The position numbers were made by a program, and so were the translations under genes. A stretch of 64,000 nucleotides of DNA, from assembly GCF_002355415.1 (NCBI RefSeq), contig NZ_AP014936.1, forward strand, positions 1,178,001-1,242,000, in the 5' to 3' direction. This document shows positions 1 through 64,000 of the stretch, one piece after another (within the stretch, counting starts at the first letter, position 1; each line of letters starts with the position of its first letter). Below the pieces are notes generated by a model, which was not told the DNA's origin, searched no databases, and saw nothing but the letters and a program-made list of their open reading frames with translations. Origin of the DNA: Sulfurifustis variabilis (GTDB taxonomy: Bacteria; Pseudomonadota; Gammaproteobacteria; Acidiferrobacterales; Sulfurifustaceae).

Positions 1-1
1 G

Positions 2-187
<186 letters not shown>

Positions 188-367
188 CGAGCGGCGGGAC
201 GGCGCTTCCGGGCGGGGCCGGCCGGGGTCGACCGGCGGCGATCGGTCTCCCCATCCTTTCCAGGGACGTGCGGTAGGGCGCGGCGGACGGTCTGCGAGCG
301 CTGCCGGGAAGCGGCTCGCTAAGCTTCGCGGCGGCATCCCCCAGAACACCTCTAAAAGCAGCCTTCG

Positions 368-2509
368 ATGATCGTCTATCACCTGTGCCGCGCGCGCGAC
401 GTTCCCCGGCTCCTGATGGAGGGCCTCGTCCGCAGCGAGGGGCGGCATTTCGTGTTCGACCGCTGGCAGGACGCCCAGCTTCTCCTCGGTGCCGTGCAGC
501 GCGACTCGCTCGCCGGGCGCGAGGCGCGCGAGCACGTCGCGCTCGTGCTCGAGATCGACGAGGACATGACGGCGTTCGCGCCGGTGCCCACCCGCAAGCT
601 CCCGGCCGGAATGCGGCCCGAGGACATCCGCGATCTCCAGGCGCGCTCGCGCTTCTTCGAGGTCGACGTCAACGCCAAGCGCATCATCGACGTCAAGGAT
701 GCGCTCGGCGACTCGATCCTCGGCAGGTTCCGCCGCCAGGATCGCGGCCGCGCGCCGATCTGGCGGTTCCTGGGCTACGCGAAACCCTATTGGCCGTTCG
801 TGGCCGCCGCGACCTTCGCGGGATTGGCGAAGTTCCTCCTGCCGCTCGCGTTCCCCTGGATGCTCAAGGTCCTGCTCGACGACGTGGTGCTCCAGGAGGG
901 CGTGGATGCGGCCGCGCGGGAGCGGAAGATCATCCAGCTCATCGTCGCCATCCTCGCCGCCAACGTGGTGTGGATGATCGCGACGTACTACCGCAGCGTG
1001 CTCGCCGCGATCGCCGGGCACCGGATGATCCGCGACCTGCGCGTCGCGCTCTTCAGCCACGTGCAGCGGCTGTCGCACGCGTTTTTCGCGCGCCACCAGA
1101 CCGGCGCGATCGTGTCGCGGCTCGTGAGCGACATCAGCCTGGCGCAGAACTTCGTGGGTTCGGCGCTCACGAACGTGTGGATGGACATCGTGCTGCTGAT
1201 CGCGCTCGTCGTGATCCTGACGGTGATCCACCCGATGATGACGCTCGTCTCGCTGGTGCTGATGCCGGTGTACGTGTACGCGCTGCACGCGCTCGGCCCG
1301 CGCATACGCCTGAGCAGCAAGGAGGTGCAGCAGCGCCTCGAGGTGCTCTCGGGCGGGCTGCAGGAGAAGGTCGCGGGCGTCACGATCGTGAAGGGGTTCG
1401 CGCGCGAAGGGCAGGAGACGCAGATCTTCGCGAGCCACGCGAACAAGCTGCTCAACAAGATCCTGTACTCGGCGCGCTTCACGGCCTGGAACGAGGTGGT
1501 GGTGGGCTTCGTCGTGCACTCGGCGCCCGTCCTGGTCGTCTGGTACGGCGTGCACCAGATCCTCGGCGGCCGGCTCACGGTCGGGGAGCTGACCCAGTTC
1601 CTGCTCTACCTCGGCATGTTCTACTTTCCGCTGCAGCGCCTCTCCGATCTTTCCGTGGTGCTCGCCAACTCGCTCGCCGCGATCGACCGCATCTTCGAGT
1701 ACTTCGATACCCAGCCGCACGTGAGCGAGCGTCCCGACGCCGCGCGGCTCGACGAGTGCCAGGGGCGCATCGAGTTCGTCGACGTGGTCTTCGGGTACGA
1801 TTCGAGCGCCGCGACCCTGAAGGACATCCGCCTGTCGATCGCGCCGGGCCAGACGGTCGCGGTGGTGGGGCCGAGCGGCGCCGGCAAGTCGACGCTCGCG
1901 AACCTCGTGCCGCGGTTCTACGACCCGACCGAAGGCCGGATCCTGCTCGACGGCCGCGACCTGCGCGAGCTGGAGCTCGCGTCCCTGCGCCGGCACATCG
2001 GCATCGTGAACCAGGAGACGATCCTCTTCTCCGGTACGGTCCAGGAAAACCTGCTGCTGGCCAAGCCCGACGCGACGCCGGACGAGATGCGCGCGGCGCT
2101 CGAGGCGGCGAACGCGATCGAGTTCGTCGAGCGGCTGCCGGAGGGCCTCTGGACGGAGATCGGCGAGCGCGGGGCGACGCTCTCCGGCGGCCAGAAGCAG
2201 CGGCTCGCGATCGCGCGCGCGTTTCTCAAGGACCCGCGCATCCTGATCCTGGACGAGGCCACCTCGTCCCTCGACTCGCGCGCGGAACGCCACATCCAGC
2301 AGGCGCTCGCGCGGCTCCTGAAGAACCGCACGTCCATCGTGATCGCGCACCGGCTGTCGACGATACTGCGGGCCGACCAGATCGTGGTGATGGAAGCCGG
2401 GCGCATCGTCGACCTCGGCCGGCACGCCGAGCTCCTCGCGCGAGGAGGGCTGTACGCGCAGCTCTATAACGAGCAGTTCGGACAGGTCGAGCTGCCGCGC
2501 GCCGGTTAG
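368..2509 (+). CDS. ABC exporter, MsbA/lipid-multidrug type, with an extra N-terminal domain
   Basis: The 713-aa half-transporter is predicted to sit in the inner membrane and export lipids or drugs as a homodimer. Residues about 125-410 form the six-helix ABC membrane domain. The ATPase domain follows, with Walker A GPSGAGKST near 502, signature LSGGQKQR near 605, Walker B ILILDEATSSLD near 628 and the H-loop histidine in IAHRLS near 660. MsbA-type exporters are usually 580-600 aa. Here about 118 residues precede the membrane domain, starting MIVYHLCRARDVPRLLMEGL; they are soluble, carry no helix and look like a separate domain (see findings). The ribosome site is weak (AGCAGCCTTCG before the ATG), so a later start is conceivable, but the frame is coding-like throughout. 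The exported substrate cannot be told from sequence. Confidence 0.9.
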   Translation: MIVYHLCRARDVPRLLMEGLVRSEGRHFVFDRWQDAQLLLGAVQRDSLAGREAREHVALVLEIDEDMTAFAPVPTRKLPAGMRPEDIRDLQARSRFFEVDVNAKRIIDVKDALGDSILGRFRRQDRGRAPIWRFLGYAKPYWPFVAAATFAGLAKFLLPLAFPWMLKVLLDDVVLQEGVDAAARERKIIQLIVAILAANVVWMIATYYRSVLAAIAGHRMIRDLRVALFSHVQRLSHAFFARHQTGAIVSRLVSDISLAQNFVGSALTNVWMDIVLLIALVVILTVIHPMMTLVSLVLMPVYVYALHALGPRIRLSSKEVQQRLEVLSGGLQEKVAGVTIVKGFAREGQETQIFASHANKLLNKILYSARFTAWNEVVVGFVVHSAPVLVVWYGVHQILGGRLTVGELTQFLLYLGMFYFPLQRLSDLSVVLANSLAAIDRIFEYFDTQPHVSERPDAARLDECQGRIEFVDVVFGYDSSAATLKDIRLSIAPGQTVAVVGPSGAGKSTLANLVPRFYDPTEGRILLDGRDLRELELASLRRHIGIVNQETILFSGTVQENLLLAKPDATPDEMRAALEAANAIEFVERLPEGLWTEIGERGATLSGGQKQRLAIARAFLKDPRILILDEATSSLDSRAERHIQQALARLLKNRTSIVIAHRLSTILRADQIVVMEAGRIVDLGRHAELLARGGLYAQLYNEQFGQVELPRAG

Positions 2510-2603
2510 CTTCCCCGTTTCACCTTTCCCGGTAAAATCCGACTGGCTGGCTCAGCCGGCCAGCCGGCCGGATCCCTTCCGGCCGGAAGCACAGAGAAAC
2601 ACG

Positions 2604-3089
2604 ATGCCGCTCAAGATCGCCCGCTTCATCACCCTCGTCCTGCTCGCGCTCGTCCTCGGCGTGTCCTTCTCGCACGCGCTGCAGGCCGCTCCCAAGGCGA
2701 CGCTCGCCGGCTTTTTCTTCCTGGACATCCATCACGTGCTCCTCAGCCGGTACGGGACCGTCATGGGCACAATCGAAGTGGCCGCTCTGGTCCTGGCGCT
2801 CGTCAGCCTCGCGCTGGTGCGGCGCGAGCGTCCCCCGTTCGTCGCGAACCTGGTGTCCGTCGTCGCGCTCGCCGTCATGCTCCTCGTCTGGGCGGTCTTC
2901 ATCTACCCGATCAACCAGGAGGTCGCGACGTGGACCGCCGTGGCGCTGCCGGCGGACTGGGAGCAGTACCGCGATCGCTGGCACTTGTGGCACGCGATCC
3001 GCACCGGCCTCGCCCTCGTCGCCTTCGGCGCGTTCGCGATCTCGCTCCTCGTCGAACCCAAGAAGCGGCTCTTCGCCAGCCCGTACTGA
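2604..3089 (+). CDS. DUF1772-like four-helix membrane protein
   Basis: The 161-aa hydrophobic protein has four predicted membrane helices, at about 7-27, 53-73, 83-103 and 128-150. The pattern GVSFSHALQ after helix 1 and the tryptophan-rich loop between helices 3 and 4 (WEQYRDRWHLWHAIR) resemble the DUF1772 (anthrone-oxygenase-like) family of inner-membrane proteins of unknown role. It lies 94 bp downstream of the ABC exporter on the same strand and is probably independent of it. No catalytic motif can be named, so the function is open. Confidence 0.6.
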   Translation: MPLKIARFITLVLLALVLGVSFSHALQAAPKATLAGFFFLDIHHVLLSRYGTVMGTIEVAALVLALVSLALVRRERPPFVANLVSVVALAVMLLVWAVFIYPINQEVATWTAVALPADWEQYRDRWHLWHAIRTGLALVAFGAFAISLLVEPKKRLFASPY

Positions 3090-3227
3090 CGGCGCGGCTG
3101 GGTGCTTTCCCCCGTGCGGCCCGGCCTTTCCCGGTAGTCCCGGCCGAAGCGATCCTTTATAAGGTCTCGCTGGTGGCGGCCCCGGCGGTCGCCGACGGAA
3201 AACGGAATCGAGACAAGGAGGCAGTCC

Positions 3228-3434
3228 ATGGCGGAAGACAAGAATCAGGGCGAGGGCAACCGCGAGGCCGCCCGGCACTACAACGAGGAGGCGCGGAAGT
3301 TCGCGCAGTCCGGCCGGGTCGAGGAGGCGGCGCGGGAGGCGAAGCCCGACCCGCAGGCCGAGGAAGCGGCCGGGGCGCGCGCGAAGGAGCACGATCCCGA
3401 GGAGAAGCGCGACTACGAGAAACCGGAGAAGTAG
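3228..3434 (+). CDS. Small, highly charged hydrophilic protein
   Basis: This is a 68-aa protein of Glu, Lys, Arg and Ala with no hydrophobic segment, probably largely disordered or helical. It begins MAEDKNQGEGNREAARHYNEEAR. A perfect Shine-Dalgarno (ACAAGGAGG at 3213-3221) sits in front of the ATG, and a strong hairpin lies just past its stop, so it looks like a real single-gene unit. Similar small charged proteins are common in proteobacteria and are often stress-induced. No function can be assigned. Confidence 0.7.
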   Translation: MAEDKNQGEGNREAARHYNEEARKFAQSGRVEEAAREAKPDPQAEEAAGARAKEHDPEEKRDYEKPEK

Positions 3435-3461
3435 GCGCCGCGCTTCGGCGGCGCGCACACA

Positions 3462-3487
3462 GAAACGGGGGCTCGCGCCCCCGTTTC
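3462..3487. terminator. Bidirectional hairpin terminator between convergent genes
   Basis: An 11-bp perfect stem (GAAACGGGGGC / GCCCCCGTTTC) encloses a TCGC loop. It lies between the end of the charged small gene (3434) and the end of the minus-strand copper oxidase gene (3503). The arms end in TTTC on the plus strand and, by symmetry, on the minus strand, so it can stop transcription from both sides. A second GC hairpin (GCGCCGC / GCGGCGC, 3435-3454) sits directly before it. Confidence 0.8.
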
Positions 3488-3502
3488 TCGTTCACGGCCT
3501 CC

Positions 3503-4519
3503 TCAATACACCGTCACGCGCGTGCGCGCCGTCCCCAGCACCTTTCCGGTCACCCAGTGCAGCACTTCCACGGTGACGTCGAACACGCCCGCCTGGGTCG
3601 GCGTGAACAGGCAGTCGTAGCGCTCGGCCGAGGACGCCTCGAGCGACTGCGCCTGGAACGCGCGCGGGAGGGGGCGGCCGTCGGAGGCGACCACGGTCGC
3701 CGTCAGCCCGCCGAAGCGAATCCGCTGCGGGTAGTAACCGGCGTTGATGTAGCGCGCGAGCAGCGTCTGTCCCCGGTTCATCTGCACCGCGATGCCCGGG
3801 GCGGTCAGCGCCGACTTCGCCCCGTCCACTCCCGTAATGATGAAGTACTTGGGGTTCAGGTCGTTCAGGCCCACGTCGGCGCCGCAGGTGCCGGCGTCGG
3901 CGCCCAGGGTGTGCCAGCGCGGGTCGATCTCGTCCGCGGCCCACACGGTTTCGAGATCGTAAGCCGGCCCGCCCGCGAACACGCGCTTCGTGCCCGGTGG
4001 GTCGTTCGGATCGGGCCTCGGATCGACGATGAGCCCGCCGTACATGCCCATCTCCGCGTGCAGCACCGTGTTCGTGTGGCAGTGATAGAAGTAGGTTCCC
4101 GCCTGGCTCGCCCGCCACTGGTACGTGTACTGGCGGTCGACGTCCCAGGACACGTGCCCGACCCCGTCGTTTTGCCAGCTCGGCTCGATGCCGTGGTGGT
4201 GGATGGTGTGCAGCATCATCATGTCCATGACGAGGCGCGTGTGCACGATCTGTCCTTCCGTCACGCGGATCGCTGGCGAGGGGAAGGGTTTGCTGCCCAT
4301 GCCGCCGCCCGCCGCGCGGTCGTAGAACCCCCAGATGCGCACGCTCTTGCCGTCGTCCATCTTCATCGACCCGTCCATGTAGACACCGCGATCGAAGAAC
4401 GCGTCGGGCGTGACTTTGCCGGGCGTGGCGGGGGAGGCCGGATAGGTATAGCAGCCGCCCATCATTCCGCCGCCGCCCATCTCGCCGTCCTTCTCGTAGC
4501 TCGAATGTTTCATCGTCAT
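3503..4519 (-). CDS. Multicopper oxidase, second half (carries HxHG and HCH-type copper motifs)
   Basis: This 338-aa cupredoxin protein lies 7 bp downstream of a second cupredoxin gene and is certainly co-transcribed with it. Near residue 105 it has HTIHHHG, the type 2/3 copper pattern. Near 146 it has FYHCHTNTVLHAEMGM, with the Cys, His and Met of a type 1 site flanked by the type 3 histidines. A third, ligand-free cupredoxin fold follows to the C terminus. The N terminus is rich in Met, Gly and His (MTMKHSSYEKDGEMGGGGMM), a possible copper-collecting tail. No signal peptide is visible, so export could depend on the partner. Multicopper oxidases oxidise Cu(I), metals or phenols with O2. Confidence 0.8.
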   Translation of the reverse strand: MTMKHSSYEKDGEMGGGGMMGGCYTYPASPATPGKVTPDAFFDRGVYMDGSMKMDDGKSVRIWGFYDRAAGGGMGSKPFPSPAIRVTEGQIVHTRLVMDMMMLHTIHHHGIEPSWQNDGVGHVSWDVDRQYTYQWRASQAGTYFYHCHTNTVLHAEMGMYGGLIVDPRPDPNDPPGTKRVFAGGPAYDLETVWAADEIDPRWHTLGADAGTCGADVGLNDLNPKYFIITGVDGAKSALTAPGIAVQMNRGQTLLARYINAGYYPQRIRFGGLTATVVASDGRPLPRAFQAQSLEASSAERYDCLFTPTQAGVFDVTVEVLHWVTGKVLGTARTRVTVY

Positions 4520-4526
4520 CGTCCCC

Positions 4527-5528
4527 CTACATGAACATGATGTCGGTCATGGCGCCGAACTGATACAAGCCGCCGCCGGCCGTCTGCGTCATCTCGTCGT
4601 GCAGATGCATCGGGTACATGCCGGTGGTCGCCGGGGGCCAGGCATCGGGCGGCGCCTGGAAGGGATAGATGACGTCGAGGCGTCCCATGTTGCTGGTGAT
4701 GCGGAGCGTGTCCTTTCTCCAGATGTCGGAGCGGACCTGGCCGTTTTGGGTCAGCCACTCGACGTGGTTGCCGTGCCAGTGGATCGAGTGCGCGCACAGA
4801 CCCGCGTTGAAGATGCGGATCAGGGCGCGATCGCCGACGCGGCCGTGCAGCGCGGTGCTCCGATTGGCCATCGCGTCGATGGCCGGATCGCCGGCGCCGG
4901 GCGCTCCCGGCGGCCGCGAGCTCTGCCCGTTGATGGTGAAGTAGCGCGGCTTGAACGCCGTCGTCGGCGTCGCGCCGGTGCGCACCGCCTCGTGCCAGGC
5001 GGGGTCGACGTCGTTCAGGATCCACGCGTACTGCTGGACGAAAGTCGGGCTCCCGGCATAGAGCCGGTTCGTCGCGCCGGCCGGCATGACCGCCAGCGCG
5101 CCGTGCAGGCCGAGCAGTCGATGATACGGCGCGTTCGATCCGTCGTAATAGAGGTAGGAACCCGCCGTCGGCGCCGCGAACTGCACGGTGACCGTTTCCC
5201 CCGGCGCGATCGGTCCGCTGTCGACGACGCCGTCGATGCGGAAGTTGTGGGTCCGGGAGAGCGTGTTGGTGACGTTCACGACGAGCGTGTCGCCCTCCAT
5301 GGCCATGAGGTGCCGCCCGGGAACGGCGAGCGAGGACGGCGAATCGCTGTACCCGCGAAAGTAAACGTCCTTGCCGTCGGGCTGAGTGATGTATCCGTCG
5401 GTGATGTAAAGCGTGGCCGAGACCGTCTTGGCTTCGGAACGTGCCGTCCAGGCGATGAGTGCTCCCGTACCGGAAAAGGCAGCGGCGATTCCGGCCGTGC
5501 CCGCCTTGAGGAACGTTCTGCGTTTCAT
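4527..5528 (-). CDS. Tat-exported multicopper oxidase, first half
   Basis: The 333-aa protein opens with a Tat-like signal (MKRRTFLKAGTAGIAAAFSG), so it should be folded and cofactor-loaded before export to the periplasm. The first cupredoxin domain has lost the usual histidine pairs; the expected HxH position reads YDG in GSYLYYDGS. The C-terminal domain keeps HSIHWHGNH near residue 244 and YPMHLHDEMTQT near 306. It therefore supplies only part of a copper centre, and the downstream gene supplies the rest. A good ribosome site, GGAGAAG, sits 2 bases before the ATG. Split versus natural two-subunit enzyme is discussed in the findings. Confidence 0.8.
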   Translation of the reverse strand: MKRRTFLKAGTAGIAAAFSGTGALIAWTARSEAKTVSATLYITDGYITQPDGKDVYFRGYSDSPSSLAVPGRHLMAMEGDTLVVNVTNTLSRTHNFRIDGVVDSGPIAPGETVTVQFAAPTAGSYLYYDGSNAPYHRLLGLHGALAVMPAGATNRLYAGSPTFVQQYAWILNDVDPAWHEAVRTGATPTTAFKPRYFTINGQSSRPPGAPGAGDPAIDAMANRSTALHGRVGDRALIRIFNAGLCAHSIHWHGNHVEWLTQNGQVRSDIWRKDTLRITSNMGRLDVIYPFQAPPDAWPPATTGMYPMHLHDEMTQTAGGGLYQFGAMTDIMFM

Positions 5529-5796
5529 TTCTTCTCCAAGTTACTGTGGGTTTAGGCGCGCAGCTACGGGTACGGGGAGGTGCCCCGGTCTGCGTTCTTG
5601 GAGTGGGTTTGAGAGAAGCGAACCGAGTATGCCGCCTGGTAGCAGAAATAAAAACGCAGCGCGCAGGTCGACAAAGCGAATGGTGCGTGACTATCCTTTT
5701 TCAAAGCGTTTTTGCAATTTAAAGAGACGCTGATATAGCGCGCGGAAGCGTTATGCGCGCGGGAAAACGCGCCAACAACAAAAAGGGAGGCACGCG

Positions 5797-6930
5797 ATGC
5801 AACGCAATCTCGTGGTGTGCTGCGACGGCACCTGGAACACGCCGACGCAGAAGGACCGCGGTCTCGTCGTACCGTCCAACGTCGTGAAGATGTCGCGCGC
5901 GATCGACGACTCGGACCCGACGCGGCAGCGCATCTACTATGACACCGGCGTCGGCACCGGCCGGGGCATCGACAGGTGGTTCGGCGGCGCCTTCGGCGTC
6001 GGGCTGACCGACAACATCCAGCAGGCATACCAGTGGGTCGCCGACGAGTACCGCGACGGCGACCGGCTCTACCTGTTCGGCTTCAGCCGCGGCGCCTACA
6101 CCGTGCGCTCGCTCGCCGGCCTCATCGGTCGCTGCGGGTTGACGCCGGTCGGGGATGCGAAGGCGGCCCGGAAGGCGTACGACCTCTATCGCCAGGCATC
6201 GGACGACCGCCGCCGGGCGCTCGCCGACGCGTTCAAGGCTGGGCAGCGGGAGGTGCGGGTCCACTTTCTCGGCGTCTGGGACACGGTCGGCTCGCTCGGC
6301 GTTCCCGCGCTCTCGCGCTACGGGCTGCTGCGCAAGACGGTGCGCCGCCTCGCGCGCGGCTCGAAGCTCGCGCACGGCTTTCACGACGAGAATCTGGGAC
6401 GGCACGTCGCGCACGCGTATCACGCGGTGGCGATCGACGAGGAGCGCGGACCGTTCGCGCCGAGCCTGTGGAAAACGGAGGGCGCACCGCGCGACAACGT
6501 CGAGCAGGTGTGGTTCGCCGGCGTGCACTGCAACGTCGGCGGCGGTTACGTCGACGCCGGGCTGTCGGACCACGCGCTCCTGTGGATGGCGGCCAAGGCC
6601 ATGAAGGCGGGGCTCGCGCTCGACTACCGCTACCTGGCGATGCGCGTCGACCCGAACTGTCACGGCGAGCTCCGCGATTCGAAGACGCTCGCGTACCACC
6701 TCATTCCGGATCACGAACGCGAGATCGGACTGCCGAACACCCTTAACGAGCGGATCCATCGCAGCGCGGTTTCGCGGATGCGCCATCCGACCAACGGCTA
6801 CCGCCCCCGCAGCCTCACGCGCGCGCTCGACATCGGTGTGCCGGTCACCGACGAGGGGCTCGATCTGCTCGAGCGCATCCGCGCGGCTCTGTACCCGGAG
6901 CCGCCCGACATGCCGAAGAGGGCGGCATGA
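5797..6930 (+). CDS. Tle1-like / DUF2235 alpha-beta hydrolase
   Basis: This 377-aa protein belongs to the DUF2235 (T6SS phospholipase Tle1-like) family. It starts with the typical VVCCDGTWNT strand and has the nucleophile elbow GFSRGAYTVRS near residue 95, a GxSxG serine hydrolase site. Further motifs are GVWDTVGSLG near 160 and the histidine-bearing VGGGY segment near 248. No signal peptide and no VgrG, PAAR or immunity-type partner is present nearby, so a secreted-effector role is not supported here and a housekeeping lipase is equally likely. Shine-Dalgarno: AAGGGAGGCACGCG. Its stop overlaps the next start (ATGA). Confidence 0.85.
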   Translation: MQRNLVVCCDGTWNTPTQKDRGLVVPSNVVKMSRAIDDSDPTRQRIYYDTGVGTGRGIDRWFGGAFGVGLTDNIQQAYQWVADEYRDGDRLYLFGFSRGAYTVRSLAGLIGRCGLTPVGDAKAARKAYDLYRQASDDRRRALADAFKAGQREVRVHFLGVWDTVGSLGVPALSRYGLLRKTVRRLARGSKLAHGFHDENLGRHVAHAYHAVAIDEERGPFAPSLWKTEGAPRDNVEQVWFAGVHCNVGGGYVDAGLSDHALLWMAAKAMKAGLALDYRYLAMRVDPNCHGELRDSKTLAYHLIPDHEREIGLPNTLNERIHRSAVSRMRHPTNGYRPRSLTRALDIGVPVTDEGLDLLERIRAALYPEPPDMPKRAA

Positions 6931-7295
6931 CGCGCCGGCCTCTCCTCGCGGTGTTGCTGTTCGCGTGGGGCGTCGCCCCGGCCGACGTCCCGCCCGGGCA
7001 GCGCGCGGAGGTGGAGCATCTCCTCGCGTTCGTCACCCGGTCGGAGTGCCTTTTTATCCGCAACGACGCGGCGCACACCGGAGCAAAGGCGGCCGCCCAC
7101 ATGCGAAAGAAGTACGAGTATTTCCGCGACCGCATCCGATCGACCGAAGACTTCATCGAGCTGGCCGCCAGCCGCAGCACGACGAGCGGCAAACCCTACA
7201 CGGTCCGTTGCGGCGCGCAGCCCGGGGTTGCCACCCGCGATTGGCTGGAGGCCGAGCTCGGACGCCACCGCCGGACCCGGCGCGCCGCGCCGTGA
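6927..7295 (+). CDS. DUF5329 periplasmic protein
   Basis: This 122-aa protein overlaps the hydrolase stop by four bases (ATGA), so the two are translationally coupled. Residues 1-19 form a signal peptide (MTRRPLLAVLLFAWGVAPA). The mature part has the DUF5329 layout: EVEHLLAFV, a first cysteine in SECLFIRN, AAAHMRKKYEYFRDR, FIELAASRSTTSGKPY and a second cysteine in VRCG. The two cysteines probably form a disulfide. Function is unknown. Its coupling to a DUF2235 hydrolase suggests a periplasmic partner or inhibitor, which is inference only. Confidence 0.7.
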   Translation: MTRRPLLAVLLFAWGVAPADVPPGQRAEVEHLLAFVTRSECLFIRNDAAHTGAKAAAHMRKKYEYFRDRIRSTEDFIELAASRSTTSGKPYTVRCGAQPGVATRDWLEAELGRHRRTRRAAP

Positions 7296-7424
7296 GTTCC
7301 GCGGAAGGACCGCGGCGGCATCGCCGCGTTCGCGTATAGGAGCGGGCGGAGCGGGGGAAAATGGTCGTGTCCGGGTTTTGGCCGCGCAAGGCAGCCGGCG
7401 GATAATGCGGGGAAGGACGATGCC

Positions 7425-7634
7425 ATGGCAGGACGCCCCATCAAGGAGCCGCCCGGAAAGCAACCGCCGGTCAAGCCGCCGCCGGGACGGAAGGAGCCGC
7501 CCGCGCAGCCGCCGCCGGGCGAGGACGAACCGCCGGTAGAGCCGCCGCCCGGCGGGCGCGAGCCGCCCGTGCGTCCGCCGCCGGGAGAGCGCGGGCCGCC
7601 GATGAAGGCGGCGAGCGGAAACGCCGCGCGGTGA
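7425..7634 (+). CDS. Proline-rich repeat peptide coupled to DUF2254 gene
   Basis: This 69-aa peptide consists of about five repeats of the type PPGxxEPPVxPP (for example KQPPVKPPPGRKEPPAQPPP). It is unstructured and has no signal sequence. Its TGA overlaps the GTG start of the next gene (GTGA), suggesting coupled translation. Polyproline runs stall ribosomes unless EF-P acts, so it could be a leader that regulates the membrane protein behind it; that is inference. It could also be a chance frame in GC-rich DNA, since a C/G-rich repeat gives long frames easily. Confidence 0.45.
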   Translation: MAGRPIKEPPGKQPPVKPPPGRKEPPAQPPPGEDEPPVEPPPGGREPPVRPPPGERGPPMKAASGNAAR

Positions 7635-8998
7635 AGACGCAGCTGAGCAAGGTGCTCGAGCGTCTGCGCGCGAGCTACTGGTTCGTCCCGTCCGTTCTCG
7701 TCGTCCTCGCCATCGCGCTTTCGTACGCGACGGTCTGGATCGATCGGACCTGGCCGGTCGACGCCGAGGGCCGGCGGTACTGGCTCTACGGCGGGCAGGC
7801 GGAGGGGGCGCGCGAGGTGCTGGGCACCGTCGCGACCGCCATGATGACGATCGCGAGCCTCACGTTTTCGATCACCATCGTCGCGCTCACCCTGGCCGCG
7901 CAGCAGTTCGGATCCCGCCTGCTGTACAACTTCATGCGCGACCGTGCGAACCAGTTCGTGCTCGGGATCTTCATCGCCACGTTTCTCTACGCGATCCTGG
8001 TGCTGCGGATGGTGCAGGGCGGCGAATCGGACGCGTTCGTTCCCCAGCTCTCCGTGACCGTCGCCCTCGTCCTCACCCTGTTGAGCGTCGGCGCGCTCAT
8101 CTACTTCATCCATCACACCGCCGAGTCGATCCAGGCCGACAACGTCATCGAGGCGGTGCGCCGCGACCTGCTCGACTGCGCGCACGCGCTGCTCCCCGAC
8201 GGCGCGGACGGACCGCGCGACGCCGAGTGGTCCGAGGCCGAGTCGCTGTGGCAGCGCCTGCGGGAGGACAGCGCCGCGGTGGCTGCCCGGGGCAGCGGTT
8301 TTCTGCAGGCGGTCGATACGCAGTCGCTCGAATCGCTGGCCGCCGGGAAGCAGGCGGTCTTCCGCCTCCTGAAGCGCCCCGGCGACTTCGTCATGACCGG
8401 CTGCGAGCTGCTGCGCGTTTCGCCCGCGGCGCTCGTCGACGACGCGTTCGCGGCGAGGCTCAACAGGGATTTCATCCTCGGTTCGCGCCGCACCCTGATC
8501 CAGGACATCGAGCTGCCGTTCCAGCAGCTCGTGGAGATCGCGCTGCGCGCGCTGTCTCCCGGCATCAACGACCCCCATACGGCGATACGCTGCATCGACC
8601 GGCTCGGCGACATGCTCGGTGAAGTGCTGCGGCGCGGCGAGCCGCCGGTGGCGGCGCGCGACACCGACGGGGCGATCCGCCTGATCTTCGAGCGCGTGAC
8701 CTTCGCCTCGATCCTGGGCACGGCGTTCGACGAGATCCGCCAGCAGGCGAGCCCGCACCCCGCGGTCGTGGCGCGACTGCTCGACACCCTGCGCGTGCTC
8801 ATCGAGATGGCGCCGACCGAGGCGCAACGGCAGGCGATCGCGCTCCAGGCGCGTTTGGCGCACCTCGAGGCCGCGGAGAAAGCGGGCACCGAGGCGGAGC
8901 GGGCGCTCCTGGAGAAGCGGATGCGGGCGATCCGCGCGCTGCTCGCGCAGGGGGAAGGCGCCGAGCGAACGGTCAGCGCGACGCACGCGGACGGCTGA
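7631..8998 (+). CDS. DUF2254 inner-membrane protein
   Basis: The 455-aa protein has four membrane helices in the first 170 residues (about 18-40, 72-95, 110-130 and 140-163) and a large helical cytoplasmic domain. This is the DUF2254 layout, with the family motifs AQQFGSRLLYNFMRDRANQ and SPGINDPHTAIRCIDRL (near residue 315). It starts at GTG 7631, overlapping the preceding proline-rich frame. DUF2254 proteins are widespread and uncharacterised. The C-terminal tail is strongly charged and helical. No substrate or partner is shown by context. Confidence 0.8.
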   Translation: MKTQLSKVLERLRASYWFVPSVLVVLAIALSYATVWIDRTWPVDAEGRRYWLYGGQAEGAREVLGTVATAMMTIASLTFSITIVALTLAAQQFGSRLLYNFMRDRANQFVLGIFIATFLYAILVLRMVQGGESDAFVPQLSVTVALVLTLLSVGALIYFIHHTAESIQADNVIEAVRRDLLDCAHALLPDGADGPRDAEWSEAESLWQRLREDSAAVAARGSGFLQAVDTQSLESLAAGKQAVFRLLKRPGDFVMTGCELLRVSPAALVDDAFAARLNRDFILGSRRTLIQDIELPFQQLVEIALRALSPGINDPHTAIRCIDRLGDMLGEVLRRGEPPVAARDTDGAIRLIFERVTFASILGTAFDEIRQQASPHPAVVARLLDTLRVLIEMAPTEAQRQAIALQARLAHLEAAEKAGTEAERALLEKRMRAIRALLAQGEGAERTVSATHADG

Positions 8999-9197
8999 CG
9001 GGGCGCGCGGGCACCCGACTCGCCGCGCGATCCCCGATCGGCGCCGCGTTCGTCGGTCGAAACGCGCGAGTCCGAAGCACTTGTCGGCACGCGACGCGCT
9101 TCTGTCTCGCCGCGGTTCTCCCGCGTGCGCGCGATACGTAGTATGGCGTCGACAACTCTCCGTCCGAGAGAGACAAACGATAACGGGAGGAGTGAGC

Positions 9198-10775
9198 GTG
9201 GAGCGTCCCGGCGTCGCAGCGCGCCGCGGTTTCCTGCTGGCGAGCCTGGCGTTGATCTCGTCGATCGCCGGTTGCGGCGACGGCGGCGACTCTTCCGCGT
9301 CGCCGCCGGATACCGCGCCCCGCCCCATTGTCGCTCCCGTCGATTCCGATCCACCCGCGGTGCAGATCACCGGCCCGGTCGCCGGCGGGAGCTACGCGTC
9401 GAGCGGCGCGGCGGTAACGCTCTCGGGTTCCGCGACGGACAACGTCGGCGTCGACCGGGTGGTCTGGTCGAACAATCGAGGCGGCAGCGGCACGGCGAGC
9501 GGCGGCGCCAGCTGGAACACGGGCCCGATCCCCCTGCAGAGCGGCGTGAACCTCATCACGGTGACGGCCCTTGACCCCAGCGGAAACAGCGGCACGGCGG
9601 ACATCAGCGTCTCGTACGCGACGACCGCCGGCGGCGACACGATCGTGCCTGCGGTAACCATCACCAGCCCGACGACGGACGCGAGCTACGCCGCGACCGC
9701 GGCCACGTTGCACCTCGCCGGGACCGCCGGCGACAACCAGGGTGTGGCGAGGGTGAGCTGGTCGAACAACCGCGGAGGCAGCGGGACGGCCAGCGGCACC
9801 CAAAGCTGGAGCGTGGCGGGTATCGCGCTCCAGTCGGGCAGCAACGTCATCACCGTCACGGCGGTCGACCTGGCCGATAATACGGCCACGGACACGCTGA
9901 CGGTCACCTACACCGCGCCCGACACCACCGTTCCGACCGTGACCATCACCAGTCCCACCGGCGGCGCGGCGTACACCACGTCGAGCGGGAGCATCGCGCT
10001 CGGCGGCTCGGCCGGCGACGACGTCGGCGTCGTCCAAGTCCGCTGGTCGAACAGCCGCGGCAGCAGCGGGACGGCCAGCGGTACCACGGCCTGGTCCGCG
10101 AAGAACATCGCGCTCCAGTCCGGCACCAACGTGCTGACCGTAACGGCCGTGGACGCGGCGGGCAACGGCGCAAGCGATTCGCTCACCGTCACCTACAACG
10201 TGCCGGACACGACGCCGCCGAGCGTGACCGGCCTGTCTCCCGCGAACGGAGCGACGAACGTCGCGGTGACGACAACGCTCACGGCGACCTTCAGCGAGCC
10301 GGTGACCAACGTCACGACGTCGACGTTCCGCGTGAACGGCGTGACCGGGACGGTGTCCCTGAACGGCAACACGGCGACCTTCCGGCCGGCGACCGCGCTC
10401 ACGGGCGGCACCGGCTATACCGCGACCGTCAGCGGCGGTGCGGCCGGCGTAAAGGACCTCGCCGGAAACCCGCTCGCATCCGATCGTGTATGGAGCTTCA
10501 CCACCGCACCGGTGCTGGCGACCGCGAGCTACCGCGCCTCCTGGAACGCCGTGCCGGACCCGACCGTCACGGGCTACCGGCTCTATTACGCCACCGCGCC
10601 CCTCGGCTCCGGCCAGCCTCTGGGCACGCTCGACACCACGGCGACGAGTCTGGTGTTCGTGCCCGGAAACCACGGGCTGATGGCCGGAGCGACGCTGTAT
10701 CTTGCCGTGACCAGCCTCGGCGAGAACGGCGCCGAATCGCCGCTGTCCGAGCAGGTGTCGATCCTCCTCGAGTAA
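9198..10775 (+). CDS. Lipoprotein with three Ig-like repeats, an SbsA-type Ig domain and a fibronectin-like domain
   Basis: The chosen start is GTG 9198, placed 7 bases after GGGAGG. It gives a 525-aa protein with a lipoprotein signal (RRGFLLASLALISSIAGC; lipobox IAGC), so it is anchored to the envelope. Three tandem Ig-like repeats of about 95 aa follow, each with WSNNRGGSGTASG or a close variant. Then comes a Big_5/SbsA-type domain (LSPANGATNVAV ... ATFSEPV) and a fibronectin III-like domain with WNAVPDPTVTGYRLYY. It is a surface or adhesive scaffold with no catalytic motif. The repeats are also visible in the DNA at 9468-9505, 9762-9798 and 10052-10088. Confidence 0.8.
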   Translation: MERPGVAARRGFLLASLALISSIAGCGDGGDSSASPPDTAPRPIVAPVDSDPPAVQITGPVAGGSYASSGAAVTLSGSATDNVGVDRVVWSNNRGGSGTASGGASWNTGPIPLQSGVNLITVTALDPSGNSGTADISVSYATTAGGDTIVPAVTITSPTTDASYAATAATLHLAGTAGDNQGVARVSWSNNRGGSGTASGTQSWSVAGIALQSGSNVITVTAVDLADNTATDTLTVTYTAPDTTVPTVTITSPTGGAAYTTSSGSIALGGSAGDDVGVVQVRWSNSRGSSGTASGTTAWSAKNIALQSGTNVLTVTAVDAAGNGASDSLTVTYNVPDTTPPSVTGLSPANGATNVAVTTTLTATFSEPVTNVTTSTFRVNGVTGTVSLNGNTATFRPATALTGGTGYTATVSGGAAGVKDLAGNPLASDRVWSFTTAPVLATASYRASWNAVPDPTVTGYRLYYATAPLGSGQPLGTLDTTATSLVFVPGNHGLMAGATLYLAVTSLGENGAESPLSEQVSILLE

Positions 10776-10939
10776 ACGAAGGCGGCGGTCGTCCCCGAAT
10801 TCCCCCTCGGTGCGGCGGGAAACGGCGGCTGTTCAGCGCTCGGCGGTGTTCCTACAATGCCGTTCCTGGTCCATTCCGCCTTCGAACGGGGGTTCACGAT
10901 GCCACGGAGCAGCCCGCGACCGGCGCCGGCGGTCCGCCG

Positions 10940-11938
10940 ATGAGCCGCCGTTTTCGTGCCATGGTCGTGCGGGAAACGGCCGAAAAAACGTTCGCGCGCG
11001 CGATCGCCGAGCGCGCGGTCGAGGACCTGCCGAAGGAAGGCAACGTCCTCATCCGCGTGCAGTACTCCTCGCTGAACTACAAGGACGCGTTGTCGGCCAT
11101 CGGCAACAGGGGCGTGAGCCGGCACTACCCGCACACTCCCGGCATCGACGCCGCCGGCGTGGTCGAGGAGAGCGGCGCGAACGAGATCCGCCCCGGGGAC
11201 GAGGTGATCGTCACCGGCTACGACCTCGGGATGAACACGCCGGGCGGGTTCGCCGAGTACGTGCGCGTACCCGCCGCCTGGGTGGTGCGCCGCCCGCCGA
11301 CGCTTTCGCTGCGCGAGTCCATGATCTACGGCACCGCCGGTTTCACGGCGGCCCTGTCCGTGCACCGGCTGCTGCAACACGGCGTGCATCCGGACCAGGG
11401 CGAGGTGCTCGTGACCGGCGCGACCGGCGGCGTCGGGAGCGTCGCCGTCGGGATACTCGCCAAGAGCGGTTTCCGCGTGGTCGCGGCGACCGGCAAGCCG
11501 CAGGAGGCGGCGTTCCTGAAGGAGCTCGGTGCGGGCGAGATCCTGCCGCGCGAGCAGGCGATCGACACGACCGGAGCCGGCATGCTCAAGGCCCGCTGGG
11601 CGGGCGTGGTGGATACCGTCGGCGGCGAGATGCTCTCGACCGCGCTGCGATCCCTCAAGCCCCACGGCGCGGCGACCTGCTGCGGGCTCGTCGCCTCGAG
11701 GGACCTCAGCACGCCGATCTTCCCGTTCATCCTGCGCGGCGTCAGCCTGCTCGGCATCGACTCGGCCCAGACGTCCATGCCCCAGCGCCTCGCCGTCTGG
11801 CAGAAGCTCGCGGGCGAGTGGAAGCTGCCCATGCTCGAGAGGCTCGCCCGCGAGGTGACACTCGATCGGCTCGACCCCGAGATCGACCGCATCCTGAAGG
11901 GCGAGCAGAAGGGTCGCGTGGTCGTGAAGATCGGCTGA
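10940..11938 (+). CDS. acuI: Acrylyl-CoA reductase / YhdH-type quinone oxidoreductase
   Basis: The 332-aa medium-chain dehydrogenase/reductase lacks zinc ligands. It has the YhdH/AcuI signatures SSLNYKDALSAIGNRG near the N terminus, the NADPH-binding loop TGATGGVGSVAVGIL near 157, and the C-terminal GIDSAQTSMPQR. This family reduces acryloyl-CoA to propionyl-CoA with NADPH and protects cells from acrylate. The ATG at 10940 follows a weak ribosome site; a nearby alternative is ATG 10961. A -10-like TACAAT lies at 10853-10858. It stands alone between unrelated genes and converges on the methyltransferase gene at 11951. Confidence 0.85.
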   Translation: MSRRFRAMVVRETAEKTFARAIAERAVEDLPKEGNVLIRVQYSSLNYKDALSAIGNRGVSRHYPHTPGIDAAGVVEESGANEIRPGDEVIVTGYDLGMNTPGGFAEYVRVPAAWVVRRPPTLSLRESMIYGTAGFTAALSVHRLLQHGVHPDQGEVLVTGATGGVGSVAVGILAKSGFRVVAATGKPQEAAFLKELGAGEILPREQAIDTTGAGMLKARWAGVVDTVGGEMLSTALRSLKPHGAATCCGLVASRDLSTPIFPFILRGVSLLGIDSAQTSMPQRLAVWQKLAGEWKLPMLERLAREVTLDRLDPEIDRILKGEQKGRVVVKIG

Positions 11939-11950
11939 GCCCCGCGGGCG

Positions 11951-12784
11951 CTACTCGCCCCGCCGCGCGAGCCATTCCTGGTTGGCCGACTCGCCTTCAT
12001 CGGAGACGGTCGCACCGACGATGTGGTTGCCGGTCGCCGTCCCCTCGAAGCGCTGGGTGACGGTCTTGCCGGCGAGCGGCCGCTTCACCTCGTAGCTCAG
12101 CCGCTCTCCCTCGACCCGCCCGGTGACCGGATACGACACGCCACCGATCGTCACCCGGCCCTCGACGGTACCGAGATGCTGCGTGATCCGCAGCCGGTGG
12201 CGCTCGGGGCCCCGCGGGGTGGTCACCGTATAGCGCCACACCCCGGCGACGCGGGCCGGGACGTGCCAGAGGTAGATGGTCGATCTCCCGACCGTGACGA
12301 CGGCCTCCGGCTCCCAGTCCTGCATCCCGAAATCGTGCGACACGACCGGGGTTCCCGCCCGCAGCTCCTCGAGCAGCTTGGGACGCAGCTGCAGGTTCAC
12401 GGAGGACGTGAGGTACAGGGTGACCGCCGTCGCCGGCCGCAGATCGACCTCGAACAGATCGCCTTCGATGAAACGCACCCTGTCCGTGACCCTGGCGGCA
12501 CGCGCGTTCGCTTCGCTCTCGGCGATGCGCTCGGGATCGATGTCCACGCCTACCCCGCGCGCGCCGTACTTCCGCGCCGCGGTGATCACGATGCGGCCGT
12601 CGCCCGACCCCAGGTCGTAGAGCACGTCCTCCGGCCCGACTTCGGCGAGCCGCAGCATCTCCTCGACCACGGCCGGCGGCGTCGGGACATAGGGCACGTC
12701 CCGCGCGTGGACGACCGCGTCCCCGCTACCCGCGAGGGCGAGCAGGGTTCCCAGCGCGTACAGCGGCTCGCGTCCCAATGGCAT
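11951..12784 (-). CDS. Periplasmic/exported SAM-dependent methyltransferase-like protein
   Basis: The start at 12784 follows a strong AAGGAGGTGCCTC site and gives 277 aa. The N terminus, PLYALGTLLALAGSGDAVVHA, looks like a signal peptide. The body is a Rossmann methyltransferase: VYDLGSGDGR-type glycine loop near 56, GVDIDPERI for the ribose-binding acidic residue, and FIEGDLFEVD. A C-terminal beta-rich extension of about 90 aa follows. A methyltransferase with a signal peptide is unusual because SAM is cytoplasmic; the hydrophobic start may instead be a membrane anchor facing inward. The gene begins inside the 3' end of the permease gene (59-base overlap), so the two are coupled. Confidence 0.75.
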   Translation of the reverse strand: MPLGREPLYALGTLLALAGSGDAVVHARDVPYVPTPPAVVEEMLRLAEVGPEDVLYDLGSGDGRIVITAARKYGARGVGVDIDPERIAESEANARAARVTDRVRFIEGDLFEVDLRPATAVTLYLTSSVNLQLRPKLLEELRAGTPVVSHDFGMQDWEPEAVVTVGRSTIYLWHVPARVAGVWRYTVTTPRGPERHRLRITQHLGTVEGRVTIGGVSYPVTGRVEGERLSYEVKRPLAGKTVTQRFEGTATGNHIVGATVSDEGESANQEWLARRGE

Positions 12785-14162
12785 GAGGCACCTCCTTGTC
12801 TCCGGACGCCGCGGCCGAATCTCCGGACGGCGCACGGTTCACGAAGTAGAGCAGAGGCACGCCCATCCCGAGCACCGCCACGCCGAGAAGCGCGCCGAAG
12901 CCGGTGTAGGCGAGACTCGAGTAGAGCATGTAGGCGCAGGTCAGCGTGAACAGGAGCGGCGTGAAGGGATAGAACGGAACCCGGAAGGGGCGGGGATGCC
13001 GCGGCTCCCGCCGGCGCAGTACGAACAGCGACACCGTCGCGAGGAGAAAGAAGAACCAGAAGATCGGGGAAACGTAACTGACCATGGTCTCGAACCCCGA
13101 TCGGGCCGTCGCGCCCACGGCCACGAGCGCCAGGGCGATCGCGCCCTGCACGAGCAGGGCGTTCTTCGGCGCGTTGGCCGTGCCGCTCCAGCCGGCCAGG
13201 AACCCGAGCAGCGGAAAGTCGTTCGCCATCGCGTAGTTCGTGCGTGCGCCGGTGAGGATGCTCACGTTGATCGAGGCGGCGACGGCGACCGCGATGAGGG
13301 CGCTCACCAGGCCCGCGCCGAGGTCGCCGGCGGCGTAGCGCATCACGTCGGCGGTCACGACCTCGGACCCGCGCATGCCCTCGAGGCCGAGGACGTTGAG
13401 GTATGCCACGTTGACCAGCAGGTAGACGAGGGTGATGACGCCGAGCGACGTGACGAGGACACGCACCATGTTGCGGCGCACGTCGCGCAGCTCGGCGGAC
13501 ACGTAGGCCGACTCGTTCCAGCCGCCGAACGTAAGCAGCACGAACACCATCGCGAGTCCGAACGCCGCATCCCCGGAGGCGGGAACCGGTTCGGAGGACG
13601 GCGCCTGGACCGGGGCGTGGCCGAGACCGGCGACGACCACGAACAGCAGCCCTGCCAAGGTGACGACGGTCATGACGTTCTGCAGCGTCGTGCTGGTCCG
13701 CAGCCCGATGATGTTGAGGCCCGTGAGGGCGATCACGGACACGGCCGCGTACAGCGCCGCGCCGTAGCCGTCGAGCGGCGCGAGCTGCGCGAGGTAATCG
13801 CCGAGCACGAACGCGAGCAGCGCGATCGATCCGGTCTGCAGGATGGCGAGCCGCGACCACGCGAACAGGAAGGCGACGCGCCGGCCGTACGCGCGTGTGA
13901 GGAAATGGTACTCGCCGCCGGCGCTCGGATAGGCGCTCGCGAGCTCGGCGTAGCACAACGCGCCCGCGAGCGACACCGCGCCGCCGATCGCCCAGACGGC
14001 GAGCAGGCTCCATTCGCTTCCGACGTTGGCGGCGACGATCGCGGGGGCCTTGAAGATGCCCGCGCCGATGACGAGCCCGACGATGATCGCGACGACGTCG
14101 AGGCGGGAGAGGGAGGGATGGGGTGAAGCGACGGGTCGTCCTGGCGTATCGCGCGGGTCCAT
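12726..14162 (-). CDS. APC-superfamily amino acid permease
   Basis: The protein is about 478 aa with twelve predicted membrane helices. The first helix carries the APC signature VGLVIGAGIFKAPAIVAANVG, and the second GAVSLAGALCYAELASAYPSAGGEY. Helix 6 contains FGGWNESAYVSAELRD, as in LAT/CAT-like exchangers. It should carry amino acids or amines across the inner membrane. The start at 14162 (MDPRDTPG) is preferred; an upstream in-frame start at 14186 exists. It shares 59 bases with the following methyltransferase gene. The substrate is not predictable. Confidence 0.85.
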   Translation of the reverse strand: MDPRDTPGRPVASPHPSLSRLDVVAIIVGLVIGAGIFKAPAIVAANVGSEWSLLAVWAIGGAVSLAGALCYAELASAYPSAGGEYHFLTRAYGRRVAFLFAWSRLAILQTGSIALLAFVLGDYLAQLAPLDGYGAALYAAVSVIALTGLNIIGLRTSTTLQNVMTVVTLAGLLFVVVAGLGHAPVQAPSSEPVPASGDAAFGLAMVFVLLTFGGWNESAYVSAELRDVRRNMVRVLVTSLGVITLVYLLVNVAYLNVLGLEGMRGSEVVTADVMRYAAGDLGAGLVSALIAVAVAASINVSILTGARTNYAMANDFPLLGFLAGWSGTANAPKNALLVQGAIALALVAVGATARSGFETMVSYVSPIFWFFFLLATVSLFVLRRREPRHPRPFRVPFYPFTPLLFTLTCAYMLYSSLAYTGFGALLGVAVLGMGVPLLYFVNRAPSGDSAAASGDKEVPHAIGTRAAVRAGNPARPRG

Positions 14163-14418
14163 GCGGTCGCCTCGCGCCCGTCTCAATGCGCTCTGCGACA
14201 GGCGCTCGGGCCGCCCGCGCGCAGCGCGGCGCCCGGCGGGACAGGTGCGGGCGAGGGCGAAGGCATCGAGCGCCGCCCGCCCGTCCCCGCGTTCGCCGTG
14301 AACGCGCGCCTCGCGGTAGCCCCTTTTCCGTATCGGGTGGTATCGTCCATGATCGCGCTACGCTATCACAGCGTGCTTTCCGGTTTGAACACAGATTAAC
14401 ACCGACGCGGAGTGCGTG

Positions 14419-14610
14419 ATGAACCAGGTCGATGAAGAGCGGCGCCGCCTCGCGGAAGCGGTGCGGGAGGCGTGCATCGCCGCCGCGCAGCAGGGGTACG
14501 AGAACGCGTCGATCAGCGGCCTGTGCGAAGAGGGGGCGCTCGAGGCGGCGATCAGCGCCATTCGCATGGTGGATCTCGACGCCGTCCTGCGCGGACGCAC
14601 GGGCGAATGA
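14419..14610 (+). CDS. Small conserved-looking helical protein
   Basis: This is a 63-aa protein, MNQVDEERRRLAEAVREACI..., with GGAG six bases before the ATG. It is amphipathic and helical, with LCEEGALEAAISAIRMVDL in the C-terminal half. It resembles short proteins sometimes annotated as acetyltransferase in pseudomonads and burkholderias, although it is far too short to be one. An in-frame GTG lies at 14416. The region upstream (14290-14410) probably carries its promoter; TATCAC-type AT-rich bases stand out at 14361-14400. Confidence 0.6.
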   Translation: MNQVDEERRRLAEAVREACIAAAQQGYENASISGLCEEGALEAAISAIRMVDLDAVLRGRTGE

Positions 14611-14671
14611 CCCCGACGCGCGCACGGGATCGTGTGCTAGGTTGAGGGGAGCAATCACGTGAGGAGTCACG

Positions 14672-15307
14672 ATGCCGAGCGTTCCGACCTGGATCGCGAT
14701 CGTTGCCGCGGCGCTCGCGGCGTTTTTTCTGGTTGGCGCACTCGGCGCGCTGCGCCGCGCGCGCGTGGTGCGCATGCTGACGCGCTTCACGCTGGCGACG
14801 CTGTTCCTCGCGCTCGCCGGACTCTTCGGTCTGCTGTCCGTGGCCGTGCAGGGATACCAGGCGCTCACCCGCGAGGAGGTGGCGGCCGTGGTGCGAACGG
14901 AGCCGATCGGCGAGCAGCGTTTTCGCGCGCGCTTCCGGTTTCCGGACGGCCGGGAGGCGACGTACCAGCTCTCCGGCGACGAGCTGTATGTCGACGCGCA
15001 CATCCTGAAGTGGAAGCCGGTCGCGAACGTCCTCGGCCTGCACACGGCCTACGAGCTCGACCGCGTCGCCGGCCGCTACCTGCGCGTGGATGAGGAGCGG
15101 CAGGCGCCGCGCACCGTCCATTCCCTCTCCCCCGAGAGGCCCGTCGATCTGTTCGAGCTCCGCCGGCGGCACGCGATGCTCGCTCCCCTGCTCGACGCGG
15201 AGTACGGCTCGGCGAGCTTCATCCCGGCGGACCAGGCGCAGACGCTGGAAGTCAGGGTGTCGACGACGGGGTTGCTGATTCGGAAGGTTGGGCCGGATTC
15301 TCCTTAG
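14672..15307 (+). CDS. Membrane-anchored conserved protein of unknown function
   Basis: The 211-aa protein has two N-terminal membrane helices (about 6-26 and 42-64) and then a beta-rich soluble domain. GAGGAG lies seven bases before the ATG. The soluble part contains RFRARFRFPDGREATYQLSGDELYVDAHILKWKPVAN (residues 86-122) and VLGLHTAYELDRVAGRY. Homologues in pseudomonads are often labelled multidrug/cation efflux pump, but nothing in the sequence supports a transporter. It is probably a small envelope protein. Confidence 0.65.
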   Translation: MPSVPTWIAIVAAALAAFFLVGALGALRRARVVRMLTRFTLATLFLALAGLFGLLSVAVQGYQALTREEVAAVVRTEPIGEQRFRARFRFPDGREATYQLSGDELYVDAHILKWKPVANVLGLHTAYELDRVAGRYLRVDEERQAPRTVHSLSPERPVDLFELRRRHAMLAPLLDAEYGSASFIPADQAQTLEVRVSTTGLLIRKVGPDSP

Positions 15308-16099
15308 ATTGCACCACTCACATTCGAGATCGCGCAACCTTACACGCTGAATGTCGACCCCCTCCGGGCGGCTTGTCGAAGTAATAATCTGTACTTGTGG
15401 GGTGGCTGACCCACGGCAGGTCAGAAGAAAGCACGCCCCGAATGGCGCGACTTTGCCGCTACGCATCCCGCTCCGCGGCAAAGCCCAGGGCGCACCTCCC
15501 TGTGCGCCCGTTCGCGCTGCCACCGGCAGCGCTCACCCCCCGCCCCTCGCTGCCTCGCGCTAGGAGGTCGCCAGACGGCACTTTTGCGCTGCGCAATCCC
15601 TGCTTCGCGCAAAAGCCCAGGGCGCACTTCCTTGTGCGCCCGCTCGGCGGGGCGGACGTCCACCGGACGTTCGCCACCTCCCCGCCTCGCCCATGCGCCG
15701 GCTGGCGACCGACCGGCATCCCTGCCGGTCGCCCTTCGGGCTCGCGGCGCTCGGAGCGCTCGGGTCGGGCGCGCCAGACGGGGACCCCACTGCAAAAGCA
15801 CTTCCGTTTCAGGGCGGAGGTGGTTTGGGGTGAGTCCCCGTTGAGCTCGCCGAGCACCGGAGACTGTCCCGGGGGCAGTACGCGAGAGATGTTCGAGCCC
15901 GAGGCGCGTTTTTAAGCGCCCGGCGAGTTATCGAGCGTCCCGGGACGGGCGAGGGCGAGCCGGGGCGTGCTTTCTTTCGTCCCTTTCTTTGCGCGAACAA
16001 AGAAAGGGACCCGTCGTGCGGGGGGCGGAACCCCGCGTTATACATGTCGCGGAGCGACTCGAGCAGCTGAAGAGCTGCTTAGGACCTCCGTGCTGGCGG
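15308..16099. repeat. Gene-free stretch of structured intergenic repeats
   Basis: No convincing gene is present. The region holds two copies of a two-hairpin unit, at 15451-15510 and 15581-15642 (130-bp spacing). Each has a 9-bp stem whose sequence differs between copies but whose pairing is kept, followed by the same 8-bp stem GGGCGCAC/GTGCGCCC. A GGCGC/GCGCC hairpin around TTTTTAA lies at 15903-15920, and a 13-bp palindrome at 15979-16010. It separates two convergent genes, so it may also act in transcription termination. Confidence 0.7.
15979..16010. terminator. 13-bp inverted repeat, likely RNA hairpin between convergent genes
   Basis: The perfect arms GTCCCTTTCTTTG and CAAAGAAAGGGAC enclose CGCGAA. 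It is flanked on the left by a partial copy of the same arm (CTTTCTTTCGT, 15970-15980). There is no T-run directly after it, so terminator activity is plausible but not certain; a repeat-family origin is equally likely. Confidence 0.5.
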
Positions 16100-17122
16100 C
16101 TACTTGTCCAGCACCTCGATATACAGCAGCAGCGTGCGCTGGATGAAGAGGTCGTTGTCGTCGCTCATGAGGAAGAAGCGGCGGCCGTGGTGGCGGGCGA
16201 TGCCCTCGAAGTTGTCGATCTGGAACCCTTCGCTCGTGTCGAGGGTGGCGAGCGGCTCGACGGAAAGCGCGGCGTCGACGCGCGCGCCGGCGAGGCGCAG
16301 GCGTTTGAGGGCGATCGAGGAGCGCCAGAAGAGCCGGCCGTAGTCGCGCTCGAGCACGATCACCTCGCCGCCGCCGAGGCAGGCGAGCCCGACCACGCGA
16401 TTCTGGTTCTCGGCCGGGTAGCGCCAGGAGGCGCCGGTGGTGCTGTACAGCCGGTGGAATCCGGCGGGCTCGGCCTGGAGGGGCGCCTCCGGCACCGTGA
16501 GGGTCCCGAAAGCGGGGTCGTGGCACACGGCCTCGAGGCCCTTGTTCCCGTCGACGTAGGCCTCGCCGTCGCGCAGCGGCGCGGGAAGCTGGTGCTCGGC
16601 GATCGCGTAGCCGTCGGGGCGGAAGCGCACGAGGCGCGGATGGCGTTCGAAGCTCACCAGGAGCTCGGCGTCGTCCGCCCGGCCGTTGTTGCCGTTCAGG
16701 ATCTCCAGCCCCTCGGCGTCCGCGTACCGGTGCTTGAGCGGCTGGCGCGTCTTCGGGTCGCGGAGCGGGACCGCCTTGATCAGCCGCAGGTCGACGAGCG
16801 CGCCGTCGCGAAGCACCGGTTCGAGGTGAAACAGGGCGCCCTTGTCGGAAATCGCGTACAGCAGGCCGGCGTCCTCGTCCCACGCGAGGTCGGAGAGCTG
16901 CGCGAAGCGCAGGCCGTTGGCGTTGATGTTGGGGAGCGCCAGCATTCCGAGGAAGCGGATGCGGCCGATGGCCTCGCCGACCGCGAGGTTCTCCACCAGC
17001 GGGACGGGCCGCGCCTTGATGGCGATCCCGCGGTCCGCGGCCGGCGCCGCGCCGAGCAGGAGGAGCCCGGCCAGCGCGAGCGCGCGCGCACGCCGACCGC
17101 CAGCCCCCGCCGCCCGTATCAC
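16100..17122 (-). CDS. Esterase-like activity of phytase (PF13449-type) secreted protein
   Basis: The 340-aa protein has a signal peptide (MIRAAGAGGRRARALALAGLLLLGAAPA, residues 1-28). The mature part is a beta-propeller of the phytase-like esterase family. Family motifs include LSDLAWDEDAGLLYAISDKG near 77, the AEGLE segment near 140 (YADAEGLEIL), NKGLEAV near 193, and the closing FEGIARHHGRRFFLMSDDND. These periplasmic propellers are thought to hydrolyse phospho- or carboxyl-esters, but substrates are unknown. It is the last gene of the minus-strand operon that starts with yciB, 28 bp after the PPIase gene. Confidence 0.8.
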   Translation of the reverse strand: MIRAAGAGGRRARALALAGLLLLGAAPAADRGIAIKARPVPLVENLAVGEAIGRIRFLGMLALPNINANGLRFAQLSDLAWDEDAGLLYAISDKGALFHLEPVLRDGALVDLRLIKAVPLRDPKTRQPLKHRYADAEGLEILNGNNGRADDAELLVSFERHPRLVRFRPDGYAIAEHQLPAPLRDGEAYVDGNKGLEAVCHDPAFGTLTVPEAPLQAEPAGFHRLYSTTGASWRYPAENQNRVVGLACLGGGEVIVLERDYGRLFWRSSIALKRLRLAGARVDAALSVEPLATLDTSEGFQIDNFEGIARHHGRRFFLMSDDNDLFIQRTLLLYIEVLDK

Positions 17123-17150
17123 GCCGTCTTCGCGCCCGCGCCGGGGGGCG

Positions 17151-17990
17151 TCACTCGCTCGTGGTGATCTTCGCGCTGGCGCGCAGCTCCTTCACCATCT
17201 GCTCGACGTGCTCGTCCTGCAGCCGGCGCTGGAAGTTGGCGCGCGCCTGCCGGTCGCCCATGAACTCCTCGAAGGTCGGGATCTTGGCCGCGCGCGTGTT
17301 CTCGACCTTGATGACGTGCCAGCCGAAGTCGGACTTCACGGGCTCGCTCGACACCGCGCCCTTCTCGAGGCGCGACACGCCCTCGAAGAACTCCGGCACC
17401 ACCATGCCCTGATTGATCCAGCCGAGGCTGCCGCCGTTCTTGCCGGACTGCACGTCGATGGAGTGTTTCTTGGCGAGGTTCTCGAAGCTGCCCTTGCCCT
17501 TGAGCTGCTTGATGATGTCGCGCGCCTCGTCCTCGTCTTTCACGAGGATGTGCCGCACCTGGTACTCGGTTTTGTGCGTGTCCCGCACCTCCTTGTCGAA
17601 CCGGGTCTTGAGCTCGTCGTCCGTGATCGGGTTGTCCTTCAGGTTGCGGCGGATCATCGCCTGCACGAGGATGTTCTCGCGCACGCGCTTGAGCAGCGCC
17701 TGCACCTCGGGGTCCTTGTCCAGTCCGTTCGCCTCGGCCTTCTGCGCGAGCAGCACGCGGTCGATCATCTCCTTCAGGACCACCTCGCGCTCCTTCGCCT
17801 TGTCGGCGATCGGTTCGCGCGCCTGCCGGAGCTGGCGGTACTGCTCGAGCTCGGTCTCGGTGATGGGCTGGCCGTTGACCGTGGCGAGCACCTTGCTGTC
17901 GTCGATCGTGTCCGCCTGGCGCTCGCAGGCGGCGAGCGCGACCAGGCCGGCGACGAGCGCGAGCGCGACGGTTGCGGTACGTAGCGACAT
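17151..17990 (-). CDS. Parvulin-type peptidyl-prolyl isomerase, lipoprotein
   Basis: This 279-aa PpiC/PrsA-like foldase has a lipoprotein signal (ALVAGLVALAAC; lipobox LAAC at residues 18-21). An N-terminal SurA-like helical chaperone region (about 35-135) precedes a parvulin domain at about 140-235. That domain shows YQVRHILVKDEDEARDI, FENLAKKHSIDVQSGKNGGSLGWI and SEPVKSDFGWHVIKVE. It should help outer-membrane or secreted proteins fold. It sits between bolA and the esterase-like gene in an envelope-associated operon. Confidence 0.85.
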   Translation of the reverse strand: MSLRTATVALALVAGLVALAACERQADTIDDSKVLATVNGQPITETELEQYRQLRQAREPIADKAKEREVVLKEMIDRVLLAQKAEANGLDKDPEVQALLKRVRENILVQAMIRRNLKDNPITDDELKTRFDKEVRDTHKTEYQVRHILVKDEDEARDIIKQLKGKGSFENLAKKHSIDVQSGKNGGSLGWINQGMVVPEFFEGVSRLEKGAVSSEPVKSDFGWHVIKVENTRAAKIPTFEEFMGDRQARANFQRRLQDEHVEQMVKELRASAKITTSE

Positions 17991-18020
17991 GGGAGTTCCC
18001 TGTTGAATGAGTTGTAGGAG

Positions 18021-18290
18021 TCAGATTTCGTCGGGCGCGAGCGCCGTGATGCGCACCGCGTGCACCTCGCGCTTCATCAGGTCCCCGAGCGCCTGGTACA
18101 CCAGCCGGTGGCGGGCGAGCGTCGGCTGACCTTCGAACCGGGCCGATACGATCGTGACGGCGTAGTGGCCGCCGCCGGACTTCGCGCCTTCGTGGCCCGC
18201 GTGCTCCGCGCTCTCGTCGGCGACCTCAAGGCTCTCGGGCGCGAGCGCCTCGCGCAGGCGCGATTCGATGCGCGCGACGCGGTCGTTCAC
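18021..18290 (-). CDS. bolA: BolA family transcriptional/Fe-S regulator
   Basis: The 89-aa protein starts at GTG 18290, which overlaps the stop of yciI (GTGA). It has the BolA fold: [30 protein letters not shown], then [30 protein letters not shown], and an HAVRITAL ending. BolA proteins pair with monothiol glutaredoxins and influence cell morphology and Fe-S handling. The position between yciI and a SurA/PpiC-like foldase behind yciB is a typical gammaproteobacterial arrangement. Confidence 0.85.
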
Positions 18291-18586
18291 GGCAGCACCT
18301 TGCGGAACGGCTCGACGCTCACGCGGGCGTACACGCCGGCCTCCATGTAGGGGTCCTCGGCCGCCCAGCGCTCGGCCTCGGCCAGCGAGGCGAACTCGGC
18401 GACGATCAGGCTCCCGGAGAAGCCGGCCGGGCCGGGGTCCTCGGCGTCGATCGCCGGGATCGGGCCGGCGAGCACCAGCCGGCCTTCGTCGCGCAGGCGT
18501 TCGAGGCGCGCCAAGTGCGCGGGACGCGCCGCCTTGCGCTTGGGCAGGCTGTCGTCGCCGTCGGTGCCCTTGATCACGTAGAGCAT
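18287..18586 (-). CDS. yciI: YciI family protein
   Basis: The 99-aa protein has the YciI ferredoxin-like fold: [25 protein letters not shown], the His-Asp pair region ([22 protein letters not shown]), then the AE.W...DPY motif as [24 protein letters not shown]. YciI-like proteins are small cytoplasmic enzymes related to muconolactone isomerases and dehydrochlorinases, with unclear substrate. It is coupled at both ends: its ATG overlaps the yciB stop (TGATG), and its stop overlaps the bolA start. Confidence 0.85.
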
Positions 18587-19164
18587 CAGGAGGCGGAAGC
18601 GTCCTTGTCGGGCTTTTCGATGATGTGCCGTGCCATGAGCGCGCCCTGCAGCAGGGTGAAGGCGAGCGTGATGCCCAGCAGGCCGAAGACCTTGAAGTTG
18701 ACCCAGATCTCCTGGCGCGCGGCGGGCTCGAGATCCAGACCATAATAGAAGGCCACGTAGAGATTGAGCCCGCCGAGGGCCGCGAAGAACACGCCCCAGC
18801 TCAGGTTCTGGCGCGCCCAGACGGCCGGCGGGAGGCTGATCTGGGCGCCGAGGATGCGCTCGATCGCGGTCTTGCGGCCGACCCACTGGCTGCCGAGCAC
18901 CAGCGCGGCGAGGATCCAGTAGACCAGGGTCGGCTTCCACTTGATGAAGGTGTCGTCCTGGAGCAGGAGCGTCAGGCCGCCGAAGACCGCGAGCACGCCG
19001 AGCGTCACGAGGTGCATGGTCTCGAAGCGGCGGTGTCTGAGCCAGAAGCTCCCGACCTGCACGAACGACGCGGCGATCGCCACCGCGGTGGCGACGTAGA
19101 TGCCGTAGAGCTTGAACGCCGCGAAGAACAGCAGCAGCGGGAAAAGATCGTACAGGAATTTCAT
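18586..19164 (-). CDS. yciB: Inner-membrane-spanning septation protein YciB (IspZ)
   Basis: This 192-aa protein has about five membrane helices. Family motifs are [18 protein letters not shown] at the start, [28 protein letters not shown] near 90, and [19 protein letters not shown] near 140. YciB takes part in septation and envelope integrity in enterobacteria. It is the first gene of the minus-strand operon yciB-yciI-bolA-ppiC-esterase. The last codon overlaps the yciI ATG. Confidence 0.9.
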
Positions 19165-19253
19165 AGAGTTAGACGGACGGCGGACGCCACGTATTGTCGC
19201 ACCAAGGCCCGCGGGGTGGCAACCGAACGGGGGCGGGGGCGACGATCCCCACT

Positions 19254-19991
19254 TCAGTGCATGGTTCGGCGGGTGAAGCGGTCGAAGTAGCGGGCCATGA
19301 CCGCCCGCACGTGCGGCGGGTAGTTCAGCTCGTCCATCTGCTGCATGCCTTCGGCGAAAAACTGCGCGGCGTGGTCCGGAAAAAAGCGCGCCAGCTCCTC
19401 GAACACCTCCTCCATGAGCTCCGGGTTGTGCGAGCGGGTGGCGACGATCCCGCGGTTCAGGTTGAGCACCAGCCAGGGGCGTCCGGGGTTGCCCTTCTCC
19501 AGATCCTGCTTGATCAGCTTCGAGCTCGACCGGACGATGCGGGTCATGAAGCGCGTCAGCGCCTCGAGCTGCTCCGGTTCGCGCGTGCGGTTGGCGTAGT
19601 GCGCGAGGGCGTCCACGATCGGCTCGAGGGTACGTATCTCGCCCTCGTGGCGCACGATCCAGTCCGTGAAGGAGAGCACCACGCTGTCGAAATCCCGGTC
19701 GAACTCGCGCAGCTCGAGCTGCTGCGCCCATGTCATGAGATCCGTCAGGAGGGTGAGGCCGTAGTCGCCTAGCTGGCTCACGTCGTCCGAGGCGATCGGC
19801 CCGGTCTCGCCCTGCTCGCGGTCCACCTTGGTGCTGATGGCGAAGAACTGGTCGATCCCGGCGTCCAGCTGGGCGGGCGTCACCTGGTGGGTGGTCGCCG
19901 GGCGGCGCGCTTCGTAGGCCCCGAGGACGGCCTGGGCGGCCTGCTTGTAGCGCCGCGCGGCATCGGCGAGACTTACGGCGACGGGGTTCAT
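19254..19991 (-). CDS. Conserved hypothetical helical protein
   Basis: The predicted 245-aa soluble, almost wholly helical protein has no signal peptide. It starts MNPVAVSLADAARRYKQAAQ and contains ELREFDRDFDSVVLSFTDWIVRHEG near 95-120. ATG 19991 is preferred over the adjacent GTG 19994. The upstream bases share a divergent promoter with the PHP phosphoesterase gene. I do not recognise the family; homologues seem to follow the yciB cluster in purple-sulfur-type gammaproteobacteria. A scaffold or regulatory role cannot be excluded. Confidence 0.65.
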   Translation of the reverse strand: MNPVAVSLADAARRYKQAAQAVLGAYEARRPATTHQVTPAQLDAGIDQFFAISTKVDREQGETGPIASDDVSQLGDYGLTLLTDLMTWAQQLELREFDRDFDSVVLSFTDWIVRHEGEIRTLEPIVDALAHYANRTREPEQLEALTRFMTRIVRSSSKLIKQDLEKGNPGRPWLVLNLNRGIVATRSHNPELMEEVFEELARFFPDHAAQFFAEGMQQMDELNYPPHVRAVMARYFDRFTRRTMH

Positions 19992-20019
19992 CACGGGGTT
20001 GGCCGAGGCGATGGAGCTT

Positions 20020-20027
20020 ACTATAAC
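20020..20027. promoter_or_regulatory. Overlapping back-to-back -10 elements (divergent promoter)
   Basis: The octamer ACTATAAC reads TATAAC on the plus strand and TATAGT on the minus strand. TTGGCC lies 17 bp upstream for the plus direction (19999-20004), and CTGAAA 18 bp upstream for the minus direction (20044-20049). Predicted starts leave leaders of about 20 nt to ATG 20055 and ATG 19991. It is a prediction from spacing only. Confidence 0.5.
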
Positions 20028-20054
20028 CCGTCGGCGGCCCCCATTTCAGCGCCA

Positions 20055-20903
20055 ATGTCTTCCAGCATCGATCTGCATACCCATACGGTGTGCTCGGACG
20101 GCACGCTTACGCCGGCCGAGCTGGTCGAGCGCGCGCACGCCGCGGCGGTGCGGGTGCTCGCGCTCACCGATCACGACGCCACCGACGGCCTCGCCGAGGC
20201 CTCGCGGGCGGCGGCCGAGCGCGGTCTCGCGCTGGTTCCCGGCGTGGAGGTGTCGGTCACCTGGCAGCGTCAGACGGTCCACGTCGTCGGGCTCGGGATC
20301 GACGACGGCAACGAGCCGCTTCAGCGCGGCCTCGCGCGGCTGCGCGAGTTCCGCGGCTGGCGCGCGCAGGAGATCGACCGCCGGCTGCGCAAGAAGAACA
20401 TCCACGGCGCCTTCGAGCACGTCCGCGCCAATGTGAAGGGCGCGATCCTCTCGCGCACGCATTTCGCGCGCTTCCTCGTGAGCCAGGGCTACGTGCGCGA
20501 CATGGGGCAGGCGTTCAGGCAGTACCTGGCGCGCGGCAAACCGGCCCACGTCCCCGGTCAATGGGCTTCGCTCGAGGAGGCCGTGGCCTGGATCGGCGGC
20601 GCAGGCGGCACCGCGGTCATCGCGCATCCGGCGCGCTACAAGTTCACGTCGGGCAAGCTCAGGCGTCTGCTCAACGAGTTCAAGGAATGCGGCGGGCGCG
20701 CGATCGAGGTGGTGTCCGGAAGCCACGCGCCTCAGGAGAACGCGCAGTTCGGGCACATCGCGGGAGAGCACGGCCTGCTCGGCTCGCTCGGCTCGGACTA
20801 TCACGGACCGGAGAATCCGTGGGTCGACCTCGGCCGGTTGCCGGCGCTTCCCGACGGTTGCACGCCGGTCTGGCACGAGTGGGACCTGGAAAACCGGCGA
20901 TAA
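20055..20903 (+). CDS. PHP-domain phosphoesterase (RNase AM / YciV family)
   Basis: The 282-aa PHP protein has metal-binding motifs IDLHTHTVCSDG at residues 5-16, LTDHDATDG near 37, and PGVEVSV near 63. Further motifs are IAHPARYKF near 196, VVSGSH near 220 and GSDYHGP near 250. It matches the YciV/TrpH group, a 5'-3' exonuclease that matures 5' ends of rRNA and degrades short RNA in E. coli. It begins the plus-strand core block leading to yciO and trpS, an order also seen in enterobacteria (trpH-yciO). Confidence 0.85.
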   Translation: MSSSIDLHTHTVCSDGTLTPAELVERAHAAAVRVLALTDHDATDGLAEASRAAAERGLALVPGVEVSVTWQRQTVHVVGLGIDDGNEPLQRGLARLREFRGWRAQEIDRRLRKKNIHGAFEHVRANVKGAILSRTHFARFLVSQGYVRDMGQAFRQYLARGKPAHVPGQWASLEEAVAWIGGAGGTAVIAHPARYKFTSGKLRRLLNEFKECGGRAIEVVSGSHAPQENAQFGHIAGEHGLLGSLGSDYHGPENPWVDLGRLPALPDGCTPVWHEWDLENRR

Positions 20904-21039
20904 ACCGCCGATCGCGCATGCGCGATCGCCGGGAATGGGGGTTTCACGGTATCGCGAGTCATCCGTCCGCATAAGTAACATTCGCTCTCCGTCGCCCGCG
21001 CGAGGCGCGCGAGAGAAGAACGACCGACGGCTTTTGATC

Positions 21040-21684
21040 ATGGCGCAATATTTTCAGATACACCCGGACAACCCGCAGCCGCGGCTCATCAAGCGCGCGG
21101 TCGAGATCGTGCGCGACGGCGGCGTCATCGTCTATCCGACCGATTCGAGCTACGCGATCGGGTGCCACATCGGCGACAAGCAGGCGATGGAGCGCGTCCG
21201 CCGCATCCGCCGGCTCGACGACCGCCACAACTTCACGCTGGTCTGCCGCGATTTGTCCGAGGTGGCCCTGTACGCGCGCCTCGGCAACGTCGATTACCGC
21301 ATCCTGCGCGCCTACACCCCCGGGCCCTATACCTTTATATTGCCCGCGACCCGCGAGGTGCCCCGGCGCCTGCAGAACCCCCGCCGGCGCACCATCGGCC
21401 TGCGGGTGCCGGACCACGCGATCGCGCAGGCGCTGCTCGCCGAGCTGCGCGAGCCGCTCATGAGCGTGACGCTCATCCTTCCCGGCGAGACCGTGCCCAT
21501 GAACGACCCCGAGGAGATCCGCGAGCGGCTCGAGCACCAGGTCGATCTCGTCATCGACGGCGGGCAGTGCGCGCTGGACCCGACCACGGTGGTGATGCTC
21601 GACAACGGGCTGGTCGAGGTCCGCCGGCGGGGGCGGGGCGACATCGCCGCGCTGACCGGCGAGGGGATTGCGCAGGGCGCGTGA
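21040..21684 (+). CDS. yciO: YciO, Sua5/YrdC-family protein
   Basis: The 214-aa single-domain YrdC-fold protein shows GGVIVYPTDSSYAIGCHIGDKQAMER, where TDSSYA replaces the TETVYG-type loop of TsaC. It also has YTPGPYTFILPATREVPRRL and IGLRVPDHAIAQALL. YciO is the paralogue of TsaC (threonylcarbamoyl-AMP synthase) and has weak or no activity in tRNA t6A synthesis. No Shine-Dalgarno is obvious before ATG 21040. It follows the PHP gene as in E. coli. Confidence 0.85.
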   Translation: MAQYFQIHPDNPQPRLIKRAVEIVRDGGVIVYPTDSSYAIGCHIGDKQAMERVRRIRRLDDRHNFTLVCRDLSEVALYARLGNVDYRILRAYTPGPYTFILPATREVPRRLQNPRRRTIGLRVPDHAIAQALLAELREPLMSVTLILPGETVPMNDPEEIRERLEHQVDLVIDGGQCALDPTTVVMLDNGLVEVRRRGRGDIAALTGEGIAQGA

Positions 21685-21754
21685 GCCGTTTTCTCCCGGC
21701 TTTTCGCCTTCCCGCGCGATTTCCGGGTTAATTCAAGTGCCCGCCGTGCCCTGA

Positions 21755-21768
21755 TATACTGCCGGGCA
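21755..21768 (+). promoter_or_regulatory. Extended -10 promoter placed for a leaderless mRNA
   Basis: TGATATACT (TG plus a near-consensus TATACT at 21755-21760) stands 8 bases before ATG 21769. A start site about 7 bases after the -10 would put the first nucleotide within one or two bases of the ATG, and no Shine-Dalgarno is present. The -35 position (TTCAAG) is poor, which suits an extended -10. Confidence 0.55.
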
Positions 21769-22437
21769 ATGTTCGGTTTAACCCTGCCTCAGTTCATCGC
21801 CGTCGCCGTACTCCCTCTCCTCTTCGCCATCACCGTCCACGAAGCGGCCCATGGGTGGGCGGCGAAACGCCTCGGCGACCCGACGGCGCAGCGGCTGGGG
21901 CGGCTCACGCTCAACCCGATCAAGCACATCGATCCGTTCGGCACCGTGCTGGTGCCGGGGCTGCTGCTGCTGTTCGGCGGCTTCATCTTCGGGTGGGCCA
22001 AGCCCGTGCCCGTGACCTGGGAGAACCTCAGGCAGCCGAAGCGCGACATGGCGCTCGTCGCGGCGGCGGGACCGGGGGCGAACCTGCTGATGGCGCTCCT
22101 CTGGGCGCTCGTCGCCAAGGCCGGGGCGCTCCTGCCCGATACCCTTTACTGGGCCGGAACGCCGATGCAGTACATGGGTCAGTTCGGCATCCTCATCAAC
22201 GCCGTGCTGATGGTGCTGAACCTCCTGCCGCTGCCTCCGCTCGACGGCGGGCGCGTGGCGGTCGGGCTGCTGCCCGGACGGTATGCCTGGCAGCTCAGCC
22301 GGGTCGAACCCTACGGCTTCTTCATTCTCCTCGCGCTGCTCTTCATCCCGGTCGGAGGTCAGAGCGTGCTTCGCATGATACTCGCGCCGCCGGTCACGCT
22401 CGTGCACCGCATGGTGAGCGGCCTTGCCGGCCTCTGA
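21769..22437 (+). CDS. M50 site-2-type membrane metalloprotease
   Basis: The 222-aa membrane protein belongs to the M50 family. Helix 1 has the zinc site HEAAHGW (HExxH) at residues 25-31. The second zinc motif is NLLPLPPLDGGRV near 152-164, with the Asp ligand. It lacks PDZ domains, unlike RseP, and belongs to the short FtsW-like/YwhC group of site-2 proteases. It probably cleaves transmembrane segments; the substrate is unknown. It is three bases upstream of trpS, a common neighbourhood in gammaproteobacteria. Confidence 0.9.
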   Translation: MFGLTLPQFIAVAVLPLLFAITVHEAAHGWAAKRLGDPTAQRLGRLTLNPIKHIDPFGTVLVPGLLLLFGGFIFGWAKPVPVTWENLRQPKRDMALVAAAGPGANLLMALLWALVAKAGALLPDTLYWAGTPMQYMGQFGILINAVLMVLNLLPLPPLDGGRVAVGLLPGRYAWQLSRVEPYGFFILLALLFIPVGGQSVLRMILAPPVTLVHRMVSGLAGL

Positions 22438-22440
22438 TCG

Positions 22441-23661
22441 ATGAGCGCGGTCCTCCCCGGCCTGCCGGCCCGCGTGCTCTCCGGAATGCGCCCCACGGGG
22501 CGCCTGCACCTCGGCCACTATCACGGCGTGCTCAGGAACTGGGTGCGGCTGCAGAGCGAGTACGACTGCTTCTTCTTCGTCGCCGACTGGCACGCGCTCA
22601 CCACCCACTACGAGACGCCGCAGGTGATCGAGGAGTCCGTGTGGGACATGGTCATCGACTGGCTCGCGTCCGGCGTCGACCCCTCCGCCGCGACGCTCTT
22701 CATCCAGTCGCGCGTGCCGCAGCATGCCGAGCTGCATACGCTGCTCTCCATGATCACGCCGCTCCCCTGGCTGGAGCGGGTGCCGACCTACAAGGACCAG
22801 CAGGCGCAGCTCAAGGACAAGGACCTCGGGACCTACGGCTTCCTGGGCTACCCGCTGCTCCAGAGCGCTGATATCCTCATCTACCGTGCGTCGTTCGTCC
22901 CGGTCGGAGAGGATCAGGTGCCGCACGTGGAACTCACCCGCGAGGTGGCGCGCCGGTTCAACCACCTCTACGGCCGCGAGCCCGGCTACGAAGAGCGGGC
23001 GGAGGAGGCCGTTCAGAAGATGGGCAAGAAGAACGCGAAGCTCTACCGCGAGCTGCGCGAGGCGTATCTCGAGCGCGGCGACCACGACGCGCTCGATCGC
23101 GCCCGGGCGCTCCTCGATCAGCAGAAGAACATCACGATCGGCGACAAGGAGCGGCTGTTCGGTTTCCTCGAGGGCGGCGGCAAGATGATCCTGCCCGAGC
23201 CCGAGCCGCTGCTGACGCCGTCGGCCAAGATGCCCGGCCTCGACGGCCGCAAGATGTCGAAGTCCTACGACAACGTCATCTCGCTGCGGGACGCCCCCGC
23301 CGACGTGGAGAAAAAGCTCAAGACGATGCCGACCGATCCCGCGCGCGTGCGCCGCACCGACCCGGGCGATCCCGACAAGTGCCCGGTGTGGCAGTTTCAC
23401 CTCGTGTACTCGGACGACAAGACGAAGGCCTGGGTGCGCGAGGGCTGCACGACCGCCGGGATCGGGTGCCTCGAGTGCAAGCAGCCCGTGGTGAACGCGG
23501 TGCTCGAGGAGCTGAGGCCCATACAGGCGCGGGCCGCCGAGTACGGGCGCGATCCGGCGACGGTCCGCAACATCATCGCCGACGGCACGCGCCGCGCGCG
23601 CGACATCGCGGAGGAGACCCTGGTGGAGGTACGCAACAGCATGGGATTGGGGTACGCATGA
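22441..23661 (+). CDS. trpS: Tryptophanyl-tRNA synthetase
   Basis: This 406-aa class I aminoacyl-tRNA synthetase charges tRNA-Trp. The HIGH-type motif is in GMRPTGRLHLGHYHG at residues 16-30, and the KMSKS loop is GRKMSKSYDN near 270. The tryptophan site region GEDQVPHVELTRE lies near 156. At about 400 aa it is the long bacterial form (E. coli is 334 aa), with an insertion between about 185 and 250. Its TGA overlaps the scpA ATG (ATGA). Confidence 0.95.
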   Translation: MSAVLPGLPARVLSGMRPTGRLHLGHYHGVLRNWVRLQSEYDCFFFVADWHALTTHYETPQVIEESVWDMVIDWLASGVDPSAATLFIQSRVPQHAELHTLLSMITPLPWLERVPTYKDQQAQLKDKDLGTYGFLGYPLLQSADILIYRASFVPVGEDQVPHVELTREVARRFNHLYGREPGYEERAEEAVQKMGKKNAKLYRELREAYLERGDHDALDRARALLDQQKNITIGDKERLFGFLEGGGKMILPEPEPLLTPSAKMPGLDGRKMSKSYDNVISLRDAPADVEKKLKTMPTDPARVRRTDPGDPDKCPVWQFHLVYSDDKTKAWVREGCTTAGIGCLECKQPVVNAVLEELRPIQARAAEYGRDPATVRNIIADGTRRARDIAEETLVEVRNSMGLGYA

Positions 23662-24472
23662 GCGAGAACGAAGCCGGGAGCGGGGCCGACACGATCGCCG
23701 CGCCCGAGCGAATCGCGCTGGTGCGCGGCGAGGCGATCACGGAGCTGCCGCAGGACCTCTACATCCCGCCCGAGGCGCTCGAGGTGTTCCTCGAGACCTT
23801 CACCGGGCCGCTCGACCTGCTGCTCTACCTCATCCGCAAGCAGAACCTCGACATCCTCGACATCCCGATCGCCGAGATCACGCGCCAGTACATGGGCTAC
23901 ATCGAGATCATGCAGGAGCTCCGGCTCGAGCTCGCGGCGGAGTACCTGCTCATGGCCGCCATGCTCGCCGAGATCAAGTCGCGCATGCTGCTGCCGCGGC
24001 CCGAGACCGCCGCGGCCGAGGAGGCCGATCCGCGCGCCGAGCTGATACGCCGGCTCCAGGAGTACGAGCGCTACCGCAAGGCGGCCGAGGACATCGACCG
24101 GCTGCCGCGGATGGGCCGCGACATCCACCTCGTCGTCACGGACGCGAGCCACCTCGCGCGCGAGAAGCCGCAGCCGAACATCGCGATGCACGAGCTGCTC
24201 GACGCCTTCCGGCAGGTGCTCGAGCGCGCGGCGCTCTACCGGCACCACCGCGTGAAGCTCGAGCCGCTGTCCGTGCGCGAGCGCATGACCGAGATCCTCG
24301 GGCGCATCAACAGCGAGGAGTTCTCGACCTTCGAATCGCTCTTCAATCCGCGCGAGGGCCGCCTGGGTCTGGTCGTGACCTTCATGGCGGTGCTCGAGCT
24401 CATCAAGGAGGCCCTGGTCGTCGTGATCCAGCAGGAACCCTACGCACCCATCCACGTGAAGGCGGCGGCGTG

Positions 24473-24473
<1 letters not shown>
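23658..24473 (+). CDS. scpA: Segregation and condensation protein A
   Basis: The 271-aa kleisin subunit of the SMC-ScpAB condensin complex bridges SMC heads and compacts DNA. Family motifs are FTGPLDLLLYLIRKQNLDILDIPI near 45-68, EYLLMAAMLAEIKSRMLLPR near 95, and the C-terminal winged-helix segment FNPREGRLGLVVTFMAVLELIK. The first 35 residues are an acidic extension. It is translationally coupled to both trpS and scpB. Confidence 0.95.
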
Positions 24474-25240
<767 letters not shown>

Positions 25241-25270
25241 GCCGCCGCGCATGAGTACGGCACCGTGCTT

Positions 25271-25376
25271 CCTCCCCCTCTCCCCCGAAAGGGGGAGAGG
25301 GACGGGGTGAGGGGGTGTCGACGCGGGTATCGCCCTCACCCCTGCCCGCTCCCGCAAGCGGGAGAGGGAGAGAGCG
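25271..25376. repeat. Palindromic intergenic repeat, two inverted units
   Basis: Two GC hairpins, CCCTCTCCCCC-gaaa-GGGGGAGAGGG and GCTCCC-gcaa-GCGGGAGAGGG, lie in the scpB-rluB gap. Related units occur at 30681-30714, 35101-35139, 35167-35207, 35561-35600, 61041-61080 and 61292-61330. Confidence 0.75.
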
Positions 25377-25456
25377 ACAGGCAACTGCGCGGAATGGCTC
25401 ACCCTCGGCGCGGCGCCTGGCTCGAGCAGTGTGTGTCTCGGTAGGACATCGATAGC

Positions 25457-26317
25457 ATGCGAAGGCGCGAGCGGCAGGGCGCGAAGCCGGCGGTTCCCGA
25501 AGGACCGGCCGGCGAAAAGCTGCAGAAGGTGCTCGCGCGCGCGGGCGCGGGGTCGCGCCGGGAGATGGAGCGGTGGATCGTCGAGGGCCGCGTCACCATC
25601 GACGGTCGCGCGGCGAAGCTCGGTGACCGCGTTTCGCCACGCCAGACGATCCGCATCGACGGACGTTCGGTCCCCACCTACGCGACGACCCCGAAACCGC
25701 GGGTCCTCCTGTACCACAAACCCGAAGGCCAGGTGACCACCCGCAGCGACCCGGAAGGGCGCCCGACGGTCTTCGACAACCTCCCGGTGCTCAAGCACGG
25801 CCGCTGGATCGCGATCGGCCGGCTCGACCTCAACTCCTCCGGCCTGCTGCTCTTCACCACCGACGGGGCGCTGGCGCACAAGCTCATGCACCCCTCGACG
25901 ATGATCGAGCGCGAGTACGCGGTGCGCGTGCTCGGGAGCGTGCCGCCCGAAGGGCTCAAGCAGCTCACGGAAGGCGTCGTGCTCGAAGACGGCGAGGCGC
26001 GGTTCGACAGCGTGCTCGACGCGGGCGGGACCGGTGCCAACCACTGGTACCACGTCGTGATCCGCGAAGGCCGACACCGCGAGGTGCGGCGCATGTGGGA
26101 GGCGATCGGCGCGAAGGTGAGCCGGCTCATGCGCGTGCGCTACGGCCCGGTCCCGCTTCCGCGGTTGCTGCGTCCCGGGAGGACCCACGACCTCGACGCC
26201 GACGGCATGACCGCGCTCTACGCGGCCGCGGGCCTACCGCCGCCCGTGAAGCCCCGGAAGGCAGGGCGCGGACCGGCGAGGGGCGCGCAAAGACCCCGAT
26301 CTCCGCGCAGGCGCTGA
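25457..26317 (+). CDS. rluB: 23S rRNA pseudouridine synthase RluB
   Basis: This 286-aa RsuA/RluB-family enzyme makes pseudouridine at position 2605 of 23S rRNA (E. coli numbering). The S4 RNA-binding domain is residues 21-80 (EKLQKVLARAGAGSRREME). The catalytic domain carries GRLDLNSSGLLLFTTDG near 118-134 with the essential Asp, and closes with EGRHREVRRMWEAIG. The C-terminal 30 residues are basic and disordered. scpA-scpB-rluB is a well-known conserved order. Confidence 0.95.
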   Translation: MRRRERQGAKPAVPEGPAGEKLQKVLARAGAGSRREMERWIVEGRVTIDGRAAKLGDRVSPRQTIRIDGRSVPTYATTPKPRVLLYHKPEGQVTTRSDPEGRPTVFDNLPVLKHGRWIAIGRLDLNSSGLLLFTTDGALAHKLMHPSTMIEREYAVRVLGSVPPEGLKQLTEGVVLEDGEARFDSVLDAGGTGANHWYHVVIREGRHREVRRMWEAIGAKVSRLMRVRYGPVPLPRLLRPGRTHDLDADGMTALYAAAGLPPPVKPRKAGRGPARGAQRPRSPRRR

Positions 26318-26471
26318 GTAGCGGCCCGCCGCTACAATCGGCGGACGACGGAGGTGAGACTCGCATGGACGGCGGGCGCATTCCACGGAGCGGCGGAGAT
26401 CCGCGCGCGACCGTCTCGGACACCCGCGATGTCGTTGCCGCCGGCTCCCCGGCACGGCGAGCGCCGGGCCC

Positions 26472-26978
26472 GTGATCGAGAGCGCGTTCGAGCACGCCGG
26501 GAAACTGCTCGTCTACTGGGCGCCGCACGTCCTCGTCGCCGTCCTCATCTTTGCCGGCTTCTGGCTCGTCGCGCGTCTCGCCGACCGCGCGATCCAGCGC
26601 GTCGTGGGGCGCACGCGCCTGAACGTGCTGGTGGTCGCGCTGCTGTCGCGCGCGGCGCACTTCACGCTGATCGTCTTCGGCGTCGTGACCGCGCTGGGCA
26701 CGCTCGGCATCGACATCTCGGCGATCGTCGCCGGCCTCGGCCTCACCGGCTTCGCGCTCGGCTTCGCGCTGCGCGACACGATCTCGAACCTGCTCGCCGG
26801 CGTGCTGCTGCTCGTCTACCGGCCGTTCGACATCAACCACCACATCCAGGTCTCGGGCTTCGAGGGCACCGTGATCAACATCGACCTGCGCTATACGACC
26901 CTGGAAAGCCCGACCGCCCGCATCCTCATCCCGAACTCGAAGCTCTTTACCGATCCGATCACGGTCCGGAAGACCTAG
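26472..26978 (+). CDS. Short MscS-type mechanosensitive channel
   Basis: The 168-aa protein starts at GTG 26472. Three membrane helices (about 15-38, 55-78, 82-110) end in the pore-lining TM3 (GLTGFALGFALRDTISNLLAG), followed by the beta domain (YRPFDINHHIQVSGFEGTVINIDLRYTTL). It stops after IPNSKLFTDPITV, so it keeps TM1-3 and the beta domain but lacks the alpha-beta C-terminal cage of MscS (286 aa in E. coli). The stop is clean and the short form is seen in other bacteria, so it is probably functional. It should release solutes on hypo-osmotic shock. Confidence 0.85.
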   Translation: MIESAFEHAGKLLVYWAPHVLVAVLIFAGFWLVARLADRAIQRVVGRTRLNVLVVALLSRAAHFTLIVFGVVTALGTLGIDISAIVAGLGLTGFALGFALRDTISNLLAGVLLLVYRPFDINHHIQVSGFEGTVINIDLRYTTLESPTARILIPNSKLFTDPITVRKT

Positions 26979-27023
26979 CCTCGTTGCACCTCCGGTTTCC
27001 ATCGCGGGGCGAGCGTGAGCGGC

Positions 27024-27947
27024 CTAAAACGCCTCGCGCTCGAGCTCCAGGTAGATCTGGTTGATGTTGCGTCGTGCGAGCAGATCGAAGTTCGCCAGGT
27101 GCCGGAAGCGCGATTGATCGACCCGGTCCACGGTGTCCTGCAACGTCTCGCCCGCGTCGATAGCCTTCGTCACTTCCTCGCGCAGGTGGACCAGGTAATC
27201 GCGGGTCGCGCGCCCGGCGCCGGCGACGTCCGTCGGCCGTCCGTGCCCCGGAACGATCACCGCGGGATCGAGCGCGAAGAGTCGATCGAGGGCGGTCACC
27301 CAGCTCCCGGTGTTCCCGATCGCGATCACGGCGAGAAGCCGGTCGGTGTAGACCAGGTCACCGGCGAACGCGACGCGTTTCTGCGGCAGCCAGACGACCA
27401 GGTCTCCGGGCGTGTGCGCGGGCCCGAAGTGCAGCAGGTGTACCTCGGTGCCGCCGAGACGCAACACCTCGCGCTCGTCGACGAGCGCGTCCGGATAGGC
27501 GAGCTGCGTGTTCGCGGCCTTCTCCTTCAGCAGCTCGCGGTTGGATGCGAGCTGACTCGGCCCCATCTCGCGCATCACGCGCACCGCCTCGCGCTGCGCG
27601 TAGATCGTCGCGCCTTGCCGGCGAAAGTAGTCGTTGCCGTGCCAGTAGTGGTTCTGGCTGTTCACGTTGACGACCCACTTCACCGGCTTGGTCGTGGTTC
27701 TCCGGATGACGTCATGAAGCGCCTCGGCCACGTGGGTGCCGGGTCCCGTATTGATCACCACCACGCCCGCGCTCGTGACGACGAAGCCGAGGTTGTTGTT
27801 GAGGCCGTGGTTCTCGTACGTCTGGCCGCCGAGGTCGCCGACGACGACGTAGACGTCCTTTCCGACCGGCGTCGCGTCGAGCGCGATCTCGGCGGCATAG
27901 AGGGCGGGGCTGAAGACGAGCGCGAACGCGGCGAGGCAGGATCGCAT
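27024..27947 (-). CDS. SoxH-like metallo-beta-lactamase-fold protein, exported
   Basis: The 307-aa protein has a signal peptide (MRSCLAAFALVFSPALYA). It has the MBL fold, but the first metal motif reads NSQNHYWHGNDYF near 98-110 instead of HxHxDH. This resembles the SoxH/quinoprotein-relay group, in which that segment is also divergent. The later ligands remain: GPAHTPGDLVVW near 178, AFAGDLVYTD near 197 and IVPGHGRPTD near 238. It is divergent from chrB and shares a 69-bp control region with it, so it may be co-regulated with chromate resistance. Confidence 0.8.
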   Translation of the reverse strand: MRSCLAAFALVFSPALYAAEIALDATPVGKDVYVVVGDLGGQTYENHGLNNNLGFVVTSAGVVVINTGPGTHVAEALHDVIRRTTTKPVKWVVNVNSQNHYWHGNDYFRRQGATIYAQREAVRVMREMGPSQLASNRELLKEKAANTQLAYPDALVDEREVLRLGGTEVHLLHFGPAHTPGDLVVWLPQKRVAFAGDLVYTDRLLAVIAIGNTGSWVTALDRLFALDPAVIVPGHGRPTDVAGAGRATRDYLVHLREEVTKAIDAGETLQDTVDRVDQSRFRHLANFDLLARRNINQIYLELEREAF

Positions 27948-27971
27948 GGTGGGTCCTCCGGAAGGGTGTCC

Positions 27972-28005
27972 TGTAATTGTAGTGGACGCTACAGGCGTGT
28001 AGATT
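27972..28005. promoter_or_regulatory. Operator-like TGTAG/CTACA repeats in the chrB divergent promoter
   Basis: Three alternating half sites are present: TGTAG 27978-27982, CTACA 27989-27993, TGTAG 27998-28002. Identical halves start exactly 20 bp apart. On the minus strand TACAAT (27976-27981) is a good -10 for the MBL gene; on the plus strand TAGATT (28000-28005) is a possible -10 for chrB. The repeats therefore overlap both promoters. ChrB is a known chromate-responsive regulator and is the natural candidate to bind here. Confidence 0.55.
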
Positions 28006-28015
28006 ATTCAACACC

Positions 28016-28984
28016 ATGGCGACCTCCGTCCGTTCCGGCTGGACGCTCCTCGTCATCAGCCTCCCGAGCCGCAGCGCGACGCCGCGCATGCGCGTCTGGC
28101 GCGCCCTGAAGGCACGCGGGGCCGCGGCCCTGCGCGACGGGGTGTACCTGCTGCCGGCGGGCGCGGCGTCGGACGCCGTCTTCCGCGAGCAGGCCGAGGA
28201 GGTCCGGCGCTCGGGCGGGCAGGCGCGACTGCTTCCGATCGACGGCGTGGACACCGCGCAGGGAGCGGACTTCCGGGGGCTCTTCGATCGCTCGGGCGAC
28301 TACGCCCGGCTGATCGAAGCGATACGTCGTCTCCAGGCCGGGCTGACGCCGCGCGCCCGCAAGGCCGCGGCCGCGCAGTTGCGCCGGCTGCGGCGGCAGT
28401 TCGAGGCGATCCGCGCGACCGACTATTTTCCCGGTCCGGCGGCCGAGCAGGCGGGCGAGCTCCTCGCGGAGGCCGAGGGTGCGCTCGAGGCGCTCACCTC
28501 GCCCGGCGAACCCAAGGCGCGCGGCGGCGCGATCCCCCGGCTCGATGCGGCGGACTTCCGCGGCCGCACCTGGGCGACGCGCAAGCGCCCCTGGGTCGAC
28601 CGGCTGGCGAGCGCCTGGCTCATCAAGCGCTTCATCGACCCGAAGGCGCGTTTTCTCTGGCTCGCCGACCCGAAGAAGCGTCCTGCCCGCGTGCTCGGTT
28701 TCGATTTCGACGGCGCGACCTTCACCCATGTCGGTGCGCGCGTGAGCTTCGAGACGCTGCTCGCGAGCTTCGGCCTCGAGAACGACCCCGCGCTCGTGCG
28801 GATCGGCGCGCTCGTGCACTTCCTCGACGTCGGGGGCGCGCCGGTGCCGGAGGCGAGCGGCGTGCAGGCGGTGCTGCGCGGCGCGCGCGAGCGCTGCAGG
28901 AACGACGACGCGCTCCTCGCCGAGGCACGGCGCCTCTTCGACGATCTCTATCACAACTACTCCCTGGAGCTTTCCGATGGCTAG
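28016..28984 (+). CDS. chrB: ChrB, chromate-responsive regulator
   Basis: The 322-aa protein matches ChrB. The N-terminal domain (residues 1-150) has LLVISLPSRSATPRMRVWRALKARGAAALRDGVYLLPAG, a winged-helix-like part. The C-terminal ChrB domain (about 185-320) has TRKRPWVDRLASAWLIKRFIDP and GALVHFLDVGG. ChrB controls chromate transporter expression in Ochrobactrum and Cupriavidus. No Shine-Dalgarno precedes the ATG, and the leader is very short if TAGATT is the -10. It overlaps chrA by eight bases. Confidence 0.9.
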   Translation: MATSVRSGWTLLVISLPSRSATPRMRVWRALKARGAAALRDGVYLLPAGAASDAVFREQAEEVRRSGGQARLLPIDGVDTAQGADFRGLFDRSGDYARLIEAIRRLQAGLTPRARKAAAAQLRRLRRQFEAIRATDYFPGPAAEQAGELLAEAEGALEALTSPGEPKARGGAIPRLDAADFRGRTWATRKRPWVDRLASAWLIKRFIDPKARFLWLADPKKRPARVLGFDFDGATFTHVGARVSFETLLASFGLENDPALVRIGALVHFLDVGGAPVPEASGVQAVLRGARERCRNDDALLAEARRLFDDLYHNYSLELSDG

Positions 28985-30332
28985 CGTTCCCGTCGAGCGT
29001 CTCGATACGCCTGCGCATCCGTCGCTCGGGGAGGCGTTGCGTTACTGGTTCAAGCTGGGGTGGCTGGCGTTCGGCGGTCCGGCCGGGCAGATCGCCATGA
29101 TGCACCACGAGCTGGTGGAGCGCCGGCGCTGGATCTCCGAGCGCCGCTTCCTGCACGCGCTCAACTACTGCATGACCCTGCCCGGTCCGGAGGCGCAGCA
29201 GCTCGCGACGTACATCGGCTGGCTGCTGCACGGCGCGCGCGGCGGTATCGTCGCCGGCACGCTGTTCGTCCTGCCGTCGGTGCTGGTCGTCATCGTGTTC
29301 GGCTGGATCTACCTGCGCTTCGGCGACCTGCCGGCGGTCGCGGGCGCGCTGTACGGGATCAAGCCGGCGGTGACGGCCATCGTGCTCTACGCCGCCTATC
29401 GCATCGGAGCCAAGACGCTCAAGAACGCCTGGCTCTGGGCCATCGCCGCGGCGGCCTTCGTCGCGATCTTCGCGCTCGGGCTCCCGTTCCCCGTGATCAT
29501 CGTCGCCGCCGGCGTGCTCGGCTGGCTCGGCGGACGCTACGTCCCCGGACGGTTCGAGCTCGGCGGCGGCCACGGCGCGCCGAGCGAAGCGGCGCTGATC
29601 GACGATCACCACGCGACGCCCGAGCATGCGCGCTTCTCGCGCGCTCGCCTGATGCGCTACGTGGCGATCGGCCTGCTCGCGTGGGCGGTTCCGCTCGGGC
29701 TCCTCGTCCTCTGGCAGGGATGGGACGGCGTCTACACGAAGATCGCCTGGTTCTTCACCAAGGCGGCGCTCGTGACCTTCGGCGGGGCGTACGCGGTGCT
29801 GCCCTACGTGTACCAGCACGGGGTGGAGATCAACGGCTGGCTCAGCGCGCACCAGATGATCGACGGCCTCGCGCTCGGCGAGACGACGCCGGGGCCGCTC
29901 ATCAAGATCGTCACGTTCGTCGGCCTGCTCGGAGGCTGGCAGCAGGCGGGCCTCGGCCCCGATCTGCTCGTGCTCGCGGGCATCCTCGGCGGCCTCGTCG
30001 CGACCTTCTATACGTACCTGCCTTCCTTCCTGTTCATCCTCATCGGCGGGCCGCTGGTCGAGTCGACGCGCGGGGAGCTGCACTTCACCGCGCCGCTCAC
30101 CGGCATCACCGCCGCCGTGGTCGGCGTGATCGTGAATCTCGCGGTCTTCTTCGCCTACCACGTCTTCTGGCCGGAAGGGCTGGACGGCCGCTTCGAGTGG
30201 TTTTCGGCGGCGATCGGCGTCGCCGCCTTCATTGCGCTGTGGCGCTACAAGGTGGGCATCATCCCCGTCATCGGCGCGTGCGCCGCCGCGGGCCTGGCCT
30301 GGGTGTTCGCGCTGCAGCCGCTGATGTCCTGA
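28977..30332 (+). CDS. chrA: Chromate transporter ChrA
   Basis: The 451-aa CHR-family protein exports chromate, a toxic sulfate analogue. It has the duplicated CHR domain. The first half shows LGWLAFGGPAGQIAMMHHELVERRRW and LNYCMTLPGPEAQQLATYIGW. The second half shows FGGAYAVLPYVYQHGVEINGWL and IDGLALGETTPGPLI. About ten to twelve membrane helices are predicted. It is co-translated with chrB (start within the chrB stop) and followed by a rhodanese, a standard chrBA(E) arrangement. Confidence 0.95.
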   Translation: MASVPVERLDTPAHPSLGEALRYWFKLGWLAFGGPAGQIAMMHHELVERRRWISERRFLHALNYCMTLPGPEAQQLATYIGWLLHGARGGIVAGTLFVLPSVLVVIVFGWIYLRFGDLPAVAGALYGIKPAVTAIVLYAAYRIGAKTLKNAWLWAIAAAAFVAIFALGLPFPVIIVAAGVLGWLGGRYVPGRFELGGGHGAPSEAALIDDHHATPEHARFSRARLMRYVAIGLLAWAVPLGLLVLWQGWDGVYTKIAWFFTKAALVTFGGAYAVLPYVYQHGVEINGWLSAHQMIDGLALGETTPGPLIKIVTFVGLLGGWQQAGLGPDLLVLAGILGGLVATFYTYLPSFLFILIGGPLVESTRGELHFTAPLTGITAAVVGVIVNLAVFFAYHVFWPEGLDGRFEWFSAAIGVAAFIALWRYKVGIIPVIGACAAAGLAWVFALQPLMS

Positions 30333-30353
30333 GGAGAACGGAGGAAGACAAAC

Positions 30354-30674
30354 ATGAACCGCACCATCAAAGCCGCTGAACTGAAGCCGCTCGTCGAGAA
30401 CCGCTCGGCCGTCGTGCTCGACGTGCGCCGCAAGAGCGATTACGACAGCGACAACGCCAGACTTCCCGGCGCGCAGTGGCGCGATCCGGAGAAGATCGCC
30501 GAGTGGAGCACATCGCTCCCGAAGGACAGCGACGTCGTCATCTACTGCGTCCGCGGCGGCTCCGTCAGCAATTCGGTGGTCGACCACCTGCAGGCGAACG
30601 GTGTCCGCGCCCGCTTCATCGAAGGCGGAATCGAGGCGTGGAAGAGCGCGGGCGGGGAGACGGAGCCCAAGTAA
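30354..30674 (+). CDS. Rhodanese-like sulfurtransferase (ChrE-like)
   Basis: The 106-aa single-domain rhodanese has active-site Cys in IYCVRGGSVS (about residue 64-73), VVLDVRRKSDYDS near 19, and the closing FIEGGIEAWKSAGGE. It is 21 bp behind chrA with an AGGAGAACGGAGGAAG ribosome site, so it belongs to the chromate operon. ChrE-type rhodaneses in such operons are thought to handle chromium-glutathione complexes; this role is inferred from position only. Confidence 0.85.
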   Translation: MNRTIKAAELKPLVENRSAVVLDVRRKSDYDSDNARLPGAQWRDPEKIAEWSTSLPKDSDVVIYCVRGGSVSNSVVDHLQANGVRARFIEGGIEAWKSAGGETEPK

Positions 30675-30680
30675 CACGTC

Positions 30681-30714
30681 CCTCACGCCGACCCTCTCCC
30701 GAAGGGGAGAGGGG
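30681..30714. repeat. Palindromic intergenic repeat (CTCTCCC family)
   Basis: CCTCACGCCGACCCTCTCCC-gaag-GGGAGAGGGG is one hairpin unit of the family also seen at 25271 and 35101. It sits between the rhodanese gene and the second ChrB-domain gene. Confidence 0.7.
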
Positions 30715-30754
30715 AGGAACATGAAAAGCGAGAGGCATGGGGGAGGGTATTACC

Positions 30755-31174
30755 ATGAAATGGATCACGCGCGAACGTCCGAAGATCGATCGCATCGCCT
30801 GTCCCTGGCTGATCGCGCGCTTCATCGATCCGGAGGCCGAGTTTCTCTACGTGCCGGCCGACCGGGTGATGACGGTCGCCCGGGAGACCGGCGCCATTCC
30901 CTACGACGTGCCGAATGTCGAGCTCGGTCATGTGGGCGATCTCTGCTCCTTCGATGCGTTCCTCGCCAAGTACCGCCTCACCGATCCGGCGCTGCACCGC
31001 CTCGCCGTGATCGTTCGCGCGGCCGACACCGGCCGGCCGGAGCTCTCGTCGCAGGCGCCGGGGCTCCTCGCGATCTCCGCCGGGCTCTCGAAGAACTTCG
31101 CCGACGACCACGAGATGCTGCGCCACGGCATGGTCGTCTACGACGCGCTTTACGCGTGGTGCCGCACCGCCTGA
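30755..31174 (+). CDS. Stand-alone ChrB C-terminal-domain protein
   Basis: This 139-aa protein consists only of the ChrB C-terminal domain. It starts MKWITRERPKIDRIACPWLIARFID and contains DLCSFDAFLAKYRL and LHRLAVIVRAADTG. It lacks the N-terminal winged-helix region of the full ChrB encoded at 28016, so it is unlikely to bind DNA by itself. ATG 30755 follows GGGAGGG. Such short ChrB-domain proteins often accompany chrA and may sense chromate or act enzymatically; this is inference. Confidence 0.85.
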   Translation: MKWITRERPKIDRIACPWLIARFIDPEAEFLYVPADRVMTVARETGAIPYDVPNVELGHVGDLCSFDAFLAKYRLTDPALHRLAVIVRAADTGRPELSSQAPGLLAISAGLSKNFADDHEMLRHGMVVYDALYAWCRTA

Positions 31175-31181
31175 CGAGCCG

Positions 31182-32381
31182 ATGACGGACCGCGGCGTCC
31201 TCTATGCCGCCGCCTTCCTGCGCGCCCTCGCCACCGGGCTCATGGGCGTGCTGCTCGGCATCTATCTCGCCAAGCGCGGTTTCGCCGCGGGGGAGATCGG
31301 TCTCGTCATCGGCGCGGGACTGACCGGCGCGGCGCTCTCCACGCTGATCGTCACCTTCCTCGGCGATCGCCTCGGCCGCCGGCGCGCGCTGATCGTGCTC
31401 GGGCTGCTCGGCGCGGCGGGCGGCGTCGCTCTCATCCTCACCGAGAGCGTCCTCGCCGCGAGCGTCGTCGCTTTCATCGGCATGGTCAACGGCATGGGCC
31501 GCGACCGCGGCGCGGCGCTCGTCCTCGAGCAGGCGATCCTCCCCGCCACGACCGGCGACGCGGGCCGGACGCGCGCGTTCGCGTGGTACAACGTGCTGCA
31601 GGACATCGGACACGCGCTGGGCGGGGCGCTCGCCGCGACGCCGACGGCGCTGCGCGCGGGATTCGCGGTCGACGAGCTGGCGGCGTTCCACGTCGCGGTC
31701 GGCGTCTACGCCGCGCTGCTGCTCGCCGGCAGCCTGCTGTACGTCTTCCTCACGCCCGCCAGCGAGGCGCCGGCCGCGCGCGACGCGGTGCGTCTCAGCC
31801 CGCAGAGCCGGCGCATCATCGCGCGAATCTCGCTGCTCTTCGCGCTCGACAGTCTCGCCGGCGGTTTCCTCGGGACCGCGCTCCTGTCGTACTTCTTCTA
31901 CGAGCGCTTCGGCGCGGGAGAGGCGGTCATCGCCGGGCTGTTTTTCCTCGCGCGCGGCCTCAACGCGCTCTCGCACCTCGGCGCCGCGTGGCTCGCGGCG
32001 CGTATCGGCCTGGTCAACACCATGGTCTACACCCACATCCCCTCGAGCCTCCTGCTCATGACGGTCCCGTTCGCGCCGGGCTTCGCGGTCGCGGCGGCGC
32101 TGTTCCTGCTCCGCGAGGCGCTGGTCGAGATGGACGTCCCGACGCGCCAGTCGTACGTCATGGCGATGGTGCGGCCGGAAGAGCGGACGTTTGCTTCCGG
32201 CGTGACCCACCTCGTGCGCATGGCCGGCTGGGCGGTGGCCCCGTTCGCCGCGGGCTTCCTCATGCAGGGGCTCGCGCTCGGGGCGCCGCTCTACATTGGC
32301 GGAGCGATGAAGATCGCCTACGATCTCGCCCTCTATCGCGCGTTCCGCCACCTGAAGCCGCCCGAGGAGCGGGCGCGCTGA
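31182..32381 (+). CDS. MFS transporter in the chromate operon
   Basis: The 399-aa major facilitator protein has twelve predicted helices. The loop 2-3 motif is GDRLGRRRALIVLGL near 61-75, and the middle of the protein has a charged loop (about 195-210). It lies 7 bp behind the short ChrB-domain gene, so it is in the same operon. MFS members of this type appear in chromate clusters and may export oxyanions or related compounds. The substrate is not shown by sequence. Confidence 0.85.
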   Translation: MTDRGVLYAAAFLRALATGLMGVLLGIYLAKRGFAAGEIGLVIGAGLTGAALSTLIVTFLGDRLGRRRALIVLGLLGAAGGVALILTESVLAASVVAFIGMVNGMGRDRGAALVLEQAILPATTGDAGRTRAFAWYNVLQDIGHALGGALAATPTALRAGFAVDELAAFHVAVGVYAALLLAGSLLYVFLTPASEAPAARDAVRLSPQSRRIIARISLLFALDSLAGGFLGTALLSYFFYERFGAGEAVIAGLFFLARGLNALSHLGAAWLAARIGLVNTMVYTHIPSSLLLMTVPFAPGFAVAAALFLLREALVEMDVPTRQSYVMAMVRPEERTFASGVTHLVRMAGWAVAPFAAGFLMQGLALGAPLYIGGAMKIAYDLALYRAFRHLKPPEERAR

Positions 32382-32398
32382 GCCCGACCGCGAGCCGC

Positions 32399-33049
32399 AT
32401 GAACCACCGCCGCGTCATTCCGAAGATCTACGCACGCCTCCTCGCGGCGCACGGCCCGCAGCACTGGTGGCCGGGCGAGACGCCGTTCGAGATCATGGTC
32501 GGCGCGGTGCTCACGCAGAACACCGCGTGGGTCAACGTCGAGCGCGCGATCGCGAACCTGAAGCGCGGCGACGCGCTCTCGCCCGAGGCGATCGTCGCCG
32601 TGCACCCGCGGCGGCTCGCGGCGTGGCTCAAGCCTTCGGGCTACTTCAACGTCAAGGCGAAGCGGCTGCGCGCCTTCTGCCGCTGGCTGATCGCGCAGGG
32701 CGGCCTCGAGCCGCTCGCGCGGCGGCCGACCGGCGAGCTGCGGCGCGCCTTGCTCGCCGTCCACGGCATCGGGCCGGAGACCGCGGACGACATCCTGCTG
32801 TACGCCTTCGGGCGCCCGGTGTTCGTGATCGACGCCTACACGCGGCGGATCTTCCGCCGCCTCGGCCTCGTCGCGGGTACGGAGGACTACGAGACGCTCC
32901 GGGCGCTCTTCGAGGAGGCGCTCGGTCCGGAGACGCCGGTGTACAACGAGTACCACGGCCTCATCGTGCGGCACGGCAAGGACGTCTGCCGGACGGTGCC
33001 GCGCTGCGGGGATTGTTGCCTCGCGATGCAGTGCCGGCGGGTCGGGTAG
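32399..33049 (+). CDS. HhH-GPD DNA glycosylase (endonuclease III-like)
   Basis: The 216-aa base-excision repair glycosylase has the helix-hairpin-helix segment LLAVHGIGPETADDILLYA near 117-135. The catalytic Asp is in FVIDAYTRRIFRRLG near 141. The Lys of bifunctional Nth is replaced, so a monofunctional (alkyl-base or mismatch) type is likely, as in MagIII/MIG. The C-terminal cysteines are spaced C-x5-C-x2-C-x5-C, one residue shorter than the Nth Fe-S loop (C-x6-C-x2-C-x5-C). It starts 18 bp after the MFS gene. Confidence 0.85.
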   Translation: MNHRRVIPKIYARLLAAHGPQHWWPGETPFEIMVGAVLTQNTAWVNVERAIANLKRGDALSPEAIVAVHPRRLAAWLKPSGYFNVKAKRLRAFCRWLIAQGGLEPLARRPTGELRRALLAVHGIGPETADDILLYAFGRPVFVIDAYTRRIFRRLGLVAGTEDYETLRALFEEALGPETPVYNEYHGLIVRHGKDVCRTVPRCGDCCLAMQCRRVG

Positions 33050-33080
33050 GCTAGGGCCAAGACCCGACCCGCTTCTTCTA

Positions 33081-33107
33081 TTTAGCGCCGCGCGTGCGTG
33101 CTAGGCT
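33081..33107 (+). promoter_or_regulatory. Promoter-like motif TTTAGC-15-TAGGCT (first copy)
   Basis: TTTAGCGCCGC ... GCTAGGCT precedes the SRPBCC gene at 33154. The same elements with the same 15-bp spacer occur at 34041-34067 before the second SRPBCC gene, which makes a functional site more likely than chance. Confidence 0.45.
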
Positions 33108-33153
33108 CGACGCGCGGGCGTCCCGTCCATCCCATGCAGCAAGGAGAGCGAAC

Positions 33154-33945
33154 ATGCGGCAAGAAACGAACCCTTCCGGTCAGCAACTCGCCTCGGACAG
33201 CGCGTTGAGCGCGATCTCGAAGCGATACACGCAGAACGTCGGCAACACGGAGCGCGCCGTCACGGGCGCGGCCGGCGGTGCGCTCGCCTTGTGGGGCCTG
33301 CGCCGCGGCGGGCTCCTCGGCGTGCTTTCGCTGTTCGCGGGGGCGGGGCTCGCGGCGCGGGCGGCCTCGGGTTACTGCCCGGCCTACGCGCGCATGGAGC
33401 CGACGGAGGCGGAGCGCGAGGCCGCGGAACGCTACGGCTGGAAGACGGCGGCGGTCGCCGACGAGCGCGTCACCGTCGCGCGGCCGCGCGAGGAGGTCTA
33501 CCGCTTCTGGCGCGACTTCTCGAACCTGCCGCGGTTCATGTCCCACGTCGAGCGCCTCACGATACTGTCGAACGACCGGTCGCACTGGGTGGCGCGCGGC
33601 CCGATGGGGCGCAACGTGGAGTGGGACTCCATCGTGACCGAGGAAAAGCCGAACGAGCGGATCGCCTGGCGGTCGGCGGAGGGCGCCGACGTGCGCAATG
33701 CCGGGTTCGTGGAGTTTCGCGACGCGGCGAGCGGCGGCACGGAGATCCGCGCCTACATCGCCTACGAGCCGCCCGCGGGCCAGCTCGGCCGTCTGATCGC
33801 GAAGCTCTGGGGCGAAGAGCCGTCCGTCCAGGCCCGCGACGACCTGCAACGGCTGAAGCAGCTCCTCGAGTCCGAGCAGATCGCGACGACGCCGGCGGCC
33901 GCGACCCGGCCCGCCGGACAGCGCCCCTCGCCGATGTCGCCGTGA
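33154..33945 (+). CDS. SRPBCC (cyclase/dehydrase) membrane-associated protein
   Basis: The start at 33154 follows AAGGAG and gives 263 aa. Residues 25-75 resemble DUF2892: NVGNTERAVTGAAGGALALWGLRRGG and a glycine/alanine-rich hydrophobic hairpin that should lie in the membrane. A START/SRPBCC domain follows at about 100-245: VTVARPREEVYRFWRDFSNLPRFMSHVE, MGRNVEWDSIVTEEKPNERIAWRS. The tail is proline-rich. Proteins with this layout are common in stress-responsive loci. Ligand unknown. It shares an upstream motif with the next gene. Confidence 0.8.
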   Translation: MRQETNPSGQQLASDSALSAISKRYTQNVGNTERAVTGAAGGALALWGLRRGGLLGVLSLFAGAGLAARAASGYCPAYARMEPTEAEREAAERYGWKTAAVADERVTVARPREEVYRFWRDFSNLPRFMSHVERLTILSNDRSHWVARGPMGRNVEWDSIVTEEKPNERIAWRSAEGADVRNAGFVEFRDAASGGTEIRAYIAYEPPAGQLGRLIAKLWGEEPSVQARDDLQRLKQLLESEQIATTPAAATRPAGQRPSPMSP

Positions 33946-34040
33946 CGGTCGCGCGGGGAGGGCGCGGCGCCGGGTCGCGAGGCCCGGCGCCGGGGTGCGT
34001 CGCGCGCCCGTCGGCCGGTAGTCCCATTCCCCGTTGGCTG

Positions 34041-34067
34041 TTTAGCGGCCGCTTCTGCTGCTAGGCT
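34041..34067 (+). promoter_or_regulatory. Promoter-like motif TTTAGC-15-TAGGCT (second copy)
   Basis: TTTAGCGGCCGC ... GCTAGGCT is the match to 33081-33107, located 27 bp before the ATG at 34094. Spacing between the two hexamers is again exactly 15 bp. Confidence 0.45.
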
Positions 34068-34093
34068 GGCTGGGCAGGTCCCCGCGGTTACGC

Positions 34094-34615
34094 ATGTCGC
34101 GCTTCTCACTCGTCACGCACTGGCACCTCGACGCGCCGATCGATCGCGTCTGGGACGCGATCTTCCACGCGGAGGAGTGGCCGCGCTGGTGGAAGTACGT
34201 CGAGCGCGTCGACGACATCGCCGCCGGATCGCCGAGCGGCATCGGCGCGATCCGCCGCTTCAAGTGGAAGACGGCGCTGCTCTACACGCTCACCTTCGAC
34301 CTGCGCGCGACCCTCATCGAGCCGCCGTACGCGATCAAGGGCACCGCGAGCGGCGAGGTGGAGGGCGTCGGCGTGTGGCGCCTCACCGCGCGCGACGGCC
34401 TCACCCGCGTGCGCCACGAGTGGGACGTGCGCCCGACCAAGGCCTGGATGACCGCGCTCGCGCCCGTCGCCGCGCCGGCGTTTCGCTGGAACCACGTCCA
34501 CGTCATGCGCGCCGGCGGCCTCGCCCTCGCGCGCCGCCTGGGCGCCCGCCTGTGCCTCGCCGAAACCCGGGGCCGCTCGCCGCACGCCCGCCGGCTCAAG
34601 ACCGAGAAGCGCTAA
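34094..34615 (+). CDS. SRPBCC/polyketide-cyclase-like protein
   Basis: This 173-aa protein is made of one START/SRPBCC domain: THWHLDAPIDRVWDAIFHAEEWPRWWKYVERV near 8-39 and VGVWRLTARDGLTRVRHEWDVRP near 93. It has no membrane segment. Members bind small hydrophobic ligands. It is the second SRPBCC gene in a row; sequence identity to the first is low, but both carry the same promoter-like element. Confidence 0.8.
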   Translation: MSRFSLVTHWHLDAPIDRVWDAIFHAEEWPRWWKYVERVDDIAAGSPSGIGAIRRFKWKTALLYTLTFDLRATLIEPPYAIKGTASGEVEGVGVWRLTARDGLTRVRHEWDVRPTKAWMTALAPVAAPAFRWNHVHVMRAGGLALARRLGARLCLAETRGRSPHARRLKTEKR

Positions 34616-34628
34616 AAATAAAACCGGC

Positions 34629-34658
34629 AATCGCGGGGTCTTTGTGGCGGCCGCGATT
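34629..34658. terminator. Inverted repeat after the SRPBCC gene
   Basis: AATCGCGG and CCGCGATT form an 8-bp perfect stem around 14 bases, just past the stop at 34615 and the A-rich run TAAAAATAAAA. It could end transcription before the dsrC-like gene. There is no clear T-tract behind it. Confidence 0.4.
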
Positions 34659-34723
34659 TAGATCAATTATGTTTCTCTGCACCATTTTGGTTCATCGCAT
34701 CATCAGCAGAAGGAGGTAATAGG

Positions 34724-35065
34724 GTGGCGCTTCAAGTGAACGACAAGGTGCTCGATACCGACGAAGAAGGCTTCCTGCTCGACCCGTCCGAGTGGGACCT
34801 CGACGTCGCGCGGATCATCGCCGAGGGCGAGAACCTCGACATGACCAGCGAGCGCTGGGAGGTGGTCAACTTCGTGCGCGAGCACTTCGACGAGCGCGGG
34901 ACCGTCCCCGAGGCCCGCCACGTCCTCAAGCTCCTCGAGCAGAAGTTCGGCAAGGAAAAGGCCACCCGGAAGTTTCTCCAGGATCTCTTTCCCTACGGCT
35001 ACGGCCAGCAGGCCTGCAAGATCGCCGGCATGCGCAAGCCCCGCAAGCTCATGCTCGACGTGTAA
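34724..35065 (+). CDS. DsrC/TusE-family protein lacking the C-terminal cysteine
   Basis: The 113-aa protein starts at GTG 34724 after AAGGAGGT. It has the DsrC fold with DTDEEGFLLDPSEWDLDVARIIAE, FVREHFDERGTVPEARHVLK and the end segment FPYGYGQQACKIAGMRKP. In DsrC two cysteines in the flexible arm carry sulfur; the one in QQACK is present, but the penultimate one is gone (the tail is RKLMLDV). TusE keeps the penultimate one only. The protein therefore fits neither class and may be a regulatory DsrC-like paralogue. No dsrAB genes are nearby. Confidence 0.85.
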   Translation: MALQVNDKVLDTDEEGFLLDPSEWDLDVARIIAEGENLDMTSERWEVVNFVREHFDERGTVPEARHVLKLLEQKFGKEKATRKFLQDLFPYGYGQQACKIAGMRKPRKLMLDV

Positions 35066-35100
35066 CGCGAATAGCTGAATACCCGATCGCCTTTCACAAC

Positions 35101-35139
35101 CTCTCCCTCCCCCCTCGCGGGGGAGGGATGGGGAGAGGG
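35101..35139. repeat. Palindromic intergenic repeat (CTCTCCC family)
   Basis: CTCTCCCTCCCCCC-tcgc-GGGGGAGGGATGGGGAGAGGG is a unit of the same family, directly downstream of the dsrC-like gene. Confidence 0.7.
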
Positions 35140-35166
35140 CAACTAGTTTGAATCGATTCCCACCAA

Positions 35167-35207
35167 CTCCCCCTCTCCCGCTCGCGGGAGAGGGATGGGG
35201 TGAGGGT
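35167..35207. repeat. Palindromic intergenic repeat (CTCTCCC family)
   Basis: CTCCCCCTCTCCCGC-tc-GCGGGAGAGGGATGGGGTGAGGG is a unit in the same orientation as 35101-35139 and 28 bp after it. Confidence 0.7.
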
Positions 35208-35280
35208 CTTAGTACCATTCCCCGATGCACCGCCGGCCCGTCGGGCCTAGGATGACCGGTGAACTAACAAGGAGGTCGAC

Positions 35281-35514
35281 ATGGCAACCTGCGAAGTCTG
35301 CGGCAACGACTACGACAAGTCCTTTCAGGTCATGATGAGCGGCGCGAACCATACCTTCGACTCGTTCGAGTGCGCGATCCACGCCCTGGCCCCGCGCTGC
35401 GCCCACTGCGGCTGCAAGATCGTCGGCCACGGCGTCGAGAAGAGCGGCACCTTCTACTGCTGCGCGCACTGCGCCGAGCACGAGGGCGTCAAAGGCCTGC
35501 ACGATCGCGTATAA
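35281..35514 (+). CDS. Small cysteine-rich zinc-ribbon/metallothionein-like protein
   Basis: This 77-aa protein has AAGGAGG seven bases before the ATG. Cysteines are arranged CEVC near 4-7, FECAIHAL near 30, CAHCGCKI near 40-46, and YCCAHCAEHE near 59-64, with histidines between. It should bind two zinc ions. Very similar small proteins (MATCEVCGNDYDK start) are widespread in proteobacteria and actinobacteria and are labelled prokaryotic metallothionein or hypothetical. The exact role is unknown. Confidence 0.75.
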   Translation: MATCEVCGNDYDKSFQVMMSGANHTFDSFECAIHALAPRCAHCGCKIVGHGVEKSGTFYCCAHCAEHEGVKGLHDRV

Positions 35515-35560
35515 GGAAAGTGGGGTACGTAAGGGAACAAGTTGAGTAGATTTCCGCCGA

Positions 35561-35600
35561 CCCCCCTCTCCCCCTCGCGGGAGAGGGACGGGGAGAGGGG
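35561..35600. repeat. Palindromic repeat that also supplies the DUF488 ribosome site
   Basis: CCCCCCTCTCCC-cctc-GCGGGAGAGGGACGGGGAGAGGGG ends three bases before ATG 35604. Its last arm, GGGGAGAGGGG, is the only Shine-Dalgarno-like sequence for the next gene. Confidence 0.7.
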
Positions 35601-35603
35601 TAG

Positions 35604-36149
35604 ATGATCGTCTGGACCATCGGCCACTCCACCCGAACGGCCGACGAGTTCCTCGACATACTCCGCGCCCACGGCATCCGGCGGCTCGTCGACGTCCGGC
35701 GCTTCCCCGGCTCGCGGCGCCACCCGCAGTTCGGCCGCGAGGCCCTGGCCAGCCTGCTGAAGGAGGCGGGGATCGATTACCTCTGGCTCCCCGAGCTCGG
35801 CGGCCGGCGCAACCCCCGTCCCGACTCCCCGAACACCGCCTGGCGGAACAGCTCCTTTCGGGGCTACGCCGACTATATGGAGACGCCGGCCTTCGAGGCC
35901 GCCATGTCCCGGCTGATCGCCGCCGCGCGGGAGCGTCCGACCGCCATCATGTGCGCCGAAGCGCTCTGGTGGCGCTGCCACCGGGCGCTCATAAGCGATT
36001 ACTTAAAAGTAAGAAATTCCGACATCCTGCACATCACCGACGCCAGCCACGCCACCCCGCATCCCTATACCTCCGCCGCCCGGGTCGTGGACGGCCGCCT
36101 GTCCTATGCCGCCGAAGCCCCGGGGCATGACGCGGGCACGCTTCTGTAG
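35604..36149 (+). CDS. DUF488 family protein
   Basis: The 181-aa protein has the DUF488 motifs WTIGHSTRTADEFLDILRAHGIRRLVDVRRFP (residues 4-35), YLWLPELGG near 54, FRGYADYM near 86, and the closing ALWWRCHRALISDYL near 122 with the conserved Cys/Trp/Cys-His-Arg. DUF488 proteins are small cytoplasmic proteins often encoded near DNA repair or metal genes; biochemical function is unknown. Its ribosome site comes from the adjacent repeat. Confidence 0.85.
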   Translation: MIVWTIGHSTRTADEFLDILRAHGIRRLVDVRRFPGSRRHPQFGREALASLLKEAGIDYLWLPELGGRRNPRPDSPNTAWRNSSFRGYADYMETPAFEAAMSRLIAAARERPTAIMCAEALWWRCHRALISDYLKVRNSDILHITDASHATPHPYTSAARVVDGRLSYAAEAPGHDAGTLL

Positions 36150-36219
36150 GAGAATCGAAGCCGGGTGCACGCCGGCCAGCCGGCCGGGCAGAACACAAAT
36201 AAGAGCGATAACGCCTGCC

Positions 36220-36975
36220 ATGAACGATTCCGTCGTACGTCTGGAGGACGTGTTCCGGCGCGTTCTCGAAGAAAGCCGCAAGCTCCGCTTCGACCGCAGT
36301 AACCCGCAGCAGGTCTACGCCGCCTGCATGCACGCCGCGATCCTTGCCCAGTTCTCCGCCACCCTCACGCTGTTGAAGGAGGGCAGAAACGACCCGGTCC
36401 CCGGCATACTCCGCGACCTGCTCGAGACCTACGCCGATCTCGTCAACCTCTGTCGCTGTCCCGAGTACGTCGTCCGTCTGCAGACCGCCTACCTCGCGAA
36501 GCAGGGCCGTGTGCTGCGCCTCGCCGAGAAGCTGAGCCTCACGAACCCCGCCGTGCGCCGCCTCGCCGGCGACCTCGCGCTCCGCGAGGCGTACGAAAAG
36601 ACCGCCCACCGCCTTGCCGAGTACGAACGCTTCGGCCTCGGCGTGCTTCCCATCCGCGACCGCTTCGAACGCGCGGGCCTCGCCGCGCTCCACGACTCCG
36701 TCTACGCGACCCTCGCCATCTTCTCCACGCACAACCTCACCGACCTTCCATCCCGTTTCCTCGAAGACAAGGAAGGACACCAGCAGATCGCCGTCTTGAA
36801 GCCCTGGCAAAGCGAACTGCTCGAAGGATTCCTGCACACGCTCGCCGGCGTGATCGTCGACGCGTATCGCCGCGTCACGCGGTTGTCGCCGAAGCCGGAG
36901 GCCGATGGCCTGCATCAGGTGGCGCAGGCGCTGAGGGAGTATGTGAGTGGGATAGGGGGGAGGAAGGCGGCTTAA
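36220..36975 (+). CDS. DUF5677-family protein
   Basis: The protein is about 251 aa, starts at ATG 36220 and is helical throughout. The pattern AACMHAAILAQFSATLTLLKEGR near 30-52, then ILRDLLETYADLVNL near 58 and the long helices to the end match DUF5677, a family seen in accessory regions and sometimes beside toxins or kinases. No catalytic motif is visible. It is the last gene before the AT-richer cassette region, with codon usage still like the core genome. Confidence 0.65.
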   Translation: MNDSVVRLEDVFRRVLEESRKLRFDRSNPQQVYAACMHAAILAQFSATLTLLKEGRNDPVPGILRDLLETYADLVNLCRCPEYVVRLQTAYLAKQGRVLRLAEKLSLTNPAVRRLAGDLALREAYEKTAHRLAEYERFGLGVLPIRDRFERAGLAALHDSVYATLAIFSTHNLTDLPSRFLEDKEGHQQIAVLKPWQSELLEGFLHTLAGVIVDAYRRVTRLSPKPEADGLHQVAQALREYVSGIGGRKAA

Positions 36976-37133
36976 GAAACCGTGGAACAGCGATCGCCAG
37001 AGTAGCGCGCAGCCTATCCTGTTCCCCCTTGAACGAAGGAAGCGGACCCAAGCCGTTGTATGCTTGAAGGGATCACCCAAATGCTACCCGGCCGTACGCA
37101 ATGTTTTGCCGCATTTAGGCGGCCTATATCTAG
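36976..37133. other. Left boundary of the integron cassette region
   Basis: Composition shifts here from GC-rich to mixed. The last bases read TTTAGGCGGCCTATATCTA followed by the core GTTGGAC (37133-37139). No integrase gene and no recognisable attI with integrase-binding repeats is present in the window. The bases TTTAGG ... CCTAAA around the core are an imperfect palindrome. Confidence 0.5.
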
Positions 37134-37158
37134 TTGGACCTAAACACAGGGAACCAGT

Positions 37159-37608
37159 ATGCGAGTTTTAGGGCTCCACTTGCTAACAGGACAGCTACGC
37201 TTCAGCGTGCTTGAGGGAACAAAAACCCAACCATTATTGAAGGACAAGGGACGGCTTGTAACGACCGATCCAGAAGATGTTCCAGCTTTGATGGACTGGT
37301 ATGACAGCCAGTTCCGCCAGCTGATTAATAGTCACAACCCGGACAAGCTGTCATATCGCCTGACACTCGATCCCAAGAAGGATCAGCTCTTTTGTTCAGA
37401 GTTCCCGCTGGGTATCTTGAATCTCATTGCCCACCAGAAGTCATTGCCGATAAGTAATTACACGTCCAGATCGTTCACCCCCTCACGACTGGGTCTCCCC
37501 AAAAACGCGGATATCTACGCCCACTGCGATTCAGTTTTTGGTGAACATCCACCTTACTGGGATAAGAATCAGAAGAACTCACTCTTGGTCGCTTGGTTCG
37601 AGCTTTGA
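37159..37608 (+). CDS. Cassette 1, first gene: unknown 149-aa protein
   Basis: This soluble protein starts MRVLGLHLLTGQLRFSVLEG, which suggests a beta-hairpin like that of RNase H/RuvC-fold proteins. It ends near FGEHPPYWDKNQKNSLLVAWFEL. Length and start resemble DUF3010, but I cannot confirm this. It has no signal peptide or membrane helix. Three bases separate its stop from the kinase ATG, so the two are a unit inside one cassette. If it has an RNase H fold, it could be a nuclease, with the kinase as sensor or regulator; this is inference. The start is ATG 37159 after CAGGGAACC. Confidence 0.7.
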   Translation: MRVLGLHLLTGQLRFSVLEGTKTQPLLKDKGRLVTTDPEDVPALMDWYDSQFRQLINSHNPDKLSYRLTLDPKKDQLFCSEFPLGILNLIAHQKSLPISNYTSRSFTPSRLGLPKNADIYAHCDSVFGEHPPYWDKNQKNSLLVAWFEL

Positions 37609-37611
37609 TCT

Positions 37612-38625
37612 ATGACGCACCCGACCTCAATCGACAAATATCAGATCATCAAGCCTCTCGGCAGCGGACATTTCGGTCAGGTCTACCACGCATTTGATCG
37701 GGCGCTCAAGGCAGAAAAGGCAATCAAGGTACTCAAAACCACAGATCCCAACACCTTTCTTGAAAGTCTTAAAGAGGCGCAGATTCTTAATCGATGCAAT
37801 CACAAACATATTGTTGCAATCAACGAGGCAAATATTTTTCGAGTCGACAAAGAGCTAAGAGTGGTTCTCGACCTTGAGTATGTACCAGAAGGCTCTCTGG
37901 AGGCGGCGTTGGAGACTCGTTGGCTTTCGATACGCGACGCCATTTCTTATCTTCGCGGAGCACTTGTCGGGCTTGAGCACGCCCATTCCGAAGGCTTCCT
38001 TCATCGTGATATTAAGCCTGGGAATATCCTGCTTGCGCCAAATACACCAAAGCTGTCGGATTTCGGTCTCGCAACGCAGCCCGGTCCCGCGGCATATGGC
38101 TCTGCTCAGGGGTATACCACGCACTTGCCTCCCGAGTTTTTCACTGACCGAACCACATCACAACTCACCGACATTTTCGCCGCCGGCATCACGCTCTTTC
38201 GAGCGGTCTCTAATATTGCGGACTGGCGCGCAGTGCTATCAGCGATACCAAATAGTCGGCGCCATGTAGAGCGTGGCACACTAATTCAGAGCATTGGTTT
38301 TGAGTCTTACATTCCGTCAGCTGTTCAGCGAATTATCCGAAAGGCGTGTTCACCGAATCCAGACAACCGGTACCAAACTGCCAGCGCATTTCGACAGCAA
38401 CTCGATCGGCTGCGGTTTGCTATTGATTGGGTGCGGAACAATGACTTGGAATGGATAGGCGCCATCGGTAGTGATGCCTTTGAAGCAAGTGTTGATGATT
38501 CTAAGAATCTGCTTACCGTAAAAAGGAACGGGCGCCGAGTTACTGAGCAATGTAGATCATTTCCGACACTCTCTGAGGCGTTGAAGGCGTTGCATGAGTA
38601 TGTTGCAGAAACCACACTCAGCTAG
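37612..38625 (+). CDS. Cassette 1, second gene: Hanks-type Ser/Thr protein kinase
   Basis: The 337-aa kinase has the glycine loop IKPLGSGHFGQVYHAFD at 14-30, the lysine AIKVLK at 37-42, catalytic loop LHRDIKPGNILLA near 122-134 and LSDFGLA near 140. The substrate loop GYTTHLPPEFF and DIFAAGITLF (helix F) follow. About 75 C-terminal residues after the kinase core are unrelated to PASTA or membrane domains (DWVRNNDLEWIGAIGSDAF ... HEYVAETTLS), so it is a soluble single-domain kinase with an extra tail. Such short kinases in accessory DNA are often anti-phage. The stop touches the attC site. Confidence 0.9.
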   Translation: MTHPTSIDKYQIIKPLGSGHFGQVYHAFDRALKAEKAIKVLKTTDPNTFLESLKEAQILNRCNHKHIVAINEANIFRVDKELRVVLDLEYVPEGSLEAALETRWLSIRDAISYLRGALVGLEHAHSEGFLHRDIKPGNILLAPNTPKLSDFGLATQPGPAAYGSAQGYTTHLPPEFFTDRTTSQLTDIFAAGITLFRAVSNIADWRAVLSAIPNSRRHVERGTLIQSIGFESYIPSAVQRIIRKACSPNPDNRYQTASAFRQQLDRLRFAIDWVRNNDLEWIGAIGSDAFEASVDDSKNLLTVKRNGRRVTEQCRSFPTLSEALKALHEYVAETTLS

Positions 38626-38692
38626 GTCCAACAACGGGTTCCAGTCGACGTCGGCGCTAACGCGCCGCCGCGCCTGAACCCGAGCGTTAGGC
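38626..38692 (+). other. attC recombination site of cassette 1
   Basis: R'' GTCCAAC (38626-38632), L'' CGGGTTC (38635-38641), L' GAACCCG (38676-38682) and R' GTTAGGC (38686-38692). Both outer and inner arms are complementary, and the centre holds GGCGC-taac-GCGCC. The R'' arm complements the core GTTGGAC that opens the cassette at 37133. Recombination is expected between G38686 and T38687. Confidence 0.85.
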
Positions 38693-38701
38693 TAAAACAA
38701 A

Positions 38702-39010
38702 ATGGCGCAGAAGGACGGCGGTGGCACTATTGCAGTGATCGTCGGGGTGGCGCTGGCAGCTGTCCTGCTCAAGACATGCCAGGACGACCCCGCAATGCGG
38801 GGGCACGTGATACGTGCGGCAAGAAGCGGCATGAATAGCTTCGCAGGACTTGTCGGCGTGATTCTGGTCCTGTTTGGTGGTGGTGGCGCTATTTTGCTAT
38901 TGAAAGAGGCGATTAGCGGTGGGAGTCCTTTTGATGAATGGGCTTGGCGTTTTGCCATAGCTGTAGGGGTTGGTCTCTTTGGTCTCTGGGTCATCAGTCA
39001 TGTTTCATAA
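38702..39010 (+). CDS. Cassette 2, first gene: small membrane protein
   Basis: The 102-aa protein starts 10 bases after the attC core, as is typical for cassette genes. It has two to three membrane helices: 9-27 (TIAVIVGVALAAVLLKTC), 45-67 (SFAGLVGVILVLFGGGGAILLLK) and 79-100. The short loop is positively charged. No family is recognised. Small membrane proteins are common in toxin or abortive-infection modules; here that is only a possibility. Confidence 0.65.
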   Translation: MAQKDGGGTIAVIVGVALAAVLLKTCQDDPAMRGHVIRAARSGMNSFAGLVGVILVLFGGGGAILLLKEAISGGSPFDEWAWRFAIAVGVGLFGLWVISHVS

Positions 39011-39039
39011 TACCGGGCACGAAATGCGGGAGGTACAGT

Positions 39040-39243
39040 GTGAGCCAAGTTACGAAAGTCACAACGCCTCGTCAGGCTAAGAAGATGCTAAAAGCGATCT
39101 CACAACGCCTCCTTCTAGGACCTTCTGAGCAGATAGAGGCTCTTCGACAACACTGCCTTCGAATTATTGAGCAACGAGCGGAGCCGACACCACCGATCGA
39201 GATCAAAGAACAGGTAGAAGAAACGCGCAAGTCGAAATCCTAA
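39040..39243 (+). CDS. Cassette 2, second gene: small helical protein
   Basis: The 67-aa protein starts at GTG 39040, preceded by GGGAGG. It begins with SQVTKVTTPRQAKKMLKAIS and ends in a charged tail, EQVEETRKSKS. It is basic and helical with no membrane segment. It lies between the membrane protein and the 148-aa protein with small gaps, so the three probably form one cassette operon. Function unknown. Confidence 0.55.
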   Translation: MSQVTKVTTPRQAKKMLKAISQRLLLGPSEQIEALRQHCLRIIEQRAEPTPPIEIKEQVEETRKSKS

Positions 39244-39269
39244 CCTTGGGACGCGAGAGAGATCGGTTA

Positions 39270-39716
39270 ATGGCGACTTCGCAAAACAATGCAGTCGAGC
39301 AGTTGTACCAACACAACATTGAGCTATACACCGTCATGGCCAGAGCGCAGGGTGTGCCGCGGGAAGCGAAAGACTGGATTTTCGGGAACGCCATGGCGAA
39401 CACGCTGTTCGACATCAATCAAAAGATAAAACCAGTGGGTTTGTTTGGCACACTTGCGGGCAAGGTCACAGACTTGAAGGAACAGTTCCTAATCGAGGTC
39501 GTTCCATTCGCCCACATGCCCGATGCCGTTCGGGACAAAGTCTTCGTGGATTACTGTCGGTGGTCCCGATTTGATGACTCGAGCGTGGATATCAGCTTCT
39601 TAGCTAGCGCCATAGACAGTGTTCTGGCGGAAATGGATCCACGACATATGAGTTCTCTGGTTGCAGATGCCGAGAGGTACAACTTTAAGTGGCTTGAGAT
39701 ATCGGCGGCAGGATAG
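39270..39716 (+). CDS. Cassette 2, third gene: unknown 148-aa protein
   Basis: The 148-aa soluble protein starts at ATG 39270 and is mostly helical: AVEQLYQHNIELYTVMARAQGVP near the start, DYCRWSRFDDSSVDISFLAS near 105. No known domain is recognised. Its stop lies three bases before the attC site of the cassette, so it is the last gene of the set. An upstream in-frame TTG at 39246 is less likely. Confidence 0.65.
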   Translation: MATSQNNAVEQLYQHNIELYTVMARAQGVPREAKDWIFGNAMANTLFDINQKIKPVGLFGTLAGKVTDLKEQFLIEVVPFAHMPDAVRDKVFVDYCRWSRFDDSSVDISFLASAIDSVLAEMDPRHMSSLVADAERYNFKWLEISAAG

Positions 39717-39719
39717 GCC

Positions 39720-39776
39720 GCCTAACTTTGTCTTTCAGCGGACGGGCGTCGCCCGCCGCTGAAGACGGCGTTATGC
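39720..39776 (+). other. attC recombination site of cassette 2
   Basis: R'' GCCTAAC (39720-39726) and R' GTTATGC (39770-39776), with inner arms GTCTTTCAGCGG and CCGCTGAAGAC that pair except for one extra T, the extrahelical base typical of attC. R'' is the exact complement of the core GTTAGGC that opens the cassette at 38686. Confidence 0.85.
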
Positions 39777-39791
39777 GGCAGGGAGATAGTT

Positions 39792-40034
39792 TTGGCCATA
39801 TCTGAGAAATTGTGTTGGGAAGTGCTAAGGATGGCCGAAGGCCAGTCCGTATCGAGCGTGTGGCTCAAGGGCGAGCATTCGAAAGAACCTCCACTCCAGA
39901 ACGCAGTCCCTCTTTTTGAGCTTGAGCGTCAGCTTGTGCTCCGGTACTCGAAGAACCAAATTGAAGACAGTCTCTATTTTCTGGAAAAACGCGGCTACCT
40001 TATACGGCACGAGAGACTGCAAGGGTCAGGTTGA
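39792..40034 (+). CDS. Cassette 3 gene, 3' end replaced by an IS
   Basis: This small protein has 80 aa as it stands. It starts MAISEKLCWEVLRMAEGQSVSSVW and looks like a winged-helix protein (VLRYSKNQIEDSLYFLEKRGYLIRHE). The stop codon TGA is the first three bases of the IS end. Removing the IS and one copy of the 3-bp duplication would continue the frame for about 11 codons (LAFCLQPAANG) before a natural stop. It therefore lost only its extreme end and may still work. Function unknown; possibly a small DNA-binding regulator. The start may be TTG or ATG at 39792. Confidence 0.6.
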   Translation: MAISEKLCWEVLRMAEGQSVSSVWLKGEHSKEPPLQNAVPLFELERQLVLRYSKNQIEDSLYFLEKRGYLIRHERLQGSG

Positions 40035-41276
40035 GGTAGTGCCCTCCCCATAGACGGTCGGTTAAGCCACTACACGACTGTCTTCATACCGCACCGGCGA
40101 TACATAGTCGAGCGTTTGGTGCAGTCGCTCGCGGTTATAGAACAACTCGATGTAGTCGAAAATGGCGCGTCTCGCCTCGTCGCGGGTTTCGAACGAGCGG
40201 TGCCAAGTCAGCTCGTTCTTCAAGTTGCTGAAGAAGCTCTCGACGACCGCGTTGTCGTAGCAGTCGCCCTTACGGCTCATGCTTTGGATCATGCCGTGCG
40301 CCTTGAGCAGATCGCGGTAGGCGGTGGCCAGGTAGAGCTGACCGCGGTCTGAGTGATGAATGAGCCCGGGCGCCGGCCGGCGTTGCTCGATTGCCATGGC
40401 AAGCGCCTCCACCACAATCGGCAGGTTGATGCGTCGATGCATCGCCCAACCCACGACACGACGTGAGTAGAGATCGATCACGACCGCCACATAAAGCCAG
40501 CCTTCCCGCGTGGGGACGAACGTGATATCGGTCGCCCAGACGCAATCGGGCGCGTTGGCCGCGAAGTTACGATCGAGGAGATTCGGTGCCGGGGGTTCGC
40601 TATGGCGAGCGCGGTAGGCCTGCTTAAAGCGACGGCGCCGCTTGGCCTCGATGCCGTGGACCCGCCGTAGGCGCGCCACCCGCTTGAGCCCGCAGTCGAT
40701 GCCCTCGGCGTGCAGGGCCTCGAGGGTCTTGACCGCCCCGTAGTTCTCGCGCGACGTGGCGTGGATATGCCGGATGCGATGGAGCAGATCGGTGTTGCGG
40801 CGCGCACGCTCGCTCGGTGTCCGCGACCGGGCGGCATAGTAGCCACAGCGCGAGACGCCCAGGGCGCGGCACAGCGCGGCCACGGTGTACGCGCCTTGGT
40901 TATCGGCAATGAACCGGTGCTTCAACGACTGTTTCGCGAAGTAGGTGGCCGCTTTTTTTAAAATCTCGTTCTCTTCCTTGAGGCGCGCGATCTCGCGCTT
41001 GAGCGCTGCGACCTCGGCGTCTGTCCCGCGCTGGCGTCCGTGGCCGGGGAACACGCCATCGCTCCTCTTGGCGAGGAGCTGTTCGCGCCACTTATAGAGG
41101 CGGTTGCGTGGAATCCCGAGCTCGCGGGCAAGATCGGCGGGTTTCTTCTCGCCGCTATCGAGCAGCCGGATCGCTTCGAGCTTGAACTCCCGGGTGAAGG
41201 TCTTTCGTTTTGTCATCGGACACTCCTTTGGGCATTATGTGCCTAGCTGAGTGTCTACGGGGAGGGTGGTACCTCA
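40032..41276 (-). mobile_element. IS3-family insertion sequence, 1245 bp
   Basis: Terminal inverted repeats start TGAGGTAgtgCCCTCCCCaTAGAC on the left and match the complement of the right end with few differences. The flanking GGT at 40029-40031 and 41277-41279 is a 3-bp target duplication. The element contains one long transposase gene and nothing else. It interrupts cassette 3 inside the motif GGGTCAGGTCTTGC. Confidence 0.9.
40062..41216 (-). CDS. IS3-family transposase, orfA and orfB fused in one frame
   Basis: The 384-aa DDE transposase has an N-terminal helix-turn-helix at about 1-45 (FTREFKLEAIRLL ... LARELGIPRNRLYKW), a leucine-zipper coiled coil at 68-88, and the integrase core with D in WATDITFVP, D in IHHSDRGQLY and E in NAVVESFF. 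The D-E spacing is 35. Most IS3 members make OrfAB by a -1 frameshift at an A-rich site; here that site (seven A residues in ATTTTAAAAAAAGC, minus strand) reads straight through. The ribosome site AAAGGAG precedes the ATG. Confidence 0.95.
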   Translation of the reverse strand: MTKRKTFTREFKLEAIRLLDSGEKKPADLARELGIPRNRLYKWREQLLAKRSDGVFPGHGRQRGTDAEVAALKREIARLKEENEILKKAATYFAKQSLKHRFIADNQGAYTVAALCRALGVSRCGYYAARSRTPSERARRNTDLLHRIRHIHATSRENYGAVKTLEALHAEGIDCGLKRVARLRRVHGIEAKRRRRFKQAYRARHSEPPAPNLLDRNFAANAPDCVWATDITFVPTREGWLYVAVVIDLYSRRVVGWAMHRRINLPIVVEALAMAIEQRRPAPGLIHHSDRGQLYLATAYRDLLKAHGMIQSMSRKGDCYDNAVVESFFSNLKNELTWHRSFETRDEARRAIFDYIELFYNRERLHQTLDYVSPVRYEDSRVVA

Positions 41277-41331
41277 GGTCTTGCTTTTTGCCTCCAACCT
41301 GCGGCGAACGGGTGAAGCGGGGAATGGGAAG

Positions 41332-41345
41332 GGGTCAGGTCTTGC
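41332..41345. repeat. Second copy of GGGTCAGGTCTTGC
   Basis: This 14-mer also occurs 40 to 60 bp upstream in the pre-insertion sequence, where the IS split it into 40023-40031 and 41280-41284. Such runs are typical of REP-like elements associated with Y1 (RAYT) transposases, though none is encoded in the window. Confidence 0.5.
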
Positions 41346-41407
41346 AGTGACACGTTCAAGTCGCAATCGTTGGCGCTGTTGAAAATAGATTTATCTTTGC
41401 GGAGATC

Positions 41408-41758
41408 ATGAGCGCCATGTTTCGACGCTTGGCAGGTCGATTCCTGCTGTTGGTGTATGCCTGGTCCCTTCCTGTCGTTGCGGACGAGCGTTTTTCGGAT
41501 CGGCCAATTTACGGACTTTCCGTATCGTGGGGGCTTCAGGGGCCGGACGAATCGCGCCCTACTTTTGCGATGTTTGTCATGGATAGGAAGGATTTCGACC
41601 TGGTCGAGCGATTGCGAGTACCGTTAAACGGGCTTCGCCATCCGGACAGGAGCAATCTCAGCTGTGCTCCTGATGGCTGCTCTCCCGCCATTCTCGGGAT
41701 CTTCGCGCTCGGCACCTGGGCACTGGTTGAATTGCACGATGAATTACAAGAGGAATGA
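41408..41758 (+). CDS. Secreted protein of unknown function
   Basis: The 116-aa protein has a signal peptide ending near ADERF (RRLAGRFLLLVYAWSLPVVA). The mature part has SVSWGLQGPDESRPTFAMFVMDRKDFDL, and two cysteines (SNLSCAPDGCSPA) probably form a disulfide. The C-terminal hydrophobic stretch may be a second anchor. No family recognised. It follows the IS and the repeat, and the ancestral cassette 3 may have carried it. Confidence 0.55.
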   Translation: MSAMFRRLAGRFLLLVYAWSLPVVADERFSDRPIYGLSVSWGLQGPDESRPTFAMFVMDRKDFDLVERLRVPLNGLRHPDRSNLSCAPDGCSPAILGIFALGTWALVELHDELQEE

Positions 41759-41858
41759 CGCGTTAAGGCGACCGATTTATTTTCCGGGAAGGCTGGCGCA
41801 CAAGAATGATCACGAAAATGATCTGTCTGGTGGATCATTCGGCTGTTAAGGGGAAACT

Positions 41859-42211
41859 ATGAATAAGCCTTTTCGTCTCTCGTGGTTGCTCGCATCGACA
41901 ACATACCGATGTACGGCCAGCCCGAGATTCCCCGACCTGATTTTCTGAAGAAAGCTGATGAGGATTTCATTAAACAGGCCACTTCAGGTTTCGGCAGTCG
42001 CGAAGCCGCTAGCAAAGCCTGGTTTGCGCAAGCAGAGAGATTCATGAATCAGGGAAACCTCGATTACGCCATGAGGCGCTACAACCAGTCTTGGTTGCTC
42101 AATCCGAACAACTATCAGCCGTATTGGGGTTTCGGTCGAGTGATGTTGGAGCGGAACAAGATGCATGAAGCCATCCAGCATCTCGAGAAGGCCATTCAAC
42201 TGTGCTCGTAA
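41859..42211 (+). pseudogene. TPR-repeat protein, frameshifted and truncated
   Basis: A frame from ATG 41859 encodes a signal-like start (MNKPFRLSWLLAST) and then runs out. A second frame from about 41882 continues as RIDNIPMYGQPEIPRPDFLKKADEDFIKQA and a TPR unit (WFAQAERFMNQGNLDYAMRRYNQSWLLNPN). This layout matches exported TPR proteins in which the signal peptide and the PMYGQP segment are one chain. The gene stops after one and a half TPRs. It is likely a decayed cassette gene; the downstream frame alone could still make 109 aa. Confidence 0.55.
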
Positions 42212-42339
42212 CCCGCTGTAGCCGGTGAGAATCGGAGCCAGCCGAAGAATAGTAAACCTAAGCGGCCCTACAACTTAAATCGAGCGGACGCGTGAAACGG
42301 CGTTGCGTCGCTCACAAAAACGTAAGGGAGCGGAAACAG

Positions 42340-42654
42340 TTGAGGTTCTTTCTCATTGCCTTCGGTATTGCTGTAGCTACCTCGGCATATGCCGGCAGTA
42401 ACCCACTGCCGTCCGAAGTGGAAACCTTCATTCAAGACCGTGATGCCTGCGATCATTTCCGGGGCGAGCCGCACGAAGGCAACAGCCCCGAACAGATAGA
42501 ACGAAGAGCGTTCATCTTCGAGAGCCTCGAGATCTACTGTCCAGGTACCGATCGACGTCTGGCAGCATTGAAGAAAAGATACAAAAACAATACCGAAGTC
42601 CTGAAGCGCCTGAACTACTATGAAGAAAGGGTCGAAGGAAATGTTTGTCCCTAA
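42340..42654 (+). CDS. Secreted small protein (TTG start)
   Basis: TTG 42340 is preferred because it follows AAGGGAGCGG and starts a signal peptide, MRFFLIAFGIAVATSAYAG. The mature 85 residues contain DRDACDHFRGEPHEGNSPEQIERR and three cysteines (DACD, IYCPG, NVCP). A longer reading from GTG 42292 exists. It ends six bases before the next attC-like site, which suits a cassette gene. Family not recognised. Confidence 0.6.
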   Translation: MRFFLIAFGIAVATSAYAGSNPLPSEVETFIQDRDACDHFRGEPHEGNSPEQIERRAFIFESLEIYCPGTDRRLAALKKRYKNNTEVLKRLNYYEERVEGNVCP

Positions 42655-42660
42655 TCCGCC

Positions 42661-42708
42661 GCTCAACCAGAACGCCCCGGCACGGCGCGCCGGTTGGCAG
42701 CGTTGGGC
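42661..42708 (+). other. attC-like site (degenerate)
   Basis: GCTCAAC (42661-42667) and GTTGGGC (42702-42708) pair with one G-T. The inner bases include CCGGC ... GCCGG. The inner arms are weak, so this is a shorter or decayed attC than the two upstream. It separates two genes on the plus strand, as expected. Confidence 0.5.
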
Positions 42709-42738
42709 GTGGCAGTCACGCTTGAGCAAGGAGGTAGG

Positions 42739-43287
42739 GTGAAAAAGACGATAGCAGTACTGCTCGTGGTTTTGGCGTCGATGCCAACCGCAGGTTGGGC
42801 GGTCTACGTGTGTGCCGACGATAGAGGAAAGACTTCGGTTCAGGATCGTCCATGCCCGGAGAAAAAGGCATCGACGACGAACCTTCCCCTCGGCGCGCGT
42901 GAATTGTCTGACCGGAATTCCATCGAGACCGTAAATCGCTTTTACAAAGCCATGTCGGAACGCGATCCGACGGCGGCGTCTCGCTTCCTGGCGGATACAT
43001 TCACATCCGAAGTGCGACGCCGCAACCAGCCGACGGTCAATGACGACAAGGCTTCTTTGACAGAGGGCTTGCATCAGGTGCTCTCAGCGGCGAAGAGCTA
43101 CAACGCAAAAACAGCATGCCGTGTCGCCAACAGGTCCCCCGCAGCTTACTCGCTCTCCTGTCATGTGGACGAGCACGGAATCGTGATGAATCAATCCCAC
43201 AGGACCGTTTCCAATCAGGCGGTGACGGTGGTATTGGACGGTGGTTTCGTGAAAATCGGCAGAATTATTTCTGAAGAACTTGAATAG
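42739..43287 (+). CDS. Secreted DUF4124-like protein
   Basis: The 182-aa protein starts at GTG 42739 after AAGGAGGTAGG. The signal peptide KKTIAVLLVVLASMPTAGWA is followed by VYVCADDRGKTSVQDRPCP, the DUF4124 pattern with two cysteines. The C-terminal 110 residues resemble a small NTF2-like fold (VNRFYKAMSERDPTAASRFLADTF, then SLSCHVDEHGIVM). It is probably periplasmic; function unknown. It follows the attC-like site by 30 bp. Confidence 0.65.
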   Translation: MKKTIAVLLVVLASMPTAGWAVYVCADDRGKTSVQDRPCPEKKASTTNLPLGARELSDRNSIETVNRFYKAMSERDPTAASRFLADTFTSEVRRRNQPTVNDDKASLTEGLHQVLSAAKSYNAKTACRVANRSPAAYSLSCHVDEHGIVMNQSHRTVSNQAVTVVLDGGFVKIGRIISEELE

Positions 43288-43357
43288 GTCACTCATCTCT
43301 CGGATTCAAAGGCAATGCGGGCAGGATGCGTGAAAATGAGGACGAGAGGAGAGAGCG

Positions 43358-43427
43358 CTCTAACAACCGGTTCCAAGCGGCGTCGTCGCTGACCCGCCGC
43401 CGGGCCTGAATCGAAACCGGTAGTCAA
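43358..43427 (+). other. Decayed attC, related to the cassette 1 site
   Basis: CTCTAACAACCGGTTCCAAGCGGCGTCG shares most positions with the site at 38626, including AACAACnGGTTCCA and GCCTGAA. The expected R' core is degraded (GTAGTCA). It marks the last recognisable site of the array. Confidence 0.5.
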
Positions 43428-43440
43428 CGAGCGCGCGCAG

Positions 43441-43662
43441 ATGGCTTCGCGAGTGACGGTGACGCGATGGTTGTTCATGGTGGGTTTCGTGCTGAGCTTC
43501 GCACTTGCTCTCGTCGTGCACGGAGCGGGTGGCCCATGGTATGGATTGGCGGTGCTTGGTCTTATGGCCCTCGGAGCGGCGTATCTGGCCATGTTTGCAT
43601 CCGATGAGCTATTGCTACGGGTAGACGGGTGGATTGCCGCCTTACTGCGCTGGTCACCGTGA
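43441..43662 (+). CDS. Small membrane protein
   Basis: This 73-aa protein has two membrane helices (about 9-28 and 33-55) with a GAGGPWYG loop between them, and ends in a short amphipathic tail. No Shine-Dalgarno is obvious before ATG 43441. It lies just after the decayed attC. Function unknown. Confidence 0.5.
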   Translation: MASRVTVTRWLFMVGFVLSFALALVVHGAGGPWYGLAVLGLMALGAAYLAMFASDELLLRVDGWIAALLRWSP

Positions 43663-43741
43663 TAAGACTCATGTCTCGGGCATGAAAGGCTCGAAGCGCG
43701 GTGACGCGCGAAGCGGTATCTGAAAATGGGGAGGAACGAAA

Positions 43742-44281
43742 ATGAGATACGCCAGGTTCGCTGCAGCGCTCGGGATTGCCGTCTGCTGTGGCGGTGCAGT
43801 GCAGGCAGGCGACAGCAAAGATCTCTCGTGTCACGGGCTCAGGCTGGGCATGAGCGAAGCCGCGCTGAGCGAGGACTTTCCGGAGTTCAAATGCGAAGCG
43901 GACGGCTCGAACCCGGAGTTGCGGCGATGCAAAGGAAAGTTCGACCCGACGAAGAGCCCCGGCCCCTTTCAGAAACTGCGGGGCAGTCATGTCGAAAGCC
44001 TTCTCACGTTTCGCGGCGGCAAGCTGGTGAATATCCATATTCCCTTCTACTCCGCGCTGTTCGAGCCGGGTTCCCTGTTTTTCGTCCAGTACTACGGGCA
44101 ACCGAAGATGACGCAGGGCCTGATCAAGAACGGCCAAGGAACGGAACGCGAGAACACGACGCTGATCTGGACGCGAGGCAACGAGTCGATCATCTATTGG
44201 AAGATCGACGAGGACCGATTCATGAACGGGAACGACGACACCAGCAGCAGGATTCTCTTTGTTCTGAAGGAGGACACCTAG
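43742..44281 (+). CDS. Secreted protein of unknown function
   Basis: The 179-aa protein has a signal peptide (MRYARFAAALGIAVCCGGAVQA). The mature part has cysteines in DLSCHGLRLG, FKCEA and RRCKG, and a repeated small-protein pattern (LRLGMSEAALSEDFPEFKCEA) seen in periplasmic proteins. Ribosome site: GGGGAGGAACGAAA. It is followed 33 bp later by a lipoprotein gene and may be in the same transcription unit. Family not recognised. Confidence 0.6.
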   Translation: MRYARFAAALGIAVCCGGAVQAGDSKDLSCHGLRLGMSEAALSEDFPEFKCEADGSNPELRRCKGKFDPTKSPGPFQKLRGSHVESLLTFRGGKLVNIHIPFYSALFEPGSLFFVQYYGQPKMTQGLIKNGQGTERENTTLIWTRGNESIIYWKIDEDRFMNGNDDTSSRILFVLKEDT

Positions 44282-44314
44282 GATGTCACGCAAGGAACGA
44301 AGGAATCCCGGCGC

Positions 44315-45082
44315 ATGAGGAAGCCGATACTGCTGCTCCTGCTTCCGCTGCTCGTGAGTTGCAGCTACGAGGACATGCTGCAGAAACTGCTTCCGAAGGA
44401 GGAGTCGGCTTTCGCGCAGAGTTACCTGGAGAACGTGCGGGCGAAGCGGTTCGACGAAGTCAGGAAACGGCTCAGCACCGAACTGCTTACGCCCGATGTC
44501 GACTCGAAGCTGTCGGAAGTCGCGGGCTACTTCCCGGACGGTGACCTGATCGAAGTAAAGCCGATCGGCTCGAACGTGTTTACGACGCCGGACACGTGGA
44601 GAGCGAGCCTGACGTATCAATACCGGTTTACCAACGGCTGGGCCGTGGCGAACGTCGTCCTGGACAGGGAGAAGGAAGGCCTGGTCGTCAAGGGCATCAA
44701 CGTCACGAGGCTCCAGCAATCGCTGGAAGAGTTCAACGCCTTCACGCTGAAAGACAAGACAGCCCTTCACTACCTTTTTCTGTCGCTCGTGGTGATCGTT
44801 CCGACATTCATTCTTTACACGCTGGTTTTGTGTATCAGAACGCCGATGAGCAAGAGGAAGTGGCCGTGGATCGTATTCATCCTGTTCGGCGTCGCGGGGT
44901 TCCACCTCGACTGGACCTCCGGGCAGACGGCGACGCACCTGCTCAGCGCCCATCTCTTCGGGGCCGCGGCGACGGCGGCAAGCCCCTATGCGCCCTGGAT
45001 CCTCACCCTGTCCGTTCCCCTGGGCGCGATCGTCTTCCTGGTAAGGCGTCGATCTCTCGCGCAGCAAAGGACCGCCACGTAG
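44315..45082 (+). CDS. Lipoprotein with C-terminal membrane helices
   Basis: The 255-aa protein starts with a lipoprotein signal (MRKPILLLLLPLLVSC; lipobox LVSC). Residues 20-140 form a soluble domain with FAQSYLENVRAKRFDEVRKRLS, like DUF-type periplasmic proteins. Three membrane helices follow (about 151-172, 187-203, 225-243). A lipoprotein with C-terminal transmembrane helices is uncommon. Function unknown; it lies among other small envelope genes. Confidence 0.6.
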   Translation: MRKPILLLLLPLLVSCSYEDMLQKLLPKEESAFAQSYLENVRAKRFDEVRKRLSTELLTPDVDSKLSEVAGYFPDGDLIEVKPIGSNVFTTPDTWRASLTYQYRFTNGWAVANVVLDREKEGLVVKGINVTRLQQSLEEFNAFTLKDKTALHYLFLSLVVIVPTFILYTLVLCIRTPMSKRKWPWIVFILFGVAGFHLDWTSGQTATHLLSAHLFGAAATAASPYAPWILTLSVPLGAIVFLVRRRSLAQQRTAT

Positions 45083-45100
45083 GCGGAAAGGCGCGACTCG

Positions 45101-45772
45101 TTGCATCTCGTTCTGATCAAGCAGGCACTCAACGCTCGATTGGCGCTGCTCGTCGTTCTGGGCGCGCTCCTCCCCGGGTGCGTCACTGACCAAAGCCAGA
45201 CGACCGCGCCATCTTATGTGCACACTACGGGCGCCGAGTTTGCTGACGGTGTCGTGCGCCCGCTAGTGGAGCTCATGGCTCTCGTTTCCGCGTTCTACGT
45301 TGCGGAAGGAAAGCCGCCCGAAGACCGGGACGCATTGGCCGCGTTCGCAGCGAAAACCGGCAAATCCATCGATGGCCAGCGTTTTCGGCGGCTGGAGTTC
45401 TCGGAGGTTGCGGATCGGCCGGTGGTGCGCGTCCTGGTGGAGTCGCCATCGTCGCTGAGCGACACGGGGCAAATCGTCACGTCCTGGAGGCTGTGGCTCG
45501 ACAAGTCCCGGACGCGGGCGGATTCGGCCGCGTTTGCCGTCGATTCCGAGTCGCACATCTGCATAGAATGGGAACCGTCCGCTTTGGATTCGAAGAGAAA
45601 GTCGTTCCGGGAGCTTGTAATCGATCATCTCGCCAAGCGCCCGGTATCCCGACAGATCTGTCTCGGACCGTCGCGGCCACGGACAACGGGCGCGGACGAG
45701 CGGATAAAACAGAAGCTCGAGGAGAGGCTGGACGAGATTCGTCGCAGACAACCAGCGACCGGCCCGGACTGA
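45101..45772 (+). CDS. Predicted lipoprotein
   Basis: The frame starts at TTG 45101 and gives 223 aa with a lipoprotein signal, ARLALLVVLGALLPGC (lipobox LPGC). The mature protein contains FADGVVRPLVELMALVSAFYVAEGKPPEDRDALAAFAAKTG and a charged C-terminal helix. The start codon is uncertain (TTG, weak ribosome site). No family recognised. It is 18 bp after the preceding gene, so it is probably co-transcribed. Confidence 0.55.
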   Translation: MHLVLIKQALNARLALLVVLGALLPGCVTDQSQTTAPSYVHTTGAEFADGVVRPLVELMALVSAFYVAEGKPPEDRDALAAFAAKTGKSIDGQRFRRLEFSEVADRPVVRVLVESPSSLSDTGQIVTSWRLWLDKSRTRADSAAFAVDSESHICIEWEPSALDSKRKSFRELVIDHLAKRPVSRQICLGPSRPRTTGADERIKQKLEERLDEIRRRQPATGPD

Positions 45773-45805
45773 GCGGAAAGAGACGATGGCGAGGAAGAGT
45801 CAACG

Positions 45806-46162
45806 ATGATCGACAGGAAATTCGCCGAGGAGTTTGCGAGAGACTGGATCGCGTCCTGGAACAGCCACGACCTGAGCCGCATCCTTTCTCATTATTCGGA
45901 TCGCTTCGAGATGTCCTCCCCGGTGATCGTGCAGATCGCGGGCGAGCCCTCCGGCACGCTCAGGGGAAAGGACGCGGTCGCTGCCTACTGGAAGAAGGCG
46001 CTGCAGCTCATTCCCGATCTCCGGTTCGAGCTGCTCTCGACCCTGATCGGCGTCGACAGCGTCACGCTTTATTACAAGGGGCCGCGCGGCCTGGCAGCGG
46101 AGGTATTTCATTTCGGCCCCGACCGGAAGGTCGAAAGGGCGTTTGCGCACTACGCACCGTGA
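45806..46162 (+). CDS. SnoaL-like/NTF2-superfamily protein
   Basis: The 118-aa protein has the SnoaL-like fold: FARDWIASWNSHDLSRILSHYSDRFEMSSP, then GKDAVAAYWKKALQLIPDLRFEL, and the last strand LAAEVFHFGPDRKVERAFAHY. This small, soluble family includes isomerases, hydratases and binding proteins. No active-site residue can be assigned. It is followed by a GNAT gene about 100 bp downstream. Confidence 0.8.
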   Translation: MIDRKFAEEFARDWIASWNSHDLSRILSHYSDRFEMSSPVIVQIAGEPSGTLRGKDAVAAYWKKALQLIPDLRFELLSTLIGVDSVTLYYKGPRGLAAEVFHFGPDRKVERAFAHYAP

Positions 46163-46258
46163 TGGCCCGGCTGTGGGCCGTGAACGGACCGATCGGCTCC
46201 TTCGTTTCCGCCTCGCCGTCCTGACGGGTCCGATCCACGCGCGCGGCGACCCGAACGC

Positions 46259-46753
46259 ATGCTGACCCACCGTCCCGCAGAAGAAAGAGACCTCGCGACG
46301 ATCTGCCGCTTTCCGCAGAGCGAGGACGAGCTTTTCTTCATGTTTCCGAAGGCGTCGTATCCACTGACGCCCGAGCAGTTGCGGGACGCCATCGCCCAGC
46401 GGTCGGACGCCACCGTGGTCGAGCTCGATGGGGAGGCGGTCGCTTTCGCCGACTGCTACCGTCGGGAGCCTGGCGGGCCGCTGTTCATCGGAAACGCGAT
46501 CGTCTCGCCGGCGGCGCGGGGGCGCGGTGTGGGCCGCTACCTGATCGAGACCATGATCGAGCTGGCTTTTTCGAGGCATGGAGCCGCCGAGGTCCACGTG
46601 TCGTGCTTCAACGGCAACGCCGCCGGCCTGCTGCTGTATGCGAGGCTGGGATTCCGTCCTTACGCCGAGGAGGAGCGGCAAGACCGGAGCGGCAACCGTG
46701 TTGCGCTCATTCATATGCAGCGGATAAGAATAAAGGAACGTGAATCGCGGTAA
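46259..46753 (+). CDS. GNAT-family N-acetyltransferase
   Basis: The 164-aa acetyltransferase has the acetyl-CoA loop SPAARGRGVGRYLIETMIE near 81-99 and a closing pattern, HVSCFNGNAAGLLLYARLGFRPY. The start is ATG 46259, but the ribosome site is poor. The acceptor is unknown; this size class acetylates small molecules, antibiotics or protein N termini. Confidence 0.8.
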   Translation: MLTHRPAEERDLATICRFPQSEDELFFMFPKASYPLTPEQLRDAIAQRSDATVVELDGEAVAFADCYRREPGGPLFIGNAIVSPAARGRGVGRYLIETMIELAFSRHGAAEVHVSCFNGNAAGLLLYARLGFRPYAEEERQDRSGNRVALIHMQRIRIKERESR

Positions 46754-46872
46754 TGGCGCCGCAATGGCGCAAGATACCCGAAGCCGCATCGTGAGGTGGT
46801 AGTGTTAGACGTTGCCGTTTGCCTCCCAGGGGTCGTCGGTGAGATAGGCGGTAACCGGAAAGGAGAAGAACG

Positions 46873-47133
46873 ATGCTTCAGCTGCGCCCGAATTGCGAGT
46901 GTTGCGACGCCGATCTGCCGCCGGAGTCCGCGGAGGCGCGGATCTGTTCGTTCGAATGCACGTTCTGCGCGAGGTGCGCCGATACGATCCTGCGCGGGAA
47001 GTGCCCGAACTGCGGCGGCGAGCTCGTTCCCCGGCCGCGTCGACCGGCCGGGAAGCTGGCCACGCATCCTGCCTCCACGGAGCGCGTTCACAAGCCGGCG
47101 GGCTGTAAGAGGGCGGCCGGTGTGCCGACGTAG
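46873..47133 (+). CDS. DUF1272 zinc-binding protein
   Basis: The 86-aa protein starts MLQLRPNCECCDADLPPESAEARICSFECTFC and has six cysteine motifs: CECC, ICSFEC, FCARC, CPNC. It matches DUF1272, a small zinc-ribbon family. GGAGAAG precedes the ATG. The C-terminal 25 residues are basic and unrelated to the family. Function unknown. Confidence 0.85.
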   Translation: MLQLRPNCECCDADLPPESAEARICSFECTFCARCADTILRGKCPNCGGELVPRPRRPAGKLATHPASTERVHKPAGCKRAAGVPT

Positions 47134-47141
47134 ATATCGCG

Positions 47142-48071
47142 TCAGTTCGATTGCCCTGTCCCGAAGTCGCGCGATCCCGCCTCGCCCGGTCTGGCCGCCT
47201 CCGCGAGCAACCACTCCTTGAAGACGACGATATTGGGGTTGTCCTTCCGGTCTTCGGGATAGACGAGGTAGTACGCGTACTCGCTCGGCAGCGCGATATC
47301 GAACGGCGCGACGAGCCGCTTGCTCTTCAGGTGGTCGGCGATGAGCGCCCGGTCCGCGATCGCGACGCCGTGGCCGGCGATCGCGGCTTCGAGCGCGAGC
47401 GGGGTGGTGTGGAACTTGGGGCCGCGCTGGTCGTCGATGCCCGTCACGCCGGCCGCCTTGAGCCAGACGCGCCACTCCCCGAGGCGGAACATCACGTGCA
47501 GCAGCGTGGCCTGGCGCAGGTCCTCCGGCTTGCGCAATCGCCCTCGGCCGATCCGGTACTGCGGGCTCGCGACCGGAACCAGCTCCTCCGCGAACAGGCG
47601 GTGGGCGCACACGCCCGGCCAGCGGCCGCCGCCGTAGCGCACGGCGGCGTCGACGTCCGATTTCGCGAAATCGACGAGCTCGATCGACGTCGTCTGGCGC
47701 ACCTCCAGCTCGGGGTGCTGAAGCTGAAAGCCCGCGAGCCGCGGCGCCAGCCACGGCGTCGCGAAGGACGGCGCGACGCTGAGCGTGAGCACGCCGCCCG
47801 GGCGCGGGACATGCAGGCGCTCGGTCGCCGCCGCGATCAGCGCCAGCCCTTCGCGTACCGCCCGCAGATAGCTTTCCCCTTCGCTCGTCAGCCGCACCTG
47901 CCGGCCGTCGCGCCGAAAGAGCGCGACGCCGAGGAACTTCTCGAGCGCGCGTATGCGGTGGCTGATGGCCGAGGCCGTGACGTGCAGCTCGCTTGCCGCG
48001 CGCAGGAAGCTCGAGTGGCGCGCGGCGGACTCGAAGGCGTGGAGCGTCTGGAGCGGCGGCAGGCGGCGCAT
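47142..48071 (-). CDS. LysR-family transcriptional regulator, GcvA-like
   Basis: The start at 48071 follows GGGAGA and gives 309 aa. The N-terminal winged helix-turn-helix is LQTLHAFESAARHSSFLRAASELHVTASAISHRIRALEKFLG. The effector domain begins near 95 (LTLSVAPSFATPWLAPRLAGF), which is typical of the GcvA/AmpR subgroup. It is divergent from a small gene and a tautomerase gene, its likely targets. The 160-bp divergent gap contains inverted bases (for example TGAATGCGTTTCA near 48089-48101) that could be its binding site. Upstream in-frame starts (48101, 48245) are less likely. Confidence 0.85.
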   Translation of the reverse strand: MRRLPPLQTLHAFESAARHSSFLRAASELHVTASAISHRIRALEKFLGVALFRRDGRQVRLTSEGESYLRAVREGLALIAAATERLHVPRPGGVLTLSVAPSFATPWLAPRLAGFQLQHPELEVRQTTSIELVDFAKSDVDAAVRYGGGRWPGVCAHRLFAEELVPVASPQYRIGRGRLRKPEDLRQATLLHVMFRLGEWRVWLKAAGVTGIDDQRGPKFHTTPLALEAAIAGHGVAIADRALIADHLKSKRLVAPFDIALPSEYAYYLVYPEDRKDNPNIVVFKEWLLAEAARPGEAGSRDFGTGQSN

Positions 48072-48231
48072 CGGTCTCCCGGAATGATGAATGCGTTTCA
48101 TCTCTGCGTTGAGAAACGATCGTTTGTCCCCGACGCAGCGAGAAGCTAGTTTCCCGCGAAGGAATCGGACGGCGCAACCGCAGTCGGGCGCCGATTCGGG
48201 GATCGCGTAACGGGTGACGGAGGCAGAAGCC

Positions 48232-48465
48232 ATGAGAAACGGCATCGACAGCAGCGCGCCGGGATGGGCGCTGACACCGAGCGGGGACCTGGATCACGCT
48301 GCCATCGAGCAGCGCGCCCGCGCGCTGCGCCGGGCGGCGCTGCGCGGATGGCTCGCGGCGGTCGCGGCGCGCGCGCACGAGGTCCTGTCGACGAGGGCAC
48401 GGTCGAAAACAGCCGCGAGCGGTCGGCAGGTCCGGTGCGGGGAGGGGGCGGGATGCCATACCTGA
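48232..48465 (+). CDS. Small Arg/Ala-rich protein next to the tautomerase gene
   Basis: The 77-aa protein has an ATG at 48232 after GGAGGCAGAAGCC. The middle part (EQRARALRRAALRGWLAAVAARAHEVL) is an amphipathic, strongly basic helix, the pattern seen in short DUF1127-like proteins. It overlaps the tautomerase start by 13 bases. It could be a leader peptide or an RNA-binding protein; no function assigned. Confidence 0.5.
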   Translation: MRNGIDSSAPGWALTPSGDLDHAAIEQRARALRRAALRGWLAAVAARAHEVLSTRARSKTAASGRQVRCGEGAGCHT

Positions 48466-48854
48466 ACCTCAGGCTCGCCGCTCGACCCTCTGACGCGCTG
48501 GCCAAAGCGGCCGCGCAGGCCCTGAACGCGGCGACCGCCGGGATACTCGGCAAGAGGCCCGAGGTCACTTCCGTGCTGGTCGAATTCGTGCCGGAGGCCC
48601 AATGGTTCGTCGGAGGCGAAGCGGCGGAGGCGGGCGGATTCGCGACCTTCCATCTCGACATCAAGATCACGGCCGGGACGAACACCAAGGACGAGAAGGC
48701 GGCGTACCTGCGCGAAATCTTCCGAAAGATGGAAACGCTGCTCGGCAACGTTCACCCGGCGAGCTACGTCGTGCTCCACGAGCTGCCCGCCGATGCCTGG
48801 GGCTATGGCGGCGAGACGCAGGAGTACCGGTACGTGAAGGGCAAACCGGCCTAG
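48453..48854 (+). CDS. Tautomerase (4-OT/MIF family)
   Basis: The 133-aa protein has the catalytic N-terminal proline exposed after Met removal (MPYLNLRLAARPSDALAKAAAQALNAATAGILGKRP). The 4-oxalocrotonate tautomerase/MIF pattern SVLVEFVPEAQWFVGG follows. It should convert keto/enol isomers of small aromatic or keto acids. It is divergent from the LysR regulator gene, which probably controls it. GGAGGGGGCGGG is the ribosome site. Confidence 0.85.
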   Translation: MPYLNLRLAARPSDALAKAAAQALNAATAGILGKRPEVTSVLVEFVPEAQWFVGGEAAEAGGFATFHLDIKITAGTNTKDEKAAYLREIFRKMETLLGNVHPASYVVLHELPADAWGYGGETQEYRYVKGKPA

Positions 48855-49247
48855 GTCCGTCTGCCCGCCGCTGAGTCTTGTCCCCGGACATCGCCGAGTA
48901 CCCGGGTTCCGGCAAGTTCCGCGTGCTGGCCGAGCTTCCGCCGGCAAGGCCGGGATGTTCCGCGTCGTCGGCCGCGAGGAGCGGTGCGGCGGCGACCGGG
49001 AAGGCGAGTGATCCGCCCCCGCGGTGGACGGCGCACCCGTCGCGCGCCGCGCCGAGGCGCTGGCACGACAGCAGCGCAAAGCGCACGGATCGGGCCTTTT
49101 GCGCCATTGCCCTGTGCTAAAATTCGGCCCGAGCTCTCTCCCGCATACTGACGCCCTCATGCGGGAGCGCACCACACCTTCCGGCTCGCACCGCAGCGGC
49201 TCCGCGCTGCGGCAACGCACAGGCCAAAAGAAAAGGGGAGACGCCCA
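48855..49247. other. Gene-free leader region with two hairpins
   Basis: No gene is convincing. A -10-like TAAAAT lies at 49118-49123. Downstream, two perfect hairpins precede the methyltransferase ATG: CTCCCGCAT/ATGCGGGAG (49138-49146 with 49159-49167) and CCGCAGCG/CGCTGCGG (49191-49198 with 49205-49212). The ribosome site AAAGGGGAGA at 49233-49242 follows. Confidence 0.55.
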
Positions 49248-50186
49248 ATGCAAAGCAGCTTCGCCGCCATCAACACGTCCAAGGCGAACTTCGCCGACAT
49301 CTACACGCGCGAGGATCCCCGAGCCTACTTTTCCGTGCTGGGCTCGCTCGACTACATGATCCCGGATCTCGCCGAGCCCGTGTTGCGCCAGCTGCTGTCC
49401 GCGCGCAGCCAGCGCTACGGGGGCGATCAGACGGTGCTCGACGTCGGCTGCTCTTACGGCATCAACGCGGCGGTGCACCGCTTCCCGCTGAGCTTTCGCG
49501 CCCTGCGCGACCGCTACGCGCGGCACGAGATGACGGCGCTGAGCCCGGGAGAGCTCGCGCGGCTCGACCGCAATTTCTACTCCGGCTGGCCCGACATCGG
49601 GCTCGCACGGTTCGTCGGGCTCGACGTGTCCGAGCCCGCGATACGGTACGCGCGCAACGTCGGCCTGATCGACTTCGGCATCACCGCCGATCTCGAGCAT
49701 ACCGCGATCACGGAGGAGCACGCGCGCGTCGCGCGGCGCGCCGACGTCGTCCTCTCCACGGGGTGCGTGGGCTACGTGACGGACAGGACGTACACCCAGC
49801 TCCTGCAGGCGATGGACCGTCCGCCGTGGGTCGTCTCGTTCGTGCTGCGCATGTTTCCGTTCGACCGGCTCGGCGGGGCGCTGGAGCGCTTCGGGCTCGT
49901 GACGGAGCGGCTCGCCAGCGCCACGTTCGTGCAGCGCCGCTTCCGCGACGTCCAGGAGTTCACGTCCACCCTCGACGTGCTGGGTAAGCTCGGTATCGAC
50001 GCTTCCGGTTTCGAATCGGAGGGCACGTTCCACGCGGATCTCTACGTCTCCCGCCCCGAAGCCGACGTGCGCGCGGCGCCGCTGGACGACATCATCACCA
50101 TCACCAGCGGCCGTAATCGTCCGGTCGGCACGCGCTACGTCCAGGTCGAAACGGGCGAAGGGCTGCAGATCGCGCTCGAGCCCTGA
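49248..50186 (+). CDS. Class I SAM-dependent methyltransferase-like protein
   Basis: The 312-aa protein has the SAM-binding loop TVLDVGCSYGINAAV near 62-76, then FVGLDVSEPAIRYARNVGLID near 124-144 and VVLSTGCVGYV near 168. The C-terminal half carries VVSFVLRMFPFDRL. The N-terminal 60 residues and the gap between the two SAM motifs (about 40 aa) are larger than in small methyltransferases. The substrate is unknown. It has a long 5' leader with two hairpins, which suggests regulated translation. Confidence 0.75.
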   Translation: MQSSFAAINTSKANFADIYTREDPRAYFSVLGSLDYMIPDLAEPVLRQLLSARSQRYGGDQTVLDVGCSYGINAAVHRFPLSFRALRDRYARHEMTALSPGELARLDRNFYSGWPDIGLARFVGLDVSEPAIRYARNVGLIDFGITADLEHTAITEEHARVARRADVVLSTGCVGYVTDRTYTQLLQAMDRPPWVVSFVLRMFPFDRLGGALERFGLVTERLASATFVQRRFRDVQEFTSTLDVLGKLGIDASGFESEGTFHADLYVSRPEADVRAAPLDDIITITSGRNRPVGTRYVQVETGEGLQIALEP

Positions 50187-50333
50187 CGTCCATAACGAAG
50201 CGGTGATTGCGTCTCGTCGCCCGTTCGGGAATCATTTTCGGCGGCGGCGACCTGGCGCAGGCCCGGGCCGCAAGCGGAAAGCGCGGAGATCCGTTTCCAG
50301 TGCGCCCGGACGGCCGCGCGAAGGGTGGCTCGC

Positions 50334-50738
50334 ATGGATTTTCTGGTAAACGTCGATGTCGAGGACCTCGACAAGGCGATCGGCTTCTACGGTTCGGCAT
50401 TCGGCCTGAAAATCGGTCGCCGTTTCGGCGAGTTCGCCGTCGAGATGCTCGGCGCCTCGACCCCGATCTACCTGCTGGCGAAATCGCCCGGCACGCCGGC
50501 CGCGGAGACGACCGACCAGCGCCGCAGCTACGGGCGGCATTGGACGCCGGTCCATCTCGATTTCGTCGTGGCCGATATCGAGCTCGCGGTGCGACGGGCC
50601 GTCTCGGCCGGGGCCGTGCTCGAGACACCGGTCGCCGTGCACGAGTGGGGCAAGCTCGCCGTGATGGCCGATCCGTTCGGCCACGGCTTCTGCCTGATTC
50701 AGTTTCTGGGCCGAGGATATGACCAAATCGCGGAATGA
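50334..50738 (+). CDS. VOC-family (glyoxalase/bleomycin resistance) protein
   Basis: The 134-aa protein has the VOC layout: NVDVEDLDKAIGFYGSAFGLKIGRRFGE at the start and VMADPFGHGFCLIQF at the end, with two babbab modules. Metal-binding His and Glu are not fully clear from sequence. It may be a dioxygenase, isomerase or resistance protein. The ATG at 50334 is preferred over GTG 50325. Confidence 0.8.
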   Translation: MDFLVNVDVEDLDKAIGFYGSAFGLKIGRRFGEFAVEMLGASTPIYLLAKSPGTPAAETTDQRRSYGRHWTPVHLDFVVADIELAVRRAVSAGAVLETPVAVHEWGKLAVMADPFGHGFCLIQFLGRGYDQIAE

Positions 50739-50753
50739 GGGATCCCCGGGCCG

Positions 50754-51362
50754 ATGAAGGACCCGGGCGACCACCGGATCTGTTTCGTGGGCGATTCGTT
50801 CGTGCAGGGCACGTTGGATCCCGAATGTCGCGGATGGGTGGGGCGCGTCGCCGCGGCCGCCCGCGCGCGCGGGTTCGACGTCACCGCCTATAACCTGGGC
50901 GTCCGGCGGGATACGAGCCGGGACGTGCGCGCGCGGTGGGAAGCCGAGTGCCGGGCGCGTCTTCCCGCCGGTTGCGCCGGGCACGTCGTCTTCTCGTTCG
51001 GCGCGAACGACGCGACCCTCGAGGAGGGCCGCCCGCGGGTCGGCGAAGAGGAGAGCACGGCGAACCTCGCCGCGGTGCTCGCCGCGGCCCGGACACACTA
51101 CGCGGTGCGGGTGGTCGGGCCGCCGCCGGTCGGCGACGCCGAGCAGGACGAACGCATTCTGCGCCTCTGCGCACGCTACGCGGAAACGGCGGCGGAGCTC
51201 GACATACCGTACCTGCCGCTTGCGGCGAAGCTGGCGGAAGATCCCGTGTGGCGGAACGAGGTGGCGGCCAGCGACGGCAGCCACCCCGGGGCGGCCGGCT
51301 ACCGGCTGATCGCTTCGCTCGTGCTCGCCTGGCCGTCGTGGTGGTTCGGGCCCGCCCCCTGA
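50754..51362 (+). CDS. SGNH/GDSL hydrolase
   Basis: The 202-aa protein has block I ICFVGDSFVQGT at residues 9-20 (catalytic Ser in GDS), block III FSFGANDAT near 81 (Asn), and block V DGSHPGAAGY near 178 (Asp and His). It has no signal peptide, so it is a cytoplasmic esterase or lipase. It starts 15 bp after the VOC gene and probably shares its transcript. Confidence 0.85.
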   Translation: MKDPGDHRICFVGDSFVQGTLDPECRGWVGRVAAAARARGFDVTAYNLGVRRDTSRDVRARWEAECRARLPAGCAGHVVFSFGANDATLEEGRPRVGEEESTANLAAVLAAARTHYAVRVVGPPPVGDAEQDERILRLCARYAETAAELDIPYLPLAAKLAEDPVWRNEVAASDGSHPGAAGYRLIASLVLAWPSWWFGPAP

Positions 51363-51485
51363 CCGGCGACCTCGCGGACGCCGCCGAACCCGTGTCCGAC
51401 GGCCGATCCGCGGGCCGTTTCGCGGCCGCAGGCCTTTCGCGCACAATAGGCCGCCTTTTTCGACGGCCAACAGGGAAAACCCCGC

Positions 51486-52238
51486 ATGCTCGAACTGATT
51501 ACCGATCCGACCGTCTGGGTCGCGTTCTTCACGCTGACCGCGCTCGAGCTCGTGCTCGGGATCGACAACGTCATCTTCATATCCATCCTGGTCGACAAGC
51601 TGCCGGAGAAGCGGCGGGAGTTCGCGCGGCGCCTGGGGCTCTTTCTCGCCATGTTCATGCGGATCGCGCTGCTCCTCGTGCTCTCCTGGATCATCGGCCT
51701 GACGGCGCCGCTCTTCAGCGTCGTCGGCAACGAGATCTCGGGGCGCGATCTCATCCTGATCGCCGGCGGGCTGTTCCTGGTCTGGAAGAGCACGATGGAG
51801 GTTCACCAGCTGCTGGAGGGCGAGGAGGGCGCGGCGTCCGCGAAGGTGAAGGCGACCTTTGCCGCGGTCATCGCGCAGATCATCCTGATCGACGTGGTGT
51901 TCTCGTTCGACTCGATCATCACGGCCGTCGGGCTGGTCGACGAGCTGCCCGTCATGATCGCGGCCGTTATCGTGTCGGTTCTCCTGATGATGGCCTTCGC
52001 CGGCACGATCGGTCGCTTCGTCTCGGCGCATCCCACGATCAAGATGCTGGCGCTGTCGTTCCTGTTCGTCATCGGCGTCGTCCTGATCGCGGACGGGTTC
52101 GACCACCACGTGCCCAAGGGCTACATCTACTCGGCCCTCGCGTTCTCGGTTTTCGTCGAGGCGCTCAACCTCAGGGTGCGAAAGCGCGCGCGCCGTCCGG
52201 TCGAGCTTCACGAGCCATACCGGAAAACCGAATCCTGA
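51486..52238 (+). CDS. TerC-family membrane protein
   Basis: The 250-aa TerC/Alx-type protein has seven membrane helices. Motifs are LTALELVLGIDNVIFISILVDKLP near 17-40, FLVWKSTMEV near 99, and IVVFSFDSIITAVGLV-type helix VVFSFDSIITAVGLV near 138-152. TerC proteins help manganese homeostasis and tellurite resistance. A yybP-ykoY riboswitch, often found before such genes, is not seen in the 123-bp leader. Confidence 0.9.
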   Translation: MLELITDPTVWVAFFTLTALELVLGIDNVIFISILVDKLPEKRREFARRLGLFLAMFMRIALLLVLSWIIGLTAPLFSVVGNEISGRDLILIAGGLFLVWKSTMEVHQLLEGEEGAASAKVKATFAAVIAQIILIDVVFSFDSIITAVGLVDELPVMIAAVIVSVLLMMAFAGTIGRFVSAHPTIKMLALSFLFVIGVVLIADGFDHHVPKGYIYSALAFSVFVEALNLRVRKRARRPVELHEPYRKTES

Positions 52239-52275
52239 ACGGGGGTGGCCGGAGGCGATCTGAAGGAGGACGAAC

Positions 52276-52698
52276 ATGAAACCGCGGATCACGCTCATCA
52301 CCATCGGCGTCGACGACCTGGAACGCTCGCTCCGGTTCTATCGGGACGGCCTTGGCCTGCCGACGCAAGGGATCGTCGGCAGGGAGTTCGAGTACGGCGC
52401 CGTGGCCTTCTTCGACCTCCAGTCCGGCCTGAAGCTCGCCTTGTGGCCGCGGAAGAGCATCGCGCGCGAGACGGGCATCCCTTCCGGAGCGCCGGCGCCC
52501 ACCGAGTTCACGCTCGGCCACAACGTGTCCTCGAAGGAGGAGGTGGACGCGGTGATGACACAGGCGAGGAATGCCGGCGCCGTCATCGTGAAGGAGGCGC
52601 ACGAAACCTTCTGGGGCGGCTACGCCGGGTATTTCGAGGATCCCGACCGGCACCTGTGGGAGTTCGCCTGGAACCCGAGTCTCGCGGTCCCCGACTAG
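52276..52698 (+). CDS. VOC-family protein
   Basis: The 140-aa protein starts MKPRITLITIGVDDLERSLRFYRDGLGLPTQG and ends with YFEDPDRHLWEFAWNPSL, the typical VOC ends with His and Glu metal-ligand positions. AAGGAGG precedes the ATG. It is likely a small metal-dependent lyase, isomerase or resistance protein. It lies 37 bp behind the TerC gene. Confidence 0.85.
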   Translation: MKPRITLITIGVDDLERSLRFYRDGLGLPTQGIVGREFEYGAVAFFDLQSGLKLALWPRKSIARETGIPSGAPAPTEFTLGHNVSSKEEVDAVMTQARNAGAVIVKEAHETFWGGYAGYFEDPDRHLWEFAWNPSLAVPD

Positions 52699-52797
52699 GC
52701 GACTCCCGCGCGCGAGGCAGGGAACCCGACGGTCGGGGTCCGACCGTCGGGTGGGACGCGCCCTCGATGCCGTAGCGCGCGCGGGGCGCGAGTGCAG

Positions 52798-53706
52798 CTA
52801 CTTCCGCTCGTTCTGCTCGGCGGAACCGGGCGTCGAGCCCTGGTCGCCGCGGGCCTTCGTCGCCGCCTCGTACTCCGACTGCGACAGGCGTCCGTCGCCG
52901 TCGCGGTCGGCCGAGGAGAAGTCGAGCCCCTGGATGGCGCCGGCCTCGCCCTGCTCGATGGCGCCGCTCTGGTCCCGATCGGCCTGCGTGAACGAGGGAA
53001 TAGCGGCCGTCGCTGCCGCTCCCGCCGGCGCGGGCCGCTTGGCCGCCTTCACCGGCGGCACGCCGGGCTCGGGCGCGAGCCGGCCGAGCACCCGGTCGAA
53101 CTGGTTGATGGCGACCGTGAGATTGCTATTCAGCCTTGACGCTTCCTGCTTCGCGCTCCGCACGACGCCGGACTTCTGTACCGCGGCGACGTTGGCCGGC
53201 GTCGGATCGCTGCCGATCACGCGCTGGATGTCCTGCAGGTGACTCACCAGTGGTTTGATCCCCTGATCCGACTTCTTGAACGTCGTCTCGATGTTGGCGA
53301 GCTGCTGGCTGACCTCCTCGTGGCGTCGGTCGGCGACCTGGCGCAGCTTGGGGTCCTCCACGTTCAGTCGGGTCCGCTGCCATTCCGTCATGTAGTTGAT
53401 CCGCTGCTCGCGCATGTTCTGGGCGTTCTCCGAAAGCTGCTGCGCCATGGCGCTCAACTGATCGACGTTATCGGAGTAGGGCGTATAGGCGGTCCGGATC
53501 TGGCCCGGCGGCGCGCTCATCACGGAATCGAGCGAAAACATCGTCCGCTCGACCTGGGCCCGGAGGTCGGCCATCTGTTTCTGGGTCGCCTCGAAACTCT
53601 GTACGGCGCTCTGCTGCTGGTCCTCCTTTCCGAGGAGGGTGGCGCAGCCGTAAAGCGTCGACAGGGCGAAGAGCGGGAGAAGAAAGAATATCCTGTGGTG
53701 TTTCAT
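52798..53706 (-). CDS. DUF2959-like lipoprotein with two C-terminal EF hands
   Basis: The start at 53706 follows GGAGGGACCC and gives a 302-aa lipoprotein (lipobox LYGC). Residues 25-200 are a long coiled coil like DUF2959: FEATQKQMADLRAQVERTMFSLDSVMS, ADRRHEEVSQQLANIETTFKK. After a Pro/Ala linker (about 215-240), two EF-hand loops follow: DRDQSGAIEQGE and DRDGDGRLSQSE. The fusion with calcium loops is unusual. It could couple a periplasmic coiled-coil scaffold to Ca2+; this is inference. Confidence 0.75.
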   Translation of the reverse strand: MKHHRIFFLLPLFALSTLYGCATLLGKEDQQQSAVQSFEATQKQMADLRAQVERTMFSLDSVMSAPPGQIRTAYTPYSDNVDQLSAMAQQLSENAQNMREQRINYMTEWQRTRLNVEDPKLRQVADRRHEEVSQQLANIETTFKKSDQGIKPLVSHLQDIQRVIGSDPTPANVAAVQKSGVVRSAKQEASRLNSNLTVAINQFDRVLGRLAPEPGVPPVKAAKRPAPAGAAATAAIPSFTQADRDQSGAIEQGEAGAIQGLDFSSADRDGDGRLSQSEYEAATKARGDQGSTPGSAEQNERK

Positions 53707-53854
53707 GGGTCCCTCCATGGGCCGTGTGTCTCGTCCCCGATTGTCCCACACTGGTTCGCTCGCGCCAGCGCTTCACGCCGAACGGGAGCCCCTGTCGGTA
53801 AAGGTGGCTTGCCCGGCGCGCCAGCGACCGGTCTCCTCACCGGGGGACCCGGGT

Positions 53855-54910
53855 CTACTCGGGCGCGGGGATCGCGGCCGAGAGCTGGACGATCTCGCCT
53901 TCGCGGACGATCTCCATCGTCACCGTGTCGCCCGTTCCCAGGCTCGCCAGCCGCTCTCTGGCCTTCGGGTATCCGTCCTCCTCCTCGAGAGACACTCCCT
54001 GTATCGCGAGAATGATGTCCCCGCCGGCGACGAGCTCCACGCCGCCGATCCTGGCGGCGAGGGTCCCGGCGCGCAGGCCCAGCAGCGCCGCGGGCGAATG
54101 CGCGTTCTTCGCGATTCGTTCGACGAGCAGGCCGCGCTGCCGGGGGACGTTGAAGGCCTGGGCCAGCAGCCCCGTCAGCCAGCGGCCGCGAAAGCCGCCC
54201 CAGAAGGAGCGCTGCTCGAGCAGCAACCGTCGCGCGGCATTCGAGGTGACCCCGAAACCGACGCGCGGCCCCGCCTGCTCCTGTCCCAGGAGATGCGTCG
54301 CGATGCCGATGATCTCGCCCTCCGTGTTGAACATGGGCCCGCCCGAGACGCCGGCGCTGATGTGCGCATCGGTGGCGAAGAACTCCCCGAGCGTGAGGTC
54401 CGCGCCCACCTGATCGGGGCGGGAGCGGGCCGACAGCCGGCCGACGGAAAGGTAACGCTCCACGCCATGGGGGGCGCCGATGATGAAGATGTCGTCACCG
54501 ACCTCCATGCGATCCGAGTCGCCGAGGCGAGCGACGGCGACCGCTTCCGGCAGCTCCTCCAGCCGGAGCAGAGCGATGTCGGCGGCGGGCTCCGAGGCGA
54601 CGACGCGGGCGGGAAGGACTCGCCCGTCGCGGAGCTTGACCGCGATGCGATCCGCCGTTTCGACCAGGTGGGCGGCCGTGAGCAGGTCGCCGTCGGTCGA
54701 TATGATCACGCCCGCCGCTTCGTGCTCGACTTTCGCGATCCTCGGCGTCTCGTCCACGAGCACGATGACCTCCCGCGTGAAGACGGTCACGACCGCGGCG
54801 CTGGTCGCGGCGTATACTTCCCGCAGGGAAGCGGAGTCGGCCGGTGCGATCCCTGCTGTGTTCAAGCCGCCGGCAAGAAGGAGGGCTGCCGTCCAGGTTC
54901 TGCCGTCCAT
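53855..54910 (-). CDS. Exported trypsin-like serine protease with PDZ (HtrA-like)
   Basis: The 351-aa protein has a signal peptide (residues 1-26). The protease domain has the triad His in TAAHLVE near 80, Asp in ADIALLRLEE near 110 and Ser in SAGVSGGPMFN near 190. A PDZ domain covers about 250-350 (LLVERIAKNAHSPAALLGLRAG, GDIILAIQG). It is a DegP/DegQ-like quality-control protease with one PDZ. It is not an htrA gene in the usual mucD-rpoE context. Confidence 0.85.
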   Translation of the reverse strand: MDGRTWTAALLLAGGLNTAGIAPADSASLREVYAATSAAVVTVFTREVIVLVDETPRIAKVEHEAAGVIISTDGDLLTAAHLVETADRIAVKLRDGRVLPARVVASEPAADIALLRLEELPEAVAVARLGDSDRMEVGDDIFIIGAPHGVERYLSVGRLSARSRPDQVGADLTLGEFFATDAHISAGVSGGPMFNTEGEIIGIATHLLGQEQAGPRVGFGVTSNAARRLLLEQRSFWGGFRGRWLTGLLAQAFNVPRQRGLLVERIAKNAHSPAALLGLRAGTLAARIGGVELVAGGDIILAIQGVSLEEEDGYPKARERLASLGTGDTVTMEIVREGEIVQLSAAIPAPE

Positions 54911-54966
54911 GGTGATTCCGGCTCCGATCCGTGCATCGCGAAGCAGCTTGGTCCAGCGCGCCGGTG

Positions 54967-55026
54967 CCGGCTTTGACTGCCATCAAGAAACCGGAACCGG
55001 CTTTGACTGCCATCAAGAAACCGAAC
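54967..55026. repeat. Tandem duplication of a 30-bp unit
   Basis: Two copies of CCGGCTTTGACTGCCATC plus AAGAAACCGGAA (54967-54996) and a near-identical copy (54997-55026, ending CCGAAC) lie head to tail, differing in two bases at the end. They are in the gap between the protease gene and DUF192, on the side of both promoters. Confidence 0.8.
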
Positions 55027-55185
55027 CGTTTCCCGGCGGCAGGACGAAAAGGAGCGCCGACAGATGACCAGGCGAGACTTCCGCGAGGTCGACGTGGCTT
55101 CCTGCCCGGGAGCCCATGGCGCCGTCCGGGTCTCCTGCGAAGCCTTCGCGTATAACGAACCCACCAAGCCAAACCCGTGTCGCCG

Positions 55186-55701
55186 ATGAGCGTCGGATCC
55201 GCCCGCGCCCTCTGTCTCGCGATCGTCCTGGGCGCCTCGTGCTTCGCGTCCGCGACGGCCGGCCCGGGCGGCGGCCGGCCCGCGGCGGAGCGCGTTGCAA
55301 TGCGGATCGCCGGCGCGGCGGGAACGGTCGGGCTCCGCGCGGAGATCGCGCGGACCGTCGAGGCGCGTTCGCGCGGGCTCATGGACCGCTCGCACCTGCC
55401 GGCCGACGCGGGCATGCTGTTCGTCTATCCGGAGGCGCAGCCGCCGCAGTCCGGTTTCTGGATGTTTCGCACGCGCATCCCGCTCGACATCGCCTTCCTC
55501 GACGGCGACGGCCGCATCCTGGCGATCCGTGTCATGGAGCCGTGCGGGAGCGCTGTTTCGTTCCGCTGTCGCACTTACGCGCCGGGTGTTCCGTACCGGG
55601 CGGCGCTCGAGGTCAATCGCGGCTTCTTCGCGCGCAACCGTATCGCGGTCGGGGATCGTCTCGTCCTCCCTCCGGACTTCTCGCTCGAGGGCGCCGAGTG
55701 A
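55186..55701 (+). CDS. DUF192 family protein, exported
   Basis: The protein is about 171 aa. An alternative GTG start at 55177 adds three codons. The N terminus is a signal peptide (ALCLAIVLGASCFASATA). The domain contains VEARSRGLMDRSHLPADAGMLFVYPEAQ near 55-85, FWMFRTRIPLDIAFLDGDGRI near 92 and VLPPDF at the end, as in DUF192. Members are periplasmic and of unknown function. Ribosome site is weak. Confidence 0.85.
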   Translation: MSVGSARALCLAIVLGASCFASATAGPGGGRPAAERVAMRIAGAAGTVGLRAEIARTVEARSRGLMDRSHLPADAGMLFVYPEAQPPQSGFWMFRTRIPLDIAFLDGDGRILAIRVMEPCGSAVSFRCRTYAPGVPYRAALEVNRGFFARNRIAVGDRLVLPPDFSLEGAE

Positions 55702-55787
55702 CGCGGATGGCCCGCGATCGCGGCCGGTCCGGCCACGGTTCGGCGAGATCGCTGTAATAAGAGGCGCCGCGCCCGGGTCTATTTCGT

Positions 55788-56309
55788 ATGGCCAATCGCC
55801 AGGCACAGTTCGAAGCGCTCGTCCAGGCCTATTCCGCGGACCTCTACCGGTTCGCGTTCTGGCTGTGCCGCAGCCGGACCGTGGCGGAGGACCTGGTGCA
55901 GGAGACCTACCTGCGCGCGTGGCGGGCCCTCGCGAACCTCCGCTCCGGCGATTCCGCGAAGGGCTGGCTGCTCACCATCCTGCGCAACGAGCACGCGCGG
56001 CTGCGGCAGCGCCAGCGGCACGAGGCGCCGCTCGACGAGCCGGAGATGCTGGAGGAAATCCCCGACGACAAGCCCCCGGACGACGAGGCGTGGCTGCTGC
56101 GCCGTGCCCTTGCGCGGCTCCCCGAGGAGTACCGGGAGCCGCTGTTGCTCCAGGTGATCGGCGGTTTCAGCGCGCAGGAGATCGGCAAGATCATCGACGC
56201 CTCCGCGCCGGCCGTGCTGACGCGCCTGTTTCGCGCCCGGCAGAAGCTGCGCGCCGAGTTGATTCGCGAGTCCGGCGCCGACGCCGGCGCAGGCAGGAAG
56301 ACATCATGA
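55788..56309 (+). CDS. ECF-family RNA polymerase sigma factor
   Basis: The 173-aa sigma factor has region 2 (YSADLYRFAFWLCRSRTVAEDLVQETYLRAWR) and region 4 (LPEEYREPLLLQVIGGFSAQEIGKIIDASAPAVLTRLFRAR). It should drive the bufferin operon behind it. GTAATA lies at 55754 and TTTCG before the ATG, so it may drive its own transcription. It overlaps the next gene by four bases (ATGA), a typical sigma/anti-sigma arrangement. Confidence 0.9.
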   Translation: MANRQAQFEALVQAYSADLYRFAFWLCRSRTVAEDLVQETYLRAWRALANLRSGDSAKGWLLTILRNEHARLRQRQRHEAPLDEPEMLEEIPDDKPPDDEAWLLRRALARLPEEYREPLLLQVIGGFSAQEIGKIIDASAPAVLTRLFRARQKLRAELIRESGADAGAGRKTS

Positions 56310-56989
56310 ACTGCTTCGAGTTTCGAAAGATCTGCATCACCGAGCCGCACTGCGCGCACGGCGAGTATCGCCGTCATCGGGACGAGTGCCCGGCGTGCGC
56401 CGCGTTCGCCGAACGCCAGGAGGGCTTCGAGCGCGCGCTCGCCGGCGCCGTCCAGGTCCCGGTCCCGGCGGGGCTCGACGCCCGCGTCATTCTCCGGCAG
56501 ACCACGCAGCACGCGTCCTCGTTCCGGCGCGTGCTGGCCTACGCCGCGTCGGTGCTGGTGACGCTCGGCGTCGTCGGCGGCCTCTTGTGGCCGGAGCCCG
56601 AGCAGAGCGTCGACGAGCAGGTCATCGCGCACATCCTCGACGAGCCGGAGCACATGATGTCCCAGGACGTGGTGCCGGTCGCGCGGGTGGCCGACGTCCT
56701 TGCGCGCGCGGGCGTACGGCTCGAAGGCGACCTCGGGCTCGTGCGCTTCGCCGATCTCTGTCCCGGTCGCCCGGGCGCGCACCTCGTGATCGCCGGGAGC
56801 CGCGGCCCGGTGACCGTGATGATCATGCCGGACCAGCCGGTCGCGAACCGGCAGCTCCTCGCGCGCAGCGGCTTCACCGGCGTGATCGCGCCGGCGGGCA
56901 AGGGCAGCGTGGCCGTCGTCGGTCTGCCGGGCGAGGCCATCGACCGGTACGAAGCGCAGATACGTTCGGCGATCGCCGGACTGGCGTAA
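56306..56989 (+). CDS. DUF3379-family putative anti-sigma factor
   Basis: The 227-aa protein starts MNCFEFRKICITEPHCAHGEYRRHRDECPACAAF, with a zinc-like H-x3-C-x2-C (HRDECPACAAF) motif typical of zinc-finger anti-sigma factors. One membrane helix spans about 74-92 (FRRVLAYAASVLVTLGVVGG), followed by a periplasmic domain. It matches DUF3379. It overlaps the sigma gene by ATGA, so it is probably the cognate anti-sigma factor, sensing envelope or metal stress. Confidence 0.85.
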   Translation: MNCFEFRKICITEPHCAHGEYRRHRDECPACAAFAERQEGFERALAGAVQVPVPAGLDARVILRQTTQHASSFRRVLAYAASVLVTLGVVGGLLWPEPEQSVDEQVIAHILDEPEHMMSQDVVPVARVADVLARAGVRLEGDLGLVRFADLCPGRPGAHLVIAGSRGPVTVMIMPDQPVANRQLLARSGFTGVIAPAGKGSVAVVGLPGEAIDRYEAQIRSAIAGLA

Positions 56990-57095
56990 GCCTCCGTTCG
57001 CATTTCCACGCCGCCCTCTCGTCGCGAACGGGGAGGGAGAGAAAGGTTTTGCCGTTCGCCAAGGTCTTATTCCCAACCTGACACAGGAGACAGCC

Positions 57096-57359
57096 ATGAA
57101 ACCCATGAATCCGCTCATTCTCGGCGCCGTGACGAGCGTCCTCGCCCTGGGTCTCAATGCCGGTACGGTCGCGGCGGAGAGCAAGAACATCGAGCAGTGC
57201 TATGGCGTGGTCAAGGCCGGGAAGAACGACTGCCAGACGGCGACGAGCGCTTGCGCCGGTACCTCTGCTCGAGACGGACAGAAGGACGCCTGGGTGGCCG
57301 TGCCGAAAGGAACGTGCGAGAAGCTGGTCAACGGCTCGCTCAAGCCCGCCAAGGGGTGA
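57096..57359 (+). CDS. bufA1: Bufferin precursor BufA1 (DUF2282)
   Basis: The 87-aa DUF2282 protein has a signal peptide (residues 1-27, ALGLNAGTVAA end). The mature part has the conserved cysteines in EQCYGVVKAGKNDCQTA, SACAGTS and PKGTCEKL. Bufferins are RiPPs; the MNIO enzyme BufB modifies core cysteines to thiooxazoles, which bind copper. ACAGGAGACAGCC precedes the ATG. The gene leads bufB and bufC behind it. Confidence 0.9.
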   Translation: MKPMNPLILGAVTSVLALGLNAGTVAAESKNIEQCYGVVKAGKNDCQTATSACAGTSARDGQKDAWVAVPKGTCEKLVNGSLKPAKG

Positions 57360-57364
57360 GGCGA

Positions 57365-58231
57365 GTGCGACGGGAAACCGCCCATGCCGCTGCGCCGATC
57401 CCGAGCCTGCTCGGGGTCGGCCTGCGCGCCCCGCACTATCGGGCGGTGCTTCAGGGTCTGCCGCCGCTCGGGTGGTTCGAGGTTCACAGCGAGAACTACT
57501 TCGGTGCGGGCGGTCCGCCGCATCACTACCTCGAGCGCGTCCGGAGCCACTACGCGTTGAGCTTGCACGGCGTGGGGCTCTCCCTCGGCTCCACGGATCC
57601 GCTGAACGAGCGGCACCTTCATGCCCTGAAACGACTCGTCGCGCGCTACCAGCCCGCGTTCGTGTCCGATCACCTCAGCTGGAGCTCGATCGGCGGGCGG
57701 TATCTCAACGACCTGCTGCCGCTGCCGTACACGGAAGAATCGCTCGCGCACGTCAGCGCCCGAATCGCCGCGGTGCAGGAGTTTCTGGGTCGCGAGCTGC
57801 TGATCGAGAACCCCTCGACCTATCTCCGCTTCACGCATTCGACGATCCCCGAGGGGGAGTTCCTCGCCGAGGTCGCGCGGCGCGCGGATTGCGGGATCCT
57901 GCTCGACGTGAACAACGTCTACGTGAGCGCGGTGAACCACGGGCTTGATCCGCGCGTGTGGCTCGACGCCGTTCCGGCCGACCGCGTGCGCGAGCTGCAC
58001 CTCGCGGGCCATACCCGCAGGCGCTATCCCGACGGGGAGATCCTGATCGATACCCACGACGCGCCCGTCTGCCCCGCGGTCTGGGCGCTCTACGGGCAGG
58101 CGCTCGCTCGCCTGGGCGCGCGCCCGACGCTGATCGAGTGGGACTCGAACCTCCCGCCGTTCACGACGCTGCTCGAGGAGGCCGCGCGTGCGCGCCGCTG
58201 CCTGGAGGCTTGCGATGCCCTCGCTGCATGA
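57365..58231 (+). CDS. bufB: MNIO-family enzyme BufB (DUF692)
   Basis: The 288-aa protein starts at GTG 57365, five bases after the bufA1 stop. It is a multinuclear non-heme iron oxidase (DUF692) with a TIM barrel: LGVGLRAPHYRAVL near 15, FEVHSENYFG near 38, HGVGLSLGS near 62 (His), SDHLSWS near 100, IENPSTY near 142, LDVNNVYV near 181, and HLAGHTRRRY near 208. It installs thiooxazole on BufA1 cysteines with BufC as partner. It overlaps bufC by 17 bases. Confidence 0.9.
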   Translation: MRRETAHAAAPIPSLLGVGLRAPHYRAVLQGLPPLGWFEVHSENYFGAGGPPHHYLERVRSHYALSLHGVGLSLGSTDPLNERHLHALKRLVARYQPAFVSDHLSWSSIGGRYLNDLLPLPYTEESLAHVSARIAAVQEFLGRELLIENPSTYLRFTHSTIPEGEFLAEVARRADCGILLDVNNVYVSAVNHGLDPRVWLDAVPADRVRELHLAGHTRRRYPDGEILIDTHDAPVCPAVWALYGQALARLGARPTLIEWDSNLPPFTTLLEEAARARRCLEACDALAA

Positions 58232-58988
58232 GCTGCAGTCGCGCTTCGCCGCGGCGCTGCTGGGAGATCCGGCGGACGTTCTGCCGCACGTCCAGGCCCA
58301 TCGGTTCCCGCCCGAGCGGCTGCTCCAGGTCTACCGCAACAACGTGACGGCCACGCTCGTCGACGCGCTCGGGGACATCTACCCCGTGGTGCGGCGACTC
58401 GTGGGTCCGGACTTCTTCGGGTTCGCCGCGCGCGCCTACCTGCGCGCGAACCTGCCGACGGGCGGAAACCTGCACGACTACGGCGACCGTTTCGCCGGCT
58501 TCCTGTGCCTCTTCGAGCCCGCCCGCGATCTCGACTACCTCGGCGACGTGGCGCGCCTCGATTGGGCACGGCATCGCGCGTTCCACGCCGCCGACGCCGA
58601 TGCGCTCCCGCTCGACGCGCTTGCGCGGGTCGAGCCGTCGCGTTACCCGGCGCTTCGCTTCACGCTCCATCCTTCCGTGTCGCTCGTCGCGTCGCCGTAC
58701 CCGCTTCTCCGGATATGGGAAGTCAACCAGCCGGACCAGAGCGGCGATCAGGAGGTGGACCTGGCCGAAGGCGGGGTGTCGCTGCTCGTCATCCGGCGCG
58801 GTCTGGCCGTCGAGATCGAATCGCTCGATCGCGGCGAGTTCGCGCTCCTGACGTCGCTCGCCAAGGGCCTGACCCTCGAGCGCGCGGCGGTCAAGGCCCT
58901 GGCGGCGACGCCCGATCTCCGGCTCGATCGCGTGCTGCGGCGGCACGTCGCCGGACAAACAATCGTCGACTTCACCATCAAGGACTAG
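58215..58988 (+). CDS. bufC: BufC partner protein (DUF2063, HvfC family)
   Basis: The 257-aa protein begins MPSLHELQSRFAAALLG, then LLQVYRNNVTATLVDALGDIYPVVRRLVGPDFF, the DUF2063 (HvfC/BufC) pattern. A C-terminal winged-helix-like part includes SLAKGLTLERAAVKALAA. It is the recognition partner that delivers BufA1 to the MNIO enzyme BufB. It overlaps bufB (start 58215 inside bufB), so the two are coupled. Confidence 0.9.
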   Translation: MPSLHELQSRFAAALLGDPADVLPHVQAHRFPPERLLQVYRNNVTATLVDALGDIYPVVRRLVGPDFFGFAARAYLRANLPTGGNLHDYGDRFAGFLCLFEPARDLDYLGDVARLDWARHRAFHAADADALPLDALARVEPSRYPALRFTLHPSVSLVASPYPLLRIWEVNQPDQSGDQEVDLAEGGVSLLVIRRGLAVEIESLDRGEFALLTSLAKGLTLERAAVKALAATPDLRLDRVLRRHVAGQTIVDFTIKD

Positions 58989-59000
58989 CGGAGGCACCCG

Positions 59001-59459
59001 ATGAATGCCGTCGTTCATTCTCTGCAAGGCGTCCGCTCGGTCGCGCGCGGGCTGGAGTGGCTGGCCCCGGTCGGCGACCTCGCGATCCGGCTGTGGGTCG
59101 CGAACGTCTTCTGGCGCTCCGGGCTGACGAAGATCGGGAGCTGGGACACGACCGTGCTGCTCTTCACCCACGAGTATAGCGTGCCGCTGCTCCCGCCCGA
59201 GACGGCCGCGCTGCTCGCGGTCGTGATCGAGCTGGTGTTTCCCGTGCTCCTCGCCTTCGGGCTCGCCGGTCGCTTCAGCGCGCTCGTGCTGTTCCTGTTC
59301 AACGCGGCGGCCGTCGTGTCCTATCCCGCGCTCGCGGACGCGGGCCTGCGGGATCACACCGTCTGGGGGCTGATGCTGCTCGTTCCGTTGCTGCACGGGC
59401 CCGGCAAGCTCTCGCTCGATGCGCTCGTCGCGCGGCGATGGCCCGCGCCATCGCGCTGA
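59001..59459 (+). CDS. DoxX-family membrane protein of the bufferin operon
   Basis: The 152-aa protein has four membrane helices and DoxX motifs: WLAPVGDLAIRLWVANVFWRSGLTKIGSWD near 19-48, VVIELVFPVLLAFGLAGRFSALVL. It lies 12 bp behind bufC and is the usual last member (BufD-type) of such clusters. Its role is unclear; it may be an inner-membrane partner. Confidence 0.85.
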   Translation: MNAVVHSLQGVRSVARGLEWLAPVGDLAIRLWVANVFWRSGLTKIGSWDTTVLLFTHEYSVPLLPPETAALLAVVIELVFPVLLAFGLAGRFSALVLFLFNAAAVVSYPALADAGLRDHTVWGLMLLVPLLHGPGKLSLDALVARRWPAPSR

Positions 59460-59504
59460 GTGCCTCGAATCGCCGCTGCGTGCTTGTCGACCGCCGGGGT
59501 CTGC

Positions 59505-60986
59505 CTAGCGCACGCCGCGCATCAGCCGGTGAATGAACGGCGAGAGGAGCAGCAGCAGCCCGCCGGCGCCGAGCGAGCTGCCGACCAGGAACCAGTAGAG
59601 CGGTATTCCGGTTCCCGACAGAAGCGACTCGAGAATGCCGGCGAGGTAGCTCGCGGTCGCGATCGCCGCGAACCAGAGCCCCATCATCAGCGACACGAGG
59701 CGGGCGGGGGCGAGCTTCGTGACCATCGACAACCCGATGGGCGAAAGAAAGAGCTCGCCGACCGTGAAGAGCGCGTAGGCGCCCAGGAGCCACGAAGGCC
59801 CGACCTTGCCGTAGAGCGCCGCGCGCTCGTGCCCGGCCGCGAGGACGACGAAGCCGAGGCCGAGGATCAGGATGCCGACCGCCTGTTTGACCACGGACGA
59901 CATGGCGAAACGCGAGCGGTCGATCCGGACCCAGAAGGCGGCGAAGAACGGCGCGAGCGCGATGATCAGGAGGGGGTTGACCGCCTGGAACCAGCTCGCC
60001 GGGATCTCCAGGTCGAAAATCACGCGGTCGGTGAGCTGGTACGCGAAGAGGTTCATCGTCCCGCCCGCCTGCTCGAAGCCCATCCAGAAGAAGATCACGA
60101 AGAGCGCGGTGATCAGGATCGCGGCGATGCGGCCGCGCTCCTCGGGCGTCATCGGCGCCGGGCGCTCGCGCGACAGCACGCGCGGCGCGGCGAGGGCGGC
60201 GAGGGCGAGCGTCAACGCGGCCGTGCCCTGACCGACGTGCGACAGGCTCTGCCACCCGGTGCGCAGCACCGGCCAGGCGGCCACGAAACCGAAGACGAAG
60301 GCGGCGCAGGCGAAGACGACCGCGCCCACGGTGAACCAGTCCTCGGGACGCAGTGCGGCCTGCGCGGGCGATCGCACCGGCGGCAGGCCGGCCGCGCCGA
60401 GCCGGCGCTGCCCGTGGAGGAACACGCCGAGCCCGAACAGCATGCCGACGCCCGCGGCCGCGAAGCCGTAGTGCCACCCGTACACCTCGCCCAGCGTCCC
60501 GCACACGAACGGCGAGAGAAAGGCGCCGATGTTGATACCCATGTAGAAGAGCGTGAATCCGCTGTCGCGGCGCGCGTCGCCCTCCTCGTAGAGTGCGCCG
60601 ACCATCGTGGAGATGTTCGGCTTGAAGAAGCCGTTGCCGACCACGAGGAGCCCGAGCGCGGGGTAGAGCAGCGTCGGGAAGGCCATCGTGAAATGACCGA
60701 GCGCCATGACGATCCCGCCGATCAGCACCGCGCGCCGCGCCCCCAGCCAGCGGTCGGCGAGGTAGCCCCCGAGGATGGGCGTGAGGTAGACGAGCCCGGT
60801 ATAGGTCGCGTAGACCTGAAGCGCCTGCTCGCGGGGGAACTCCAGGCTGCTCACGAGGTAGAGCACGAGCAACGCGCGCATGCCGTAGAAGCTGAAGCGC
60901 TCCCACATCTCCGCGAAGAAGAGCGTGCGCAGGCCGGCGGGATGGGCTCGGGTCATCGCAAACGGGGCAGGGAGGCTGGTTTTCAT
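59505..60986 (-). CDS. POT-family proton-dependent oligopeptide transporter
   Basis: The protein is about 493 aa with twelve to fourteen helices. The POT signature FFAEMWERFSFYGMRALLVLYLV near 23-45 contains the ExxERFxYY-type motif, followed by GGYLADRWLGARRAVL near 73. GNGFFKPNISTMVGALYEEGD and FYMGINIGAF come near 115-150. These transporters take up di- and tripeptides with protons. The start at 60986 is preferred; MTRAHPAG (60956) is a possible alternative. Confidence 0.9.
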   Translation of the reverse strand: MKTSLPAPFAMTRAHPAGLRTLFFAEMWERFSFYGMRALLVLYLVSSLEFPREQALQVYATYTGLVYLTPILGGYLADRWLGARRAVLIGGIVMALGHFTMAFPTLLYPALGLLVVGNGFFKPNISTMVGALYEEGDARRDSGFTLFYMGINIGAFLSPFVCGTLGEVYGWHYGFAAAGVGMLFGLGVFLHGQRRLGAAGLPPVRSPAQAALRPEDWFTVGAVVFACAAFVFGFVAAWPVLRTGWQSLSHVGQGTAALTLALAALAAPRVLSRERPAPMTPEERGRIAAILITALFVIFFWMGFEQAGGTMNLFAYQLTDRVIFDLEIPASWFQAVNPLLIIALAPFFAAFWVRIDRSRFAMSSVVKQAVGILILGLGFVVLAAGHERAALYGKVGPSWLLGAYALFTVGELFLSPIGLSMVTKLAPARLVSLMMGLWFAAIATASYLAGILESLLSGTGIPLYWFLVGSSLGAGGLLLLLSPFIHRLMRGVR

Positions 60987-61040
60987 GGTAAGCGGCGGCG
61001 CACGGCGGTGGAAGGATCGCGGCGGGAACAACAAGCGGCT

Positions 61041-61080
61041 TTCTCCCTCACCCCGGCCCTCTCCCCGATGGCGAGAGGGA
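61041..61080. repeat. Palindromic intergenic repeat (CTCTCCC family)
   Basis: TCTCCCTCACCCCGGCCCTCTCCCC-gatg-GCGAGAGGGAG resembles the units at 25271 and 35101. Confidence 0.65.
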
Positions 61081-61291
61081 GTAATTTCGAAAGAGCATTT
61101 CTTCGGCCCTGGGGAGCCGGGGCGTGACCGAAGTTCACTTGTGCCTTGCGAGCCCGCGAAAACAACGAGCGCTTCGTTATTCCATCAATACGGCAAGGCG
61201 ACGGGGCGGTACGTCGATGAACCCTCGAGCCAGGACGGAGGGAATGCACGTCGATGGCCCCGCGGCCAGTCACGAGAGCGCTCTATGACTT

Positions 61292-61330
61292 CGCTCCGCG
61301 AGCGGGGAAGAGGGGTAGGGTGAGAGGGGG
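61292..61330. repeat. Palindromic repeat, inverted copy
   Basis: CGCTCCGCGAGCGGGGAAGAGGGGTAGGGTGAGAGGGGG is a degenerate member in the opposite orientation to 61041-61080. Confidence 0.55.
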
Positions 61331-61452
61331 TGTTCGGGCAGTCGGGCCGCTCGTGACTGCCGCGAAACGCCCGGTGCTCACGCGCGGTCGACCCGCTCGT
61401 GTCCGGGAACGACTTTTGCCTTGATCGCAACGACGAGGAAGTCTAGCCGGGT

Positions 61453-62847
61453 TCACCGCGGCAGCGTCAGCACCGCCGCCAGCCCGCCGCCTTCGCGATT
61501 GCGCAGCACGAGCTCCCCGCCGTGGCTGCGCGCGATGTCGCGGGCGATGGAGAGGCCGAGTCCGGTGCCGCCGGTCTCGCGGCTGCGCGAGCGCTCGATG
61601 CGGTAGAACGGCTCGAACACGCGGTCGAGCTGGTCCTCGGGGATGCCCGGCCCCTCGTCCGTGACGGAGATGCCCAGGCCGTCGTGCGCGTCCTCCACGG
61701 CGACGCGCGCCGCCCGGCCGTACTTCACGGCGTTGTCGACGAGGTTCGACAGGCAGCGGCGTAGCGCGAGCGGGCGCCCCGGGAAGGGCGACGCGGCCGA
61801 ACCTTCCAGCGTCACCTCGTGGCCCATCGCCTCGAAGTCGGACTGCAGGCTCTCGAGCAGCGCGTTCACGTCGATCGGCTGCACCGGCTCCTCGGTCCGG
61901 GCGCCCCGCAGGAAGTCGAGCGTCGCTGCCGTCATGCGCTCCATCTCGTCGACGTCGGCGAGGACCTTCGTGCGCATGGCGGCATCGTCGATCATCTCGG
62001 CGCGCAGCTTCAGGCGCGTGAGCGGCGTCCTGAGATCGTGCGAGACGGCCGCGAGAAACTCCGCGCGCTCGCTCAGGAAACGCTGCAGCCGCTGCTGCAT
62101 GGCGTTGAACGCCTGCGCCGCACGCCGCACCTCGACCGGGCCGGACTCCGGGAGCGGCGGGCGGTCGATGTCGCGCCCGAGCCCCTCGGCGGCCTTGCCC
62201 AGCGTCGCGAGCGGGCGCGTGACCCACCGCACGGCGAGCAGCGCGAGCGCCACCACCGAGACCAGCAGCACGCCGAGCGTGAGCAGGAGCTTGTACGGCC
62301 AGGCGAACGGCTCGCGCGCGAGCCCGTGCTCGAACGTCGCCCAAGTGCCGTCCGCAAGCGCCACCTGCGCGACGAACGCCACGCGATAGGATCGGGCGTC
62401 CGGCCGCGCCCACCGGCGGTGCATGCCCTCGGGCGGCATGTGCTCGGGCGGGGGAGCGGCCCGCGCGGTTTGCAGCGGCACGCGCTCGACGATCGCCGCG
62501 CGCACCGCGCGGTCCGGACCGAGCAGGCGCGTGAGCAGCGCCTGCATGCGCGGGGCGAGGCTAGTCTCGCCGGCCGGGAGCGGACCCGGCAGCTCCGTGA
62601 CCGAGACGCGCAGCGGCTCCGCGTTCACCGCGCGCAGCGCGATGCCCCGCTGCGCCGGCTCGAGCGCGTCGAGCACCTGGACGATGCTCGCGATGCGACG
62701 CACGGCGTGGAACCCGCCCGCCTCGTACAGGGCGACCGAGCGGTCGCGCAGCAGGATCGCCGCGCCGACGAGCTGCGCGATGAACAGGCCGGCCACGAGC
62801 ACGAGCACCATGCGGCCGAACAGCGTGGACGGGAGCAGGCGCGTCAC
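61453..62847 (-). CDS. Sensor histidine kinase, EnvZ/CpxA-like
   Basis: The 464-aa kinase has TM1 (residues 8-30), a periplasmic domain to about 180 with a charged, variable part, TM2 (183-205), HAMP (206-258), the dimerisation H-box with AVSHDLRTPLTRLKLR near 268, and the ATPase domain (NLVDNAVKYG near 360, GLGISVTDEGPGIP near 382, GGTGLGLSIARDIA near 414). It overlaps the response-regulator gene by four bases (ATGA). It likely senses envelope stress, judged from its partner and the Spy-like gene beyond it. Confidence 0.9.
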   Translation of the reverse strand: MTRLLPSTLFGRMVLVLVAGLFIAQLVGAAILLRDRSVALYEAGGFHAVRRIASIVQVLDALEPAQRGIALRAVNAEPLRVSVTELPGPLPAGETSLAPRMQALLTRLLGPDRAVRAAIVERVPLQTARAAPPPEHMPPEGMHRRWARPDARSYRVAFVAQVALADGTWATFEHGLAREPFAWPYKLLLTLGVLLVSVVALALLAVRWVTRPLATLGKAAEGLGRDIDRPPLPESGPVEVRRAAQAFNAMQQRLQRFLSERAEFLAAVSHDLRTPLTRLKLRAEMIDDAAMRTKVLADVDEMERMTAATLDFLRGARTEEPVQPIDVNALLESLQSDFEAMGHEVTLEGSAASPFPGRPLALRRCLSNLVDNAVKYGRAARVAVEDAHDGLGISVTDEGPGIPEDQLDRVFEPFYRIERSRSRETGGTGLGLSIARDIARSHGGELVLRNREGGGLAAVLTLPR

Positions 62848-63560
62848 GGTTCCGCCTCGACGGACGCCGCTAGCACGTAGCCTTCGCCGCGCACGGTCTT
62901 GATGAGCGCCGGCTCCTGCCCGGTGTCGCGCAGGCGCTTGCGCAGGCGCCCGACCTGTACGTCGATCGCGCGGTCGAACGGCCCGGCCTCGCGCCCGCGC
63001 GTCAGGTCGAGGAGCTGGTCGCGGGAGAGCACGCGGTGCGGATGCGCGAGGAGGACGCGCAGCAGCCGGTACTCGCCGTTCGAGAGCGGCACGACGATGC
63101 CGTCGGCGGCCGTGAGCTGGCGCGCCGCGACGTCGAGCGTCCAGCCGGCGAAACGCAGGAGCCTCGCGTCGCGGAGCGCCTCGGGGAGCGTGCGCGTGCG
63201 GCGCAGCACGGCCTTGATGCGCGCGAGGAGCTCGCGCGGGCTGAAGGGCTTGGGCACGTAATCGTCGGCGCCCATCTCCAGGCCGACGATGCGGTCGGTC
63301 TCCTCGCCGCGCGCCGTGAGCATGATCACGGGCATGTTCGAGCGCGCCCGCAGGTCCCGGCAGAGCGTGAGCCCGTCCTCGCCGGGAAGCATGAGATCGA
63401 GGATCACGAGATCGTAGCGGCCCGCGCCGAGCGCCTCGCGCATGGCGCGCCCGTCCGCGACCGCCTCCGCGCGCAGGCCGTTGCGGCCCAGATAGTCGCG
63501 CAGGAGCGTGCGGATCTCCGCGTCGTCGTCGACGATGAGGATGCGTTCGGAACGTTCCAT
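62844..63560 (-). CDS. OmpR-family response regulator, CpxR-like
   Basis: The start at 63560 follows AAGAAGGGC and gives 238 aa. The receiver domain has ILIVDDDAEIR with the acidic pocket, the phosphoacceptor Asp in LVILDLMLPGEDG near 52, and K in VPKPFSPRE near 105. The winged-helix DNA-binding domain follows (EYRLLRVLLAHPHRVLSRDQLLD, DVQVGRLRKRL). It should bind direct repeats. Candidate GTAAC-N5-GTAAC boxes lie in the gap upstream, facing the Spy-like gene. Confidence 0.9.
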   Translation of the reverse strand: MERSERILIVDDDAEIRTLLRDYLGRNGLRAEAVADGRAMREALGAGRYDLVILDLMLPGEDGLTLCRDLRARSNMPVIMLTARGEETDRIVGLEMGADDYVPKPFSPRELLARIKAVLRRTRTLPEALRDARLLRFAGWTLDVAARQLTAADGIVVPLSNGEYRLLRVLLAHPHRVLSRDQLLDLTRGREAGPFDRAIDVQVGRLRKRLRDTGQEPALIKTVRGEGYVLAASVEAEP

Positions 63561-63605
63561 GCCCTTCTTATACGCCTCGGCGCCGGGTGTTTCAGCGGCG
63601 GTCGT

Positions 63606-63648
63606 GTAACGCACTGTAACAAGCGCCGGCCGCGTTGCAATGCGTTAC
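63606..63648. promoter_or_regulatory. CpxR-box-like direct repeats between the TCS and Spy-like genes
   Basis: GTAAC-gcact-GTAAC (63606-63620) matches the CpxR pattern GTAAA-N5-GTAAA in spacing and nearly in sequence. An inverted second pair, GTTGC-aatgc-GTTAC, lies at 63634-63648. The boxes sit between the divergent regulator gene (start 63560) and the Spy/CpxP-like gene (start 63731). Confidence 0.6.
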
Positions 63649-63730
63649 AAAAGCGCCGGGGCCTGACATTGACGGGTTACCGCGCGGTGGTGTGATGGGC
63701 CCGCTAACCCAGCAAGCCCAAGGAGGCATC

Positions 63731-64000
63731 ATGAAAACGTTGAGCAAGGCGGTTCTGGCCGCCATCGGTATTTCGCTCGCCGCGGCAGCGGCGGCCGGGC
63801 CGGGCGGCGGCTACGGCATGGGAATGGGACCCGGCGGCGGCAAGGGCGCCGCGTGTGCCCGGGCCGGCGGGGCCGACGTCGGCACGCGGCTCGAGACGCT
63901 GAAGTCGGAGCTCAAGCTCACACCGCAGCAGACCGGCGCGTGGGACGCGTTCGAGAAGGCGGTGCGCACGCAGTGGGAGACCATGGCGCAGGCACGCGGG
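63731..64000 (+). CDS. Spy/CpxP-like periplasmic chaperone (partial)
   Basis: The 90 codons in the window begin with a signal peptide (MKTLSKAVLAAIGISLAAAAAAG), then a Gly/Met-rich stretch (GGGYGMGMGPGGG), then LKSELKLTPQQTGAWDAFEKAVRTQW, the LTxxQ motif of the Spy/CpxP family. It runs off the right edge. It is divergent from the CpxR/CpxA-like pair and has AAGGAGG before the ATG. Spy-type chaperones protect periplasmic proteins under envelope stress. Confidence 0.85.
   Translation, partial: MKTLSKAVLAAIGISLAAAAAAGPGGGYGMGMGPGGGKGAACARAGGADVGTRLETLKSELKLTPQQTGAWDAFEKAVRTQWETMAQARG

Follow-up and report, generated by a model that had tools for sequence, protein, structure and literature searches.

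Among the described enzymes that come closest to the gene pair considered here are 3G5W from Nitrosomonas europaea and 2ZWN from a metagenome, both of which we take to be type C two-domain multicopper oxidases. MnxG has six domains in one chain. In the excerpted text of a 2026 paper, oxidases of this kind are sorted into two-domain trimers and three- or six-domain monomers, and each trinuclear site in the two-domain oxidases is common to two protomers (PMC13151041). Oxidases with more than one kind of protein have also been described. MnxE and MnxF of Mnx are, according to an extract of the relevant study, accessory proteins without similarity to any characterised protein (PMC5622069). The iodide oxidase IOX (IoxA and IoxC) of Iodidimonas is presented, in the part of the report available, as a multicopper oxidase made up of two or more proteins, whose gene cluster also contains SCO1/SenC genes (PMC9415286). 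Co-translocation of partner proteins by the Tat pathway is described for PaoABC in excerpts of another study (PMC4273604). Among the open-licence papers listed in our searches, none describes a multicopper oxidase whose ligands are shared out between two proteins.

The window, by which we mean the whole stretch of 64,000 nucleotides analysed (positions 1,178,001 to 1,242,000 of contig NZ_AP014936.1 of Sulfurifustis variabilis), contains two neighbouring genes on its minus strand. Gene A (4527..5528) encodes a two-domain cupredoxin protein of 333 aa, with a Tat-type signal and one half of a putative trinuclear site but no T1 site. Gene B (3503..4519) encodes a two-domain cupredoxin protein of 338 aa, with no signal peptide, a T1 site and the other putative trinuclear half. 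Cu-oxidase domains are found in both proteins by Pfam, and no NCBIfam model matches A, B or a fused homologue (L055, described below) at its curated cut-off. The two genes have a third-position GC content of 0.88 and 0.91, which supports coding for both open reading frames. A gap of 7 bp (4520..4526) separates the stop codon of A from the start codon of B, and a G-rich stretch overlapping the stop of A could be the ribosome-binding site of B. Protein A begins with MKRRTFLKAG, and its signal region MKRRTFLKAGTAGIAAAFSGTGALIAWTARSEA (5430..5528, minus strand) scores 16.4 bits against the Pfam TAT_signal model, under the cut-off of 22.7. The N-terminal part of B has a hydrophobicity of 0.1, compared with 1.56 for A, in a 14-residue window. 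There is no start codon in the open frame of B upstream of the annotated one, and therefore no hidden signal can be added to it.

Both copper motifs of A sit in domain 2. They are HSIHWHGNH (residues 247-255; 4764..4790, minus strand) and PMHLHDEM (residues 306-313; 4590..4613, minus strand), and their histidines are putative trinuclear-site ligands based on the sequence and the joint alignment. HCH is absent from the window's A. Both copper motifs of B sit in domain 1, namely HTIHHHG (residues 104-110; 4190..4210, minus strand) and HCHTNTVLHAEMGM (residues 146-159; 4043..4084, minus strand). The latter contains the predicted T1 residues Cys147, His154 and Met159 and the predicted trinuclear residues His146 and His148; the T1 and trinuclear roles of residues were assigned from the known pattern of the oxidase family. 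A and B jointly possess eight trinuclear-cluster histidines, half of them in each protein, and one complete blue-copper (T1) site. The initial annotation had described a first gene with a Tat signal and only HSIHWHGNH and MHLHDEM, a second gene without a signal and with only HTIHHHG and HCHTNTVLHAEMGM, and a spacing of 7 bp, with neither gene carrying the full set of ligands. All of this was confirmed by the motifs, the N-termini, the coordinates and the alignment. It had also stated that the first domain of A has lost its histidines. Domain 1 of the window's A has H, R, D, Y, D, G and H at the columns of B residues 104, 107, 109, 146, 147, 148 and 154. The cysteine and all four trinuclear histidines are gone, and here the statement holds; it does not hold for the T1-type histidines, since a histidine is still present at both of those columns. 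The degenerate T1 region in this domain (Y127..R137; 5118..5150, minus strand) has Asp129 in the position of the cysteine, and its Arg137 recurs in 73 of 73 pairs.

The A and B open reading frames are only 7 bp apart and lie in different frames, as would be expected of a single gene broken by a frameshift or a sequencing error. The spacing between A and B varies among lineages, however, and sometimes the two are in the same frame around a stop, so that the same split is found with different junctions in many lineages. A and B also each match two-domain enzymes by themselves. The conservation of the split despite differences in spacing led us to reject a frameshift or pseudogene, and we consider such an origin extremely improbable.

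The division of ligands recurs in homologous pairs. Removal of 15 duplicates (six checked directly, the rest by coordinates) from 114 pair entries left 99 distinct pairs. In the joint alignment, His250, His252 and His255 of A are present in 99/99 pairs and His308 and His310 in 98/99, L144 being the exception. At the columns of these five residues, histidine is found in 0/95, 0/58, 0/95, 1/94 and 0/94 of the B rows that have a letter there. His104, His107 and His109 of B are present in 99/99 pairs and His146, Cys147, His148 and His154 in 98/98; at the axial column, 79 rows have Met and 19 have Leu. At the columns of B His104, His107, His109, His146, His148 and His154, histidine is found in 81, 2, 1, 8, 4 and 4 of 97 A rows, respectively, and the cysteine column has Cys in 0/97 and Asp in 95/97. 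No A row and no B row in the 99-pair alignment has two or more histidines at the partner's four trinuclear columns. The recurrence in 99 distinct pairs indicates that the pattern exceeds chance. HCH is present in 52 of the 99 A rows, and the listed cases are an MHCH form of the domain 2 motif. Domain 2 of about half of the A proteins thus has a cysteine at its T1 position, where it could accommodate a second T1 site, with no T1-type histidine after it in the motif; the window's A has a leucine there. The HCH in domain 2 may have been left over from an ancestor whose two domains both had a T1 site.

These ligand patterns bear on two other readings of the pair. B could be an electron-transfer T1 cupredoxin and A its structural partner, with neither contributing to a trinuclear site. 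A T1 site would need just His104, Cys147, His154 and Met159 of B. Such a reading leaves four histidines in B and four in A, all near-invariant, unused by the T1 site, and two natural fusions of A and B (see below) also argue against it; we judge it highly improbable. The other reading is a divided enzyme resembling copper nitrite reductase, and the profile of A does score best against nitrite reductases (2dv6, 3.8e-24). Besides a T1 copper, copper nitrite reductases have one type 2 copper, bound by three histidines, and they are not known to have HxH pairs. The pair, in contrast, has H-C-H in B and four HxH motifs in all, near-invariant, and the best match of B is the multicopper oxidase 3g5w (4.4e-29). 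A nitrite reductase was therefore rejected on the ligands although the profile of A scores it first, and we see practically no chance that it is correct.

The profile of A was compared with named bacterial and archaeal genomes, and the best 80 of 193 confirmed loci were examined. Judging from the record titles, these 80 include Gamma-, Alpha- and Deltaproteobacteria, Nitrospirae, Actinomycetota, Chloroflexi, Bacillota (Neobacillus, Paenibacillus) and Candidatus Brocadia. The initial annotation had asked whether the genes are fused or always separate in homologues. Both arrangements occur among the best 80 of 193 loci: B is a separate gene immediately downstream of A in 74 (73 by script, and L072 by eye, its pair having been missed by the script owing to a long open frame), and A and B are naturally fused in a single frame in two, L055 from a deltaproteobacterial metagenome genome and L103 from Terracoccus sp. 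273MFTsu3.1. At four others (L042, L050, L094 and L096), the contig ends 20-457 bases past A, too short for a whole B. Trees of A and B are partly congruent, with 33 of the 57 A-tree splits that have a support of at least 0.9 recurring in the B tree and 24 of the 57 absent from it. Divergent three-gene loci in the order B', A', C' also exist.

From the window's class, 369 genomes were drawn; scoring covered the best 4 candidates in each (5 in one search), so that the counts are lower bounds. At least 29 A places were found at E<=1e-45, in at least 23 of the 369 genomes, and a match to B lies just downstream of 26 of the 29. For two of the remaining three, the contig ends at a distance of 289 and 421 bases; the third is in genome G055, with no B in the 660 bases left before the contig end. 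Six of 32 B places (E<=1e-43) have no strong A adjoining. Four of these are apparently cut by contig ends (G335, G336:C211, G329:C92 and G177:C184), and the other two stand in tandem in G055; the first of these B-like genes starts at a contig end. The window's own genome has a second A-B pair, at 3293806-3295759 of its contig. In a draw of 398 genomes of the phylum, with the best 4 candidates scored in each, A reached E<=1e-45 in the window's own genome alone, and no match to A was found in phage records. The A-B family looks scattered rather than common.

The B places without A might suggest that B acts as the enzyme by itself, in the form of a homo-oligomer like 3g5w, and that A is a derived chaperone or metal-delivery partner. 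The nearest solved relatives of B by sequence, 3g5w and 2zwn, were indeed solved as single proteins. However, the ligand columns in domain 2 of B, at which A is near-invariant, contain 1 histidine in total in all B rows, and we find a self-sufficient B quite improbable.

Export signals were judged by motif and hydrophobicity with an arbitrary cut-off of 1.6, not by a trained signal-peptide predictor. A first table of 104 entries, some of them duplicates, had B above the cut-off in 3 of 77 pairs with a twin-arginine (RR) motif on A and in 22 of 27 pairs without one, using a 75-residue window that missed some N-termini. The signals were then recounted in the 99 distinct pairs with every possible start codon considered and with clades taken from the tree. 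One clade of 21 pairs, in which A has no twin-arginine signal, is present with a support of 1.0 in the A tree, the B tree and the joint tree (L115 was assigned to it by the tree). In this non-Tat clade, a hydrophobic stretch lies no more than about 20 residues from a possible start of B in 21/21 pairs. In the other 78 pairs, an RR motif is found on A in 75 (74 by script and L077 by eye); L142 and L143, in which A is cut at the contig start, and L037, in which the start of A is ambiguous, were not counted. The script's first RR match was spurious in L058, L069, L082 and L102, and the proper motif lies further on. B is signal-like in 2 of the 77 pairs scored outside the non-Tat clade, with L037 left out. 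Neither case (L091, L109) is convincing, and we take the signal-like stretch in L091 to lie ahead of the real start of B, where the frame overlaps A. Both natural fusions have a single Tat-like signal, located in front of A. The contrast between Tat and non-Tat pairs corresponds to one evolutionary switch on the tree, not to many independent observations.

A twin-arginine signal on one partner only, as in a Tat hitchhiker, is therefore present in the window's pair and in 75 pairs in all. This pattern is what the transport of a folded complex predicts. The counts on A and B, the single signal of the fusions and the 21/21 signal-like B proteins of the non-Tat clade support, without proving, the Tat hitchhiking put forward in the initial annotation. 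Alternatively, A and B could form a heteromeric oxidase in which B leaves by another route, or which assembles elsewhere. One of the B-like genes in G055 has its own Tat lipoprotein-like signal, showing that independent export can evolve. The scarcity of signals on B outside the non-Tat clade, set against their presence throughout it, and the single Tat signal of the fusions make separate export unlikely for the Tat pairs. The G055 protein is still without the second-domain ligand motifs. More generally, the signal-bearing B proteins lack the other half of the ligands and still follow A; none is the complete, self-exported enzyme that the initial annotation had named as evidence against its proposal.

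Structure prediction was carried out on a natural fusion. The AlphaFold2 model of L055 (751 residues, 24 sequences), a distant homologue and not the window's pair itself, has a pLDDT of 85.7 and a pTM of 0.89. Its top Foldseek matches are MnxG (9bxa, 5.4e-28) and rat ceruloplasmin (5n0k, 3.8e-26), both of them loose, with a TM to the query of about 0.5 and an rmsd of 11.8 and 9.2, respectively. In VIA-align, both domains of the B half of L055 align to 3g5w, with a Z of 24.0 and an rmsd of 2.2 over 259 aligned residues; the rows for the full model mainly cover the B half, so the four-domain arrangement is not addressed there. A fragment of 396 residues containing A domain 2 and B domain 1 of a natural fusion was predicted with a moderate pLDDT of 69.6 and pTM of 0.68. 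Its best match, a loose one, is human ceruloplasmin (4enz, Z 14.2, rmsd 4.5, 281 aligned), with residues 3-396 matched to 190-552, which we take to be domains 2 and 3. The contact between these two ceruloplasmin domains is the pseudo-symmetry equivalent of the contact between domains 6 and 1, which holds the trinuclear site. Among the 50 matches listed, no three-domain laccase covers A domain 2 and B domain 1 at once. In the models, A domain 2 is set beside B domain 1 roughly like consecutive ceruloplasmin domains, the confidence of the fragment model being only moderate. With such a placement, a trinuclear cluster at the contact of A domain 2 and B domain 1 is compatible with the predicted arrangement.

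The gene neighbourhoods provide additional support for a copper enzyme. SCO1/SenC is the commonest family downstream of the pairs, in 12 of 83 open reading frames scanned (the next family has 3), compared with 3 of 93 upstream. In the window, no copper gene is present among the five neighbouring open reading frames scanned. These encode an ABC transporter, an anthrone-oxygenase-like protein, a 68-aa product without a match, a Tle1-like hydrolase and a DUF2254 protein, none of them useful for assigning a function. An mntH gene close to the loci of Arthrobacter and Paenarthrobacter is a hint of manganese. The 25 families listed for each of the two neighbour sets, out of 95 and 77, include no Mn or Nramp family, and we therefore claim no substrate.

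Combining these observations, we have considerable confidence that A and B form a heteromeric four-copper oxidase that arose when the copies of a duplicated two-domain oxidase lost complementary sets of ligands, and that it is exported by Tat hitchhiking. The two-subunit oxidase suggested by the initial annotation is supported by the complementary ligands, the pairing in 74 of the best 80 of 193 loci, the two fusions, the partly congruent trees and the fold models. In the scheme that we propose for its assembly, copper loading, co-export and catalysis, the T1 copper would be bound in B domain 1 by His104, Cys147, His154 and the axial Met159. B domain 1 would also provide four trinuclear histidines (His107, His109, His146 and His148) and A domain 2 the other four (His250, His252, His308 and His310), so that contact between A domain 2 and B domain 1 would be needed for the cluster to form. 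A reductant would deliver electrons to the T1 copper of B; these would pass through Cys147 to the neighbouring histidines, and O2 would be reduced to water at the interface between A and B. The two proteins would fold and join in the cytoplasm and then exit by Tat as a complex, through the signal of A alone.

The ancestor of the pair was probably a duplicated two-domain oxidase resembling the homotrimeric enzymes with trinuclear sites between subunits. After the duplication, A would have lost the ligands of domain 1 and B those of domain 2. A and B match each other's profiles, and each matches two-domain enzymes, which fits a duplication with complementary ligand loss. The step to a split pair may have been small, since the protomers of two-domain oxidases, as characterised in the excerpted text, already share each trinuclear site (PMC13151041).

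A wider proposal, which we regard as evenly balanced, is that such pairs represent a widespread and unrecognised class of heteromeric multicopper oxidases, with the O2 site between non-identical, complementarily degenerated two-domain subunits. The B', A', C' loci would then encode three different proteins that together form a six-domain ring like that of ceruloplasmin, with one trinuclear site, and pairs with one signal and with two would correspond to assembly before and after export. The Tat/non-Tat contrast would provide a natural test of whether the enzyme must be assembled before export. On this view, automated annotation counts the two half-enzymes as separate oxidases.

A comparison with known systems places the pair, by its motifs, among the blue multicopper oxidases. 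A T1 site and four HxH motifs are found in A and B together and in neither chain alone. As in the type C two-domain oxidases, B has two cupredoxin domains with the T1 site in the first. The identical chains of type C enzymes each carry both ligand halves, whereas here the halves are in different proteins, A having only domain 2 ligands and B only domain 1 ligands. Pleurotus heterodimeric laccases have two different subunits, as proposed for the A-B pair; in POXA3, a complete laccase forms the large subunit, and the small one is not known to be a cupredoxin. In IOX, compared by description only and from the part of the report available, IoxA alone is reported to have all four copper regions, unlike A or B (PMC9415286). 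The partners in PaoABC co-translocate by Tat, according to excerpts of that study, as we propose for A and B (PMC4273604), although PaoABC is an aldehyde oxidoreductase and not a copper oxidase with a shared active site. Ceruloplasmin and MnxG are the best Foldseek matches of the fused homologue, and A domain 2 with B domain 1 superposes loosely on ceruloplasmin; these proteins have six domains in one chain, in contrast to two per chain here and four in the fusions. A heteromeric class of this kind would sit between the homotrimers and the six-domain chains, and would show an interface active site divided by complementary loss after duplication.

The third histidine of the HxHxNH motif in domain 2 of A, the signal-bearing subunit of the proposed oxidase (His255; window 4764-4790, minus strand), is conserved in all 99 A-B pairs of the joint alignment, and is not obviously needed for the trinuclear cluster. 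The second A motif (window 4590-4613, minus strand), followed in the joint alignment and the locus listings, reads MHLH in the window A, whereas MHCH is found in homologues. HCH is present in 52 of the 99 A rows and takes the form MHCH of this motif in the locus listings. The HCH of the A homologues is possibly left over from a T1 site that domain 2 once had.

Column counts over A homologues were used for the degenerate T1 region in domain 1 (window 5118-5150, minus strand). Asp stands in place of the T1 cysteine in 95 of the 97 joint-alignment rows with a letter at this position. Near this Asp lie an Arg that is invariant among the A homologues (73/73) and a His that is mostly retained (81/97 rows). 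This arrangement is possibly a salt bridge, or a metal site of a different kind. Gene A is adjoined in the window by a divergent gene for a Tle1-like phospholipase-domain protein (window 5797-6930; PF09994, E = 1.9e-81).

At the N-terminus of B, the partner subunit, lie a stretch rich in Met and Gly and a Cys (MGGGGMMGGCYTY; window 4451-4519, minus strand), which might bind copper. Similar stretches were found at six homologous loci (L125, L127, L130, L131, L132 and L133). One locus (L155, contig C80 of genome G055) carries two B-like genes in tandem, of which the second encodes a Tat lipoprotein-like signal of its own (SRREFLARPLSLAGIAATALASCGG); no A gene was found beside them within the stretch examined.

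The A-B pair occurs in at least six copies in Skermanella aerolata (L061, L070, L073, L075, L093, L099) and at least three on Indioceanicola profundi plasmids (L036, L038, L039). On Arthrobacter and Paenarthrobacter plasmids (L037 and L040), an Nramp/mntH gene lies near the A gene; the A and B genes overlap in L037, and A was seen without B at L040.

A divergent three-gene form of the pair, with the order B', A', C', was found in L145, L147, L150 and L041, the last being the Cupriavidus metallidurans CH34 megaplasmid. In B', an HTIHWHG-like motif (reading HSAHFHG in L147) is accompanied by an HCH motif with EHxxMGM at its end. The motifs of A' are HPFHxHG-like and WHSH, and C', the third ORF, contains cupredoxin-like stretches without the B' and A' motifs. 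These loci look like a candidate six-domain oxidase spread over three genes.
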